A stretch of 64,000 nucleotides of DNA from Flavobacteriales bacterium (GTDB lineage: Bacteria; Bacteroidota; Bacteroidia; Flavobacteriales; Flavobacteriaceae), in NCBI GenBank assembly GCA_018335925.1, contig JAGXRF010000017.1:124001-188000 (forward strand). Reading direction: 5' to 3'. Within the stretch, counting starts at the first letter, position 1. Every line of letters begins with the position of its first letter. Of this stretch, positions 1 to 64,000 are shown piece after piece. Position numbers and translations under genes: made by a program. The notes under the pieces are model-generated. The model was not told the DNA's origin. It did not search any database and saw nothing but the letters and a program-made list of their open reading frames with translations.

Positions 1-150
1 GGAATTTTCAATAAGGAAGTAGCAACTAAATTTAAAGATAACGTACTTTCCAAAGGTGGCACCGAATTGCCAATGGAATTGTATAAAAAGTTTCGTGGTC
101 AAGAACCTAAGGTAGATGCCTTATTGAAAAGAGCGGGACTTCTATCATAA
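1..150 (+). CDS. C-terminal fragment of an M3-family peptidyl-dipeptidase (Dcp-like), truncated by window start
   Basis: Frame 1 reads GIFNKEVATKFKDNVLSKGGTELPMELYKKFRGQEPKVDALLKRAGLLS*, resembling the C-terminus of M3 oligopeptidases. Confidence 0.7.
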   Translation, partial: GIFNKEVATKFKDNVLSKGGTELPMELYKKFRGQEPKVDALLKRAGLLS

Positions 151-224
151 ATCAATTGATTGTGATGTAAAATTCACAACCATTTGACTAATGAAAATCT
201 ACAAAACAATGGTTTCTGAAATTT

Positions 225-1655
225 TTATTTCAAGATCAACTTTTTTTGAATGCTTTGATTTTTTGATAGTATTTGAATCAAATAAATTCCTTTGACCAAA
301 TCTTGAAGATTAATTACCATAAAACTTGAATATGAATTTGATTTTCTCCAAACTATCTTACCAGATAAATCGGTAATTAAAATCTCTGAATTTTCAGGTA
401 GTTGATGTATATTTATTTCTCCATTACTTGGATTCGGAAATAAGTTAACTTGCTTTTCTTGTAAATCTTCTAATACACTTAAAGCAGCACTTCCGTTTAA
501 TCGAGCTAAAAAACGTCTTTCTGTTCCGTTATAACTTAAAAAATGTCCTCCTATTACTATTTTGCCATCACTTTGTATTAAAAATTGTGCAACACTTCCA
601 CTTCCGGTACCATGAACAACTCCCGCTCCAGGATCAAATGAAGAATCCAAAGCACCATTAGATGTGACTTTAACAATTCCACTTCTATTAACTCCATTAA
701 AAGTTGCAAATGTTCCTCCAACCAGATAATTTCCATCATTTAATAAAGTTACTGTGCTTACAGTTGTACCCCAAGTAGTTTGAGCTCCTGGGTTTGGAAC
801 AAAAGTTGTATCCACTGTCCCATTATTATTCAATCTAGCAATACTACTTCTAGCAAAACCACCAACCGTCGTAAAATTACCTCCAATCATTATTTTACCA
901 TCGGGTAATGAAAGTATAACATCTACATTGTTGATTCCACCAGCACCACCAGAAATAAAAGGAGAAGAGAATGTTGCATCATGCGATCCGTCAGGATTTA
1001 ATCGCACTGTTCTATTAGCAGAGATTCCATTAAATGAAGTAAAAAAACCAGAAAGTAAAATTTTTCCATCTGTTTGTACTGACATTGAAACTGCTTCTCC
1101 AGTAATTCCTGTTAAACCTGTACCTGGATTAAAAGAGCTATCTAAAGTACCATCAGAATTTAGCCTTGCAATACCAGCCCTTGCAGTACCATTGTACTGA
1201 GTAAAACGTCCTGCTATTAAAATTTTTCCATCTGGCAAAACAATTACTTTTCTTATATAATTATTAGCACCTGCTCCTATGTTGAATGAAGAATCTAAAG
1301 TACCATTTGAAAAAAGACGCACCAACCTATTCGCTGGCACATTATAAAAGGTTGTAAACTCTCCCCCTACTAAAATTTTCCCCTCAGAGGTAAACGCAGT
1401 AGAATATAAAATAGAACCAAACAATCCGGGTGAAGTAAAAGTATTATCTAGGGTACCATCCGAATTTAATCGTACTATTCTGTTATCAAAATGGCCGGAA
1501 ACAACAAACTTACCATCTGCTTGTTGTAAAATCGACAAAATTGTGCTATTGGTGTTAAATCCGGGATCAAAAGAAGCATCTAAAGTAGCTTCTTGTGCAA
1601 TCATCAGATGAAAACAAAAAAATAAAAGAACATGTAATAAGTAACATCTTTTCAT
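225..1655 (-). CDS. Delta-60 repeat (beta-propeller-like) secreted protein with T9SS type A C-terminal sorting domain
   Basis: Signal peptide; repeated DGKILIGGxFTxxNGxxRxxIARLNxDGTLDSSFNPG units; C-terminal LFPNPSNGEINI...GIYLIQILSKNQSIQKKLILK. Confidence 0.88.
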   Translation of the reverse strand: MKRCYLLHVLLFFCFHLMIAQEATLDASFDPGFNTNSTILSILQQADGKFVVSGHFDNRIVRLNSDGTLDNTFTSPGLFGSILYSTAFTSEGKILVGGEFTTFYNVPANRLVRLFSNGTLDSSFNIGAGANNYIRKVIVLPDGKILIAGRFTQYNGTARAGIARLNSDGTLDSSFNPGTGLTGITGEAVSMSVQTDGKILLSGFFTSFNGISANRTVRLNPDGSHDATFSSPFISGGAGGINNVDVILSLPDGKIMIGGNFTTVGGFARSSIARLNNNGTVDTTFVPNPGAQTTWGTTVSTVTLLNDGNYLVGGTFATFNGVNRSGIVKVTSNGALDSSFDPGAGVVHGTGSGSVAQFLIQSDGKIVIGGHFLSYNGTERRFLARLNGSAALSVLEDLQEKQVNLFPNPSNGEINIHQLPENSEILITDLSGKIVWRKSNSYSSFMVINLQDLVKGIYLIQILSKNQSIQKKLILK

Positions 1656-1757
1656 AGCTTTAAAGGTTTAATTTAGATTCTTCAAAGAAAATTTTTAACC
1701 TCTTAGTAAGCAATACGTCAAATGACTTATTTTAAATTAACAGTATTATTTATAAAG

Positions 1758-2339
1758 TTACCCATGCACCGAATGATGCTTGCCTAAATCTTGCATTACT
1801 TGTGCTTCGTATGCTAACAATGCTTGCCATTTTTTATTCACTTTTTCCACATCGTCATATTTGCGGGCAAACTTTAAAAACATGGTATAATGTCCGGCTT
1901 CGGATTTCATCAAATCAAAATAAAACTTAGCCAAATTTTTATCCTCTAAATTTTCAGAAAGCACTCTAAAACGTTCACAACTTCTGGCTTCAATCAAGGC
2001 TGCAACCAATAAATGATGTACCAAACCATCGGTACGTGAGCCTCCTTTTGGAAAGAATTGTTGAATTTTCTTTACATATTCATCCGGACGTTGTGGCCCT
2101 AATTCAAACCCATATTCTTTTAACTTGTGCATTACCATTTTAAAATGCCCCATTTCCTCTCGAACCAAGTCGGTCATTTCATGAATTAACTCTGTTTTAT
2201 CCGGATTTGTAACAATAATTGATATTGCCATACTGGCAGCTTTTTGTTCGCACCAAGCATGATCTATCAAAATTTCTTCGATGTTTTTTTCTGCAATATG
2301 AGCCCAACGTGGGTCGGTTGGTAATTTTAATCCTAACAT
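1758..2339 (-). CDS. miaE: tRNA-(ms[2]io[6]A)-hydroxylase
   Basis: Di-iron ferritin-like motifs (EEMGHF, EARSCERF, SEAGHY) typical of MiaE. Confidence 0.88.
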   Translation of the reverse strand: MLGLKLPTDPRWAHIAEKNIEEILIDHAWCEQKAASMAISIIVTNPDKTELIHEMTDLVREEMGHFKMVMHKLKEYGFELGPQRPDEYVKKIQQFFPKGGSRTDGLVHHLLVAALIEARSCERFRVLSENLEDKNLAKFYFDLMKSEAGHYTMFLKFARKYDDVEKVNKKWQALLAYEAQVMQDLGKHHSVHG

Positions 2340-2475
2340 AACAAAGCAATTTGTGCAAAAATAAAACTTTCTGTGGTTATACTCTTAAAAATAACCGACA
2401 AACAAAATCACAAATGGTTGATAAATTGGTAAAAATATTACGTTTTGTTTCACATCAATTTAGCGATTGAATAAT

Positions 2476-2483
2476 TAAATTTG
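2476..2483 (+). promoter_or_regulatory. Bacteroidetes -7 element TAAATTTG upstream of gcvP
   Basis: Matches TAnnTTTG; no convincing -33 at standard spacing. Confidence 0.35.
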
Positions 2484-2531
2484 CACTTTATTAATTACTT
2501 TTCAAACCTTTGTTATAATCGCACTACTAAA

Positions 2532-5372
2532 ATGAAAACAGACAACTTTGCTCAACGACACATTGGTCCGAGAGAATCCGATTTACAACATATGTTTCAA
2601 ACCATTGGGGTGGAAAACTTTGATCAATTAATTTTTGAAACCATTCCCGATGATATTTTATTAAAAAGTCCATTACAATTAGAAGCTCCAATGAGCGAAT
2701 ATGAGTTTGCCAATCATATCCAACAATTAGGTGCTAAAAACAAATTATACAAAACCTACATTGGTTTGGGCTACCACCCTACCATTACACCGGCTGTAAT
2801 TCAACGTAATATATTTGAAAATCCAGGTTGGTACACTGCTTACACACCTTACCAAGCTGAAATTGCCCAAGGCAGATTAGAAGCTATTTTAAATTACCAA
2901 ACCGTAGCCATTGAACTAACCGGAATGGAAATTGCTAATGCTTCACTATTAGATGAAGGAACTGCAGCTGCAGAAGCAATGGCCATGTTGTTTGATGTAA
3001 GAACCAGAGACCAAAAGAAAAACAATGCAAATAAATTTTTTGTTTCAGAAGAAATTTTACCACAAACACTTTCTGTTTTGCAAACTCGTTCTACTCCAAT
3101 TGGAGTTGAATTGGTAGTTGGTAACCATGAAACCTTTGATTTTTCCAATGAGTTTTTTGGAGCTATTTTACAATATCCAGGCAAACACGGACAAGTAACC
3201 GATTATACTAGTTTTATTCAGCAAGCAAAGAATAACGACATTAAAGTTGCCGTTGCAGCTGATTTGTTAAGCTTAACCTTATTAACGCCTCCCGGAGAAA
3301 TGGGTGCAGATGTGGTAGTAGGAACTTCACAACGTTTCGGAATTCCGATGGGTTACGGGGGGCCTCACGCTGCTTTTTTTGCAACCAAAGAAGAATACAA
3401 AAGAAGTGTACCAGGAAGATTGATTGGAGTTACGATTGACACCAACGGAAATCGTGCTTTGCGAATGGCTTTACAAACTCGTGAGCAACATATTAAACGT
3501 GAAAAAGCTACTTCAAACATTTGTACTGCCCAAGTTTTGTTAGCAGTAATGGCCGGAATGTATGCCGTATACCATGGTCCAAAAGGATTGACCTACATTG
3601 CCAACAAAATTCACCAAAAAGCAGTGGCTTTAACCAATGCATTGAATCAAATGGGAGTGTATCAAACCAACACCCATTTTTTTGATACTTTATCCTTTAA
3701 AGCAGATGCGAAAAAAGTAGAAAAAGTTGCTTTAGCTAACGAAGTAAACTTCTTTTATCCAGATGCAGAAACCGTAGTTTTATCGTTAAATGAGACTAAT
3801 TCTGTAGAGGACTTACAAAAAATTGTACACATTTTTGCAGAAGCTCTACAAAAAGATGCTGTTCAGGTGGTGTTGGAGAATAACACCCAAATTCCATCGA
3901 ACCTTCAAAGAACTTCTTCTTTCTTAACCCACGAGGTTTTCAATTCCTATCACTCTGAATCGGCATTGATGCGTTACATTAAAAAATTAGAAAGAAAAGA
4001 TTTGGCTTTAAACCATTCGATGATTTCTTTGGGTTCATGTACCATGAAACTAAATGCAGCAGCAGAAATGTTGCCATTAAGCATGCCACAATGGAACCAG
4101 TTACATCCTTTTGTTCCTATAGACCAGGCAGAAGGTTACCAAATTCTTTTGAAAAAATTAGAACATCAATTAAATGTAGTTACAGGTTTTGTAGGCACTA
4201 CCTTGCAGCCTAACTCAGGGGCACAAGGAGAATATGCAGGGTTGATGACCATTCGAGCATATCACATGGCACGTGGAGAAGCCCACAGAAATGTATGTTT
4301 AATTCCGGCATCTGCTCACGGAACCAATCCGGCATCTGCAGCAATGGCAGGAATGGAAATTGTAGTGACAAAAACCATGGAAAACGGAAACATTGATGTA
4401 GAGGATGTTCGTGCAAAAGCATTGCAATATAAAGATAGCTTGTCATGTTTGATGGTAACTTACCCTTCTACACACGGAGTTTTTGAGAGTGCCATAAGAG
4501 AAATTACCCAAATTATACATGACAATGGTGGTTTGGTATATATGGATGGTGCCAACATGAACGCACAAGTTGGCTTAACCAACCCAGCAACCATTGGTGC
4601 AGATGTATGTCACTTAAACTTACACAAAACCTTTGCCATTCCTCACGGAGGAGGTGGTCCGGGAGTTGGACCAATTTGTGTGAACGAAAAATTGGTCGAT
4701 TTTTTACCAACCAACCCAATTATTTCAACTGGAGGAAACCAAGCGATTTCTGCTATTTCAGCAGCTCCTTATGGTTCTGCTTTGGTGTGTTTGATTTCTT
4801 ACGGATACATTTGTATGTTAGGTTCCGAAGGTTTGACCAACGCTACCAAATATGCCATTTTAAATGCCAATTACATGAAAGCTCGATTAGAAGCCCACTA
4901 CCCTATTTTATATACTGGTGAAATGGGAAGAGCTGCACACGAAATGATTTTAGATTGCAGAGCATTCAAACAACAAGGCATTGAAGTAACAGATATTGCA
5001 AAACGATTGATGGATTATGGATTCCATGCTCCTACGGTTTCTTTCCCCGTTGCCGGAACCTTAATGATTGAACCTACCGAATCAGAAGACTTGGCGGAAT
5101 TAGATCGTTTTTGCGATGCGATGATTGCCATTCGTCAAGAAATTGAGGCTGCAACTGCAGAAGATGCAAACAATCCGCTAAAAAATGCACCCCATACTTT
5201 AGCTATGGTAACCGCAAATGAATGGGTGTTCCCGTACAGCAGAGAAAAAGCAGCTTATCCGTTAGAGTATGTAGCAGAAAATAAATTCTGGCCTTCTGTA
5301 AGAAGAGTAGATGAAGCCTACGGTGACAGAAATTTAGTTTGCTCTTGTGCTCCAATTGAAGCGTATATGTAA
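2532..5372 (+). CDS. gcvP: Glycine dehydrogenase (aminomethyl-transferring), P protein
   Basis: Full-length fused P protein, DNFAQRHIGP start, PLP site NLHKTFAIPHGGGGPG; start placed at the internal ATG MKTDNFAQ. Confidence 0.97.
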   Translation: MKTDNFAQRHIGPRESDLQHMFQTIGVENFDQLIFETIPDDILLKSPLQLEAPMSEYEFANHIQQLGAKNKLYKTYIGLGYHPTITPAVIQRNIFENPGWYTAYTPYQAEIAQGRLEAILNYQTVAIELTGMEIANASLLDEGTAAAEAMAMLFDVRTRDQKKNNANKFFVSEEILPQTLSVLQTRSTPIGVELVVGNHETFDFSNEFFGAILQYPGKHGQVTDYTSFIQQAKNNDIKVAVAADLLSLTLLTPPGEMGADVVVGTSQRFGIPMGYGGPHAAFFATKEEYKRSVPGRLIGVTIDTNGNRALRMALQTREQHIKREKATSNICTAQVLLAVMAGMYAVYHGPKGLTYIANKIHQKAVALTNALNQMGVYQTNTHFFDTLSFKADAKKVEKVALANEVNFFYPDAETVVLSLNETNSVEDLQKIVHIFAEALQKDAVQVVLENNTQIPSNLQRTSSFLTHEVFNSYHSESALMRYIKKLERKDLALNHSMISLGSCTMKLNAAAEMLPLSMPQWNQLHPFVPIDQAEGYQILLKKLEHQLNVVTGFVGTTLQPNSGAQGEYAGLMTIRAYHMARGEAHRNVCLIPASAHGTNPASAAMAGMEIVVTKTMENGNIDVEDVRAKALQYKDSLSCLMVTYPSTHGVFESAIREITQIIHDNGGLVYMDGANMNAQVGLTNPATIGADVCHLNLHKTFAIPHGGGGPGVGPICVNEKLVDFLPTNPIISTGGNQAISAISAAPYGSALVCLISYGYICMLGSEGLTNATKYAILNANYMKARLEAHYPILYTGEMGRAAHEMILDCRAFKQQGIEVTDIAKRLMDYGFHAPTVSFPVAGTLMIEPTESEDLAELDRFCDAMIAIRQEIEAATAEDANNPLKNAPHTLAMVTANEWVFPYSREKAAYPLEYVAENKFWPSVRRVDEAYGDRNLVCSCAPIEAYM

Positions 5373-5449
5373 ATTTTTAGTTTCAGGTTTAAAGTTTAGA
5401 GTTGAAACATAGCAAAGCTTGTTTCAATGTCAACTAAGCCTAAATATTT

Positions 5450-5485
5450 AAAAGTTCAAGATTTAAAAAAATCTTGAACTTTTTT
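5450..5485 (+). terminator. Rho-independent terminator after gcvP
   Basis: 15-bp perfect stem AAAAGTTCAAGATTT/AAATCTTGAACTTTT with AAAA loop and T-run. Confidence 0.75.
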
Positions 5486-5532
5486 ATGTAAAAATTAAAA
5501 CTTTGAACTTGAAACTTGAAACTTTCAAAATT

Positions 5533-5904
5533 ATGAGTGATATCAAAAACCGCGAAGACATTCTTCTTATCCTTAAAGAGTTTTACGAAAAACTCCTTGC
5601 AGATAATTCCATCAATTACTTTTTTACCAAAGTGACCAATGTGGAACAACATTTAGAGGAGCATTTGGAAATATTAGCTACCTTTTGGGAACAGTCCTTA
5701 TTTTTAAAGGGTGGATACTATAACAACATGTTTCAAATACACCAAAAAGTGCATGAAAAAAGTCCTTTTACCAAAGAACATTACCAATCATGGTTACATC
5801 ATTGGAACCAAACCATTGATACCTGTTTTCAAGGAAATTATGCGGAACAAATGAAAACCCAAGCATTAAGCATGGCAACGGTGATGCAAATAAAATTAAA
5901 GTAA
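5533..5904 (+). CDS. Group III truncated hemoglobin
   Basis: MSDIKNREDILLILKEFYEKLLADNSINYFF...ATFWEQSLFLKGGYYNNMFQIHQKVHE is trHb-III-like; start placed at MSDIKN. Confidence 0.8.
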   Translation: MSDIKNREDILLILKEFYEKLLADNSINYFFTKVTNVEQHLEEHLEILATFWEQSLFLKGGYYNNMFQIHQKVHEKSPFTKEHYQSWLHHWNQTIDTCFQGNYAEQMKTQALSMATVMQIKLK

Positions 5905-5952
5905 GTAAAATATTACCTTATTAATTGCGTTATTTGCACTTAATGTATTTAT

Positions 5953-8727
5953 ATGAAAAAATATTTTCTTTTATTTCTGTTCCCAATAGCATTTGTTTTT
6001 AGCCAAAATTTCATACAAATTCAAGGAAATGCAGTAAGTGCAACCGACCAAAAACCATTAGAATCTGCCACTGTATACTTACAAACAAAAAAAGATAGTT
6101 CGTTAGTGGATTATACCTCCACAGACAAAAATGGAAAATTCTCCTTAAAAATTAAAGCCAATCAACCCCCCACTGTATTAAAAATATCCTACGTTGGTTT
6201 TAAAACCTATCGAAAAGAACTTAATGACTATTCTAAAAATATCGTTTTAGGTAATTTGTTGATGGAAGAAATTTCATCAGAGTTAGATGAAGTTGTAGTA
6301 AAGGCAGATGTTGCACCAATTAAGTTCAAAAAAGACACTCTTGAATTTAACGCATCTTCATTTAAAGTTGCACCAGATGCCAATGTCATGCAATTGTTAA
6401 AACAACTCCCCGGAGTTGAAATAGATGAAAACGGAAAAATAACCGTTAACGGGAAAGAAGTAAATAATGTGTTGGTAAACGGTAAGCCATTGTTTGGAAG
6501 TGATGGCAAAATTGCCATCCAAAATTTACCGGCAGAAATCATCAATAAGGTTCAAATTACTACGACCAAAACCAAAGAGGAAGAATTGGCCAAAGAAGAT
6601 GCCTCTGGAAACGAAGCAACCATCAACTTAACTATTGATGAGGATAAAAACAAAGGACTGATTGGAAGAATCACTGCAGGATATGGTACCAACGAACGGT
6701 ATGAAGCTAGTGGATTGGTCAACTCATTTAAAGGAGACAGAAGGTTTAGCGTTTTAGCGTCTTCAAACAACATTAATTCTACCGGATTTTCGATGGATGA
6801 GGTATTCGACAACATGAATGGTGGGAGAAACTACAATATGTGGAGTAATAGCGATGGCTCTTTTGGGATAAACGACATGCAATTTGGAGGAAACAAAGGA
6901 ATCGTACGAACCAATATGTTAGGCATTAGTTATAGTGACGAATGGTTGAAAAAGAAACTTAGCCCGATTTACACAGTTTTGTACAACAACAACGAAATTA
7001 TAAACGAAAATCAATCGCAAATTGTTCGATTTTTACCTAATGCAACCACCACCACCAATGCCACTTCAAACAACATAAGCAAGGTAGATAACTATAATTT
7101 TAGTCAAGATTACAATATAAAATTAGATTCTACATCCACCCTAAACGTAGCTCCTCGATTTTCAAAGAGCATTCAGTTAAATAACAGAAATTACGAGGCT
7201 GTAACATTTAATGAAAATGCAGATTTATTGAACCGAAATAAAAACACCTCTATTGCAACCAATTTGAACACTTCGTTTTTTAATCGCTTAAACTGGAACA
7301 AACAATTAAAGAAAAAAGGAAGTTACATTAGTTTTCAAAACGAAGTAAGTATTAACGAAACCGACAACCAACAACTGTTTAAAAGTCTTACCGAATTTAT
7401 TGCAACGGGTGCTCCTAATGACGAACGTGATCAAAAAGTATCCAGTACCAGTCGAAGAACCAATGTAAATTTTAGTGGAAATTACAGCACCCCTATTTCC
7501 GACTCTGCAAGTATTGGCATTCAATTAAGTTACTCACAATCCAAACAAAAAGATGCATTACGCACCTTGGATTTTGATGGTGTAAACTATGCCAACTTAA
7601 ATGAGTTTCAATCCAATAACTTTGCAAGTTTAGACGAAAGATATAGAACTTCTGCTACCTTTCGATTGCGAAAAAAGAAAACTCGCGGAGCCATCAGTGC
7701 AGGTACCCAATGGATTAACAACCAAAACGAAGGACTCTATTTAAGTGAAAATTACCAAGAAAACAGAAGATTTTTATATCCTTCGTTCAACACTTGGTTA
7801 AGTTCGGATGTTGGTAAAAACAAATCCATTTATTTTTACGGAAGCTACAATGTAAATTTACCTTCTGCCAGGCAATTATTGGCAATTACAGACCTAAGCA
7901 ATCCGTTGAACACCATTGTAGGAAACACCGATTTAAAACCAACAGAGGTTTTTAACATCTATTTTAATTACAACAATTACGACTATGCCAAAAAAAGCGG
8001 TATTTACTTTTATGGAGGTGGAGATGCTAACAAAAATTCTATTGTAAACTTTACTGTTTTTGACGACAATTTTAAAGCAACTACAAGCTATCAAAACATC
8101 GATTGGAATTACAATGCATTTATGGGAGGAAACTGGAGCAAATCTTTCAGTAAAGAAAAAAATAAGTACCGCATCTCCTTGGGTACTAGCATGAATTATA
8201 ACTTTAATAAAGGATTTATTAATAACGAAATGTTTACTTCCTCCACATGGTCAATAACTCCAAGATTATATACCAATTGGAATGTAGAAAAAATGTTTAG
8301 CATTAGTCCGTTTTACGAATACACCTATTCCAAGGGAAGTTACACCAACTATGTGATAGAATCTATTTCCAATCAATTGCACAAAGTTGCTGTGGAAACT
8401 ACAACGTATTGGCCTAAAAACATCCTATTCGGTAACGACTTTAGTTACAATTACAACTCAAATATTGCAGAAGGATTCAGACGAAACTTTTACCTTTGGA
8501 ATACAAGTTTAGGTTACGAGTTTTATCAAAAAAAGTTAGTAACAAAAGTAAAAGTTTACGATTTGTTAAATCAAAATTTAAGTAATTCACGAACCATTAC
8601 CCCAACAGGTATTACAGATGCAGAAGACTTGATTTTAAGAAGATATACCATGTTTTCGCTCACCTATAAACTTGATAAATTTGGTACTAAAAAAGGAGAA
8701 GAAGAAAGCTTTTTTGATGAGGAATAA
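5953..8727 (+). CDS. Outer membrane beta-barrel / TonB-dependent receptor-like protein with N-terminal carboxypeptidase-like domain
   Basis: Signal peptide, N-terminal CarboxypepD-like domain (GNAVSATDQKPLESATVYL), plug-like segment (LKQLPGVEIDENGKITVNGKEVNNVLVNGKPLF), long beta-barrel. Confidence 0.87.
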   Translation: MKKYFLLFLFPIAFVFSQNFIQIQGNAVSATDQKPLESATVYLQTKKDSSLVDYTSTDKNGKFSLKIKANQPPTVLKISYVGFKTYRKELNDYSKNIVLGNLLMEEISSELDEVVVKADVAPIKFKKDTLEFNASSFKVAPDANVMQLLKQLPGVEIDENGKITVNGKEVNNVLVNGKPLFGSDGKIAIQNLPAEIINKVQITTTKTKEEELAKEDASGNEATINLTIDEDKNKGLIGRITAGYGTNERYEASGLVNSFKGDRRFSVLASSNNINSTGFSMDEVFDNMNGGRNYNMWSNSDGSFGINDMQFGGNKGIVRTNMLGISYSDEWLKKKLSPIYTVLYNNNEIINENQSQIVRFLPNATTTTNATSNNISKVDNYNFSQDYNIKLDSTSTLNVAPRFSKSIQLNNRNYEAVTFNENADLLNRNKNTSIATNLNTSFFNRLNWNKQLKKKGSYISFQNEVSINETDNQQLFKSLTEFIATGAPNDERDQKVSSTSRRTNVNFSGNYSTPISDSASIGIQLSYSQSKQKDALRTLDFDGVNYANLNEFQSNNFASLDERYRTSATFRLRKKKTRGAISAGTQWINNQNEGLYLSENYQENRRFLYPSFNTWLSSDVGKNKSIYFYGSYNVNLPSARQLLAITDLSNPLNTIVGNTDLKPTEVFNIYFNYNNYDYAKKSGIYFYGGGDANKNSIVNFTVFDDNFKATTSYQNIDWNYNAFMGGNWSKSFSKEKNKYRISLGTSMNYNFNKGFINNEMFTSSTWSITPRLYTNWNVEKMFSISPFYEYTYSKGSYTNYVIESISNQLHKVAVETTTYWPKNILFGNDFSYNYNSNIAEGFRRNFYLWNTSLGYEFYQKKLVTKVKVYDLLNQNLSNSRTITPTGITDAEDLILRRYTMFSLTYKLDKFGTKKGEEESFFDEE

Positions 8728-8814
8728 AAAGAATTAAAATAAGTATTTTATTGTTCTCACTTAAGCGAAAAATTTCGAAATTTAATGGGAGGAGGTAAAA
8801 AAAAATTCAAGTAA

Positions 8815-9255
8815 ATGAAACTATTATCTGAAATCTTACTAAAAGAAAACTACTATAAAATTACTTTTAAAATTAGTGCTTCTAAGCATTTATTTTTGAA
8901 AGGAAAAATTAACGGAATCGATGGCACGTTTATTTTAGACACAGGTGCTTCAAACAGTTGTGTTGGGTTAGAACAAATAAATAAGTTTCAACTAAAAGCC
9001 AAAGCATCCAAAACCAAAGCAGCAGGTGCAGGTGCGGTGGGTATGGAAACCCAATTAGCAAAAAAAAATGAATTAAAACTTGGCAAATGGAAAACCAAAA
9101 CCCTTACTTTGGTTATTTTTGACTTAACACACGTTAACCAAGCATTAACCGAGCATGGTATGCAAGCAGTAGATGGCATTATTGGGGCAGATGTTTTGAT
9201 GAAAGGCGAAGCCATTATCGACTATTACCACCATAAAGTATATTTGAAGAAATAA
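8815..9255 (+). CDS. Retropepsin-like aspartic protease family protein (clan AA)
   Basis: GTFILDTGASNSCVG active-site motif and DGIIGADVL motif. Confidence 0.82.
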   Translation: MKLLSEILLKENYYKITFKISASKHLFLKGKINGIDGTFILDTGASNSCVGLEQINKFQLKAKASKTKAAGAGAVGMETQLAKKNELKLGKWKTKTLTLVIFDLTHVNQALTEHGMQAVDGIIGADVLMKGEAIIDYYHHKVYLKK

Positions 9256-9292
9256 AAAAAGCCCCTTGCTCATGCAAAGGGCTTTCTATTTT
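9254..9292. terminator. Bidirectional terminator between retropepsin-like gene (+) and odhB (-)
   Basis: AAAAAAAGCCCCTTGC-TCAT-GCAAAGGGCTTT with A/T runs on both flanks, one mismatch. Confidence 0.75.
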
Positions 9293-9305
9293 ATAAAGGA
9301 GTTGG

Positions 9306-10517
9306 CTACAACTCTAATGCTTTTTTCGGATTGTTGTCCATTAAAATTTCCACTGGATTTTCTAAAGCTTCTTTTACAGCAACCAAGAACCCTACCGATT
9401 CTCTACCGTCAATAATACGGTGGTCGTAGGACAATGCCACGTACATTACCGGAGCAATCACAATGTGTCCGTTTTTCACAATGGCTCTATCTACCACATT
9501 GTGCATTCCTAAGATACCCGATTGCGGTGGATTGATAATTGGAGTACTCAACATACTACCGAAAACACCACCATTAGAAATGGTAAAAGTACCTCCGGTC
9601 ATTTCATCTACAGTAATTTGTCCGTCACGAGCACGTAAAGCCAAACGTTTGATTTCAGCTTCCACTCCTCTAAAAGTCAACAATTCTGCATTTCTAACCA
9701 CAGGAACCATCAATCCTTTTGGACCAGAAACCGCAACTGAAATATCACAAAAATCATAGGTTACTTTTTCTTGCCCATCAATCATCGAATTCACATCCGG
9801 GTATAATTGCAAAGCTCTCACTACTGCTTTGGTAAAAAAGCTCATAAAGCCTAATCCCAATCCGTGTTTTGCTTTAAATGCTTCTTTGTATTCTTCACGT
9901 AAAGCATAAATAGCAGTCATATCTACTTCGTTAAAAGTAGTTAGCATAGCAGTTTCATTTTTGGCAGCTACCAAACGCTCTGCTACTTTTCTTCGCAACA
10001 TCGATAATTTCTGACGCTCTGCCCCTCTGCTACCTCCGGTTGGAGTTCCCATGCTTGGCACCGCATTTACAGCATCTTCTTTGGTAATTCTACCACCTTT
10101 ACCTGTACCAACAATATCACTTGGTTCGATGTTTTTCTCTGCTAAAATTTTCTTTGCAGCAGGAGAAGCATGTCCGCTTGCTGGGGTATTTGCTACCACA
10201 GGTACTGGAGCTGGAGCAGGTTTTTTCTCTTCAACTTTTGGTGCTTCTGCCACTGGTGTTGCACTTGTGGTTGGTGCTGTTGCACTTGTATCAATCAAAC
10301 AAACTACGGCACCCACTGCTACTGCATCTCCTTCAGATGCTTTCAAAGTAATTACTCCACTTGCTTCTGCAGGTAATTCTAAAGTTGCTTTATCCGAATC
10401 AACTTCGGCTATGGCTTGGTCTTTCACTACATAATCTCCATCTTTCACCAACCAAGTGGCAATTTCCACTTCTTTAATAGATTCTCCCGGAGAGGGAACT
10501 TTCATTTCTAAAATCAT
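9306..10517 (-). CDS. odhB: Dihydrolipoyllysine-residue succinyltransferase (2-oxoglutarate dehydrogenase E2)
   Basis: Lipoyl domain (EVDSDKATLELPAEASG), E3-binding domain, catalytic SYDHRIIDGRE; downstream of sucA. Confidence 0.95.
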   Translation of the reverse strand: MILEMKVPSPGESIKEVEIATWLVKDGDYVVKDQAIAEVDSDKATLELPAEASGVITLKASEGDAVAVGAVVCLIDTSATAPTTSATPVAEAPKVEEKKPAPAPVPVVANTPASGHASPAAKKILAEKNIEPSDIVGTGKGGRITKEDAVNAVPSMGTPTGGSRGAERQKLSMLRRKVAERLVAAKNETAMLTTFNEVDMTAIYALREEYKEAFKAKHGLGLGFMSFFTKAVVRALQLYPDVNSMIDGQEKVTYDFCDISVAVSGPKGLMVPVVRNAELLTFRGVEAEIKRLALRARDGQITVDEMTGGTFTISNGGVFGSMLSTPIINPPQSGILGMHNVVDRAIVKNGHIVIAPVMYVALSYDHRIIDGRESVGFLVAVKEALENPVEILMDNNPKKALEL

Positions 10518-10607
10518 ATTTTTTAGTTTAAAGTTTATTGGGTTTAAAGTTTAAGGTTTAAAGTTTTAAGTAAATATTTTACGAAACCTGAAACTTTAAA
10601 CAAATTT
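10518..10607. repeat. AT-rich GTTTAAAGTTTA-type repeat between sucA and odhB
   Basis: tagtttaaagtttattgggtttaaagtttaaggtttaaagttttaag; similar sequences at 5373-5532 and 18818-18903. Confidence 0.6.
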
Positions 10608-13376
10608 TTATCTAAACAAATTCTTGTCAAAAACCATTCTAATCGCATCGTGGTGTCTTCTTCTGTCACGAGTAAAACTACCTGATGCAGGAGCAGCATA
10701 TGCTTTTAGCGAAGCCAACCTCCAAGGCACCAAATCAAAATTCATCAACATATAGCCATAAGCTCCCATGTTTTTTGGCTCCTCTTGGGCCCAAACAAAA
10801 TCATCTGCATTTGGATAGCTTTTAATGATTTCTTGGATTTTATCTGTAGCCAACGGAAACAATTGCTCCAATCTAACCAAAGCTACGTCATTTCTTCCTA
10901 ACTTTTCTCTCTCAGCCTTGATATCGTAGTAAAACTTACCTGATACGAACACCAACGTCTTGATGTCTTTTTTATCTGATACATTCGGATCGTCAATCAC
11001 TTCTTGAAAATGACCATTGGCTAATTCTGTTTTAGCAGAAATTGCCTCAGGGTGACGCAACAAACTTTTTGGCGACATTACTACCAAGGGTTTGCGGAAG
11101 TTGGTTTTCATTTGTCTGCGTAGCAAATGAAAAATGTTAGCTGGAGTGGTCACATTTGCAACATACATATTGTGACGTGCACACAACTGCAAATATCTTT
11201 CCAAACGAGCGGAAGAATGCTCTGCCCCTTGCCCCTCATAACCATGAGGCAATAACATTACAATACCGTTTTGGTTGTTCCATTTGTCTTCACCAGAAGA
11301 AATATATTGGTCAATCATAATTTGAGCCCCGTTTGAGAAATCTCCAAATTGTGCTTCCCAAATGGTTAAGGCATTCGGATTTGCCAAAGCATACCCATAA
11401 TCAAAACCTAACACGCCATATTCTGATAAAAAGGAATTGTAAATGCGAAAGTTTCCTTTGGCATTTGGGATGTTTTGCAATAAAACTACTTCTTCTTCGC
11501 TATCTTCTACTTTAACTACGGCATGACGGTGCGAGAAGGTTCCTCTTTCTACATCCTGACCAGAAATTCTAACATCATATCCTTCTGACAATAACGAAGC
11601 ATAAGCCAAAGTTTCTGCTGTTCCCCAATCAATGGTGTCATTTTCATACATCGTTTTGCGATCGGAGACTATTTTTTGAATTTTATTGATAAACTTTTTG
11701 TCCGCAGGTAAGGTAGAAACCAGATCAATCATTTCGTCTAGCTGACTCTGTGGGAAAGAAGTATCTACTTTTTGCAACATTTTATCGTCACTCACTTGCT
11801 CAAAACCTTGCCATTCATCTTGCATAAAAGGCGTGATAATTGTTAATTGTTTTTGACGAGAAGCTTCTAAATTCTCTTCCAATTTGGCTTTGTATGCTGC
11901 TTCAATTTGATTAATATAATCTTGGTTTACTATACCTTCAACAATCAATTTTTCGGCATAAATATCTCTTGGATTTTTGTGACGAGAAATAATTTTATAT
12001 AAAATTGGCTGGGTAAAACGTGGCTCATCTCCTTCGTTATGACCGTATTTTCTGTATCCTAACAAATCGATAAACACATCTTTACCAAATGTCATTCGGT
12101 ATTCTAAGGCAAATAGCATGGCATGAACTACAGCTTCTACATCGTCAGCATTCACATGTAATACCGGTGACAGGGTTACTTTTGCCACATCTGTGCAATA
12201 GGTAGAAGAACGGGCATCTAAATAGTTGGTTGTAAAACCAACTTGGTTGTTAATAACGATATGTATGGTACCTCCTGTTCTGTAGCCATCTAACTGCGAC
12301 ATTTGCACAATTTCGTATACAATTCCTTGTCCGGCTACAGCGGCATCTCCGTGTACTGCTATAGGCAATACTTTCGAAAAATCGTTCGGGAAATATTTGT
12401 CTTGCTTGGCACGTGCTATACCTTCAATTACTGCACCAACGGTTTCTAAGTGCGAAGGGTTGGGAGCCAAATTAATATTAATTAATTTTCCTGAAGATGT
12501 TTTTCTGTCGGCTGTTAAACCCAAATGATATTTAACGTCTCCATCAAAATACTCTTTGTCGTAATCTTTCCCATCAAATTCTGAGAAAATATCTTGGGTT
12601 GGTTTGCCAAAAATATTGGCTAAAACATTCAAACGACCTCTATGTGCCATCCCCATTACAAACTGCTCTACTCCCATTTCGGCAGCTTTTTCAATTACTG
12701 CATCTAAGCCGGGAATGATGCTTTCACCACCCTCCAACGAAAAACGTTTTTGCCCCACATATTTGGTATGCAAAAAGTTTTCAAAAGATACTGCTTCGTT
12801 TAATTTTCCTAAAATATGTTTTTTCTGAGCTTCGTTAAACGCAGGTAAATTATCGTTTTTACCTAGTTTGTCCTGAATCCATTGTACCACTTTTGGGTCG
12901 CGGATGTACATATATTCCACTCCAATAGATTGGCAATACACATTGTTTAAATGCGATACTATTTCTTGCAAAGTTGCTGCTTGACCAAAACCTACCGTTT
13001 TGGCAGCATCAAATTTTTCGGTTAAATCTGCATTAGAAAGTCCAAAATTTTCTATAGCTAAGGTTGGACTGTAAGTTCTTCTGTCTCTAACCGGATTGGT
13101 TTTGGTAAACAAATGACCACGAGTTCTGTAGCCTTCAATTAATTTTAAAACCTGAAATTCCTTTTCTACTTTTCCAACCAATGCACCATTCTGTTCTGCA
13201 TCTGCTGCATAAGTTGTTAAAGCATCTTGACTTGAAAACTCGTTTGCAAAATCAAAACCTTGAAAAAAGGCCCTCCAGCTTGGCTCTACGCTATCTGGAT
13301 TTTGGGTATATTGTTCGTATAAATCTGCGAAAAATTGGGTATGGGCTGCATTTAAAAAGGAAAACCTATCCATCAT
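10608..13376 (-). CDS. sucA: 2-oxoglutarate dehydrogenase E1 component
   Basis: Full-length E1; GMAHRGRLNVLANIFGKP, HGDAAVAGQGIVYE, RRQMKTNFRKPLVVMSPKSLLRH motifs. Confidence 0.97.
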   Translation of the reverse strand: MMDRFSFLNAAHTQFFADLYEQYTQNPDSVEPSWRAFFQGFDFANEFSSQDALTTYAADAEQNGALVGKVEKEFQVLKLIEGYRTRGHLFTKTNPVRDRRTYSPTLAIENFGLSNADLTEKFDAAKTVGFGQAATLQEIVSHLNNVYCQSIGVEYMYIRDPKVVQWIQDKLGKNDNLPAFNEAQKKHILGKLNEAVSFENFLHTKYVGQKRFSLEGGESIIPGLDAVIEKAAEMGVEQFVMGMAHRGRLNVLANIFGKPTQDIFSEFDGKDYDKEYFDGDVKYHLGLTADRKTSSGKLININLAPNPSHLETVGAVIEGIARAKQDKYFPNDFSKVLPIAVHGDAAVAGQGIVYEIVQMSQLDGYRTGGTIHIVINNQVGFTTNYLDARSSTYCTDVAKVTLSPVLHVNADDVEAVVHAMLFALEYRMTFGKDVFIDLLGYRKYGHNEGDEPRFTQPILYKIISRHKNPRDIYAEKLIVEGIVNQDYINQIEAAYKAKLEENLEASRQKQLTIITPFMQDEWQGFEQVSDDKMLQKVDTSFPQSQLDEMIDLVSTLPADKKFINKIQKIVSDRKTMYENDTIDWGTAETLAYASLLSEGYDVRISGQDVERGTFSHRHAVVKVEDSEEEVVLLQNIPNAKGNFRIYNSFLSEYGVLGFDYGYALANPNALTIWEAQFGDFSNGAQIMIDQYISSGEDKWNNQNGIVMLLPHGYEGQGAEHSSARLERYLQLCARHNMYVANVTTPANIFHLLRRQMKTNFRKPLVVMSPKSLLRHPEAISAKTELANGHFQEVIDDPNVSDKKDIKTLVFVSGKFYYDIKAEREKLGRNDVALVRLEQLFPLATDKIQEIIKSYPNADDFVWAQEEPKNMGAYGYMLMNFDLVPWRLASLKAYAAPASGSFTRDRRRHHDAIRMVFDKNLFR

Positions 13377-13559
13377 TAAATTGGTGTATCAGAGTTGTTT
13401 TTAAAATTGATGCAAAAGTACAACAAATGCAAAAAATGCACACTTAGTTTTTGGAATTATTTATGAGGAATTCTTGTAAAAAAGATATAGTTTTTAACAC
13501 CTTAAATCCCATTTTATTTTTGTAATATTGAAAATAAGTAAGTGATACGAGAAAAAACA

Positions 13560-14066
13560 ATGAATATGACAAAAAAAATTACTTTTCTTATTTGGTTACT
13601 GCCATTGATAGCATTTTGCCAAACTACAGACCAACCTAGTTTTTGGAAAAAAGTACAATGGGGAGGTGGCGTTGCCCTTAACATAGGCAACCAATTTACC
13701 AATGTTGGAATATCTCCAACAGCCATTTATCCAACTTCCGAAACTACAGCTGTTGGCTTAAGTGCCCAATACCACTATTTACGACAAAGAAATTTTCACC
13801 AAACCCACTTGTATGGGTTGGGAGTGATAGGCTTGTACCATCCGTTTCCGGAGATGCAATTTTCTGCTGAATTGGAACAAACTCGAGTGAACCGAACTTT
13901 TTTTAACCCGATTGAAAAAGACCAATTTTGGAATACAGCATTGTTTTTAGGTGCGGGATATCGCACAGGAAATGTAACGGTTGGTGTGAGATACAATGCA
14001 TTGTTTAGAGATGGCGACAGATTGTACGGAGAAGCCTGGATGCCTTTTGTAAGAGCCTTTTTTTAA
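13560..14066 (+). CDS. Conserved exported hypothetical protein, likely small outer-membrane beta-barrel
   Basis: Signal peptide (FLIWLLPLIAFCQ), alternating Gly/aromatic strands, terminal Phe; start ambiguous among nearby ATGs. Confidence 0.7.
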   Translation: MNMTKKITFLIWLLPLIAFCQTTDQPSFWKKVQWGGGVALNIGNQFTNVGISPTAIYPTSETTAVGLSAQYHYLRQRNFHQTHLYGLGVIGLYHPFPEMQFSAELEQTRVNRTFFNPIEKDQFWNTALFLGAGYRTGNVTVGVRYNALFRDGDRLYGEAWMPFVRAFF

Positions 14067-14419
14067 TTGGAGTAATGTTTTCGTAAATACACTTTTTGCC
14101 AAATACGTTTGATCAATAAAAAAGTAACTTGCTCCGAAATTTCTACCATATCATTTGCAGTAATAGATTTTACTTGAGCCTCCGGAACATCTACTATATA
14201 CAACAAATTCAAATATTCGGTAAATTGGTATTGCAATAAATCATACACTTTTTGATGTACTACTTGAATGATTTGCTCTGGAGTTGCTTGTAAAGACAAA
14301 TCTAACGGATGGTTGGCAAACTGAAAATCTTTATTGGTTTGTACGATCAATGCTTCCAACAAATTTTCTTGTTGCACTTGCTTTTCTAACTCGCTTAAAT
14401 GTTGCAACTCCCAACTCAT
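14063..14419 (-). CDS. Conserved hypothetical protein
   Basis: 118-aa ORF with 4-nt overlap (ATGA) with the upstream polyprenyl synthetase gene, suggesting translational coupling. Confidence 0.7.
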   Translation of the reverse strand: MSWELQHLSELEKQVQQENLLEALIVQTNKDFQFANHPLDLSLQATPEQIIQVVHQKVYDLLQYQFTEYLNLLYIVDVPEAQVKSITANDMVEISEQVTFLLIKRIWQKVYLRKHYSN

Positions 14420-15408
14420 TGTTCACGGTGCATCAATTGTTCGGCTAAAGCTCGGATAGGAGCTTTGGCACTTTCATCAACAGCAATACTATCTAAAATA
14501 GCAAATGCTTGGTCAGAATAACTTTGTACTGCATCTAAAGCTTTTTGGGCAGCTCCACTTTGTATAAAATAATGTTTTACTGCTTCAATTTTTGGTTGTG
14601 AATTCTCAGGCTGTAAACTATACAAGTGGAGCAATTGCTGTTTGTCTTCCTCTGAAAGCAACTCTAAAGCGTGAATGTATAAGAAGGTTTTTTTATTTTC
14701 GATGATATCTCCACCTACTTGTTTTCCAAAAGTATCCGGATTGCCAAAGCAATCTAAATAATCATCTTGAATTTGAAAGGCCGTTCCAATTTGTAATCCA
14801 AAGGCATACCACAATGCAGCCTCTTTTTCATCAGCCTTATGTACCATGGCTCCCATTTGCATGGCACACCCAAGCAAAACTGCAGTTTTGTACTGAATCA
14901 TCTGCAAGTATTGGGCTATGGTTACGGTTTCCATGTGTTCAAACTCCACATCCCATTGTTGACCTTCGCATACTTGTATAGCTGTTTGGTTAAACAATTG
15001 CAACATAGGAGCCAATACTTCCGGAGGGTATTGCTGCAAACATTGGTAGGCTTTGATCAGCATGGCATCACCAGATAAGATACCAGTATTCAAATCCCAT
15101 TTATGATGAACCGTTTGATTTCCTCTTCGCAATGGAGCTTCATCCATGATATCGTCATGCACCAAAGTAAAGTTGTGAAAAATTTCTACTGCTTTTGCAG
15201 CTTCTATGGCCTCATGGTAATTGCCATAACATGCAGCTGTGAGCAAAGTTAAAACCGGACGAATACGTTTACCGGGCAATTGTAAAATATAATCAATTGG
15301 TTCGTACAAACCCTTTGGATGCTGGTTTTGTGCTACCAAAGGCCATTGGTCTTGTAATACTTTTAGTAAATCAGAAACAGATTGCATGCCATTATTTTTA
15401 AAGTACAC
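14416..15408 (-). CDS. Polyprenyl synthetase family protein (geranylgeranyl/octaprenyl diphosphate synthase-like)
   Basis: FARM/SARM motifs LVHDDIMDEAPLRRG and FQIQDDYLDCFG. Confidence 0.93.
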   Translation of the reverse strand: MYFKNNGMQSVSDLLKVLQDQWPLVAQNQHPKGLYEPIDYILQLPGKRIRPVLTLLTAACYGNYHEAIEAAKAVEIFHNFTLVHDDIMDEAPLRRGNQTVHHKWDLNTGILSGDAMLIKAYQCLQQYPPEVLAPMLQLFNQTAIQVCEGQQWDVEFEHMETVTIAQYLQMIQYKTAVLLGCAMQMGAMVHKADEKEAALWYAFGLQIGTAFQIQDDYLDCFGNPDTFGKQVGGDIIENKKTFLYIHALELLSEEDKQQLLHLYSLQPENSQPKIEAVKHYFIQSGAAQKALDAVQSYSDQAFAILDSIAVDESAKAPIRALAEQLMHREQ

Positions 15409-15529
15409 AAAGAAAAGCTATTTTGTAAAAACCTCTTTAATTGTTTGCATAAAATTACTAGTTTTAAACAACTGTCATCTTTCAAAAAATAAGGCTTGTT
15501 GAATGAATGTTAAATAATTGTAAAGCTTT

Positions 15530-15557
15530 GGAAACTTTTTTAGTTTCTTAAGTTTCC
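15530..15557. promoter_or_regulatory. Putative TetR operator upstream of the efflux operon
   Basis: GGAAACTT-N12-AAGTTTCC inverted repeat plus nested GAAACT-N5-AGTTTC, just upstream of TACCTTTG. Confidence 0.4.
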
Positions 15558-15562
15558 ACCAC

Positions 15563-15570
15563 TACCTTTG
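15563..15570 (+). promoter_or_regulatory. Bacteroidetes -7 element TACCTTTG upstream of tetR-type gene
   Basis: TAnnTTTG match 18 nt before the likely ATG. Confidence 0.45.
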
Positions 15571-15588
15571 CACCCGAATTTAAAAAAC

Positions 15589-16188
15589 ATGGAAGAACAA
15601 ATTGTACAAAAATCCTCCGAAATGTTCCTCAGCATTGGGTTCAAAACCGTTACCATGGACGACATTGCTAATGAACTTGGGATTTCAAAAAAAACCTTGT
15701 ACCAATACTTTAGTAACAAAAATGATTTGGTGTATTCATGTGCCATGTATTTGTTTGACTTCATAGAGAGCGGGGTTGATCAAATTTGTGCCAAGAGTCA
15801 AAATCCAATTGAAGAATTGTATGAGATAAAAAATTATGTATTACAACATTTAAAAAACGAAACTTCTTCCCCATTTTATCAATTACAAAAGTATTTCCCA
15901 AAAACCTTTCAAGAACTCACTGCCAAACAATTTGAAAAAATGCAAAGCTGCATGGTAACTAATTTACAAAAAGGAGTACAAATGGGCTTGTTTAGAGAAG
16001 ATATCGATTTTGAATTTGTAACGAGATTGTATTACAAAGCAGCAATAGTAATAAGAGACCAAGATGTTTTTCCATTAGATAAATTCACATTACCTCAACT
16101 TGAAAAAAACCTTTTAGATTACCACCTAAGGGCAATTGTAACCCCCAAAGGATTAGAAATTATCCATCAATTAAATCAACAAAACTAA
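15589..16188 (+). CDS. TetR/AcrR family transcriptional regulator
   Basis: N-terminal HTH GFKTVTMDDIANELGISKKTLYQYFSNKNDLV; start corrected from TTG 15568 to ATG 15589. Confidence 0.92.
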   Translation: MEEQIVQKSSEMFLSIGFKTVTMDDIANELGISKKTLYQYFSNKNDLVYSCAMYLFDFIESGVDQICAKSQNPIEELYEIKNYVLQHLKNETSSPFYQLQKYFPKTFQELTAKQFEKMQSCMVTNLQKGVQMGLFREDIDFEFVTRLYYKAAIVIRDQDVFPLDKFTLPQLEKNLLDYHLRAIVTPKGLEIIHQLNQQN

Positions 16189-16189
16189 G

Positions 16190-17530
16190 ATGCAACCTGT
16201 ATTAAAAATTGTACTTTTTTGGTTCGTTACACTAACTGTTTTTAGTCAAACAGAAACCAAAAAGCTTTCTTTTACTTTGCAAGAAGCCATTGATTATGCC
16301 TTGCAAAATAATTTGAATGCCAAAAATGCCAATCGCGAATTGGAACAAGCAAAGCTCAAAAAATGGGAAACCACTACCATGGGACTGCCACAAATTAATG
16401 CTGCTATCGACTATCAAAACAACTTGGTCATTCAACGTTCGGTAGTTCCGGCTGAATTTTTTGGAGGGAATCCAGGAGAGTTTATCGATGTGGCTTTTGG
16501 TACCAAACACGTGATGATTGGTAGAGCCACATTAAGCCAACTAATTTTTGACGGCTCGTACTTGGTTGGCTTGCAAGCTGCCAAAACTTACCTGAATTTT
16601 TACAAAGACATGCAAGTAAAGACCCGTCAGGAAATTAAACAGCAAATTATTCAAGATTACACCAATGTGTTGTTGTTGGAAAGAAGCATTGAATTGCTCG
16701 AAAAAAACAAAAAAACTTTAGAAAAAAATTACTTCGAAGCTAACCAAACATTTAAAAATGGGTTGATTGAAGAGGAAAGTGTAGAGCAAATTCAAATCAC
16801 CCTTTCTACCATCAACAATAGCTTAAACAACAGCCAACGAATGCTGGTATTAAGCAAACAAATTTTAAAAATTCAATTAGGCTTGGCTTTGGAAGATAGC
16901 ATCCAATTAACGGATAACTTGGATGTGTTAACACAACAAAATTATAGTTTAGAACTTACCCAAAGTACTTTTGATCGTAACAACAACATCGATTATATAT
17001 TAGGTGAGAAAAACCAAGAGCAAATGCGTTTGTTGATGCTACAAGAAAAAAGCAAAGCATTGCCTTCTTTGGCTGCGAATGTAAACTTTGGATACAATGC
17101 TTTTAGCAACGAATTTAGTTTTTTAAATGCCAATCAACGTTGGTTGAATTTTTCCAGCGTAAATGTAGGATTGCAAATTCCGATTTTCAGCAGTTTGGGA
17201 AGAAGTAGCAGAACCCAACAAGCCAAAATTAACTTTGAACGTGCCAAAGAGGAACTTACTAATTTAGGAAAATTATTGGATTTAAAATTCCAACAAGCCA
17301 AAAGCGATTACCAATTTAGCTTGGAAGACTTAGCTACCAACCAATCTAATTTAAAATTAGCAGAACGTATTGAACAAAAACAACAAGTTAAATTCAAAGA
17401 AGGGTTAAGCACCAGCTTTGAGTTTGCTGAAGCACAACGACAGTTGTACAGTGCTCAGCAATTGTACTTGCAATCCATGATCAACGTAATCAATAAAAAA
17501 GCTGCATTAGATAATTTATTAGGAAATTAA
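16190..17530 (+). CDS. TolC family outer membrane efflux protein
   Basis: Signal peptide, coiled-coil repeats, SFTLQEAIDYALQNN and C-terminal FAEAQRQLYSAQQLYLQSMINVINKKAALDNLLG. Confidence 0.93.
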   Translation: MQPVLKIVLFWFVTLTVFSQTETKKLSFTLQEAIDYALQNNLNAKNANRELEQAKLKKWETTTMGLPQINAAIDYQNNLVIQRSVVPAEFFGGNPGEFIDVAFGTKHVMIGRATLSQLIFDGSYLVGLQAAKTYLNFYKDMQVKTRQEIKQQIIQDYTNVLLLERSIELLEKNKKTLEKNYFEANQTFKNGLIEEESVEQIQITLSTINNSLNNSQRMLVLSKQILKIQLGLALEDSIQLTDNLDVLTQQNYSLELTQSTFDRNNNIDYILGEKNQEQMRLLMLQEKSKALPSLAANVNFGYNAFSNEFSFLNANQRWLNFSSVNVGLQIPIFSSLGRSSRTQQAKINFERAKEELTNLGKLLDLKFQQAKSDYQFSLEDLATNQSNLKLAERIEQKQQVKFKEGLSTSFEFAEAQRQLYSAQQLYLQSMINVINKKAALDNLLGN

Positions 17531-17558
17531 TTCTCAACAAATTCGACTAAAATAACTC

Positions 17559-17657
17559 ATGAAATCGCCATTAAAAAATTTTTGCTGTAAGCAAACGCCA
17601 ATGAAGATTAAGCGATTCCATATGACCGCTGAAAAACAAATAATTATCTCCATATGA
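17559..17657 (+). CDS. Candidate small ORF (32 aa: MKSPLKNFCCKQTPMKIKRFHMTAEKQIIISI) overlapping the adaptor start
   Basis: ATG...TGA in the tolC-hlyD gap; its TGA overlaps the downstream ATG as ATGA; absent from supplied ORF track due to length. Confidence 0.3.
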   Translation: MKSPLKNFCCKQTPMKIKRFHMTAEKQIIISI

Positions 17658-18817
17658 AAAAAATAATCTCTTTATTCAGTGTATTGGTTCTCCTTTCTTG
17701 TGGAGATAAAAATGCCTCTTCGGTTGAAGAAGTCATCAAAACCAACGATTTAAAACAAATCCAATTGAAGCGAAACGACATTCAAAAACAAATGGATGCT
17801 TTGCTGTTGCAAATTGAAAAATTAGATGTTGCCATTGCAGATTTAGACACCATTAAAAAAAACACCTTGGTTAAAGTTGCAACTGTTAACGATACGATTT
17901 TTAAACATTACATAGAAGTACAAGGAAATGTAGAAACCAAAGAAAACATTTTGGTTTATCCGGAATTTCAAGGAGTACTTACACAATTGAATGTTAAAGT
18001 TGGTCAAAATGTAACCAAAGGTCAGGTGCTAGCCAAAATTGACGATGCCGGCTTAGGTGCTCAATTGGCTCAGGCAGAAACCCAATTAGCTTTGGCAAAA
18101 ACCACTTTTGAACGTCAGAAAAATTTATGGGATCAAAAAATAGGTTCTGAAATTCAATATTTGCAAGCAAAAACCAACATGGAAAGCCAGCAAAAAATCA
18201 TCCAACAAATCAAAGCACAAATCAACAAAACTTTGGTTAGAGCACCTTTTAATGGAACCATTGATGCAGTAAATGTGGAAAGAGGTCAAGTAGTTGCTCC
18301 GGGTACCGCTTTATTTAGAGTAGTTAGTTTACGAGATATGTACGTAAGTGCCAATATTCCGGAAGCTTATTTACAAAACTTGAAATTAGGAGCTCCGGTA
18401 GAAGTGTATTTGCAAGCAATAGGAAAAACATATTCCGGAAAAGTTCGTCAAATAGGCAAAAACATCAACCCTGCCAACCGTACTTTAGCAGTGGAAATTG
18501 CTTTACCAAACCCCGAAAACTTGTTGCGTCCTAATCAAGTTGCTGCACTAAAAATTGAAGATTACGTAAACAACAATGCCATTGTAATTGCCGATATTCA
18601 TTTTACCGAAAAAGCAGATGGGTCTAAAGTATGTTATGTGTTGCAAGATAAACCAAATAATGCTTCCGAAGCTTTAGTAAAAGAAGTAAGTATTGAAATC
18701 GGAAAATTCACCAACAACCAAGTAGAAGTCACCAAAGGATTACAAAACGGAGATCAATTGGTAATTGAAGGAGTGAAACAATTAAAAGACCAATCGAAAG
18801 TAACGGTAATAAAATAA
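17654..18817 (+). CDS. Efflux RND transporter periplasmic adaptor subunit (HlyD/MFP family lipoprotein)
   Basis: Lipobox VLLSCG, MFP lipoyl-like and beta-barrel segments (VRAPFNGTIDAVNVERGQVVAPGTALFRVV). Confidence 0.93.
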   Translation: MKKIISLFSVLVLLSCGDKNASSVEEVIKTNDLKQIQLKRNDIQKQMDALLLQIEKLDVAIADLDTIKKNTLVKVATVNDTIFKHYIEVQGNVETKENILVYPEFQGVLTQLNVKVGQNVTKGQVLAKIDDAGLGAQLAQAETQLALAKTTFERQKNLWDQKIGSEIQYLQAKTNMESQQKIIQQIKAQINKTLVRAPFNGTIDAVNVERGQVVAPGTALFRVVSLRDMYVSANIPEAYLQNLKLGAPVEVYLQAIGKTYSGKVRQIGKNINPANRTLAVEIALPNPENLLRPNQVAALKIEDYVNNNAIVIADIHFTEKADGSKVCYVLQDKPNNASEALVKEVSIEIGKFTNNQVEVTKGLQNGDQLVIEGVKQLKDQSKVTVIK

Positions 18818-18903
18818 GTTTCAGGTTTCAAGTTTAAAGTTTAAAATTGAACAATATCAGCTTTAAACTTTGAACATTAAACTTTAAACCAACTAGAAAG
18901 TTT
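18818..18903. repeat. AT-rich GTTTCAGGTTTCAAGTTTAAAGTTTAAA repeat, arranged as imperfect inverted repeat
   Basis: AGTTTAAAGTTTAAA... / ...TTTAAACTTTGAACATTAAACTTTAAACC. Confidence 0.6.
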
Positions 18904-21900
18904 ATGAAAAACAAAATCATCAAAACATTCGTCATATCCAATTGGGCAATTGACAATCGGATGACGGTTTACGTAATTACAGCCATCTTGGTAATAGGTG
19001 GACTGATGTCGTACTACAACATGCCTAGAGAAAGTTTCCCAGAAATCAAGGAAACCAAAATATATGTGAGTTCGGTAAATCCAGGCAACTCTGCTGAAGA
19101 TGTAGAGAAACTCATCACCAAACCCTTAGAGGAAGAATTCAACAACATTAGTGGGGTTACCAAAATTACTTCTAATACTGTGGATGACTATTCTTCTATC
19201 ATGGTAGAGTTTGATGAAGACATTACCGTTGAAGCAGCCAAACAAAAAGTAAAAGACCAAGTTGATAAAGTAAAAGCAGAATCAGATTGGCCTGTAATTG
19301 ACGGAGTTGGAAAAGTTGAACCCAATGTATTTGACCTCAACATTGCAGAAGAATTTCCGATATTAAATATCAATTTAACCGGAAATTTCACATCTATTCA
19401 ACTAAAAGAATATGCAGAACATTTAGAAGACAAAATTGAACGATTGCCACAAATTAAAGAAGCTGCCATTCGTGGGGTGGACGATAGAGAAGTGGAAATT
19501 GCAGTAGATATGTTCAAAATGAATGCTGCAATGGTAAGTTTTGACGACATCATCAATGCCATTAAATTTGAAAACAAAACCGTATCTGGTGGTAGTGTTA
19601 CCAATAATATCGTTAAAAAGAACATCAGAGTTATTGGAGAAATTGACAACCCATCTCAGTTAGAAAACATAATTGTTAAAAAGCAAGATGGCAATGTGTA
19701 CTTACGAGATATTGCCACAGTAACTTTTAAAGAAAAAGAAAGAACCACTTATGCTCGAAGCTATGGAGAGCCGGTAGTAATGCTCGACATTAAAAAGCGA
19801 AGTGGAAAAAACATGGTGGAAGCCGTAGAGAGCATCAAAAAAATTGTAGAAGAAGCAAAAGATAAATATTTTCCGGATGGTTTAGAAATAACTTTTGCCA
19901 ACGACCAATCGGTAAGAACTTTAGCACAAGTTGACGACTTGGTGAACAACATTATATTTGGGGTATTATTAGTGGTTGGAGTTTTAATGTTCTTTTTTGG
20001 GTTGAGAAACGCTTTATTTGTTGGGGTCGCCATTCCACTATCTATGTTCATGTCATACATGATTTTAGCATCTATGGGCATTACCCTTAACACCATGGTA
20101 CTTTTTGCTTTGGTTATGGGGCTCGGGATGTTGGTAGATAACGGGATTGTGGTAGTTGAAAATGTATACTCGCTTCTATCAAAAGGGCTACCTATTAAAG
20201 AAGCTGCCAAACAAGGAGTTGGAGAAATTGCCTGGCCTATTATTGCTTCAACAGCAACTACCCTTGCTGCCTTTTTCCCATTAGGATTGTGGCCAGGAAC
20301 CATGGGAAAATTCATGGTTTACTTCCCTATGACATTATCGGTGGTACTATTTTCTTCGCTATTTGTTGCGTTGATTATCAATGCGATGCTGACTTCCCGT
20401 TTTATGAAATTGCAAGAAAGTGAATTACGCAAACCAGCATTAATCAAAATATCTGGTTTAATGGCAATCATTGGTGTGCTGTTGGTAATTGCCGGGTTTG
20501 TTTGGAAAGTTGGCTTGTTTAGAGGTTTAGGAAATTTGATGGTTTTCTTTGCTATCATGATGTGGGTGTACAAATACTACTTGATCAAAGCACAATACTT
20601 TTTTCAAAACATCATTTTAACTTGGTTAGAACGAAAATACCAACGTTTCTTAACCTTTGCATTAATGAAAAGAAACGCATTATGGTTTGTATTAGGTACG
20701 TTTGTAATTTTAATTTTATCCTTTGTTGCAGTGGGAATTGCCAAGCCTAACGTATTGTTTCTCCCAGAAAACGAGCCTAACCAAATCATGGTATACATCG
20801 AATTTTCTGAAGGAACTGATATTCAAAAAACGAATGCTTTTACCAAGGAAATCGAGAAAAAGGTGTACAACGTAGTTTCTAAATACGTAGAAGACAACGA
20901 AAACTTTATGGTGGAAACTGCTATAGCTCAAGTTGGACAAGGAGCAGGAAATCCGCAAACCGAAGGTGGCTCTCAAAACGACTTGCCACACAGAGGTAAA
21001 GTTACCTTTTCTATGCGTGAATTCAAATATCGCAAAGGCATTAAAAGTAGCGATGTGATGGAGGAAATCCGTAAATCGGTTCAAGGTTATGCAGGAGTTT
21101 CTATCATTGTTGAAAAAGAACAAAATGGTCCACCAGCAGGATATCCGATTAATATTGAAATTACCGGAGAAAACTACCAACTCATGTTGGCAGAAGCAGA
21201 GCGAATGAAAGATTTTATCAACACCAAAAATATTGCAGGTATTGAAGAATTAAAAATTGACGTCAATCGTTCTAAAGCCTCTTTAAACGTAGGAGTAGAT
21301 GTAGAAAAAGCCGGTCAGTTAGGCATTACTTCCGGGCAAGTAGGACAAACTTTACGAAGAGCTGTGTATGGGGAAAAAATTTCCACTTACAAAGAAGGAA
21401 AAGACGATTACGAAATCAACGTTCGCTTACAACAAGAACAACGTAACAACGAAAATTTGATTTTCAACCAACCATTAACTTTCCGTGACCAAGCATCCGG
21501 AAGATTGGTACAAGTGCCTATTGCATCGTTAATTGAAAAAGAAAATACCAATTCGTTTAATACCATCAAACGTAAAAATTTGAAGAGAGTGATCACAGTT
21601 TACTCTAATGTAATTGGTGGATATAACGGAAATATATTGGTACAAAAAATACAACAAGAACTGAAAGAATACCAAATTCATCCGGAATTGCAATACCAAT
21701 TTACTGGTGAACAAGAAAAACAAGCTGAAAATATGAGCTTTTTAATCAAAGCGTTGTTGATAGCTTTGGGGGGAATTGTTTTAATCTTGGTTGCTCAATT
21801 TAACTCCGTTTCCAAACCAATCATTATCATGGTTTCGGTATTGTTGAGTTTTGGTGGTGTATTTTTTGGGATGGTATTCTTTAAAAACGATTTTGTAATT

Positions 21901-22371
21901 ATCATGACCATGATGGGAATTATTTCGTTAGCCGGAATTGTTGTGAACAATGCCATTGTTTTGATTGATTATACCCAATTATTAATAGACCGAAGATTGG
22001 CCAAAAAAGGATTAGACGAAAATGGATTGCTAAGCCAAAACGAATACAAAAAAGCCATTATCAATGGTGGAGCATCTCGTTTACGTCCGGTATTATTAAC
22101 TGCAATTACTACCGTTTTAGGTTTGATTCCGTTAGCAATCGGGTTAAACATCGATTTTTTTGGCTTGTTTATCAACTACAACCCTAATATTTATTTGGGT
22201 GGTGATAACGTTATTTTTTGGGGACCATTGGCAAAAACGGTAATTTATGGGTTAATTTTTGCCACTTTCCTTACTTTAATCATTGTGCCTTGTATGTTCT
22301 TTTTGTTGCACAAAGGAAAGATTAGGGTTAAAAACAAAAAGAGAAAAAATTTAGATTCAATAGTGGAATAA
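18904..22371 (+). CDS. Efflux RND transporter permease subunit (AcrB/HAE1-like)
   Basis: 1155 aa; RND motifs PRESFPEIKETKIYV, GMLVDNGIVVVENV, GIVVNNAIVLIDY. Confidence 0.95.
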   Translation: MKNKIIKTFVISNWAIDNRMTVYVITAILVIGGLMSYYNMPRESFPEIKETKIYVSSVNPGNSAEDVEKLITKPLEEEFNNISGVTKITSNTVDDYSSIMVEFDEDITVEAAKQKVKDQVDKVKAESDWPVIDGVGKVEPNVFDLNIAEEFPILNINLTGNFTSIQLKEYAEHLEDKIERLPQIKEAAIRGVDDREVEIAVDMFKMNAAMVSFDDIINAIKFENKTVSGGSVTNNIVKKNIRVIGEIDNPSQLENIIVKKQDGNVYLRDIATVTFKEKERTTYARSYGEPVVMLDIKKRSGKNMVEAVESIKKIVEEAKDKYFPDGLEITFANDQSVRTLAQVDDLVNNIIFGVLLVVGVLMFFFGLRNALFVGVAIPLSMFMSYMILASMGITLNTMVLFALVMGLGMLVDNGIVVVENVYSLLSKGLPIKEAAKQGVGEIAWPIIASTATTLAAFFPLGLWPGTMGKFMVYFPMTLSVVLFSSLFVALIINAMLTSRFMKLQESELRKPALIKISGLMAIIGVLLVIAGFVWKVGLFRGLGNLMVFFAIMMWVYKYYLIKAQYFFQNIILTWLERKYQRFLTFALMKRNALWFVLGTFVILILSFVAVGIAKPNVLFLPENEPNQIMVYIEFSEGTDIQKTNAFTKEIEKKVYNVVSKYVEDNENFMVETAIAQVGQGAGNPQTEGGSQNDLPHRGKVTFSMREFKYRKGIKSSDVMEEIRKSVQGYAGVSIIVEKEQNGPPAGYPINIEITGENYQLMLAEAERMKDFINTKNIAGIEELKIDVNRSKASLNVGVDVEKAGQLGITSGQVGQTLRRAVYGEKISTYKEGKDDYEINVRLQQEQRNNENLIFNQPLTFRDQASGRLVQVPIASLIEKENTNSFNTIKRKNLKRVITVYSNVIGGYNGNILVQKIQQELKEYQIHPELQYQFTGEQEKQAENMSFLIKALLIALGGIVLILVAQFNSVSKPIIIMVSVLLSFGGVFFGMVFFKNDFVIIMTMMGIISLAGIVVNNAIVLIDYTQLLIDRRLAKKGLDENGLLSQNEYKKAIINGGASRLRPVLLTAITTVLGLIPLAIGLNIDFFGLFINYNPNIYLGGDNVIFWGPLAKTVIYGLIFATFLTLIIVPCMFFLLHKGKIRVKNKKRKNLDSIVE

Positions 22372-22377
22372 TTTCAC

Positions 22378-22510
22378 AAGAAGGTGTCCAAAAAGTCTAA
22401 TTTTGTCAAGCTGAACTCGTTTCAGCTTCTATAAATATTGGTGTATCAATAAATTTAGATTCTGAAGTAAATTCAGAATGACAGAATCACAACTTTTTAG
22501 ACACCTTCTT
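22378..22510. repeat. REP/BIME-like palindromic intergenic element (copy 1)
   Basis: Outer imperfect IR AAGAAGGTGTCCAAAAAGT/ACTTTTTAGACACCTTCTT enclosing hairpins AAGCTGAA-N5-TTCAGCTT and ATTCTGAA-N5-TTCAGAAT. Confidence 0.65.
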
Positions 22511-22544
22511 TTTATCTTCGAACAGCTTCAATAATGGTCATCTA

Positions 22545-23066
22545 ATGAAGAAATTTTTCTTGCTATTATTTATACTTGCTTTATTTGGTTGTACATCAGA
22601 CACAAAAACGTTTGAAAATGAAGAACTCTCCATTACATTACCCAAATGGGTACAACCAACCAAGGAGTTAAACCCAAATGCTCCTTACCAATGGTGGGAT
22701 CCCGAAAAAAAGTTTTACATCATTCTTAATTCAGAAAGCAAACAAGTAGTTCATGATATTTTGCAAGAAACAGAAGGATTTACTGCAGATTTTAAAGGAA
22801 ATTGTGCTTACTTAAAGAGAGAATTTAAAGAACTTTTTATTACCACCAACATTAATGAAAAAGAGGGAAACTTACACGGAAACAACTTTCAAACTATGCA
22901 ATTACATGCTCGTTTACAAGAATACAAATTTTATTACTCGGTAACTTATGTAGAAACTTCCGACAGATATTATCAACTAGTAATTTGGACAGATTTAGAT
23001 CAAAAAGCAACCTACGAAAACCTCATACAACAAATTTCAACTTCTTTAAAAATAAAAAAGCCCTGA
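22545..23066 (+). CDS. Hypothetical lipoprotein
   Basis: Signal peptide with lipobox ALFGC; no recognised domain. Confidence 0.75.
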   Translation: MKKFFLLLFILALFGCTSDTKTFENEELSITLPKWVQPTKELNPNAPYQWWDPEKKFYIILNSESKQVVHDILQETEGFTADFKGNCAYLKREFKELFITTNINEKEGNLHGNNFQTMQLHARLQEYKFYYSVTYVETSDRYYQLVIWTDLDQKATYENLIQQISTSLKIKKP

Positions 23067-23082
23067 AAAACAGGACTTTTTA
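23054..23082. terminator. Terminator between convergent genes
   Basis: AAAAAAGCCCTG-AAAAA-CAGGACTTTTT. Confidence 0.65.
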
Positions 23083-23103
23083 AACATTTATTTGTTTGGA
23101 ATA

Positions 23104-23454
23104 TTATCTGTCAGCTTGCACGATTTGCGAAGAAGACCATTTTTTAATTTGAGCAACTCTATTATCGGTAAAATCAACTTCATTTAAATCTTTTCCAACC
23201 CAAAACATCCATTTTCCAACTTTTTCTCCATTTACATATTGTCCCATTGCAGTTTTATTTCCATCTGCATCATACGAAACCCACTGACCGTGTGGTTTGG
23301 CATCTTTATAAAATCCGGTTTGACTTACCTGACCATTATCGTGATAAAAAGTAGACTTTACCATCTGACCAACCACCTCGTGCTTTGGTTCTGTTTGCTG
23401 AGCAAACCCAACCATTCCGAACACGAACAACGAAAATACCAACAACTTTTTCAT
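23104..23454 (-). CDS. YwqK-like MORN-type repeat protein (exported)
   Basis: YHDNGQVSQTGFYKDAKPHGQWVSYDADGNKTAMGQYVNGEKVGKWMFW repeats, signal peptide. Confidence 0.8.
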   Translation of the reverse strand: MKKLLVFSLFVFGMVGFAQQTEPKHEVVGQMVKSTFYHDNGQVSQTGFYKDAKPHGQWVSYDADGNKTAMGQYVNGEKVGKWMFWVGKDLNEVDFTDNRVAQIKKWSSSQIVQADR

Positions 23455-23597
23455 CTCTTACTTTTTTAATGATTAACAATTACATTACAAAGATAGAAAT
23501 TATTTTACACTAATATTACTTTTGCTTAACAATTCGGTAACATTAGATGAAAACTTAACATTGGGGATTGTTATACAGCTGATAATCAAACAAATAA

Positions 23598-23621
23598 AAA
23601 AACCTCCAAATGGAGGTTTTT
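23598..23621 (-). terminator. Terminator of the TlpA-like gene
   Basis: AAAAACCTCCA-AA-TGGAGGTTTTT. Confidence 0.7.
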
Positions 23622-23641
23622 CATTATAAGTGTAAATGTAA

Positions 23642-24628
23642 CTACATCATTTGTAACAACATCGGCTTTAATTGTGGGCTAGATGGCCTTGGTGCATTCG
23701 GGTCAACAATGTTTCCATCCGGACCAACCAAAATAAATCTTGGGATTCCTTGGATCCCATAATCTTTTACAATACTGGCATTCCAATCGCCTTCTGCAAA
23801 TAATTGTACCCCACCCAATTGTTGGTCAACAATCATTTTTTTCCACTTTTCATAATCTTTTTTGGCATCAATAGAAACACTTAAAAACACTATGTTTTTT
23901 CCTTCCATTTCGTGCTCTAACTTTTTCAAATGCGGAATTTCTGCTCTACAAGGTGCACACCAAGTGGCCCAAATATCAATATACACATACTTTCCTTTAA
24001 AATCAGCCATACTTGATTTTCCACCTTTGTAATTTTCATAACTAAAAGTTGGTGCAGGTTTTCCTTTTAATTTCAACATTTCTTGGTTGCTGTCATACTG
24101 CATTTGGATCATTTGGTGCTCTTGCTGAAACATTTGCGAAACCATGGTTTTAAAACTTTCTGCCAAGCCTGGTCTTTCTAACAAAGCCAAATCATTTTTC
24201 TTTTTTTGTTCAAAAAACTTGGTAAAAGCATCTTTATCCGGATTCTCGAAATAAGTCATCAATCCTCCATCAGAATTTCCTTTATCTGCCAAAACTTTAT
24301 TCTCAGCACTCCCCTTTCCAGTATAGGTAAGTTTTTCGTCAAATTCATTGGCATCAGTAGTCATCACCAAATCAAAACCATTTTCTAAATACATCAAGGT
24401 ATAATCTTGGGCACCATCAAAAAACTGGTGCAAACCGTTGGTAATTTCCAACTCTTGTTCAAAAATACCTTTGGCATTTACCGGAATCATTTTACGATAA
24501 GTTCTGCTGGCAATGTAAACAGTATCAGATTTTCGATTTTTAATTTCAATTTTAATTTTTAGCTTTTCTTGAGCCATCATAGGCAAACTAAAAAACACAG
24601 CCAAAAAGGCGAGGATTAACTTTTTCAT
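23642..24628 (-). CDS. TlpA-family thiol:disulfide oxidoreductase with N-terminal DUF4369-like domain
   Basis: Thioredoxin motif WATWCAPCRAEIPHLKKL; signal peptide; start placed at MKKLILAF. Confidence 0.9.
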   Translation of the reverse strand: MKKLILAFLAVFFSLPMMAQEKLKIKIEIKNRKSDTVYIASRTYRKMIPVNAKGIFEQELEITNGLHQFFDGAQDYTLMYLENGFDLVMTTDANEFDEKLTYTGKGSAENKVLADKGNSDGGLMTYFENPDKDAFTKFFEQKKKNDLALLERPGLAESFKTMVSQMFQQEHQMIQMQYDSNQEMLKLKGKPAPTFSYENYKGGKSSMADFKGKYVYIDIWATWCAPCRAEIPHLKKLEHEMEGKNIVFLSVSIDAKKDYEKWKKMIVDQQLGGVQLFAEGDWNASIVKDYGIQGIPRFILVGPDGNIVDPNAPRPSSPQLKPMLLQMM

Positions 24629-24778
24629 TTGGTAAAGATTATTGTTGTGAAAGTTCAAATGTAATCAATTTGCTTTTGAATTGCACATACCATACCAAAA
24701 TATTGAATTGTTACAAAATAACCACTAAAACAATTCAAATCCGTTAGGAAATATGGAATAAATCTGGGTAAAAAAAAC

Positions 24779-24786
24779 TAATTTTG
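24779..24786 (+). promoter_or_regulatory. Bacteroidetes -7 element TAATTTTG upstream of aspS
   Basis: TAnnTTTG match 23 nt before ATG. Confidence 0.4.
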
Positions 24787-24808
24787 CACCGCTAAAACAC
24801 GCAATATT

Positions 24809-26551
24809 ATGTACAGAAGTCACACTTGTGGAGAATTAAATGAACAACACATAGGCCAAACCGTTACATTAGCAGGTTGGGTACAAAAAGTAAGAGACAA
24901 AGGATTTATGATTTGGGTAGATGTACGTGACAGATACGGCATCACCCAATTGATTTTTGATGCAGAACGTACCGAAGCATCTGTAATGGAATTAGCCAAA
25001 ACTTTAGGAAGAGAGTTTGTAATCCAAGCTACCGGTAAGGTGATTGAGCGTGAAGCCAAAAACAACAACATGACTACTGGAAGTATCGAAATTTTGGTGG
25101 AAGATTTGAAGCTGTTGAATGCTTCTTTGGTACCACCTTTTACCATTGAAGATTCTACTGATGGTGGAGAAGATTTACGCATGAAATATCGCTATTTGGA
25201 TATCCGAAGAAATCCGGTAAAAAACAGCTTGTTGTTTCGTCATCAAGTAACCATGGCAGTGAGAAATTATTTGTCTGCCGAAGGTTTTTGCGAAATTGAA
25301 ACTCCTTATTTGATCAAATCCACTCCTGAGGGAGCAAGAGATTTTGTGGTTCCTAGCAGAATGAATCCCGGACAGTTTTACGCATTGCCACAATCGCCAC
25401 AAACGTTTAAACAATTGTTGATGGTGGGTGGTATGGATAAATACTTTCAAATTGTAAAGTGTTTTAGAGATGAAGATTTAAGAGCCGATCGTCAACCCGA
25501 ATTTACACAAATTGACTGTGAAATGGCTTTTGTGGAGCAGGAAGATATCTTAAACACTTTTGAAGGATTGACTCGCCATTTATTGAAAGAAATCAAAGGT
25601 GTGGATGTAGAAAGTTTCCCGAGAATGACTTTTGAAGAAGCCATGAAAACTTACGGAAACGACAAGCCAGACATTCGTTTCGGAATGAAATTTTGCGAAA
25701 TAACTGATTTTCCGGCAGGCTTTCCGGTTTTTGATGCCGCAGAATTGGTGGTGGGAATTAACGTAGAAGGCTGTGCAAACTATACCAGAAAACAATTAGA
25801 CGAACTTACTGATTGGGTAAAACGACCACAAATTGGAGCTACCGGTTTGGTTTATGTGAGATATAACGAAGATGGTACTTTGAAATCTTCTATAGATAAA
25901 TTTTATACAGAAGATGTATTAAAATGCTGGGCTACACAAATGCAAGCAAAACCGGGAGATTTAATCTTAATTTTATCAGGAAAAACCGACAAAACCCGTT
26001 CGCAATTAAGTGCATTACGAATGGAATTAGGCAATCGATTAGGACTACGTAAACCAGATGAATTTGCACCGCTATGGGTGGTAGATTTTCCGTTATTAGA
26101 ATGGGATGAAGAAAGCCAACGTTACCATGCCATGCACCATCCGTTTACCTCTCCAAAACCTGAGGATATTGATTTGTTAGAAACCAACCCCGGTGCAGTG
26201 AGAGCCAATGCTTATGACATGGTATTAAATGGCAACGAAATTGGAGGTGGTTCGATACGTATTTTTGACAAAGCATTGCAAAGCCGTATGTTTGATTTAT
26301 TGGGTTTTACCAAAGAACAAGCAGAATACCAATTTGGATTTTTAATGAATGCTTTTCAGTTTGGTGCTCCTCCTCATGGTGGTTTGGCTTTTGGTTTAGA
26401 TCGTTTGGTGGCAATTTTAGGAGGCCAAGAAACCATTAGAGATTTTATTGCATTCCCTAAAAACAATTCAGGAAGAGATGTGATGATTGATGCTCCATCG
26501 GTGATAGATGTGGAACAATTAAATGAATTACACATACAATTAAAATCATAA
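24809..26551 (+). CDS. aspS: Aspartate--tRNA ligase
   Basis: Full-length class II synthetase; [56 protein letters not shown]. Confidence 0.98.
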
Positions 26552-26555
26552 ATTC

Positions 26556-26789
26556 ATGATTTGGGTAATTAGAATTTTGTTTGTTTTGGTTCTTGGTTTT
26601 ATAGGCTATGGTTGGTGGTTAAATGGCTTAGACTCTAACGAAGGAGATAAATTTGTTGGTATTGGAGTTTTGTTGATGAGTTTGGTATTTATGCCAGTTT
26701 TTTTGTTTCATCGGTATAAAAACAAGAAACTTAGCGACTATACCTTTAAATTTGATGAAAAAACACCCAAAAAACCTGAAAATCAATAA
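26556..26789 (+). CDS. Small hypothetical membrane protein
   Basis: 77 aa with two hydrophobic segments, 4 nt after aspS on same strand. Confidence 0.65.
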   Translation: MIWVIRILFVLVLGFIGYGWWLNGLDSNEGDKFVGIGVLLMSLVFMPVFLFHRYKNKKLSDYTFKFDEKTPKKPENQ

Positions 26790-26837
26790 TTTTTCAAAAA
26801 AAATCTCTGAAAAAATCATTGGTGTTGTTTTATAGTC

Positions 26838-26845
26838 TACCTTTG
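26838..26845 (+). promoter_or_regulatory. Bacteroidetes -7 element TACCTTTG upstream of cold shock gene
   Basis: TAnnTTTG match; possible TTG 16 nt upstream. Confidence 0.4.
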
Positions 26846-26872
26846 GCCATTATTAATTTTTTTTTATTCATT

Positions 26873-27070
26873 ATGAGTACAGGTACTGTAAAATTTTTCA
26901 ATGAGTCTAAAGGGTATGGTTTCATCACCGATGAATCAACCGGAAGAGACATCTTTGTTCACGCAACCGGAATTAAGTCTGAGACTTTAAAAGAAGGTGA
27001 CCGTGTTTCTTACGAAGAGCAAGACGGAAGAAAAGGTAAAGTAGCTGCCCAAGTGGTAGTGATCGACTAA
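26873..27070 (+). CDS. Cold shock protein (CspA family)
   Basis: MSTGTVKFFNESKGYGFITDESTGRDIFVHATGI; start placed at internal ATG. Confidence 0.95.
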   Translation: MSTGTVKFFNESKGYGFITDESTGRDIFVHATGIKSETLKEGDRVSYEEQDGRKGKVAAQVVVID

Positions 27071-27110
27071 TATATCAGCAGATTATTTAGATTACCGAAT
27101 GGCTAAGCAA

Positions 27111-27140
27111 ACGTCTCCAAAATTGGAGACGTTTTTTTTA
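27111..27140. terminator. Terminator after cold shock gene
   Basis: ACGTCTCCAA-AA-TTGGAGACGT followed by T-run. Confidence 0.8.
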
Positions 27141-27143
27141 TGT

Positions 27144-27998
27144 TCAAATTTTCAATTTTGCCATCATTTTTTTCCATCGATATTTTCGGATAAACTTTTC
27201 TTGGGCTTTGTTCACCATTTTTGGTTTTCGAGCAAACCACGATTGCAAAAATCCTTGTAAATAAGCAATCAAAAAATGAAAACTTTTTTTCTTCCAAGCT
27301 AACTTTAAAGATGCTATGCAAGTAATCCAAAAACCATAACCAATAGCATAAAAGGCTTCGCCTTGTTTTTTAGCTGCACTTGGGGCATAATTGGCTCCGG
27401 TTGGTTTTAAATGTTTTACTTGTAACGAGGTATCCGTTACTACTCTCCAACCATAAAATTTACATAGTAGCTCATCCAAAGTGTCCCATCCCATTTGAGG
27501 TTGTAAACCTCCTATTTGATTAAAAGCTTCTATGCGATAAGCTTTTAAAGCACCTCTGATATGATCTTGGTCTGTAAGGCTTTCTAAAACCCAATTCTCA
27601 TCTTTTTCAATGTAACAAAACCCACCTGCCATACCAATTTTGGCATCAGATTGAAAATGATTTAATATCGTTTCAAAGTAATTAGCCGGAAAAATTAAGT
27701 CTGCATCAATTTTGGCAATCACATCCAATGTTTCCTCTGCTATGGTTTGCCATCCTTCGTTAAAAGCATGAATTACTTTACTTCCAGGTTGGTGGGTAGC
27801 GGCTGACTTTTTACGCACTAAAGAAATAAAAGGATAAGTATCTACAAAAGTTTGTACTATTTTTTCCGTATAATCGGTTGAGTTATCATTTACCACCACA
27901 ATTTTTGTAGGTAAAACCGTTTGTTCTACCAAAGACTGTAGTGTGAAAGCAATGAATTTTTCTTCATTATAAGTTGGAATAACAATCGCGTATTTCAT
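27144..27998 (-). CDS. Glycosyltransferase family 2
   Basis: YAIVIPTYNEEKFIAFTLQSLVEQTVLPTKIVVVNDNSTD, DAD-like KIDADLIFP. Confidence 0.92.
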   Translation of the reverse strand: MKYAIVIPTYNEEKFIAFTLQSLVEQTVLPTKIVVVNDNSTDYTEKIVQTFVDTYPFISLVRKKSAATHQPGSKVIHAFNEGWQTIAEETLDVIAKIDADLIFPANYFETILNHFQSDAKIGMAGGFCYIEKDENWVLESLTDQDHIRGALKAYRIEAFNQIGGLQPQMGWDTLDELLCKFYGWRVVTDTSLQVKHLKPTGANYAPSAAKKQGEAFYAIGYGFWITCIASLKLAWKKKSFHFLIAYLQGFLQSWFARKPKMVNKAQEKFIRKYRWKKMMAKLKI

Positions 27999-28010
27999 CC
28001 AACAAATTCT

Positions 28011-28541
28011 TTAATTGGAGTTTACTTTTTTAGCATATACCAAATAATATCTAGGAGTAAACCACCGCAATAAAGGTCGGATGCCAAACTTTTTTACCGG
28101 ATGGGTAAACTTAAGACTATCTACTATTTCAAAACCTGCTTTTTGTAACAACCAATCTAATTGCCAGGCTTCAAACTCGTGGTAATGTCTGTCCCACGGA
28201 TCGGTTTTACTTTGGTAAGCTTTTGCAAACCACAATCGTAATGGCACCGAGATAAACACTTTATCTGCTTGCACATTTTTTAAGATGGTATATGGATTGA
28301 GCAAGTGTTCTACTATTTCAAATGCAGTAACTGCTTGGTAAGATGCTTTGTTAAGTGCTGAACAATCGTCATCTAAATCTTCTCCGTTGGTATTGATTAC
28401 TTCAAAACCTTTTTCTTTCATTAAATGAGATAACGGATTAGATACGCCCAAATCAAGAATTACTTCATTGGTTGAAAGATGTTTTTGTAAAAAATCTAAC
28501 GTGATTAGAAAGCGTTTTTGCGGATAGGTTTTTTCGTACAT
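28011..28541 (-). CDS. Class I SAM-dependent methyltransferase
   Basis: VILDLGVSNPLSHLM, VTAFEIVEHLLNPYTILKNV; start may be MYEKTYPQ. Confidence 0.8.
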   Translation of the reverse strand: MYEKTYPQKRFLITLDFLQKHLSTNEVILDLGVSNPLSHLMKEKGFEVINTNGEDLDDDCSALNKASYQAVTAFEIVEHLLNPYTILKNVQADKVFISVPLRLWFAKAYQSKTDPWDRHYHEFEAWQLDWLLQKAGFEIVDSLKFTHPVKKFGIRPLLRWFTPRYYLVYAKKVNSN

Positions 28542-28584
28542 GCCATAAATAATAGGAATCAAAAGTACAACAATTCCGATAGCT

Positions 28585-29673
28585 TTACAATTGGTATGCT
28601 ACCGCATTGATATGCATCCCGGCACCAACAGAAGCAAACAATACATAATCTCCCGGATGTAATTCATGTGGAGGCAAATGTCCGTTTAAAATCATATAAA
28701 ACAAAGTAGGAACTGTTGCAACACTAGAGTTTCCGAGCGTTTGGATGTTCATGGGCATGATATTTTCCGGTGCTTTTTGTTGGTATAATTTATAAAAACG
28801 TTGCACAATAGCTTCATCCATTTTTTCATTGGCTTGATGGATCAAAATTTTACTGATTTTTTCTACTGGCAAGCCTGTTTTATCCCAACAAGCTTTCATG
28901 GCAGCTGGCACTTTTGATAAAGCAAATTCATAAATTTTTCTGCCATGCATTTTAATATATCGCTCTTTCTCTCCTTTTTCTTTTTTATTGCTTGGTCCAA
29001 AAAACAAATAGCCTGCTTCTTCTACTGCATAAGTAGCAGTTTGATGGGCTAAAAATCCGCCTTCTTCTTCCGTAACTGCCAATACTGTTGCACCAGCTCC
29101 ATCAGAAAAAATCATACTATCTCTGTCGTGCATATCTACCACTCTTGACAAAGCTTCTGCACCAATTACCAAACATTTTTTGGCCATTCCGGCTTGTATA
29201 AATGCTTTGGCTTGAATGAGACCTTCTACCCAGCCAGGACATCCGAATAAAATATCATAAGCCACACAATTCGGATTTTGAATGCCTAATTTTTGCTTAA
29301 CTCTACATGCCAAGCCAGGCAAAATATCCGATTGGATGGTATCTTTTTTAACATCTCCAAAATTATGAGCTACAATAATGTAATCTAACTCTTCTCCTGA
29401 AATTCTGGCATTTTCAATTGCTTCTTTTGCTGCTAAATATGCAATATCGGAGGTTTGCATTTCATCAGGTAAATACCTGCGTTCATATATGCCGGTAATT
29501 TCCAAAAACTTCTGAGCAATAACCTCATTGCTGTGTGGAAAAACCTCGCCATCTTCGGTATAAAACTCATGTTGAGAAAAATCTTGGTTAGAGATTTTTT
29601 GGGGTGGAATATAACAACCGTTACCAATGATTTTGTAGTGCATAATATTAAAGCTAAAGTGCAAAATTAACAA
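28585..29673 (-). CDS. 3-oxoacyl-ACP synthase III family protein
   Basis: Catalytic triad context FGCPGWVEG, ILIHQANEKM, LGNSSVATVP. Confidence 0.9.
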   Translation of the reverse strand: MLILHFSFNIMHYKIIGNGCYIPPQKISNQDFSQHEFYTEDGEVFPHSNEVIAQKFLEITGIYERRYLPDEMQTSDIAYLAAKEAIENARISGEELDYIIVAHNFGDVKKDTIQSDILPGLACRVKQKLGIQNPNCVAYDILFGCPGWVEGLIQAKAFIQAGMAKKCLVIGAEALSRVVDMHDRDSMIFSDGAGATVLAVTEEEGGFLAHQTATYAVEEAGYLFFGPSNKKEKGEKERYIKMHGRKIYEFALSKVPAAMKACWDKTGLPVEKISKILIHQANEKMDEAIVQRFYKLYQQKAPENIMPMNIQTLGNSSVATVPTLFYMILNGHLPPHELHPGDYVLFASVGAGMHINAVAYQL

Positions 29674-29779
29674 ACACTTTAGCTTTATGTAACGAACAAT
29701 TAATAAAGTATTTCACTTTTACATAAAAAAACTAATTTTTATGTTAAATAGAGAAATAATCAAAAATACTACTCTTTTA

Positions 29780-30496
29780 TTATGAAATTTGCATTGGAAC
29801 TTCTAATAATAGTAATTGCGTTCCATCTTGTACTTGAAACTTTACTTCATTGGCACCTACAATTCCTATGGCATCTCTTTGAGTAAGAACTTGGTTGTTA
29901 ATGGTAGCAGCTCCTTGAACTACCATCACATACAATCCATTATTTCCATCTTTCCATCTATAAGAAACTTCTTGAGTTTGGTTAAACTTACCTAAATGAA
30001 ACCAAGCATTTTGATGGATCCAAACCCCATCATCCTCAGGATTTGGTGACAATATTTGTTGCCACTTGTTAAACAAATCAGGTTGATGGATAGATAATTG
30101 TTGGTAGCGTGGAGTTACGTTCTGTTTGTTTGGGAACAACCAAATTTGAAACAATTTGGTTTGTTTGTCCGCATTCGGATTAAACTCACTGTGTTGAATA
30201 CCGGTGCCTGCACTCATCACTTGGATTTCTCCATGTTTGATAATAGATTGGTTACCCATGCTGTCTTTATGAGCCAAATCACCTTCTAACGGTATCGTGA
30301 TAATTTCCATATTATCGTGCGGATGGGTACCAAACCCCATACCGGGAGCAATAGTATCGTCATTCAACACACGCAATACACCAAAGTTTACTTTTTCTGG
30401 ATAATACCAATTGGCAAAACTAAAACTGTGATACGCGTTTAACCATCCGTGGTTGGCATGGCCACGTTCGTTGGCAGGATATAATATTGTTTTCAT
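29780..30496 (-). CDS. Pirin family protein
   Basis: RGHANHGWLNAYHSFSFANWYYPEKVNFGVLRVLNDD, GFGTHPHDNMEIITIPLEGDLAHKDSMG. Confidence 0.95.
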   Translation of the reverse strand: MKTILYPANERGHANHGWLNAYHSFSFANWYYPEKVNFGVLRVLNDDTIAPGMGFGTHPHDNMEIITIPLEGDLAHKDSMGNQSIIKHGEIQVMSAGTGIQHSEFNPNADKQTKLFQIWLFPNKQNVTPRYQQLSIHQPDLFNKWQQILSPNPEDDGVWIHQNAWFHLGKFNQTQEVSYRWKDGNNGLYVMVVQGAATINNQVLTQRDAIGIVGANEVKFQVQDGTQLLLLEVPMQIS

Positions 30497-30701
30497 CTTG
30501 TTGAAATTTTAAAATTACTTGCATTAAATTAAATTACAACACAAAATTACTGTAAGCAATTTATATCATCGCTTAATGTAGATTAAGAACAAATATCTGT
30601 TACATTTTTTATTCAAATAATCAAATTTGTGAATAAAAAATCCTGGTTTACAATGTTTTAATTTTTTGTTTAATTTTATGCAAACCAATAAAATTTAATG
30701 T

Positions 30702-31643
30702 ATGATAAAAAAATTACTCTCATTTTGTTATGTAACTATAGTAGTAGCAACTCTGCCATTTACTATAAATGCTCAAAATTTTGACCAAAGTATTTTGACT
30801 CAAAATTTTTCAGGTGTAATTCCAAATGCTTATGCCTCGACTACCGGAACAACTAGTTTTGTTGGCCCATTAACCAATACTGCAAGAACTTATCAAATGT
30901 TAATTGCGGCTAGTGAATTAACTGAATTTGTAAACAAAGAGCTTACTGGCCTACAGTTTCGATTGCAATCTTCTCAAGCTACTGCTTGGCCAACTAGTGA
31001 AATAACGTTTGCTTCTTACGATGTATACTTGAGTGGGTGTGTTAATCCTGCGAATAGAAGTTTTACTTTTTCAGAAAATGTGGTTGGTAATCAAACTCAA
31101 GTTAGAACTGGAAGTTATACAATACCAATAGAAAGTTTTCCAGGAGGTGGAAACCCTAATGGTTTTGGGGCGAATATTGCCTTTAATACCAATTATTTAT
31201 ACACTGGAGGAAATTTACTGATCGAAATACGACATAGTGGCTCTTCAGGAACCTCTAGATCTAATGATGCCATTGGCACTGCTATTACAGGATATGGCAC
31301 AGCTTTTAGTGCCTGTTGGACAGGTAGCTATACCGGAACTGCTGGAGTACAAGGTAATTTTTCTGTGATTCAATTAAATACCAATTCACCTTTGAGCGTA
31401 TTGGAAAACAATAAAAATACCGTTAGGGTATTTCCGAATCCAACTACAGAAAAGTTACATATTCAACATGAGCAAAACCTTGAAAATTGGTATTTATACA
31501 ACATTTATGGTCAATTAATGATGCAAGGTAAGGTATCTTCTAATTTATTTACTTTAGATGTTACCACTTTAAATACCGGAACTTATTTGTTACAATTGAG
31601 TGATGGTGAGAGCATTTCTACCCATAAAATATTGAAAAAATAA
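30702..31643 (+). CDS. Secreted protein with T9SS type A sorting domain
   Basis: Signal peptide and C-terminal VFPNPTTEKLHIQ...LNTGTYLLQLSDGESISTHKILKK. Confidence 0.85.
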   Translation: MIKKLLSFCYVTIVVATLPFTINAQNFDQSILTQNFSGVIPNAYASTTGTTSFVGPLTNTARTYQMLIAASELTEFVNKELTGLQFRLQSSQATAWPTSEITFASYDVYLSGCVNPANRSFTFSENVVGNQTQVRTGSYTIPIESFPGGGNPNGFGANIAFNTNYLYTGGNLLIEIRHSGSSGTSRSNDAIGTAITGYGTAFSACWTGSYTGTAGVQGNFSVIQLNTNSPLSVLENNKNTVRVFPNPTTEKLHIQHEQNLENWYLYNIYGQLMMQGKVSSNLFTLDVTTLNTGTYLLQLSDGESISTHKILKK

Positions 31644-31665
31644 AAATCGTTTACATACAAACTAA

Positions 31666-31697
31666 GCCCATATGCAATAAACATATGGGCATTTTTA
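31666..31697. terminator. Terminator between T9SS-CTD gene (+) and Crp/Fnr gene (-)
   Basis: GCCCATATG-CAATAAA-CATATGGGC then ATTTTTATTT. Confidence 0.75.
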
Positions 31698-32270
31698 TTT
31701 CCGCAATAATTTAGCTTTCATTTTGCTAAAAAATTCAGGAGTAACTCCCAAGTAGGAAGCTATGTATTTTTGAGAAACTCTTTGTATTAAAGATGGATAT
31801 TTATTGCAAAACTTTACAAAACGTTCTTCGGCAGATAAACTTAAATTATCTAGCAATCTTTCTTGATGAGCTACTAATGAATTCTCTGCTAAAATCCTGA
31901 AAAAACGTTCCAACTTTGGCAATTTTTGGTACAGAACCTCTTGGTTATCTTTGGTTAAAATTACCAATGTAGCGTCTTCTAAAACCTCTATAAACAAGTT
32001 ACCTGGCTTTTGTGAAAAATAACTATACATATCTGCCATCCACCAACCTTCGCATGCAAAATGTAAAATTTGTTCATGGATGTTATCTTTTACACTAAAA
32101 TTTCGCAATACTCCTGATAAAACAAAATACGTTTGGTTGGAAATGGTTCCTGCTTGTTGCAAAATGGTTTTGGCCGGATAGCTATTTATCTCAACCACCG
32201 ATTGCAACAATTGTTGCTCTTCCAAAGAAAGAGGGACATGTTTTTGTATGTTTTGAAAAAGTAATTCCAT
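31695..32270 (-). CDS. Crp/Fnr family transcriptional regulator
   Basis: cNMP-binding-like N-domain; C-terminal HTH QRVSQKYIASYLGVTPEFFSKMKAKLL. Confidence 0.87.
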   Translation of the reverse strand: MELLFQNIQKHVPLSLEEQQLLQSVVEINSYPAKTILQQAGTISNQTYFVLSGVLRNFSVKDNIHEQILHFACEGWWMADMYSYFSQKPGNLFIEVLEDATLVILTKDNQEVLYQKLPKLERFFRILAENSLVAHQERLLDNLSLSAEERFVKFCNKYPSLIQRVSQKYIASYLGVTPEFFSKMKAKLLRK

Positions 32271-32279
32271 AGTAAATTG

Positions 32280-32416
32280 AGGGTGACTATAAAGTCAGAA
32301 ATTATGCCATAACCCACTTATTTCAAAATCTTAGCTTTACAAAAACAACGAATAAGATTAGAAGCTGAAACAAGTTCAGCTTGACAAGAATAGAAGAATT
32401 TTAGGACACACCCACT
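32280..32416. repeat. REP-like palindromic element (copy 2, degenerate, opposite orientation)
   Basis: AGAAGCTGAAACAAGTTCAGCTTGACA is the reverse complement (1 mismatch) of the 22.4-kb copy; flanking ggacacaccc resembles the outer IR. Confidence 0.5.
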
Positions 32417-33613
32417 TTAGCTTACCGCTTCTTTGATTCTTTTCAAAGCTTCTATTAACAAGTCTTCACTGGTTGCATAAGAAAAACGAATACAATTCGG
32501 ATTTCCAAAGGCATCTCCGGTAACGGTTGCTACATTAGCTTCTGATAGTAAAAACATCGAAAAATCATTAGCATCATTGATGAATTTTCCTTTTAATGTT
32601 TTTCCAAAATAATTGGAAACATCCGGAAAAACATAAAATGCACCTTCCGGGACATTTAATTTAAATCCGGGAATATCTTTTACCAATCCAACTACCAAAT
32701 CTCTTCGGTTTTTAAATGCTTGTACCATGTTGTTTAATACATCAGGAGGTGCATCAACAGCTGCAATGGTAGCTCTTTGTGCAATAGAATTGGCTCCACT
32801 AGTCACTTGTCCTTGAATTTTAGTACAAGCCTTTGCAATAAACTCAGGTGCTCCGATATATCCAATTCTCCAACCTGTCATCGCAAAAGCTTTCGCAACG
32901 CCATTTACAGTAATGGTTCTGTCAAACATTCCGTCAATTGAACCTATACTGCAAAAAGTACCTGAAAAGTTGATATGTTCGTAAATTTCATCCGCAACCA
33001 TATATACATTTGGATGCTGTAAAATTACTTTTGATAAAGCTTCCAATTCCTCTCTACTGTATACAGAACCACTCGGATTGCATGGAGAACTATACCAAAT
33101 CATTTTGGTTTTTGGAGTAATTGCTTGTTGTAATTGTTCCGGTGTAATTTTAAAATCGGTTTCCACCGAAGTTGGAACAACCACCGGTGTACCTCCAGAT
33201 AACTTGATAATTTCGTAGTAAGAAACCCAATAGGGAGCAGGTAAAATAACTTCGTCGCCTTCATTTAACATCACTTGGGCAATGTTATACAAAGACTGTT
33301 TTGCTCCTGTAGAAACTACAATTTGCGATGGGGTATAATGTAATTGGTTATCTCTTTTAAATTTTCTGCAAATCGCTTCTTTCAATTCCAAATATCCATC
33401 TACAGGAGTGTAGGTAGAATAATTGTCATCGATTGCTTTTTTAGCAGCTTCTTTGATAAAATCAGGGGTATTAAAATCAGGTTCCCCTAAACTCAAACTG
33501 ATGATGTCTTTACCTTGTGCTTTCAATTCTCTTGCCAAAGCAGCCATTGCCAAGGTTTGGGAGGTTTGTAATTGGTTGATCCTATCGGAAAGTACGCTAT
33601 TCATGAAAATCAA
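32417..33613 (-). CDS. Pyridoxal phosphate-dependent aminotransferase (aspartate aminotransferase-like, class I)
   Basis: SLSLGEPDFNTPDFIK, SSPCNPSGSVYSREEL, NGVAKAFAMTGWRIGYIG. Confidence 0.94.
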   Translation of the reverse strand: MIFMNSVLSDRINQLQTSQTLAMAALARELKAQGKDIISLSLGEPDFNTPDFIKEAAKKAIDDNYSTYTPVDGYLELKEAICRKFKRDNQLHYTPSQIVVSTGAKQSLYNIAQVMLNEGDEVILPAPYWVSYYEIIKLSGGTPVVVPTSVETDFKITPEQLQQAITPKTKMIWYSSPCNPSGSVYSREELEALSKVILQHPNVYMVADEIYEHINFSGTFCSIGSIDGMFDRTITVNGVAKAFAMTGWRIGYIGAPEFIAKACTKIQGQVTSGANSIAQRATIAAVDAPPDVLNNMVQAFKNRRDLVVGLVKDIPGFKLNVPEGAFYVFPDVSNYFGKTLKGKFINDANDFSMFLLSEANVATVTGDAFGNPNCIRFSYATSEDLLIEALKRIKEAVS

Positions 33614-33637
33614 GTTAAAGAGTTAATCCAATTTTAA

Positions 33638-34732
33638 TTAAGCCATTTGAGGTCTTTGTCCTAATTCACGTAAATGACGGAAATGCGATTTAATTGCTTC
33701 TCTAGTAGTTTGATACTCATAGTAAGGCAAGTTGAATTCTTTAGCAGTTTCCTTTACAATTTTTGCGATTTTTCCGTAATGAATATGGCTAATATGTGGA
33801 AAAATATGGTGCTCTATTTGGTGGTTCAAACCTCCGGTAAAAAAGTTTACCAACCAGTTTTTTGGTGCAAAATTAGCAGTAGTGTACAATTGATGAATAG
33901 CCCAAATGTGCTCCATTTTACCTTCTTCATTTGGTTCAGGATTAACGGTATCCTCCACAATATGTGCTAATTGAAACACCATACTTAAAATCAAACCTGC
34001 TGTATAATGCATTACCAAAAAGCCTAATACAACTTTCCACCAAGCGATACCTATTATCATTGGCAACACCAACCAAATACTAAAGTAAATAATTTTGGTT
34101 ACAACCAAAATACTCCAATTTTTTATTGGGTTTGGAAACTCTCCGTAAGATAACTTTCTTTTGATGTATCTGGACATTTGTGCAAAATCGGTAGTAATTG
34201 CCCAGTTAAAGGTCAGCAATCCGTATAACAATACGGAATAATAATGTTGAAAGCGATGAAATCTTTTCCATGGTGATTGCTTGGTAAAACGCATAATTCT
34301 TCCTGCTTCCAAGTCTTCATCGTGCCCGTGAATATTGGTAAAGGTGTGATGCAAAACGTTGTGTTGTACTTGCCAGTTATAAACGTTTCCGGCTAAAATA
34401 TAAATGGAACTTCCCATGATTTTATTTACCCATGGTTTGGTGGAATAAGAACCGTGGTTACCATCGTGCATTACATTCATCCCAACTCCTGCCATGCCTA
34501 TTCCGATGACTACGTTAAGTAATAAATAAGCCCAAAATGGCATTGGTAAAGAAATCATGAAAAAATAAGGGGCCAAAAACAAGGTAAACATCAAAATGGT
34601 TTTTGTGTGTAATTTCCAGTTTCCGGTTTTGGCTATTTGATTTTCTTTGAAATAATCGTTAACTCTTTTGTTTAGTGTTCTAAAAAACTTTAAGCTGTCT
34701 TGTGTTGAAAAGGTAGGAATTTGTGTATTCAT
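33638..34732 (-). CDS. Membrane fatty acid (acyl-CoA/acyl-lipid) desaturase
   Basis: Histidine boxes HDGNHGS, HNVLHH, QIEHHIFP; start placed at MNTQIPTF. Confidence 0.92.
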   Translation of the reverse strand: MNTQIPTFSTQDSLKFFRTLNKRVNDYFKENQIAKTGNWKLHTKTILMFTLFLAPYFFMISLPMPFWAYLLLNVVIGIGMAGVGMNVMHDGNHGSYSTKPWVNKIMGSSIYILAGNVYNWQVQHNVLHHTFTNIHGHDEDLEAGRIMRFTKQSPWKRFHRFQHYYSVLLYGLLTFNWAITTDFAQMSRYIKRKLSYGEFPNPIKNWSILVVTKIIYFSIWLVLPMIIGIAWWKVVLGFLVMHYTAGLILSMVFQLAHIVEDTVNPEPNEEGKMEHIWAIHQLYTTANFAPKNWLVNFFTGGLNHQIEHHIFPHISHIHYGKIAKIVKETAKEFNLPYYEYQTTREAIKSHFRHLRELGQRPQMA

Positions 34733-34842
34733 TATTTGTATTAAAAAGTATTGCAACAAATGTAAGGATTAATGCATTAGTTAAAGGACAACAATTGCCA
34801 ATTTTTAAAATTAAAAAAGCATTATTTTTGTTAAAAAAATTC

Positions 34843-35460
34843 ATGGAAGTCCTTACAACTTATTTTCCTCATTTAACTCCGTTACAAATACAACAATTTC
34901 AAGCTTTATATCCTTTGTATTTAGATTGGAATAGCAAGATTAATGTGGTTTCCAGAAAAGATATCGAAGAATTGTACACCCGACATGTATTACATTCTCT
35001 AGGAATTGCAAAAGTTATCTCCTTTCAACCAAACACTAAAATTGTAGATGTAGGCACAGGTGGCGGATTTCCGGGGATTCCGTTAGCTATTTTATTTCCA
35101 GAGTGCCAATTTGATTTAATAGATGTGATTGGAAAAAAAATAAAGGTAGTTAATGAAGTTGCTCATGCTATTGGATTAAAAAACATAAAAGCAACCCAAA
35201 CCAGAGCTGAAACCTTAAAAGATAAATATGATTTTGTGGTAAGTAGAGCGGTTACCAACATGACCGATTTTGTGCAATGGGTGCAACCGCATGTAACGAA
35301 AAATAGTAAAAATGAATTACCTAATGGAATTTTATACTTAAAGGGGGGGGATTTAACCGAAGAATTGGCTCCATTCCCAAAAGCAAAATTGTTCGACTTA
35401 TCTACTTTTTTTTCAGAAGATTTTTTTGAAACCAAAAAGGTGGTTTATTTAGGATTATAA
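34843..35460 (+). CDS. rsmG: 16S rRNA (guanine(527)-N(7))-methyltransferase RsmG
   Basis: NVVSRKDIEELYTRHVLHSLGIAKV, VDVGTGGGFPGIPLAILFP; start placed at MEVLTTYF. Confidence 0.95.
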   Translation: MEVLTTYFPHLTPLQIQQFQALYPLYLDWNSKINVVSRKDIEELYTRHVLHSLGIAKVISFQPNTKIVDVGTGGGFPGIPLAILFPECQFDLIDVIGKKIKVVNEVAHAIGLKNIKATQTRAETLKDKYDFVVSRAVTNMTDFVQWVQPHVTKNSKNELPNGILYLKGGDLTEELAPFPKAKLFDLSTFFSEDFFETKKVVYLGL

Positions 35461-35465
35461 AATTA

Positions 35466-35495
35466 ATTAGCCCACGATTAAAAACGTGGGCTAAT
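35466..35495. terminator. Bidirectional terminator between rsmG and CoA-transferase gene
   Basis: ATTAGCCCACG-N8-CGTGGGCTAAT perfect stem. Confidence 0.75.
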
Positions 35496-35507
35496 ATTTA
35501 ATAAAAA

Positions 35508-36791
35508 TTAAAATATTTTTTTGATGTGCATAAAATCAAAATAGGCATTTTCTATCGCTTCTCTATGGTCAGGATGCGCAATATCTACCAAAGCTTTCAC
35601 TCTTTGTTTGAGTGTTTTGCCATACAAATCTGCTATCCCATATTCGGTAATTACATATTGTACGTGCGAACGAGTAGTAACCACACCTGCACCTTGTTTT
35701 AAAAAAGGCACAATTCTGGTTTCACCTCTTTTGGTGGTTGATGGCAAAGCAATAATAGCCTTTCCTCCTACACTTAACGAAGCACCACGAATAAAATCCA
35801 TTTGCCCTCCTACCCCAGAATACATCGATCCACCGATTGAATCCGCACAAACTTGTCCGGTTAAATCCACTTCAATTGCAGAATTGATGGCAATCATTTT
35901 TGGGTTTTTTCTAATTCGAGCCGTGTCATTTACCGCAGAACTTTCTTTCATTTCAATAAACGAGTTATCATCTACAAAATCATACAATCTTTTCGAACCC
36001 ATTAAAAAAGTTGCCAAAACTCTTCCTCTGGTTGTGCCTTTGTAGTTACATGTTATCACGTTTTTTTCAATTAAGTCAATCACTCCATCCGAAAACATTT
36101 CGGTATGCAAACCCAAATCTTTATGATTGGTTAATTTACTCAAAGCGGCATTTGGAATTGAGCCTATCCCCATTTGTAAGGTGCTTCTGTCTTCTATTAA
36201 AGAAGCTACATACTCCCCTATTTTCTCTTCTTGCGGAGTAAAAGGTGTTACTTCATGACTATGGATAGGAGTATCTACTAAAACCAAAAAATCGATTTCA
36301 GACTCGTGCAAAATACCATCTCCAAAAGTTCGTGGCATGTTTGGGTTAACCTGTGCTATCACAATTTTTGCGTTTTCAATTGCAGCAATAGTAGCTTCCA
36401 CCGAAACTCCTAAAGAGCAATAACCGTGTCGGTCGGGTGGTGAAACATGAATAAAAACCACGTCTAATACCAATACTTTTTTGCGAAATAAGTGAGGTAA
36501 TTCACTTAAAAAAACAGGGGTATACGATCCGTTTCCTGCTTTTAATGTATGACGTACGTTAGCTCCAATAAAAAAGGAATTCACATGAAAACTTTCTGCT
36601 AAATCCGGATTGGCATAAGGTGCTGCACCTTCGGTGTGTAAATGACAAATTTCTACATTTCTCAATTCAGATGCTCTTTGCGTTAAAGCATGTGTTAAAA
36701 TAGTTGGGGTTGCTGCTGCGGCTTGTACATAAACTCTATCTCCTGATTTTACAACTTTCACAGCTTCTTCTGCAGTAACATATTTGCTCAT
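35508..36791 (-). CDS. Acetyl-CoA hydrolase/transferase family protein (4-hydroxybutyrate CoA-transferase-like)
   Basis: TAEEAVKVVKSGDRVYVQAA, GIGSIPNAAL, EYGIADLYGKTLKQRVKALVDIAHPDHRE; start placed at MSKYVTAEE. Confidence 0.9.
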   Translation of the reverse strand: MSKYVTAEEAVKVVKSGDRVYVQAAAATPTILTHALTQRASELRNVEICHLHTEGAAPYANPDLAESFHVNSFFIGANVRHTLKAGNGSYTPVFLSELPHLFRKKVLVLDVVFIHVSPPDRHGYCSLGVSVEATIAAIENAKIVIAQVNPNMPRTFGDGILHESEIDFLVLVDTPIHSHEVTPFTPQEEKIGEYVASLIEDRSTLQMGIGSIPNAALSKLTNHKDLGLHTEMFSDGVIDLIEKNVITCNYKGTTRGRVLATFLMGSKRLYDFVDDNSFIEMKESSAVNDTARIRKNPKMIAINSAIEVDLTGQVCADSIGGSMYSGVGGQMDFIRGASLSVGGKAIIALPSTTKRGETRIVPFLKQGAGVVTTRSHVQYVITEYGIADLYGKTLKQRVKALVDIAHPDHREAIENAYFDFMHIKKIF

Positions 36792-36941
36792 ATCTATCAA
36801 TTTTGGTTCAAATTTAAGTTGTAATTTAAACAAAAAACATGACTTTTCTCATAGTAAGACTTTTAAATAAAAATAAATAGAGGAATGAAAGTTTAAGTAA
36901 AAGGTAATAGATACCAAAAGCACAAAACCACTTTATTTTCC

Positions 36942-36949
36942 TACTTTTG
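36942..36949 (+). promoter_or_regulatory. Bacteroidetes -7 element TACTTTTG upstream of map
   Basis: TAnnTTTG match 19 nt before ATG. Confidence 0.45.
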
Positions 36950-36967
36950 CAACTTTAAATACCACAA

Positions 36968-37786
36968 ATGATTATCCCAAAAAACAGAGAAGAAATTGAA
37001 TTGATACGTCAGAGTGCCTTGCTGGTTTCCAAAACGTTAGGCATGGTAGCTGGCATTATCAAACCTGGCATTACCACTTTAGAATTAGACAAAATTGCAG
37101 AGGAATTTATCAGAGATAACGGAGGGGTTCCGGGATTTAAAGGACTGTATGGTTGTCCGAGCACTTTACTTACCAGTGTAAATGAGCAAGTAGTACATGG
37201 CTTACCAACCAACCGACCAATTGAAGATGGAGACATTGTTAGTGTGGATTGCGGGGTTTTGATGAACGACTTTTACGGAGATCATGCGTATACCTTTGAA
37301 ATTGGCAATGTAAAACCTGAGACTAAACTCCTATTACAACGCACCAAAGAATCTTTGTATATAGGAATTAAAGAATGTAAAACCGGTAATAGAGTAGGTG
37401 ATATTAGTAATGCCATTCAAAAATACACCGAATCTTTTGGTTATGGTGTTGTAAGAGAATTGGTCGGTCATGGTTTGGGTAGAAAATTACACGAAGAGCC
37501 TGAAGTTCCTAATTATGGTAAAAAAGGAAGTGGAAAATTATTGGTGGAAGGCATGACCATTGCCATTGAGCCTATGATTAACTTAGGAACCAAAAACATC
37601 CAACAATTAAAAGATGGATGGACTATTGTTACCCGCGACAAAAAACCAAGTGCCCATTTTGAGCACAATGTGGCCATTGTTGATGGTAAGCCTGAATTGT
37701 TATCTACTTTTGCTTATGTATACCAAGCTATAGGCATAGAAAGCAATGAAGAAGAAGGGTTAAGACAACAGGCATTGGTTTTATAA
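36968..37786 (+). CDS. map: Type I methionyl aminopeptidase
   Basis: SVDCGVLMNDFYGDHAYTF, VGHGLGRKLHEEPEVPNYG, TIAIEPMI. Confidence 0.96.
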   Translation: MIIPKNREEIELIRQSALLVSKTLGMVAGIIKPGITTLELDKIAEEFIRDNGGVPGFKGLYGCPSTLLTSVNEQVVHGLPTNRPIEDGDIVSVDCGVLMNDFYGDHAYTFEIGNVKPETKLLLQRTKESLYIGIKECKTGNRVGDISNAIQKYTESFGYGVVRELVGHGLGRKLHEEPEVPNYGKKGSGKLLVEGMTIAIEPMINLGTKNIQQLKDGWTIVTRDKKPSAHFEHNVAIVDGKPELLSTFAYVYQAIGIESNEEEGLRQQALVL

Positions 37787-37796
37787 ATAAATCAAG

Positions 37797-38579
37797 ATGA
37801 AGAAGTTATTTCGATGGGTATTGAATACCATTCCACGTCCGGTTTTAATTCGGTTGAGTTTGGTGGTTCGACCTGTTTTGGCTAGGTGGCTTAAAGGAAA
37901 TACTTATACCGATCCAATTGATGGAAAAAGTTTTCGCATGTTTTTGCCTTACGGATATGGCACTCAACGAAACAATGTATTGTCTCCAAGCACTTTATCA
38001 CTAGAAAGACATAGGTTATTATGGTTGTTTTTAAAAAATGAAACCAACTTTTTTACCTCTACCGAAAAAATACATTTATTGCATTTTGCTCCGGAGCAAG
38101 CTTTTTACCAATTGTTTAAACAGCAAAAGAATTTGGTATATACCACCACCGATTTGCTTTCTCCATTGGCAGATGTAAAAGCAGATATTTGTAATCTTCC
38201 ATTTGAAGACAACAGTTACGATGTCATATTTTGCAACCATGTGTTGGAGCATATCCCAAATGACACCAAAGCCATGCAAGAATTATACAGAGTGATGAAA
38301 CCCGGAGGTTGGGGAATTTTTCAAATTCCGCAAGATTTAAATAGAGAAAAAACTTTTACGGACGATAGCATCACCGACCCAAAAGAAAGAGCTAAAATTT
38401 TCGGACAATACGATCATGTTCGTGTGTATGGTAGAGACTATTTTAACCAGTTACGTTCTGTTGGGTTTGAGGTAGAAGAAGTTGACTATACTTTGCAACT
38501 AACCTCAGAAGAAGTTACAAGATATTGTTTGGCAAAAGGAGAAATTATTCCATTGGTTAAAAAACCTAAGGCAACTTAA
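37797..38579 (+). CDS. Class I SAM-dependent methyltransferase
   Basis: DICNLPFEDNSYDVIFCNHVLEHIPNDTKAMQELYRVMKPGGWG. Confidence 0.9.
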   Translation: MKKLFRWVLNTIPRPVLIRLSLVVRPVLARWLKGNTYTDPIDGKSFRMFLPYGYGTQRNNVLSPSTLSLERHRLLWLFLKNETNFFTSTEKIHLLHFAPEQAFYQLFKQQKNLVYTTTDLLSPLADVKADICNLPFEDNSYDVIFCNHVLEHIPNDTKAMQELYRVMKPGGWGIFQIPQDLNREKTFTDDSITDPKERAKIFGQYDHVRVYGRDYFNQLRSVGFEVEEVDYTLQLTSEEVTRYCLAKGEIIPLVKKPKAT

Positions 38580-39558
38580 TAGCTTTTAAACCTTCGCTTT
38601 CAAAGATTTTGATTTTTCCATTTTCTTCATACACAACAAATGCCAATAGCTGTGGTCTTTGGTTATAAAATTCCATCAATTGCTTTGGTTCCATCAACAT
38701 GGTAGCCGTTGCGTATGCATCCGCTTCTGCAGTGGTTTTAGCTAAAATAGTAGCACTTAAAATACTGGTCTTGGTAGCTAATCCGGTTTTCGGATGGATG
38801 ATATGTACAAATCTCTGCCCAGTAACTGAATCCGTTTTAATTTTTCTATAATTCCCGGAGGTAGCCAAACCCAAATCGGTTTGAGATAACTTGGCAATCA
38901 ACTTTCTGCCATGTTCCGGATTTTGCAATGGATCGTCAATACCGGTTGTCCAAGGTTTTTTAGTTTCTAAATTTTGGCCGAAAGTAAATATCTCTCCTCC
39001 TATTTCAACCAAAGCATTTTTAATGCCTTTACTCTTTAAATGGGCAACTAAAACATCCACTGCATATCCTTGAGCTACAGCATTAAAGTCAAAATACATA
39101 GCTTGATGTTTTTTGGCAATGCGTTTTTCATTTAATCGAATTTTATCAAAACCTACCAATTGCAATAAGCTATCTAAGCTATTTTCTTTCCATTCGATAC
39201 TTTGTTTAGAAGGCCCAAAACCATAAGCATTTACCAATACTCCAATAGTTGGATCAAATAAACCATCTGTATCATGATAAACTTTTTGAGAAATTTTAAA
39301 ATTCTCCACAAAAAAATCATCCACTTCTACAGCTTCATCTCGATTAATTTTGCTGATGATAGAATTTGGAATATAGGTAGATAATGACATATCAAATTGA
39401 TGTAAAATCGAATCAATTTCCGCTTTTTCTACTAAAGACTTATCCGAAAAATATTTGATGTAATAGGTGGTACCTTGGGTTTCTCCTTGCAATTCAAAAG
39501 CTTTTTCTTTGCAAGAAAACAAGGTAAATAAAAAAACAGCACTAACTAATTTCCACAT
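38566..39558 (-). CDS. apbE: FAD:protein FMN transferase (ApbE), lipoprotein
   Basis: Lipobox LFTLFSC, NALVEIGGEIFTFG, YFDFNAVAQGYAVD; start probably MWKLVSAV. Confidence 0.92.
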   Translation of the reverse strand: MWKLVSAVFLFTLFSCKEKAFELQGETQGTTYYIKYFSDKSLVEKAEIDSILHQFDMSLSTYIPNSIISKINRDEAVEVDDFFVENFKISQKVYHDTDGLFDPTIGVLVNAYGFGPSKQSIEWKENSLDSLLQLVGFDKIRLNEKRIAKKHQAMYFDFNAVAQGYAVDVLVAHLKSKGIKNALVEIGGEIFTFGQNLETKKPWTTGIDDPLQNPEHGRKLIAKLSQTDLGLATSGNYRKIKTDSVTGQRFVHIIHPKTGLATKTSILSATILAKTTAEADAYATATMLMEPKQLMEFYNQRPQLLAFVVYEENGKIKIFESEGLKAIKLP

Positions 39559-39907
39559 AACCTTCGTAAAAAATGGCATAATCATCGGTTTTATAAATTG
39601 GTTTTTCTACATCGTTGGCATTGGCAATACCCACCCCTGCAAACAATACTTTGGCTTTTAATTTCTCTGCATGTGCTTTAAAAGTTTCCATCCAAACCAC
39701 ATCATATTGTTGAGGATGGTTTGGATAAGTTGCCACTTGTACCAACACAAAGTGTAAGGTATTGGTAGGCTTATCTACACACACAAACTGTGGATGTTTT
39801 TTTAACTGGCTGTTAATTGCAATAAATTCAAAACCCTTGGCCTCTAAATCCTTTCCAACATGGTTCATTGCCAATTGATGTAATTCTAAAGCACTTAATG
39901 TTTCCAT
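39542..39907 (-). CDS. Conserved hypothetical protein between nqrF and apbE
   Basis: 121 aa; ends within apbE start region, same strand as nqr cluster. Confidence 0.8.
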   Translation of the reverse strand: METLSALELHQLAMNHVGKDLEAKGFEFIAINSQLKKHPQFVCVDKPTNTLHFVLVQVATYPNHPQQYDVVWMETFKAHAEKLKAKVLFAGVGIANANDVEKPIYKTDDYAIFYEGYVEIS

Positions 39908-39949
39908 GATGCAAAATTAGTTTTTGGATGATAAAACATTACATAAAAA

Positions 39950-39973
39950 AAGCCAATTCTTTCGAATTGGCTT
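39950..39973 (-). terminator. Terminator/attenuator after nqrF
   Basis: Perfect 10-bp stem AAGCCAATTC-TTTC-GAATTGGCTT with T-run on the - strand. Confidence 0.75.
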
Positions 39974-39979
39974 GATTTT

Positions 39980-41275
39980 TTATCCACCGAAGTCGTCAAA
40001 ACGAATATTTTCTGGTGGGATTCCGAAGTCTTCACCCATTTTCTGAACAGCTTTGTTCATCATTGGTGGACCACAGAAGTACAATTCGATATCTTCCGGA
40101 GCATCGTGTTTCGATAAGTAATTATCAATTACACAGTTGTGGATAAAACCAACAAAACCATCTCCTTCGCCATCTAAACCATCTTTTACTTTCCAATTAT
40201 CTTCTGGTAATGGTTCAGACAATGCCATGTAGAATTTAAAGTTAGGGAAATCTTTCTCTAAAGCTCTAAAATGGTCAACATAGAATAATTCTCTTTTAGA
40301 ACGACCTCCATACCAATAAGTAACCTTTCTTCCTGTTTTTACCGTACGGAACAAATGGTATAAGTGCGAACGCATTGGAGCCATACCGGCACCACCACCA
40401 ACATATAACATTTCTGCATCACTCTCATTGATAAAGAATTCTCCATAAGGACCTGACACAACCACATCATCACCAGCTTTTCTGGAGAAAATATAAGAAG
40501 ACGCAACACCTGGATTTACATTCATCCATCCGTTTTTAGCTCTGTCCCAAGGTGGGGTAGCTACACGAACGTTCAACATAATTTTTCTTCCTTCTGCAGG
40601 GTAAGAAGCCATTGAATATGCTCTTTCCACAGTCTCCGGGTTTTTCATTACCAAACTCCACAATTGGAATTTATCCCATTCAGCTTTGAACTTTTCAGGT
40701 TCTCCTGGATGTTCTTCAGGGTGAGCAGTAATGTCGATATCGGCATATTTAACTTCACATTTTGGAATTTCTATTTGGATGTAACCACCAGCCTCGTAGT
40801 GCATGTCCTCAGGCAATTCCACAATAAATTCTTTAATAAAAGAGGCTACGTTATAGTTAGAATAAACTTTAGCATTGAATTTTTTAATTCCGAATACTTC
40901 TTCCGGAACTTCAATTACCATGTTATTTTTTACTTTGACCTGACAACCTAATCTCCATCCTTCTGCAATTTCTTTTCTGGTAAAATGAGGTTCTTCAGTT
41001 GGTAAAATAGATCCACCCCCATCTAACACTTTACATTTACACTGTATACAAGTTCCACCACCACCACAAGCAGATGGCAAAAAGATTTTGCTATTTCCAA
41101 GGGTAGAAAGTAAAGTAGAACCAGATCCTACTTCAATTTCGTTTTCCCCATTAATTTTAATTTTTACTGGTCCAGAAGGCATTAATTTAGCTTTGGCTCC
41201 TAATAACATAGAAACCAATAAAAAAATCACTACTAAAAAAACAACCACACTGGCAATTACTACGATAGTATTCAT
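39980..41275 (-). CDS. nqrF: Na+-translocating NADH-quinone reductase subunit F
   Basis: 2Fe-2S motif [21 protein letters not shown] domains, gene order. Confidence 0.97.
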
Positions 41276-41294
41276 ACGTTAATTGTAAAGAAGA

Positions 41295-41912
41295 TTAAAT
41301 TTTAATACCCATAAAGCTCATGAAAGCAATTGCCATCAATCCTGTAATAAGGAAGGTAATACCCAAACCTCTTAATGGAGCAGGTACATGAGAGTAAGCG
41401 ATTTTTTCGCGAATAGCTGCAATTGCTAAAATGGCTAGAAACCATCCAATACCAGAACCTAATCCGTAAGTTGCTGCTTCTACTACAGTTCCAAAGTCTT
41501 TTTGCTGCATAAACAATGCTCCTCCTAAGATGGCACAGTTAACAGCAATTAATGGTAAGAAAATACCCAAAGCACCATACAATGCCGGAGCAAATTTTTC
41601 TACAATCATTTCTACTAATTGCACCATAGAAGCAATCACGGCAATAAACATGATAAAGCTTAAGAAACTCAAATCAATTGAAGCATATTCTTCTCCTAAC
41701 CATGCCAATGCTCCTGCTTTCAATAAATAATTATCTAATAAATAGTTGATAGGAACAGTAATAGACAAAACGAAAACAACTGCTAACCCTAAACCAACTG
41801 CAGTTTTTACTGTTTTTGAAACCGCTAAATAAGAACACATCCCCAAGAAGTATGCGAAAATCATATTTTCGATGAAGATGCTTTTGACAAATAAACTTGC
41901 TAAATCTTGCAT
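41295..41912 (-). CDS. nqrE: Na+-translocating NADH-quinone reductase subunit E
   Basis: Polytopic NqrE-type sequence ([19 protein letters not shown]), gene order. Confidence 0.96.
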
Positions 41913-41931
41913 AAAATTTCAGTTTTAAGGA

Positions 41932-42579
41932 TTAGTGCTTTTCGATTAATTTGGTGTTTTTGGTTCTTTGTAACCAAATTAACACAGCTACTACAATCAA
42001 TGCCATTGGTGACAATAACATCAAACCGTTATTTTCGTAACCTGCTTCGTAAAAAGATGGAGGAATGATTTGAGCTCCCATTAACTTGCCTGAGCCTAAT
42101 AACTCACGAATAATGGCAACAATAATCAAAATGATTCCGTATCCGAAAGCGTTTCCGATACCATCTAAGAAGGACCTCCACACCCCATTACCTAAAGCAA
42201 AAGCTTCTAATCGGCCCATTACGATACAGTTGGTAATAATCAAACCAACAAAAACCGATAATTGTTTGCTAACATCATAGGCAAAAGCTTTCAATACTTG
42301 GTCTACTAAAATTACCAATGAAGCAATAATCACTAACTGAACGATGATACGAATACGATTAGGAATTAAATTTCTAATCATAGAGGTCACCACATTACTT
42401 GCACCCATTACAGCCATTACGGAAATTGCCATTACAATAGCAGGTTTTAACTGCACGGTAATTGCCAATGCCGAACAAATACCCAATACTTGCACAGTAA
42501 TAGGGTTGTTGTCGTTAAACGGATCTGTCAAAAGGGCTTTATTTCTTTTGGAGAACAAAGGTTCTTTTTCTGCTGACAT
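41932..42579 (-). CDS. nqrD: Na+-translocating NADH-quinone reductase subunit D
   Basis: NqrD-type sequence ([33 protein letters not shown]), gene order. Confidence 0.96.
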
Positions 42580-42583
42580 AATA

Positions 42584-43315
42584 TTAATTGTTTAGAGCTA
42601 GTTGAGATTTTTGATTTTTAAGAAAATTCTTGTAGTGTGCCAAACGTTCTACAAACATGTTGGTAACACCATCTCCGGTAATGGTAGCACCAGAAATTGC
42701 ATCTACTTTGTTATCTTCTTTATCATCACCACCGGTATATCCTTTGGCCACGGTTACCCCAACCAATTCTCCGTTGGCATCAAAAATCTTTTCATTGATA
42801 AATCTTTCCTGAAACCAAGCTTGGGTAATTTCTGCACCTAAACCAGGAGTCTCTCCTTTGTGGTCAAAAACTACACCTTTAATAGTGTTCATGTCTTCAT
42901 CCAAAGAAATGTATCCCCAAATAGCATCCCATAAACCGGAACCTCTTAAAGGAATGATATAGAATTTTTTCCCTCCATTGTTTGCAACAAACAATGGAAA
43001 TTTTTGCTCGGTTACTTTCTTTTTCAACTCATTTTTTAAATCCACGTTAAATGCACCGTCTCTATCTTCGGTAGCAGTTCCGTCAGGATTTACTAAAAAT
43101 GCTTGTTGAATTACTTCGTCGTATTTGGCTTGAGCTTCCTCTCTGGTAATATCAGTGATTCCCACTGTAGCCAAAATATTTTGCATCTTTTCGTTCTTGA
43201 TGTTTACATCTTGCATAGGCTTTAAAGAAGTAGCAGCAATGGCCAACAAAGCTCCTACTATAATTACCATTACAGCTGCAAACAAAAAGGTATAGGCATT
43301 ACTTTCTTTGTTCAT
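42584..43315 (-). CDS. nqrC: Na+-translocating NADH-quinone reductase subunit C
   Basis: FMN-attachment motif DAISGATIT, gene order. Confidence 0.96.
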
Positions 43316-43317
43316 GA

Positions 43318-44469
43318 TTAGGCAGTTTTAAGTTTAGCTACACGTTTTTTACGTTTGGATATGTTGGCTTGTACCACATAATGATCGATGGTAGGAGCAA
43401 AAACATTTAACAATAAAATTGCCAACATTACTCCTTCTGGATAAGCTGGGTTGAATACTCTAATTAAAATACTGAACAACCCTATCAAGAAACCGTAAAT
43501 CCATTTACCACGCTCGGTTTGAGCAGCAGAAACCGGGTCGGTAGCCATAAATACAATACCAAAAGCCAATCCACCTACCAATAAATGGTTCATACCAAAC
43601 TGCATCAATGCATTAGCTCCCCATAATTCAAACAAATAAGCAGTAAATGCAGCACCTAAGAATCCGCTGAAGATAATTTTCCAACTACCTACTCCTGTTA
43701 ATATCAAAATAGCTGCACCAACTAAAATCCATAAGGTAGATGTTTCAGAAATAGATCCGGGAATGCTACCTGCAAACATGCTCCAAGCTTCAAAGCCAGC
43801 TTCTTTACCAGCAGCTAATTTCCCTAAAATAGTTTCTCCTGAAATACCATCCACTTTCATGGCATCTGAAACCCATACTTTGTCACCCGACATGTAAGTT
43901 GGGTAAGCAAAAAATGCAAATGCTCTTGCAGTTAAAGCAGGGTTTAAAATATTCATTCCGGTACCTCCAAAAGCTTCTTTACCAAGTATAACAGCAAATA
44001 CAACGGAAATAGCCAACATCCATAATGGCAAGTCCACAGGCATGATCATCGGAATCAACATCCCGGTAACCAAATAACCTTCATTAACTTCGTGTCCTCT
44101 TTTAATAGCAAAGTAAAACTCAATAGCCAAACCTACACCATAAGATACGGCAATTATTGGAAGTACTTTCCATAAACCATGAGAAAACACATTCCAAAAA
44201 CTCATATCAGAGCCATCTATTTGAATAAAGTGTTGGTACCCGGTATTGTAAATTCCGAAGAATAAAGCTGGCAATAATGCCAAGATTACCGTTACCATGG
44301 TTCGTTTCAAATCTACCGCATCACGAATATGAGCACCGTGTTTGGTGGTGTGATTTGGCACAAACAAAAAGGTATCAAAAGCGTTGATGGCTGGGGCAAA
44401 TTGTTCTAATTTTTGTCCTTTGCCAAAGGGCTTTTTTAATTCATCTAATTTTTCGCGTAAAAATTTCAT
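43318..44469 (-). CDS. nqrB: Na+-translocating NADH-quinone reductase subunit B
   Basis: GSIPGSISETSTLWILVGA FMN site context, polytopic, gene order. Confidence 0.97.
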   Translation of the reverse strand: MKFLREKLDELKKPFGKGQKLEQFAPAINAFDTFLFVPNHTTKHGAHIRDAVDLKRTMVTVILALLPALFFGIYNTGYQHFIQIDGSDMSFWNVFSHGLWKVLPIIAVSYGVGLAIEFYFAIKRGHEVNEGYLVTGMLIPMIMPVDLPLWMLAISVVFAVILGKEAFGGTGMNILNPALTARAFAFFAYPTYMSGDKVWVSDAMKVDGISGETILGKLAAGKEAGFEAWSMFAGSIPGSISETSTLWILVGAAILILTGVGSWKIIFSGFLGAAFTAYLFELWGANALMQFGMNHLLVGGLAFGIVFMATDPVSAAQTERGKWIYGFLIGLFSILIRVFNPAYPEGVMLAILLLNVFAPTIDHYVVQANISKRKKRVAKLKTA

Positions 44470-44489
44470 ATCACTATAGCAATTTTTTG

Positions 44490-45839
44490 TTATCCTACTT
44501 CTTTAATCATCAAATCCAATGCTTCTCTAATAATTGCCTGAGCTTCTAATTTAGAAGTATTGGTATAATCGATTAAGGCAAAATCTTCTGGGGCAACTTC
44601 GTAAATACCCAAATTTTCCATCTTTTCGATATCGTGTGTAATACAAGCCTTTAATAGCTGCATTGGAAAAATATCCATTGGCATTACTTGTTCCATTTCA
44701 CCGGTTACTACCAATGCTCTTTCTTCTCCGTTTAAATTGGTATCAGGAACATATTTTTTACCTGGCATTAACCATGATAAAGCAGTACGTTGCATACTGT
44801 GCTTGCTTGGCCCAGCAAAAGGCAACCAACCAAACATGCGATATTCGTTACCTTCTTTAATTACCGAAACAGTATTTGCGTAAAAACCTAAGTTACCACC
44901 AATATGTGATTTGGTACCAGTCAAAACATCTCCAGAAATGATTCTTACTTCTCCAGCATTGATTTTTCCGTCAACCAATTTGGCAACTTCACTGCCAATG
45001 GTAATGTTGTAATATTGTGGATTTTTTACTTCTGCACCAGCCAAAGCAATGGTTTTGGTTGGGACAAAAGTTCCGGTTTGGAAAAATGTTCCTATGATTG
45101 CTACATCTTGAGGAGCAACTACCCAAACTTTTTCTCCTTGGTTGATAGGATCTATTTTATTGATTTGTACCCCAACGTTTCCAGCTGGGTGTGGTCCGGT
45201 TACTTTGTGTAATTCTACATTTTTAGTGTTGCTAAAAATAGAATTTCCTTTTCCGGTTACAGACAAATGTACTTTTCCTTTGGTTAATTTTGCCAATGCA
45301 TTAACTCCAGCTTGAAAAGCTTCTAATTTATCTTGCATCACAAATTCTACATCTGAAGATAGCGGTGCAGAACTGTATGCTGAAATAAAAATAGCTTTTG
45401 GAGTGTCTGCAGAATGAGCAATCACATCATATGGCCTTTGTTTGATAAATGGCCAACATCCAGATGCTAACAACAAAGTTTTTACCTCTTCACCACTCAT
45501 GGCTTCAACGTTTTTAACTTCGTGCTTTACAGGAGTGTCCTGAGCATCTGCTTGAATTCTAATTTCTAAAATCACACGTTTTTCTCCTCTTACGATTTCG
45601 GTAATAGTACCGTTAACCGGAGAAACAAACATGACTTTTTCATCTGATTTGGAATAAAAAATAGGTTCTCCCGCTTTAACAGAAGCTCCTTCTTTTAAAA
45701 TTAATTTTGGAGTAACCCCATGAAAATCAGAAGGCTTGATCACAAAAGAAGACGATCTTGCTACTTCAGAAATTTGTTTTTGTGCCTCCCCAACCAAATT
45801 CAGATGCAGACCTTTGGTAATTTTAATGTCTTTGGACAT
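44490..45839 (-). CDS. nqrA: Na+-translocating NADH-quinone reductase subunit A
   Basis: IKITKGLHLNLVGEAQK, GPHPAGNVGVQINKIDPIN, gene order. Confidence 0.97.
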   Translation of the reverse strand: MSKDIKITKGLHLNLVGEAQKQISEVARSSSFVIKPSDFHGVTPKLILKEGASVKAGEPIFYSKSDEKVMFVSPVNGTITEIVRGEKRVILEIRIQADAQDTPVKHEVKNVEAMSGEEVKTLLLASGCWPFIKQRPYDVIAHSADTPKAIFISAYSSAPLSSDVEFVMQDKLEAFQAGVNALAKLTKGKVHLSVTGKGNSIFSNTKNVELHKVTGPHPAGNVGVQINKIDPINQGEKVWVVAPQDVAIIGTFFQTGTFVPTKTIALAGAEVKNPQYYNITIGSEVAKLVDGKINAGEVRIISGDVLTGTKSHIGGNLGFYANTVSVIKEGNEYRMFGWLPFAGPSKHSMQRTALSWLMPGKKYVPDTNLNGEERALVVTGEMEQVMPMDIFPMQLLKACITHDIEKMENLGIYEVAPEDFALIDYTNTSKLEAQAIIREALDLMIKEVG

Positions 45840-46042
45840 AAGAATGGGTATAAATTAAAACTAGTTTTCAAAAATTGGTGCAAATTTAATTATTAATAAT
45901 AGACTTTCTCAAACCTATTAACATTTGTCTTTAACATTTTAAGTTAATTTAAAATGATTCTAAATAATAAAAATCGATTTGTCATAAAAAGCATTGTTTG
46001 GTCTAAAATTTGTTAAATTAGCAGATTGATAAATGTAAGATT

Positions 46043-47299
46043 ATGCAAAAAATATACACCATTTGGCTTTTACTATTTGGTATTTCAGTTTGGAGTCAAG
46101 TAGAAGAGGAAGTTAATCCTCCTTACCATATCAAATCTGTAGCATTTCAACAAAACGGACAAAACGTAGTACCATTTTTTAAATTAGGTGACCCATTTCA
46201 ATTGGTGTTTGACGATTTATATGGAGACGAATCGAATTACTACTATACCATTACCCATTGCAATTATAACTGGACCAAATCGGTTTTGATGATCAATGAA
46301 TACTTAAACGGTTTAGACAACCAATTGATTATTGATTATGAAAACTCATTTAACACCTTACAAACCTATTCGCATTACCGATTGACTTTTCCGAATAGAT
46401 TTACCAAGGCTTTAAAAGTAAGCGGAAACTATGTTTTGAAAATTTTTAACTCCAAGCAAGAATTAGTGTTTTCCAGAAAGTTTATTGTATATGAGGATTT
46501 GGTAAATGTGCCATTGCAAGTACGCGTTCCGAGAGAAGTAGTTTTGATGGATCGCAAACACAATTTAGATTTTAGCATTACTCCCAGAAATATCGTTTTT
46601 CAAGATCCCATCAAAAACGTGCAAGTGGCTATTTACCAAAATGGAATTTGGGAAACAGAAATCAGAAACATCAAACCAATGTTTACTACTGGAAATTCGT
46701 TAATTTATAGATACGACAAAGAAACCCAATATTGGGCTGGAAACGAATTTTTATTTTTTGACAACAAAGACATACGAAATGCTGCAAACAATGTAAGAAG
46801 AATTTCTGCTACCAAAGATGGCTTATACAACACCTTTTTGTTCACAAGCCAACCAAGAGCAAACCAACCTTATACTTTTTTCCCGGATGTGAATGGTAAT
46901 TTTCAACCCAGAAACATCAATACTCGCGAAAACGACAATACAGAAGCCGATTATAGCTGGGTATATTTTAGTTTAAATGCTCCATTAATAGATAGTAAAA
47001 GTAAAGTATTTATCACTGGTATGTTTAACAATTACGCACGAAGTGCGGAGTTTGAAATGGAATACAATGCCAAAACTGGTTTGTTTGAAAAGGCTTTGAT
47101 GATGAAACAAGGTTTTACCAATTTTCAGTATACCGTAGTAGATAAAAAAGGAAAAATAGATTGGGAAAATGCCATGGATGGCAACTTTTTTCAAACGGAA
47201 AACAACTATAGCATTTTTGTTTACTACCGAGCAAACAACGATCGATTTGATCGAGTAATTGGCAAAGGAAGTGCAAGTTCGGTAGATATAATTCGATAA
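46043..47299 (+). CDS. DUF5103 / type IX secretion system plug protein domain protein
   Basis: Signal peptide; DDLYGDESNYYYTITHCNYNWTKSVLMINEYLNGL resembles DUF5103 family. Confidence 0.85.
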   Translation: MQKIYTIWLLLFGISVWSQVEEEVNPPYHIKSVAFQQNGQNVVPFFKLGDPFQLVFDDLYGDESNYYYTITHCNYNWTKSVLMINEYLNGLDNQLIIDYENSFNTLQTYSHYRLTFPNRFTKALKVSGNYVLKIFNSKQELVFSRKFIVYEDLVNVPLQVRVPREVVLMDRKHNLDFSITPRNIVFQDPIKNVQVAIYQNGIWETEIRNIKPMFTTGNSLIYRYDKETQYWAGNEFLFFDNKDIRNAANNVRRISATKDGLYNTFLFTSQPRANQPYTFFPDVNGNFQPRNINTRENDNTEADYSWVYFSLNAPLIDSKSKVFITGMFNNYARSAEFEMEYNAKTGLFEKALMMKQGFTNFQYTVVDKKGKIDWENAMDGNFFQTENNYSIFVYYRANNDRFDRVIGKGSASSVDIIR

Positions 47300-47302
47300 A
47301 AA

Positions 47303-48421
47303 ATGACCCAATACCGTGGCACTAAATGTTTAAATTGTGAGCATCCGTTAGATGTTTCTGATAAATATTGTTGTAATTGTGGACAAAAAAATACCACCAA
47401 AAGACTGTCGGTTAAAGACTTTTTTCATGAATTTTTATCTAACTTTTATGCTTATGATTCTAAAGTAAAGAATACTATTTTTTCACTTTTCACTAAACCC
47501 GGTCATGGAGCCTTAGAGTTTATACAAGGAAAAAGGGCTAGCTATGCCAATCCATTTCGATTTTATTTAAGTGTTTCTTTGGTATACTTTATTATTGTTG
47601 GATTTTATGATAAAGTAAATAAACTTTCGGATCCAGAAGAAATTGTTTCAGAAAAAGAAGCCAGATCAAGAGATTCCATAGCACAAGTTGCTGTTTTAGA
47701 CAGTATTAAAAAAGCTTATGACAACAATCCAAATGCCCAAAAAATTTTTCCTTCCCCTGAAAAATTGGTGGAAATAAAAGTAGATACGGTAAATGTTTCG
47801 CAAAAAAAGGATACCGTTAACAAACTATATTACCAACAAGACTTACACAGTTTTGGCTTTTTGGAGCGAACCATCTACAAAACAGAATCTATGTACGAAT
47901 TAGTGGAAAAAAACGAACAAATCACTCCAAAAAAATTGATAGATTCTTTGCAATATGAACCCAGTTTTTTCAACTATTTTTTGGCAAGAAAAACAGTTCA
48001 AATAGAAGAAATTTTTGGCAGCTCTAAAGAAGAGGCCAAGCACAAAGTAGGTCAATATTTTATGGAAAAATTTCCATTCATTTTGTTTGTCTCCTTGCCA
48101 TTTTTAACTATCGCATTTTATTTAATATACTACCGTCAACACAAAACATATGCAGAACACATGGTTTTGACTTTTCAAATCATGTCGTTTGTGTTCTTAT
48201 TACTATTGTTGTTATTTTTTTTAGAGTCTTTTTTCTCCATTTCCTTACACGCTTGGCTTGGTCTTTTACTTTTGCATTACGTATATAAATCGCTTAGAAA
48301 TTTTTACCAACAAGGTCGTTTTAAAACAATAATAAAAATTGGAATCTTAACCATACTTTTATCGTTTGTAACTTCTTTAACAGGATTGATGATGTTGCTA
48401 TTTGCATTTTTATTATATTAG
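47303..48421 (+). CDS. DUF3667 domain-containing membrane protein with N-terminal zinc ribbon
   Basis: CLNCEHPLDVSDKYCCNCGQKN zinc ribbon; YASPFRFYLSVSLVYF-like segment; C-terminal TM helices. Confidence 0.85.
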   Translation: MTQYRGTKCLNCEHPLDVSDKYCCNCGQKNTTKRLSVKDFFHEFLSNFYAYDSKVKNTIFSLFTKPGHGALEFIQGKRASYANPFRFYLSVSLVYFIIVGFYDKVNKLSDPEEIVSEKEARSRDSIAQVAVLDSIKKAYDNNPNAQKIFPSPEKLVEIKVDTVNVSQKKDTVNKLYYQQDLHSFGFLERTIYKTESMYELVEKNEQITPKKLIDSLQYEPSFFNYFLARKTVQIEEIFGSSKEEAKHKVGQYFMEKFPFILFVSLPFLTIAFYLIYYRQHKTYAEHMVLTFQIMSFVFLLLLLLFFLESFFSISLHAWLGLLLLHYVYKSLRNFYQQGRFKTIIKIGILTILLSFVTSLTGLMMLLFAFLLY

Positions 48422-48425
48422 CACC

Positions 48426-48812
48426 ATGATTTCTCAAGTAACCTGTGGCATAAAAATTTCTGTAAAGACAAGTTTTGAAGGAACTTACTTCAAAAACTAC
48501 CGCTTGCATTTTGCATTTAGTTACCAAATCACTATTGAAAATCAAGGAAAAGACTCTGTTCAATTACAATCCAGGCATTGGGAAATTTTTGATGCCTTAA
48601 ACCATCCGGAAATTGTGGATGGTGAAGGTGTAGTTGGCAAAAAACCAACTTTAAAACCTGGTGAAACACACACCTATTCTTCTGGCTGTTTGCTAGCTTC
48701 ACCTCACGGGAGTATGCGAGGTTTTTTCAACATGATTAATTTTAGCAACTCAAAAAACTTTAGAGTAATTATTCCAAGTTTCAAATTACATGCTCCTTTT
48801 GCTTTGAATTAG
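48426..48812 (+). CDS. apaG: ApaG protein (DUF525/ApaG domain)
   Basis: YQITIENQGKDSVQLQSRHWEIFDALNHPEIVDGEGVVGKKPTLKPGETHTYSSGCLL; start placed at MISQVTCG. Confidence 0.93.
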   Translation: MISQVTCGIKISVKTSFEGTYFKNYRLHFAFSYQITIENQGKDSVQLQSRHWEIFDALNHPEIVDGEGVVGKKPTLKPGETHTYSSGCLLASPHGSMRGFFNMINFSNSKNFRVIIPSFKLHAPFALN

Positions 48813-48897
48813 TGTTTTGAATTCAAAGTAATTTTTTCTTTCACATTTAAAGTAAATAAGTATATACAATTACCAAATAAGTATCCCGTTTTTTATC

Positions 48898-48905
48898 TAT
48901 TTTTG
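48898..48905 (+). promoter_or_regulatory. Bacteroidetes -7 element TATTTTTG upstream of pruA
   Basis: TAnnTTTG match, ~85 nt before ATG. Confidence 0.35.
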
Positions 48906-48992
48906 TGGTTAATTACAAAATTTGATGGTTTTGTCGTAAAAACCGCAAAAATCTCATTTTACAACTAATGTTTAACTACAAAATACACCAAC

Positions 48993-50618
48993 ATGTTAAA
49001 AGGTTTTTTTCAAGTACCTAAAGCAATCAACGAACCTGTAAAATCTTACGCTCCTGGAACTCCCGAAAGAGAGGCAGTGCTCAACACGTATCGCGAAATG
49101 TGGCAAGAAAAAATTGACGTGCCATTATACATAGGTAAAGAAACCATTCGCACCAACAAAACTGCAAGCATGCATCCTCCTCACGACCATCAACATCAAG
49201 TAGGAGTATACCATTTGGCAGAAAAACACCATATTGAACAAGCCATTGATGCAGCTTTAGAAGCTCGCAAACAATGGGCTGCCATGAGTTGGGAAAACAG
49301 AGCTTCGATATTTTTAAAAGCAGCGGAATTATTGGCAGGACCTTACAGAGCCAAAATCAATGCTGCTACCATGATTGCCCAATCCAAAACCATTCACCAA
49401 GCAGAAATTGATGCTGCTTGCGAAATGATTGATTTTTTAAGATACAATGTGCAATACATGACCCAAATTTATGCTGACCAACCTAACTCCGATTCAACCA
49501 CATGGAACCGAGTAGAATATAGACCATTGGAAGGATTTGTGTATGCCATTACCCCGTTTAACTTTACTGCTATTTCCGGAAATTTACCTACTTCTGCTGC
49601 CATGATGGGGAATGTGGTAATTTGGAAACCTGCTGCTACCCAAGTGTACTCAGCCAGAGTATTGATGGAAGTTTTTTTAGAAGCCGGATTGCCAATGGGT
49701 GTCATCAATATGGTAATGGGTAACTCGTCAATGATTTCGGAGGTTTTATTAAACAACCCTCATTTGGCAGGAGTTCATTTTACTGGTTCTACTGAGGTGT
49801 TTAATGATATTTGGAAAACCATCGGAAATAACATTTCTACCTACAAAACCTACCCTAGAATTGTGGGAGAAACTGGAGGAAAAGATTTCATCTTAGCACA
49901 TCCATCTGCCAATGTAAAACAAGTGGTGACAGGAATTGTAAGAGGTGGTTTTGAATTTCAAGGACAAAAATGTAGTGCTGCATCCAGAGTTTATTTACCG
50001 AAAAGCATGTGGGTAGAAGCAAAAAGCTTGCTAGAAACCGACATCCAATCCATTAAAATGGGCTCACCGGAAGATATGAATAACTTTTTTACTGCGGTGA
50101 TTTCAGAAACCTCATTCAACAAATTAGCCGGATATATCGATAGAGCCAAACAAGATGCAGATGCAGAGGTAATTATTGGTGGGAATTACGACAAATCCAA
50201 AGGTTATTTTATCGAACCAACTGTGATATTAACGTCTAACCCAAAATATGTTACCATGGAAACCGAACTATTTGGGCCTGTGGTGACCATTTATGTGTAT
50301 GACGATAGCCAATGGAAAGAAACCTTACAATTGGTAGACGAAACCTCGGCTTATGCTTTAACCGGAGCCATATTTAGTCAAGATCGTTATGCAGTGGAAG
50401 AAGCTACCGTTGCTTTGCAAAATGCAGCAGGAAATTTTTATATCAACGACAAACCAACTGGTGCGGTAGTAGGAATGCAACCATTTGGAGGAGCCAGAGC
50501 TTCCGGAACAAATGATAAAGCTGGAAGTGCTCAAAACTTATTGCGTTGGGTATCGGTAAGAACCATCAAAGAAACCTTTGTTACTCCAACAGATTACAGA
50601 TATCCATTCCTTGGATAA
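48993..50618 (+). CDS. pruA: L-glutamate gamma-semialdehyde dehydrogenase (1-pyrroline-5-carboxylate dehydrogenase)
   Basis: VHFTGSTEVFNDIW, ETGGKDFILAHPSANVKQVV, EFQGQKCSAASRVY. Confidence 0.95.
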   Translation: MLKGFFQVPKAINEPVKSYAPGTPEREAVLNTYREMWQEKIDVPLYIGKETIRTNKTASMHPPHDHQHQVGVYHLAEKHHIEQAIDAALEARKQWAAMSWENRASIFLKAAELLAGPYRAKINAATMIAQSKTIHQAEIDAACEMIDFLRYNVQYMTQIYADQPNSDSTTWNRVEYRPLEGFVYAITPFNFTAISGNLPTSAAMMGNVVIWKPAATQVYSARVLMEVFLEAGLPMGVINMVMGNSSMISEVLLNNPHLAGVHFTGSTEVFNDIWKTIGNNISTYKTYPRIVGETGGKDFILAHPSANVKQVVTGIVRGGFEFQGQKCSAASRVYLPKSMWVEAKSLLETDIQSIKMGSPEDMNNFFTAVISETSFNKLAGYIDRAKQDADAEVIIGGNYDKSKGYFIEPTVILTSNPKYVTMETELFGPVVTIYVYDDSQWKETLQLVDETSAYALTGAIFSQDRYAVEEATVALQNAAGNFYINDKPTGAVVGMQPFGGARASGTNDKAGSAQNLLRWVSVRTIKETFVTPTDYRYPFLG

Positions 50619-50677
50619 AGGAACTAAAATTTTAAAAGAAATCTAAAAGCATACATTTTAGAAACCTAATTTTAACC

Positions 50678-50717
50678 AAAAGGTTAGTAAACTCAAAAAA
50701 GTTCTCTAACCTTTTTT
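50678..50717 (+). terminator. Terminator-like hairpin after pruA
   Basis: AAAAGGTTAG-N18-CTAACCTTTT then TT. Confidence 0.6.
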
Positions 50718-50733
50718 ATTGGAACAAAACATC

Positions 50734-51264
50734 ATGTTATACTGGATTTTTCAAAGTTATTACCGTAAAAACCAAAAACCAAAAGCACAATTGTTGGATC
50801 GGGTAAAAATGACCCAAAGCGTATCATTTAAAGATTTAGATATTTACCAACATGTAAATAATGCTCGTTATTTAAACAAATATGAAATTGCTCGTTGGCA
50901 TTTTTGTATCCAAACCGGGTTGACCAAATTTTTATTAGAACAACGCATACAATTTATTGTGGTAGGGGCCGAATTATCTTACATAAAAGAATTGAAGTGG
51001 AGAGAGAAATTTCAAATCCACACCCAACTAGTTGGAGCAGATGATAAATATGTTTACTTTGAGCAAACCATACACAGCAACGGAAAAATCAAAAACCACG
51101 GCATGTTTAAAGTACTTTTTTTACAAAAGAAAAACAAACTAAGTCCTGCTGAAATATTTCAAATGATGGGAGTAAACAATCCCCCACCCCAATTACCAGC
51201 TCATTTTGAAGCATGGCAAAAAACCATCCAAGAAAAGAAACAATACACGAAATCGTTAGCGTAA
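50734..51264 (+). CDS. Acyl-CoA thioesterase (hotdog fold)
   Basis: VSFKDLDIYQHVNNARYLNKYEIARWHF hotdog motif; start placed at MLYWIFQ. Confidence 0.85.
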   Translation: MLYWIFQSYYRKNQKPKAQLLDRVKMTQSVSFKDLDIYQHVNNARYLNKYEIARWHFCIQTGLTKFLLEQRIQFIVVGAELSYIKELKWREKFQIHTQLVGADDKYVYFEQTIHSNGKIKNHGMFKVLFLQKKNKLSPAEIFQMMGVNNPPPQLPAHFEAWQKTIQEKKQYTKSLA

Positions 51265-51326
51265 AAAACAAAATGGTTTCCATGTAATTCTCTTAAATTT
51301 GTACTTCATTAAACACCTATCGCATC

Positions 51327-52844
51327 ATGCAAAAAAAAGTTCTTTTGATGATTTTAGATGGCTGGGGACACTCCCCTGACCCTTCTGTTTCTGCTGTTGA
51401 TCAAGCAAATACTCCATTTATAGACAGCTTGTACCAAAACTACCCAAGTGCTACCCTTAGAACAGATGGTTTGCATGTAGGATTGCCAGATGGTCAAATG
51501 GGTAATTCAGAAGTAGGACACATGAACTTAGGTGCCGGTAGAATTGTATATCAAGAATTAACTCGCATTAATTTGGCTTTACAAAACCAAACTTTAGCCA
51601 AAGAAAAAAGTTTGCAAGATGCTTTTTCTTATGCCAAAGACAACCATAAAAAAGTACACTTTTTAGGATTGGTTTCCAACGGTGGCGTTCACTCTCATAT
51701 TAGCCATTTAAAAGGTTTGGTAGAAGCTGCCCACCAATTTGGTTTAACAGATTGTTATTTACATGCTTTTACTGATGGAAGAGACGTTGACCCAAAAGCT
51801 TCGTTACAAGATTTACAAGAATTGTTGCCAGTTTTAGAAAAGAACCAAACCAAATTGGCAAGTTTGATAGGCAGATATTATGCCATGGATAGAGACAAGC
51901 GATGGGAACGTGTGAAATTAGCATACGATTTATTGGTACATGGCAAAGGAACCCCAACCAAAGATATTTTAAAATCTGTGCAAGAGAGTTATGACAACCA
52001 AATTACTGATGAATTTATTGCTCCATTGGTAATAACCAATGAACAGCAACAGCCATTGGCTACCATTGCACCGGATGATGTAGTGATTTTCTTTAATTTT
52101 AGAACCGACAGAGGAAGAGAACTTACAGAAGTATTGAGTCAAAAAGATTTTCCGGAATTTGACATGAAAGCTTTGCCTTTGTATTATGTTACCATGACCA
52201 ATTACGATGAAACGTATCAAAATGTGAAGGTAATTTACAACAAAGACAACCTGACCAATACCATTGGTGAGGTAATTTCCAATGCTGGTAAAAAACAAAT
52301 TCGCATTGCTGAAACCGAAAAATATCCGCACGTTACGTTCTTTTTTTCAGGTGGAAGAGAAGAAACTTTTGAAGGGGAGACTCGAATTTTAAGAGCTTCT
52401 CCAAAAGTAGCCACCTACGATTTAAAGCCTGAAATGAGTGCTTATGAACTTAGGGATGCTCTATTACCTGAATTAGCAAATGAAACTGCTGATTTTATTT
52501 GTTTGAATTTTGCCAACGGAGATATGGTTGGCCATACCGGAGTGATGGAAGCTGCCATACAAGCATGTGAAGCGGTAGATGTTTGCGTAAAAGATTTGAT
52601 TGAAACCGCATTAGCCCATCAATATACTACGATTGTAATTGCAGACCATGGCAATTGTGAAACCATGAAAAATCCGGATGGGAGTCCGAATACGGCACAC
52701 ACCACCAATCCGGTTCCGATTATTGTGGTAGACAACGAAATTAAGGAGGTAAAATCGGGAGTTTTAGGAAATATTGCTCCCACCATTTTGCATTTAATGG
52801 GAATTGAAAAACCTGAGGAAATGGATTTGGAGAGCTTGGTGTAG
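51327..52844 (+). CDS. gpmI: 2,3-bisphosphoglycerate-independent phosphoglycerate mutase
   Basis: LLMILDGWGHSPD, MGNSEVGHMNLGAGRIVYQ, ADHGNCETM. Confidence 0.97.
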   Translation: MQKKVLLMILDGWGHSPDPSVSAVDQANTPFIDSLYQNYPSATLRTDGLHVGLPDGQMGNSEVGHMNLGAGRIVYQELTRINLALQNQTLAKEKSLQDAFSYAKDNHKKVHFLGLVSNGGVHSHISHLKGLVEAAHQFGLTDCYLHAFTDGRDVDPKASLQDLQELLPVLEKNQTKLASLIGRYYAMDRDKRWERVKLAYDLLVHGKGTPTKDILKSVQESYDNQITDEFIAPLVITNEQQQPLATIAPDDVVIFFNFRTDRGRELTEVLSQKDFPEFDMKALPLYYVTMTNYDETYQNVKVIYNKDNLTNTIGEVISNAGKKQIRIAETEKYPHVTFFFSGGREETFEGETRILRASPKVATYDLKPEMSAYELRDALLPELANETADFICLNFANGDMVGHTGVMEAAIQACEAVDVCVKDLIETALAHQYTTIVIADHGNCETMKNPDGSPNTAHTTNPVPIIVVDNEIKEVKSGVLGNIAPTILHLMGIEKPEEMDLESLV

Positions 52845-52888
52845 AATCATACATTATCTCATTCGCTAATTAGCTAATTATCTAATTA

Positions 52889-53034
52889 CCCTAGCCCTGA
52901 TGGCAGTGGCAGCCTTGTGCAGACAAATGTTTGTTTTTGTTGGTTGTACCAAGCGACCAACGGAAGCTTGGTAAAGCCTTACAAAAACTGCATTTGGCAA
53001 ACAAGCTAGAACGGACAGCAGGAATTAGCTTCAA
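52889..53034. ncRNA. Candidate structured RNA / recurrent flavobacterial intergenic element (Flavo-1-like; family identity unconfirmed)
   Basis: CTAGCCCTGATGGCAGTGG ... AACGGACAGCAGGAATTAGCTTC with closing helix CUA-GC-CCUG/CAGG-AAU-UAG and an internal 8-bp hairpin TACCAAGC-N11-GCTTGGTA (52947-52973). Confidence 0.5.
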
Positions 53035-53045
53035 AAAAAGAAAAA

Positions 53046-55442
53046 TTAGGTTTTGGATTTGAGCCATTTTTTAGCTTTTTCGTATTCTAAAAAGTAGCGA
53101 ATGCTAACCGAAAAAGTGTGGTTTAAATTATTCTCGAACAGATTACTGAAATTTTGTCCGAAATTATAGTTGGCTTCATTGATAAATTGATTGCCGGTGT
53201 TGCGATACAAAAACGACATTTGACTTCCGGGTGCAAACCACCAAACATAGGAAAAGTCTAAATTCCACAACCCAAAATTATTGTCTCTATTTCGGTCAAA
53301 AGCGATAGGGGCAAAAGTACCATTTGGCAACAAAACCAAATAATCGTTGTTTTGTACCACCGACCAATAATGACGCACGGATAAGTTAAAGGTCATGTCT
53401 TGGTTGATTCCGTATTTTGCGGTTACTGTTTGGGTATACGTATCGCGATCACGCAATCCTAAAATTACTTGTTGGTTTTGAAAGCCTGTCCACCCTACAT
53501 CGTTAAACTGTTTGTTGAAATTAAAACGATAAATCACATTTAATTTATCGCTAAAACGATACCTTGGTGAGATGGAGTAGTTCCAATTGGATCGATTTTC
53601 TTGGTCAAAATAATTGAAACTAAAATTCAAATCCAAAGCAAACTTACGGTTGTAATTACTGGAAAAAGAATACCATGTCCCCCAATTTTTTGGCACAATT
53701 AAAAATCGGCCCTCTACCCTTGGATCATAATAATCGTAGGTATCGGTTGGTGCTACATAGCCTCCAAAACCAAAATAGTCATTCTTTAAAGTAGTGGAGT
53801 TGATATTTAATCCAAGTGTACTTTCTTGAGGCTTTCCGGTTTCTTTGTTGTATTGAAAATAATGGTATGTATTGGCACTAAAAGAGTTAAAAATTTTGGT
53901 AGGATTTAAAATTCGATAGTTCAAATTCAAATTACCTTCGGTATAATTGGTAATAAAATTTATACCCAAATCGTTGATGTCGTAATCTTTGGTCATGCTT
54001 GATAGGTAAGCATTGTAACGAAATTTACCATAGGTTTTACCAAAATAGGATTCCCAATGCACCCCGCTTTTACTTTCCAGTCCATATTGGCTACTCATTT
54101 TTACACTACCTCCGTAATTATAAGTATTCTTTTTGGTGTTCAAATCGGCCAAAACTCCTAAAACATTGGCATCTCTAAAATGTCCGGATCGTGTCACATT
54201 GGTATTGATTACCGTTACGGAGGAATTCTGGTTAAAACGTTGGTCAAAAACAGTAACATTAAAATTAGTTAAAGGCTCCACCACTTCTGATCGAATTTCA
54301 CCGGTATCTTCATTCTCAATCAAAACCTCCGTTCTTTCGGTAATGGCATTTAAAAATCCTATCCCCAAGCCATCTTTTCCTCTTCCGGAAATTTTAGTGG
54401 CATTAATCATGTTTACAGCACTCGGAAAGTATTGCACTTTTTCGTTTTCGGCTACATTAGGAAATTGTGTTGGAGGTCCACCAATTCTTCTGGTGTACAA
54501 CAAACCTCCCTTGTTAAACAAATCGGTTCCTTCGGTAAAAAACGGACGGTTTTCGTTAAATTGCTGTTCAAATGGACCTAAATTTAAAATCACATTATCA
54601 AAAGCAGCTTGTCCGAAATCGGGCACCAATACAGCATCTAAAGTATACGCATCATTGATCCCGTATTTTACATCCATACCGGCTTTAAACAAAGAAGATT
54701 GGTTATTTCCTAGTATGCTGTGATAGCCGGAAGTATAAGGAATAAAAAACAATCGCAATGGTGGTTGGATATTAGAAATTCCTTTCAAAACTCCAGCTTG
54801 ACGAATGATGCCTCCTTTTTTTAAATCGATGTGGTTCCAAGTGTACTTATATCGCAATCTGCGGAATTCTCGTAAAAAGTTCAGTCCCCATACTTGGTCT
54901 TTTTCTACCGAAAACCGAAGAGCTGCATAGGGAATTTTCATTTCTATCACCCAACCAAAATCGGTAATTTTTACAGCACTTTTCCAAATGCCATCCCATG
55001 AAAAATCCTCTCCACCAGCTTCTAAAGCAACTGCATCCATTTGTGTTCCGGCTGCACTTACAAAAAATCGGAAATCTTGCTGACCATCATTAAATCCGTT
55101 GATAAAAACCCCAAAGTGATCGGAAGTAGCAAAGCGATCTCGTTGGGTAATTTCCTTCATTATTTTATTGGGTTCACTATCGTATAAAATAGCTCCAATA
55201 TAAATGGCTTCGTCATCGTATAAAATTTTTACTTCGGTTCTGTTTTCTTTAGGCTCTTCTACTCCATTATCTGGTTCAAACATCACAAAATTAGTGGCAA
55301 CAGAAAGGTGGTTCCATGCTTCTTCTTCTAAAACTCCATCAATACTAATAGGTTGTTGAATACGTTTGGCTACCAATTCTTTTTTGTTGTTTTGGGCCAA
55401 CATTCCTATAGTGAAAAACAAAAAGATGAAAATTCGATACAT
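53046..55442 (-). CDS. DUF5916 domain-containing outer membrane protein with N-terminal CBM9-like domain
   Basis: VAKRIQQPISIDGVLEEEAWNHLSVATNFVMFEPDNG, RFRFFVSAAGTQ-like segment, C-terminal barrel. Confidence 0.88.
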   Translation of the reverse strand: MYRIFIFLFFTIGMLAQNNKKELVAKRIQQPISIDGVLEEEAWNHLSVATNFVMFEPDNGVEEPKENRTEVKILYDDEAIYIGAILYDSEPNKIMKEITQRDRFATSDHFGVFINGFNDGQQDFRFFVSAAGTQMDAVALEAGGEDFSWDGIWKSAVKITDFGWVIEMKIPYAALRFSVEKDQVWGLNFLREFRRLRYKYTWNHIDLKKGGIIRQAGVLKGISNIQPPLRLFFIPYTSGYHSILGNNQSSLFKAGMDVKYGINDAYTLDAVLVPDFGQAAFDNVILNLGPFEQQFNENRPFFTEGTDLFNKGGLLYTRRIGGPPTQFPNVAENEKVQYFPSAVNMINATKISGRGKDGLGIGFLNAITERTEVLIENEDTGEIRSEVVEPLTNFNVTVFDQRFNQNSSVTVINTNVTRSGHFRDANVLGVLADLNTKKNTYNYGGSVKMSSQYGLESKSGVHWESYFGKTYGKFRYNAYLSSMTKDYDINDLGINFITNYTEGNLNLNYRILNPTKIFNSFSANTYHYFQYNKETGKPQESTLGLNINSTTLKNDYFGFGGYVAPTDTYDYYDPRVEGRFLIVPKNWGTWYSFSSNYNRKFALDLNFSFNYFDQENRSNWNYSISPRYRFSDKLNVIYRFNFNKQFNDVGWTGFQNQQVILGLRDRDTYTQTVTAKYGINQDMTFNLSVRHYWSVVQNNDYLVLLPNGTFAPIAFDRNRDNNFGLWNLDFSYVWWFAPGSQMSFLYRNTGNQFINEANYNFGQNFSNLFENNLNHTFSVSIRYFLEYEKAKKWLKSKT

Positions 55443-55505
55443 TCGTAAAAATAAAGCCCCAAAAGTAGATTTTTTGATAGAGGTAGAAGTAAAATTAAAT
55501 TTAAT

Positions 55506-55937
55506 TTAAGAATTCCATGAACGAAACATCACCACATGAGGGCCAATTCCAACAACTTCAAAAATATCTCCAATGGGTTTGTATCCTAACTTCTCGTAAA
55601 ATACTCTGGCAGAAATTCGGGCATTGAACCAAATGACTTTGGGAGAAGGCAATTCTTTTTCGATAAAGTGCACTAGTTGAGCACCTATTTTTTTGCCTTG
55701 AAATTCAGGCAATACAGCCATCCCTCGTAATTGAAAACAATTTTCATTTGGCCAATTATCATGTGATGAATGTAAAATGGTAGCCACACCAATGATTTTT
55801 CCATTTTCAAAAAAACCGAAATGTTGTGTGGTGGGCAAATCATCTCCGTCAAAACGACAAGTTTCTATAGGCTTTCCGGGTCGTAATACCGGATGACGAA
55901 CCACATAAGTATCTTGAGAAGATATTTTTCGAATCAT
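55506..55937 (-). CDS. GNAT family N-acetyltransferase
   Basis: LRGMAVLPEFQGKKIGAQLVHFIEKE acetyl-CoA site. Confidence 0.92.
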   Translation of the reverse strand: MIRKISSQDTYVVRHPVLRPGKPIETCRFDGDDLPTTQHFGFFENGKIIGVATILHSSHDNWPNENCFQLRGMAVLPEFQGKKIGAQLVHFIEKELPSPKVIWFNARISARVFYEKLGYKPIGDIFEVVGIGPHVVMFRSWNS

Positions 55938-56014
55938 GGTAATTGGCTAAAATACTGATAATAAATGTACTTTTTAAATTTTCGTTGAAAGAGAAAATTT
56001 TTTTTGAAAAAATG

Positions 56015-56047
56015 TTTGCATCAAAGATAAGATATTCTATATATTTG
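56015..56047 (+). promoter_or_regulatory. Bacteroidetes-type promoter for tRNA-Gly
   Basis: TTTG (56015-56018) - 21 nt - TATATTTG (56040-56047), 12 nt before mature tRNA. Confidence 0.7.
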
Positions 56048-56058
56048 CACTCACAAAT

Positions 56059-56131
<73 letters not shown>

Positions 56132-56141
56132 CTGCTAAAAG

Positions 56142-56167
56142 CCTCAAGAAAATCTTGAGGTTTTTTT
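56142..56167. terminator. Terminator after tRNA-Gly
   Basis: CCTCAAGA-AAA-TCTTGAGG then T7. Confidence 0.82.
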
Positions 56168-56169
56168 GT

Positions 56170-57153
56170 TTATAATGAATTTCTAAGAATGATTTTGGAA
56201 GGATTGTGCACTTGAACTCTCTTTTTATTTAAAATCATTTGTGCCATAGTTTTTCCCATCAACTGAAAATCGGTGGTAATGGTAGTAATGCCTTTTTCTA
56301 CAATCTTTTTTAAAGGGGTATCGTTGTACGAAATAATTCCGTAATCTTTTGATAATACCAAGTGATTGGCATGAGATGTTTCTACAATTTGCACCAAATC
56401 TCTATCTCTCGGAACAATAAAAACTGAATGCACTTGCAATAAATCTTCTGAAAAATTGGGAATTACTTGATAAGGAATTTTTGTTGTTTCTGCAAACTTT
56501 ACAAATCCCTCTACCATGCCAAGTGGCTCTTTTTCTTCAGGAAAAATCAACACCAATTGTTCGTATTTTTTTAATTTCACTTGTACTTTGGTTAATGCTG
56601 CATAGATATCTACAGCAAAATCTTGATGTACTGATGCATAATCCTGCCATTCCGGTCGGGTTTGGTCTAACAAATACACTTCTTCCTTAGGCAACTTTTG
56701 GATAGAAGTTTCTATACCAATTAGATTAGATGGCATAATTACATAATCGGAATAATTCCCGTTGGCTTCCTCTATCAAAGCCCGAAATACTTTTGGATTA
56801 AAATGATGGAAAAACACATCTACTACTACATTTTCCCCTAAATGCTGTTGCAACGACCAATATAATTCCTCTTTAAAGGCATTTAATTCATCAAATAACA
56901 CAAAAACTTTTCTTTGGGTTTCTACTTGGTAACTTTTTACAAAATAACCTTTACCTACCACACTTTGCACAATGCCTCTTTTCTTTAAGGTTTCATAAGC
57001 CAACAAAACCGTGTCTCTGGAAACACGATAATGCATGCAACATTTGGCAACAGAAGGCAATTTTTCTCCCAATTTCCAATCTTTAGAAGCAATTGCTTGT
57101 TCTATAAATCCAACCAATTGAACGTATTTTGGCACGCCATTGTCTACAAACAT
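56170..57153 (-). CDS. GntR-type HTH regulator with LacI/periplasmic-binding-like effector domain
   Basis: wHTH GEKLPSVAKCCMHYRVSRDTVLLAYETLKKRGIVQSVVGKGYFV; C-terminal VLSKDYGIISYNDTPLKKIVEKGITTITTDFQLMGKTMAQMIL. Confidence 0.88.
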   Translation of the reverse strand: MFVDNGVPKYVQLVGFIEQAIASKDWKLGEKLPSVAKCCMHYRVSRDTVLLAYETLKKRGIVQSVVGKGYFVKSYQVETQRKVFVLFDELNAFKEELYWSLQQHLGENVVVDVFFHHFNPKVFRALIEEANGNYSDYVIMPSNLIGIETSIQKLPKEEVYLLDQTRPEWQDYASVHQDFAVDIYAALTKVQVKLKKYEQLVLIFPEEKEPLGMVEGFVKFAETTKIPYQVIPNFSEDLLQVHSVFIVPRDRDLVQIVETSHANHLVLSKDYGIISYNDTPLKKIVEKGITTITTDFQLMGKTMAQMILNKKRVQVHNPSKIILRNSL

Positions 57154-57170
57154 GATGTGGATACTTTAAA

Positions 57171-57232
57171 AACCGGTAGGCAAGATACAAAAAAACCGGT
57201 AGGTAGTGGTAGGTACACAAACAGAGGTTTGT
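57171..57232. promoter_or_regulatory. Putative operator cluster between regulator and galactan operon
   Basis: Direct repeats AACCGGTAGG at 57171 and 57194 plus GTGGTAGG, and ACAAAC-AGAG-GTTTGT inverted repeat. Confidence 0.45.
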
Positions 57233-57263
57233 CTATTTTTGAATATCCACTAAAACCATACCC

Positions 57264-58280
57264 TTGAAAAAAGAAAACGTTTTCGGAAATTTATCTACAG
57301 GTGAAACTACCAAGCTATATTCCATCCAAAACAAAAACGGGATGACATTGTATGTCACCAACTATGGAGCAACGGTAACAAAACTAATAGTCCCTACAAA
57401 CGAGGGTATTACAGATGTGGTGTTGGGATTTGACCGAGTTGAAGATTATGAAAAATCGTATGAATTACCAAGTGCTCCATATTTTGGTACCATTATTGGT
57501 CGAGTAGCCGGAAGGATTGCAAATGCAAACTTTACATTGAATGGCAAAAAATATGAAGTTACCCAAAACCACGGAAAACATCATTTACATGGGGGTAAAA
57601 ACGGATTCGGTCAAAAGCTTTGGGAAGTAAAACAATGGGAGGTCAACCTCATTACCTTACACTACCAAAGTAGTGATTTAGAAGAGGGATATCCGGGGAA
57701 TTTAGACGTTTTGGTGACTTATGAAATTTTAGAAAACAATACTTGGAAAGTTTCTATGGAAGCATGGTGTGATCAGGACACCACGATAAATTTAACCCAA
57801 CATACTTATTTTAATTTAGATGATAAAGCAACGGATTTAAGTGAGCATTTGATAAAAATCCTTGCCCAGGAAATGCTTGAGACAAATGCAGAAATGATTC
57901 CAACCGGAACTTTTGTCTTAACAAAAGAAAGCAATTTTGATTTCTCTACTTTTCAAAAAGTTCCAAAAAGCATAGATACTACTTTTATAAACCAAAACAA
58001 CTTACAAGAAATTGCCATTTTACAGTCGTTAAGTAACGGTATGCAAATGAAAGTTTACACCAACCAAGCCGGTACACATGTGTACGTTGGGGGCAACTGT
58101 TTTGATCAAATTATTGGCAAAAACCATCTAAAATACCACACTTATAGTGGAATCTGTTTTGAAGCACAAGGATTTCCGGATGCCATTCACCATGCTAACT
58201 TCCCTAGCATTGTATTAAAAAAAAACACCAAATACCAACACGAAACTTGTTTTCAATTTGAAAATTTATCAAATAGATGA
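57264..58280 (+). CDS. galM: Aldose 1-epimerase (galactose mutarotase)
   Basis: TLYVTNYGATVTKLIVP, GTIIGRVAGRIANANFTLNGKKYEV, NLTQHTYFNL; TTG start. Confidence 0.93.
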   Translation: MKKENVFGNLSTGETTKLYSIQNKNGMTLYVTNYGATVTKLIVPTNEGITDVVLGFDRVEDYEKSYELPSAPYFGTIIGRVAGRIANANFTLNGKKYEVTQNHGKHHLHGGKNGFGQKLWEVKQWEVNLITLHYQSSDLEEGYPGNLDVLVTYEILENNTWKVSMEAWCDQDTTINLTQHTYFNLDDKATDLSEHLIKILAQEMLETNAEMIPTGTFVLTKESNFDFSTFQKVPKSIDTTFINQNNLQEIAILQSLSNGMQMKVYTNQAGTHVYVGGNCFDQIIGKNHLKYHTYSGICFEAQGFPDAIHHANFPSIVLKKNTKYQHETCFQFENLSNR

Positions 58281-59344
58281 AAAAACTCATTGCTTACCTG
58301 TCCATTTTTGTGATTTCTTGCAGTAGCAATGAAGAAGTCAATAACCAACCAGAACCTCAGCCTATTGAAGAGGAAATTCGCGGTGCCGATTTGTCTTTTT
58401 TACCCGAAGCAGAAGCAGCCAATGTGGTTTACAAATTCAATCAGCAAAACCAATCACCTTTAATTACTTTAAAAAACAAAGGAGCCAATTATATTAGACT
58501 TCGAATTTGGCACCAACCATCCGGAATGCATAGCTCTTTAGCAGAAGTGAAAACCATGGCTCAAAGAATCAAACAAGCAGGAATGAAAGTTTGGCTTACG
58601 GTACATTATTCCGATACTTGGGCTGATCCGGGGCAACAACAACTTCCGGCAGCTTGGCAAAATTTAAATTTTTCGCAAGTACTTTCCGAAGCCACAGCCT
58701 ATACCCAATTACTATTGCAAGAAATTCAACCAGACCTAATTCAAATTGGCAATGAAATTAATGTGGGATTGCTACATCCACACGGACATTTGATTCAACA
58801 AAAAAACCAATGTATTCAATTGTTGCAATCCATTGCTCAAACCATTCGAACCAATCGTCCGAACTGCAAAATTATGTTACACTATGCAGGTTTAAACGGA
58901 AGCAATTGGTTTTTTGACCAAGTAAAAACAGTTGATTATGATTATATGGGGTTGTCTTTCTACCCAATTTGGCACGGTCAAAGTCTCACCGAATTATCAC
59001 AAACTATTGCCAATTTAAGCTCTACCTATCAAAAGAAAATTGTTTTGGCTGAAGTAGCTTACCCATTCACCTTAAATTGGAATGATTGGACCAATAACAT
59101 TGTTGGGCTTTCCAACCAGTTAGTTCCGAATTATCCTGCCACCCCTCAAGGACAAAAAGATTATTTACTTGCCATTAAAAATTTGAAAAACACCCATGCC
59201 AATTATCTAGGATTTTGTTATTGGGGCACGGAATGGGTCTCGTTTTACGGAAATCAAGCCACCAATGGTTCCAGTTGGGAAAACCAAGCTTTGTGGGATT
59301 TTAACGGAAATGCCTTACCTGCACTTGATGCTTTTAACCCATAA
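58277..59344 (+). CDS. GH53 arabinogalactan endo-beta-1,4-galactanase, lipoprotein
   Basis: Lipobox VISCSS; RGADLSFLPEAE, VHYSDTWADPGQQ, QIGNEIN acid/base, AEVAYPFT nucleophile region. Confidence 0.93.
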   Translation: MKKLIAYLSIFVISCSSNEEVNNQPEPQPIEEEIRGADLSFLPEAEAANVVYKFNQQNQSPLITLKNKGANYIRLRIWHQPSGMHSSLAEVKTMAQRIKQAGMKVWLTVHYSDTWADPGQQQLPAAWQNLNFSQVLSEATAYTQLLLQEIQPDLIQIGNEINVGLLHPHGHLIQQKNQCIQLLQSIAQTIRTNRPNCKIMLHYAGLNGSNWFFDQVKTVDYDYMGLSFYPIWHGQSLTELSQTIANLSSTYQKKIVLAEVAYPFTLNWNDWTNNIVGLSNQLVPNYPATPQGQKDYLLAIKNLKNTHANYLGFCYWGTEWVSFYGNQATNGSSWENQALWDFNGNALPALDAFNP

Positions 59345-59347
59345 ATT

Positions 59348-60454
59348 ATGAGGAATACGTTATTTTTTTTGGTTTTATTTGGTTCGATGTTATTCGGACA
59401 AAGTAACTTTTATTTGGGAGCAGATTTGTCTTATGTAAATGAAGTAGAAGATGCCGGAGCAGTATATCGATATAAAAAAAAGAAAATAGACCCTTACCAA
59501 TTGTTCGCACAAAAAAAATGCAACTTAGTTCGTTTGCGTTTATGGCATCAGCCTTCCCACTCACCTTATTCTAACTTGGCAGATGTTACCAAATCTATCC
59601 AAAGAGCAAAAAAACAAAGCATGCAAGTTTTATTGGATTTTCACTATTCTGATACTTGGGCTGACCCGGAAAAACAATACATCCCAAAAGCTTGGAGCGA
59701 AATTTCGGATCTAAAAATTTTAGGTGACTCTGTTTACCAATACACCTACAAAACACTAGAACATTTGTTTCGATTAAAACAACTGCCAGAAATAGTACAA
59801 ATTGGAAACGAAACCAATAGCGAAATTTTACAACCTGAAGGAAAACATGCAGAGAAAATTAATTGGGAAAAAAATACCTTTTTATTAAACCAAGGATTAT
59901 TGGCTGTAAAAGATTTTAACGAAAAACACCAAACCAACATCCAACGTATGTTGCACATTGCACAACCCGAAAATGCATTGTGGTGGTTTGAAGAAGCAGA
60001 TCAAAATGGCATTGAAAATTACGAATGGATTGGCTTGTCCTATTATCCGTTGTGGAGTAAATATACCATGGAACAACTTCCGGAGGCATTATCCATATTA
60101 AAAGAAAAGCACCAAAAAGAAATCATGATAGTAGAAACAGCCTATCCATTTACCTTAACAAACATCGACAAAGCAAATAATATATTAAACGAAAAAGCTC
60201 TTTTGCCTGAATTTCCATGTAGCCCGGAAGGACAAAAAAAATACATGATTTCTTTGGTAAACCAAGCTATAAAAGGTGGTGCCAAGGGAGTGATTTATTG
60301 GGAAGCCGCATGGGTAACCTCCAATGCACATACCTTATGGGGACATGGCTCTCATTGGGATAATGCCACATTTTTTGACAGTTCCAATCAAAATGAAGCC
60401 TTGCCTGTATTTGATTTTTTTAATCCGAAAAACTACCTTTTTCAAAACAATTAA
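59348..60454 (+). CDS. GH53 endo-beta-1,4-galactanase (second paralogue, signal peptide without evident lipobox)
   Basis: LGADLSYVNEVEDAG, FHYSDTWADPEKQ, QIGNETN, VETAYPFT. Confidence 0.93.
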   Translation: MRNTLFFLVLFGSMLFGQSNFYLGADLSYVNEVEDAGAVYRYKKKKIDPYQLFAQKKCNLVRLRLWHQPSHSPYSNLADVTKSIQRAKKQSMQVLLDFHYSDTWADPEKQYIPKAWSEISDLKILGDSVYQYTYKTLEHLFRLKQLPEIVQIGNETNSEILQPEGKHAEKINWEKNTFLLNQGLLAVKDFNEKHQTNIQRMLHIAQPENALWWFEEADQNGIENYEWIGLSYYPLWSKYTMEQLPEALSILKEKHQKEIMIVETAYPFTLTNIDKANNILNEKALLPEFPCSPEGQKKYMISLVNQAIKGGAKGVIYWEAAWVTSNAHTLWGHGSHWDNATFFDSSNQNEALPVFDFFNPKNYLFQNN

Positions 60455-60456
60455 GC

Positions 60457-62784
60457 ATGAAAAAACTAGGCCTTTTTATACTACTAACCGTTTGCATTTC
60501 TTGTAACCAACCCCAAGAAAATTGGAAAAACGAAGTTGCTTTGTTTAACGAAAATTGGGAATTTACTTTAGATAGTACCTCTAATCAATGGACACAAATT
60601 ACAGTTCCACATACCCCACAATTAGAGCCTTTGGTAATTTTGAAGCAATGGCAAGGCAACTGCTGGTACCAAAAAAAATGGGAAATAACAGAATTAGACC
60701 AAAAAAAGCATTTTTTAGAATTTGAAGGAGTAATGCATGAAGCCACCTTTTGGCTGAACGGAAAAAAAATATACCATCACCAAGGGGGGTACACTCCTTT
60801 TGTTGTGAATTTGAATACAGCCGTACAAAAAGGGGAAAATCATTTGGTAGTAAAAGTGAACAATGAAGACAATGGGGATATTCCTCCGGGAAAAACTTTA
60901 GAAACGCTTGACTTTAATTTCTATGGAGGCATCTACAGAAATGTGCATTATAAAAAAATAGGTTCCGTTCACATTACTGATGCCATTTTAAATTTTCAGG
61001 ACAAAAACTCAGGATATATCATTCATTTTGAAGAAGTTTCTAAAAATTTGGCACTAGGCTTTGTTCAAGCAGAAATTGCAAATCAAACCGAAACTAACCA
61101 AAAAGTACAAATGAAAGTCATCTTTGCATATGATGGCAAAACTGTGGAAACATTTGAAAGTGATTGGAATAACATTGCTAAAAACAGCAAAAGTGTTATT
61201 AAAGTACAAACACAAATCACCAAACCTCAACTTTGGGATGTGGTAAAACCAAATTTACATGAAGTAACCATTCAAATTTGGAATGAAAACAAACAGCTAG
61301 TTCACGTAGAAAAAGAAAGCATTGGCATTCGAAAATTTGAATTGAAAGAAGATGGCTTTTATTTAAACAACCAACCAATGTTTTTACAAGGCACCAATCG
61401 TCACCAAGAATATCCTTATGTTGGGTATGCCATTTCAGACGAAGCCAATTACCGAGATGCCTATAAAATTAAACAAGCAGGTTTTGAATTTGTTCGATTA
61501 TCTCATTACCCACATTCCACTTCGTTTATGAAAGCATGTGATGCATTTGGTTTAATTACGATGAATTGTATTTCGGGATGGCAATATTATGGAGGGGAAA
61601 AATTTGTAGAAAACTCCATCAAAGAAATTCAAATATTGGCCAAAAGAGATCGCAATAGAACATCCGTAGCATTTTGGGAAGTTTCGTTAAACGAGAGCGA
61701 AATGCCTGATGCATACATGGAAAAAGCCAACCAAACTTTAAGAGAATCATTATTTTACCAAAAAGCCATCACCGCAGGTTGGATAGATCATCCGAGTTAC
61801 GATTTATTTATTCCAGCTCGTCAACATGCCAAGCCTCCCATATATTGGAATCATTATGAAAAAGGCAATCGAAAAATTTTAATTGCAGAATATGGCGATT
61901 GGGAATACTATGCACAAAATGCAGGATTTAACCAAACCGCTTTTGCAGATTTACAACCTCAAGATAGAAGCAGCAGACAACTTCGTTCCGCAGGAGAAAA
62001 ACGTTTATTACAACAAGCTTTTAATTATCAAGAAGCTTTTAACTCCAACTTAAAAGGAAAACATACCATTGGCCATGCCAATTGGCTGATGTTTGATTAC
62101 AATCGTGGCTATGCTCCTGATTTAGAAAGCTCAGGAATTAGCGATATTTTTCGCATTCCAAAATTTGCCCACTACTTTTACCAAAGTCAACGTGATTTAA
62201 GTAAGTTTCCAAATACAGAACCTACCCTATTTATTGCCAATTATTGGAACGATGTAAACACAAAAACCATCACCGTTTTCTCCAATCTAGAGGAAATTGC
62301 TTTGTACATAAATGAGGAATTAGTCGAAAGAAAAAGACCAACCATCAATTCTTTTTCTGACCAATTATTACATCCTCCGTTTGTATTTGAAATCAAACAA
62401 ATGAAACCCGGAGTAATCAAAGCAATTGGATTTAAAAACGGAAAGGCAATTAAAGAACATCTGGTAAAAACTCCAGAAAGCCCAAAACAAATTCAACTAG
62501 AACTAGATTTATCCAACACACCTGTTTCCAAAAGCCATCCGGATTATTTGTTTGTATATGCAAAAATTGTGGATCAAAACCAAACATTGGTTCCAGATGC
62601 TACTAATAAAGTTTCTTTTACGATTCAAGGAGCAGAAATTATTGGCCCAAGTGAAGTGAATGCAGAAGCCGGAATAGCTACCATCTTAGTAAAAACAAAC
62701 CCAAGAAACGAAACCTTTAGCATAGAAGCATCTTCCAAAGGATTGGCAAAAGGAAAAATATTACAGAAAAAAATCACCAAATAA
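60457..62784 (+). CDS. GH2 family beta-galactosidase-like lipoprotein
   Basis: Lipobox CISC; sandwich domain FEGVMHEATFWLNGKKIYHHQGGYTPF; catalytic FWEVSLNESEMP and LIAEYGD. Confidence 0.88.
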   Translation: MKKLGLFILLTVCISCNQPQENWKNEVALFNENWEFTLDSTSNQWTQITVPHTPQLEPLVILKQWQGNCWYQKKWEITELDQKKHFLEFEGVMHEATFWLNGKKIYHHQGGYTPFVVNLNTAVQKGENHLVVKVNNEDNGDIPPGKTLETLDFNFYGGIYRNVHYKKIGSVHITDAILNFQDKNSGYIIHFEEVSKNLALGFVQAEIANQTETNQKVQMKVIFAYDGKTVETFESDWNNIAKNSKSVIKVQTQITKPQLWDVVKPNLHEVTIQIWNENKQLVHVEKESIGIRKFELKEDGFYLNNQPMFLQGTNRHQEYPYVGYAISDEANYRDAYKIKQAGFEFVRLSHYPHSTSFMKACDAFGLITMNCISGWQYYGGEKFVENSIKEIQILAKRDRNRTSVAFWEVSLNESEMPDAYMEKANQTLRESLFYQKAITAGWIDHPSYDLFIPARQHAKPPIYWNHYEKGNRKILIAEYGDWEYYAQNAGFNQTAFADLQPQDRSSRQLRSAGEKRLLQQAFNYQEAFNSNLKGKHTIGHANWLMFDYNRGYAPDLESSGISDIFRIPKFAHYFYQSQRDLSKFPNTEPTLFIANYWNDVNTKTITVFSNLEEIALYINEELVERKRPTINSFSDQLLHPPFVFEIKQMKPGVIKAIGFKNGKAIKEHLVKTPESPKQIQLELDLSNTPVSKSHPDYLFVYAKIVDQNQTLVPDATNKVSFTIQGAEIIGPSEVNAEAGIATILVKTNPRNETFSIEASSKGLAKGKILQKKITK

Positions 62785-62810
62785 ACACTACCAAAACTCA
62801 TTAAAAGCTC

Positions 62811-63980
62811 ATGAAGAAAAAACTTGTCAAACAAACCAGCCAATACTTCGAAAAAGCTTACCAAAGTCAACCAGATTTGGTGGTGCTTTCTCCTGGTAGA
62901 ATCAATTTGATTGGAGAACATATCGACTACAATGACGGATTTGTGATGCCCGCAGCCATCAATCGATACGTATGTTTTGCCATTAAAAAGACGGAACAAA
63001 ATACTGCAAAAATTATTTCTATTGATTTAAATCAAACCCATGAGTTTGATTTAAGTCAACCTATCAAAAAGCACCAAAAAACATGGATCAATTATTTTGC
63101 TGGAGTTTTACACCAAATGCAAGAATTAATTCCGCAAGGTGTACAAATTGTATTTAGCAGTAACTTGCCTATTGGTGCCGGACTTTCCTCATCAGCTGCT
63201 GTAACTTGCGGATTTGCATTTGCTTTAAATGAATTGTTTCAATTACACATTCCAACTTTAAAATTAGCCCAAATTGCCCAAAAAACAGAGCATGATTTTG
63301 TAGGAGTGAAATGTGGCATCATGGACCAATATGCCAATTTATTCGGAAAGAAAAACCACTTTTTGTGGTTAGATTGCGTGGATTTTAGCCACCAGAAAAT
63401 AGCTATTGACATGAGTAAACATCAATTATTGTTGATTGATAGCCAAGTAAAACATTCACTTTTAGCCTCTGGGTATAACGATAGAAGAGCAGCAGCAGAA
63501 AAAGGAAAAGCATGGTTGATGGCACAATATCCGGAAATCAAATCTTTTAGAGATGTTACCAAAAAACATCTGGAAATTCTACACAAAAATGTTTCTAAAG
63601 AAGTATATGACTGCTGTTTATTTGTAGTAGAAGAAATCCAAAGAGTAAACTATTCTGTAAAAGCAATTCACCATTACAAAAATGAACAATTGGGAGATTA
63701 TTTATACCAAACCCACCAAGGTTTGTCAGAGCTATACCAAGTTAGTTGTGTGGAATTAGATTATTTAGTAAAAGAAGCTAAAAAAAGCAAAGATGTATTA
63801 GGTGCCCGAATGATGGGAGGTGGCTTTGGAGGTTGTATGCTTACTTTAATTGAAAAAGATGCTGTAAAAGAATTTACGGAAAGTATCTTAAAAAATTACT
63901 TTGAAACTTTTGGGGTTCATGCCAAAGCTTACCAAATTAAAATTGCAGATGGCACCCACGTATACCAAACAAACAACTAA
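62811..63980 (+). CDS. galK: Galactokinase
   Basis: SPGRINLIGEHIDYNDGFVMPAAI, LPIGAGLSSSAAV, ARMMGGGFGGCMLTL. Confidence 0.96.
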   Translation: MKKKLVKQTSQYFEKAYQSQPDLVVLSPGRINLIGEHIDYNDGFVMPAAINRYVCFAIKKTEQNTAKIISIDLNQTHEFDLSQPIKKHQKTWINYFAGVLHQMQELIPQGVQIVFSSNLPIGAGLSSSAAVTCGFAFALNELFQLHIPTLKLAQIAQKTEHDFVGVKCGIMDQYANLFGKKNHFLWLDCVDFSHQKIAIDMSKHQLLLIDSQVKHSLLASGYNDRRAAAEKGKAWLMAQYPEIKSFRDVTKKHLEILHKNVSKEVYDCCLFVVEEIQRVNYSVKAIHHYKNEQLGDYLYQTHQGLSELYQVSCVELDYLVKEAKKSKDVLGARMMGGGFGGCMLTLIEKDAVKEFTESILKNYFETFGVHAKAYQIKIADGTHVYQTNN

Positions 63981-63984
63981 TTAC

Positions 63985-64000
63985 ATGAAAACCTTTGATA
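63985..64000 (+). CDS. Start of next gene (MKTFD...), truncated by window end; galT plausible from context
   Basis: ATG 4 nt after galK stop; only 5 codons visible. Confidence 0.3.

Follow-up and report, generated by a model that had tools for sequence, protein, structure and literature searches.

Genes beside Flavo-1 copies carry a one-strand mutation footprint that goes with the presence of the element, which suggests that Flavo-1 acts on DNA rather than as a small RNA gene. The footprint is new here. Rfam lists the family under the type "Gene; sRNA", and its function has been obscure since 2010. The chances seem evenly balanced that Flavo-1 is instead a chromosomal DNA repeat, forming on its + strand an imperfect hairpin with recurrent strand-specific exposure or repair synthesis, and not a dedicated sRNA gene.

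Rfam cmscan of the window (the whole 64,000-nt stretch of DNA that was analysed) returned RF01705 (Flavo-1) at 52889-53029 on the + strand with 46.8 bits (E 6.4e-7), above the curated gathering cut-off of 42 bits; the only other Rfam match in the window was one tRNA. All consensus arm pairs of Flavo-1 are formed in the alignment of the window copy. Flavo-1 occurs in Bacteroidota in several copies per genome, as was found both for the genus of the window copy and for its own genome, where further copies are present. Above the cut-off, Flavo-1 was found in 139 of 150 genomes of the genus. The window stretch is securely a genuine copy of Flavo-1, belonging to a long capped subclass. The first-pass annotation, which had given the sequence and the coordinates 52889-53034 correctly and had guessed at Rfam Flavo-1, a recurrent intergenic element of flavobacteria, was therefore right. 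Its description of a non-coding element between the convergent genes gpmI (iPGM, PF06415) and DUF5916 (PF19313) also stands, with zero ORFs of at least 60 aa overlapping the element. What it had missed is the long capped subclass and that the family is more like a DNA repeat than an RNA gene. Flavo-1 RNA was described by Weinberg et al. in 2010 (PMC2864571), listed as a likely RNA that is not cis-regulatory, and a survey based on Rfam (PMC9029176) places it with the most abundant sRNAs.

With its 3' tail and A-tract, the window element spans 52889-53039 (+), the position profile of 152 copies showing conservation to about +17. The 5' arm TAGCCCTGATGGCAGTGG (52892-52909) and the 3' arm ACGGACAGCAGGA (53011-53023) were both placed by a two-arm profile and are joined by covarying pairs; the pairing of the ends noted earlier is CCTG with CAGG, with AGC/GCT outside. 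An inner perfect 8-bp hairpin had also been correctly read, with TACCAAGC at 52947-52954 and GCTTGGTA at 52966-52973. This apical hairpin (52947-52973, +) is seen in the sequence and in the minimum free energy folds of both strands. A second perfect 8-bp pair, GTTTTTGT (52933-52940) with ACAAAAAC (52981-52988), forms the variable inner helix (inverted repeat I5), which covaries in 54 long copies. The same copies share a near-invariant cap, GCGACCAACGGAAGC, at 52953-52967 of the window, for which exact matches occur genus-wide and the reversed-pattern control gave 0 matches in the genus. The 3' tail ATTAGCTTC and A-tract (53024-53039) end the element with an A-run, not the T-run of a terminator. 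The + strand fold was better than those of dinucleotide shuffles (z −2.8, 2 of 200 shuffles as good), and the advantage of the − strand fold was smaller (z −1.5). For the window copy, a candidate H-type pseudoknot in which GTTGG would pair with CCAAC in the cap (window 52939-52961) was rejected, as the long-class consensus does not support it.

Copy density ranged from none to about 50 per Mb across genomes. Most genomes of the genus have at least 20 Flavo-1 matches at a scoring limit of 29, and the window's own genome is copy-poor. The two-arm profile, trained on strict matches, gave 179 placements in the flavobacterial sequence searched and 3 in the reversed control. Between arm ends, copies fall into a class of about 42 to 95 nt and a class of 130 to 138 nt, to which the window copy belongs; whole-element lengths are about 80 nt and, for the long subclass, about 145 nt. 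The Rfam model handles the cap region of the long subclass as a loop insert. The exact cap 15-mer was found in 33 of 61 Flavobacterium genomes (reversed pattern, 0 there) and in 0 of about 112 other Bacteroidota genomes. Carriage by plasmids or phages was considered and rejected, with zero plasmid matches and one meaningless 24-nt phage match. The cap 15-mer was present in 53 viral contigs, and these occurrences are ascribed to chance because none is accompanied by a pair of arms. A related type of element, with a GCGT(T/G)AGGG...CCCGACCC end, was observed in the genome that the window comes from (L007:1501-1600, L008:1501-1600). It is built on the internal-loop helix of Flavo-1, apparently with an extra hairpin and an outer stem, and may be a separate family. 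In genome G013, many copies (L263-L282, L336-L355) have a 3' extension, ATGG...CCATTCGCTCC, located after the main hairpin and ahead of the terminal GCTCC.

The arm pairs covary across 151 family copies, with TA72/CG41/AT33 at pair 7 and AT59/TA58/GC30/CG4 at pair 11, while the purine mismatches between the arm pairs (A-G, G-A, A-G) are retained in 141-150 of these 151 copies. When the 54 long copies are aligned, at least two Watson-Crick types are seen at 29 of the 39 helix pairs. Covariation of this strength, near-invariant unpaired purines and cap, and a + strand fold better than shuffles are what would be expected if Flavo-1 worked as an RNA, with transcribed copies that fold and bind protein or act within a transcript. 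However, G-U pairs are ten times rarer among the arm pairs (0.7 %) than in tRNA stems from the same sequences (6.9 %). This rarity indicates that changes in the arms replace one Watson-Crick pair by another almost without wobble intermediates, which is unusual for RNA and compatible with a DNA hairpin or with one-step template switching. Template switching is reported to create and maintain hairpins (PMC8794818). Inner hairpins do show more G-U than A-C (47 vs 18), which could be counted for an RNA. This was withdrawn as an RNA sign because a + strand bias from A to G and from C to T turns A-T and G-C pairs into G-T and so predicts the same mild excess.

Position profiles of 152 copies gave no promoter signal of the form TA..TTTG upstream of the element and no T-run after the hairpin. 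The lack of both a promoter signal and a terminator, together with a copy number that ranges so widely between genomes, speaks against an RNA function. In the F. psychrophilum transcriptome (PMC9723704), several Flavo-1 copies lie within 5' transcribed regions, as an RNA reading would have it, but matches are sense or antisense indifferently and many show no transcription. Sites and orientation are conserved, as an RNA role could also explain. The DNA-level footprint described below, which extends over 2 kb, would not be expected from an RNA. On balance, function as an RNA is unlikely.

Orientation relative to genes is weakly biased. Among 137 copies with clear neighbours, 56 were antisense to both genes and 30 sense, while convergent gaps accounted for 25 and divergent gaps for 26. 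The distance between the 3' end of the element and that of a gene is often 15-50 nt, and the window copy separates two convergent genes, an arrangement that would suit an intergenic transcription terminator or 3'-end stabilizer. Such a role is very unlikely, since the + strand hairpin lacks a T-run, no terminator was predicted at the window site and, for about one copy in five, the neighbouring genes are divergent.

The footprint was seen at synonymous sites of neighbouring genes. Within 1 kb of the element, the third-codon-position GC skew on its + strand was +0.18 and +0.25 in the two flanks; beyond 3 kb it was about 0. AT skew was negative. The mean third-position GC skew over ±2 kb was 0.156, against −0.001 (sd 0.030) for random orientations and 0.018 (sd 0.022) for context-matched intergenic sites; ORFs for this analysis were called mechanically. 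In co-oriented genes, the G fraction of NNR codons fell from 0.253 near the element to 0.163 far from it, and the C fraction of NNY codons rose from 0.225 to 0.265. In anti-oriented genes, NNY C fell from 0.381 to 0.265 and NNR G rose from 0.142 to 0.172. Synonymous sites within about 2 kb on both sides thus bore out, with a distance gradient, each of the four predictions that follow from A-to-G and C-to-T change on the + strand. The direction of substitutions was the same (C>T 1490 vs G>A 1113; A>G 1623 vs T>C 1151). Whichever chemistry is responsible, one of the two strands is handled differently, and this holds to either side of the hairpin.

The discovery of the footprint was exploratory, since flanking skew was at first tested one-sidedly for the other sign and gave a strong reversed result; a five-genome set serves as confirmation. 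Values were positive for 55 of 62 copies (sign-flip P=5e-5), for 18 of 22 when genome G013 was left out (P=0.009) and for 61 of 96 copies from other loci (P=0.001). The effect was strongest in the copy-rich G013 (38 of 40 copies positive), weak in G042 and absent at the four copies of G051. It was weak and mixed in the window's own genome, where the window element itself gave 0.076 at ±500 bp, the effect being confined to about 500 bp to 1 kb around it and fading by 1.5 kb. Two confounders were considered. Replication strand gave 37 vs 17 by total GC skew in 100-kb windows, but 35 vs 27 by third-position skew in 50-kb windows, and replication direction is not the cause because both element orientations show the footprint against the same regional skew. 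Codon usage is countered by the use of two-fold synonymous classes, by the separation of co-oriented and anti-oriented genes and by the orthologues. For DUF5916, a strong skew on its own strand is present in the absence of Flavo-1 too.

Comparison of orthologous sites linked the footprint to the element. Sites holding Flavo-1 had a skew of 0.152 and their empty orthologues −0.036 (P=2e-4; 27 pairs from species 70-90 % alike, sharing some sites and some empty genomes), and filled orthologues were concordant (0.134 and 0.135). Synonymous-site values around terminator-like hairpins were flat, with no footprint, and nearly all other intergenic repeat families tested showed no effect of the size seen for Flavo-1. 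These comparisons bear on a further explanation, in which Flavo-1 is a MITE-like or REP-like selfish repeat with no host function and the footprint merely reflects insertion into an already skewed strand. Intergenic dispersal, the lack of coding capacity, presence and absence between species and the common 5' flanks of recent copies (about 20 nt in several recent copies of G013) are all typical of such repeats. But the empty orthologous sites lack the skew, the other repeat families lack the footprint, and sites and orientation have been retained over long times. Alignments of filled and empty sites gave no clear target-site duplication between the diverged species compared. A selfish repeat of this kind, with the footprint due to its insertion sites, is unlikely. 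One exception among the repeats, a GGAAGAT family in G013, was observed to have a strong one-strand synonymous bias around minisatellite arrays (on contig C3, at about 272 kb and about 646 kb). Its repeats are not independent sites because they are confined to one or two dense arrays.

The possibility that a RAYT (Y1) transposase uses Flavo-1 as its REP substrate was rejected as well. Flavo-1 copies are short intergenic palindromes with mismatches and RAYT-like genes are present in these genomes, yet no convincing Flavo-1 was found up to about 1.5 kb from any of 26 Y1 loci in 18 genomes (there was a single weak profile match of 21 bits). Both RAYT-like genes inspected were flanked by a different repeat, and Y1 genes also occur in genomes with no detected Flavo-1, so that this relationship is extremely improbable. 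In G013, a repeat array of repetitive small ORFs adjoining a RAYT-like gene (L407:1901-2242) is distinct from Flavo-1.

Orientation was the same in 28 of 30 orthologous site pairs with support on both flanks. Some orthologous sites are empty in one species, and one site may hold the short form in one species and the long capped form in another. Two relatives with Flavo-1 copies inside the DUF5916-gpmI spacer (L200:4013-4116 and L220:6321-6411) have near-identical flanks and arms with different apical hairpins, a clean hairpin swap at a fixed site. Both copies lie at the same 3' end of DUF5916 and in the same orientation to it as in the window, and no recognisable Flavo-1 was found in the other DUF5916-gpmI spacers inspected. 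A promoter-like box, TTATCTTTGT, precedes gpmI in most relatives and is missing in these two. Elsewhere, in two near-identical genomes, the same Flavo-1 copy in L134 (1290-1650) and L118, with flanks 96-98 % alike, differs by an insert of about 92 nt within the long hairpin. DUF5916 and gpmI are co-directional in all 79 relatives in which both genes were found, with gpmI about 2.7 kb further on in a few. The convergent order at window 51327-55442 is thus matched by 0 of 79 relatives, indicating that the window copy lies at a local rearrangement junction.

Family membership, a conserved structure that hardly tolerates G-U, the gain or loss of copies and frequent change of hairpin at orthologous sites under constant orientation, and the footprint are matters of observation; the mechanism is what we infer. 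Strand-specific processing would unite the footprint, the hairpin turnover, the low wobble and the rearranged window site. Tentatively, and with somewhat less confidence than in a DNA repeat as such, we propose that Flavo-1 is an unrecognised kind of DNA element whose hairpin repeatedly, and in a strand-specific way, brings about single-strand exposure or gap repair across a few kb, setting the local mutation spectrum and driving hairpin exchange and rearrangement. Its covariation would then come partly from DNA template switching and not from selection on RNA. The hairpin would comprise arms in which the purine mismatches are conserved, an inner helix that can be exchanged and, in some copies, the conserved cap. 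On the + strand it would be recognised or cut repeatedly, after which one strand would be left gapped or single-stranded over a few kb, to be exposed and refilled. A-to-G and C-to-T changes on one strand result from deamination of an exposed strand and likewise from G-T misincorporation in repeated resynthesis. Either A and C of the exposed + strand may be deaminated or, with equal standing, the refilled + strand may keep ordinary G-T misincorporations. Template switching during refilling could preserve a perfect palindrome while exchanging the inner hairpin, and events of this kind might occasionally rearrange the site. If copies do mark strand-specific DNA processing, many "sRNA" annotations in Bacteroidota are misfiled, covariation alone is insufficient evidence of an RNA, and mutation in the genes to either side of Flavo-1 is shaped by a DNA mechanism that can be tested directly.

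The window copy resembles Flavo-1 RNA as described for RF01705 (PMC2864571) in its arm sequences, internal purine loops, covarying arm pairs, occurrence in Bacteroidota and score above the cut-off. It departs from the model in its 82-nt interior, compared with 17 nt, and in a conserved cap outside the model's description, and the present evidence points to a role in DNA rather than to the annotated sRNA gene. With REP/RAYT repeats and MITEs, Flavo-1 shares many short, palindromic, non-coding intergenic copies that are present or absent between species. Unlike them, it has no RAYT neighbour and no clear target duplication, its inner helix is exchangeable at conserved sites and orientation, and it has a one-strand mutation footprint. 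The behaviour of the hairpin has a parallel in template-switch quasipalindromes (PMC7202029; PMC8794818), in which arms change jointly in one step, with few G-U intermediates, in a strand-specific way and with hairpin swaps at a fixed site. Flavo-1 differs from these in that its arm mismatches persist and its neighbouring genes bear a mutation footprint of about 2 kb.
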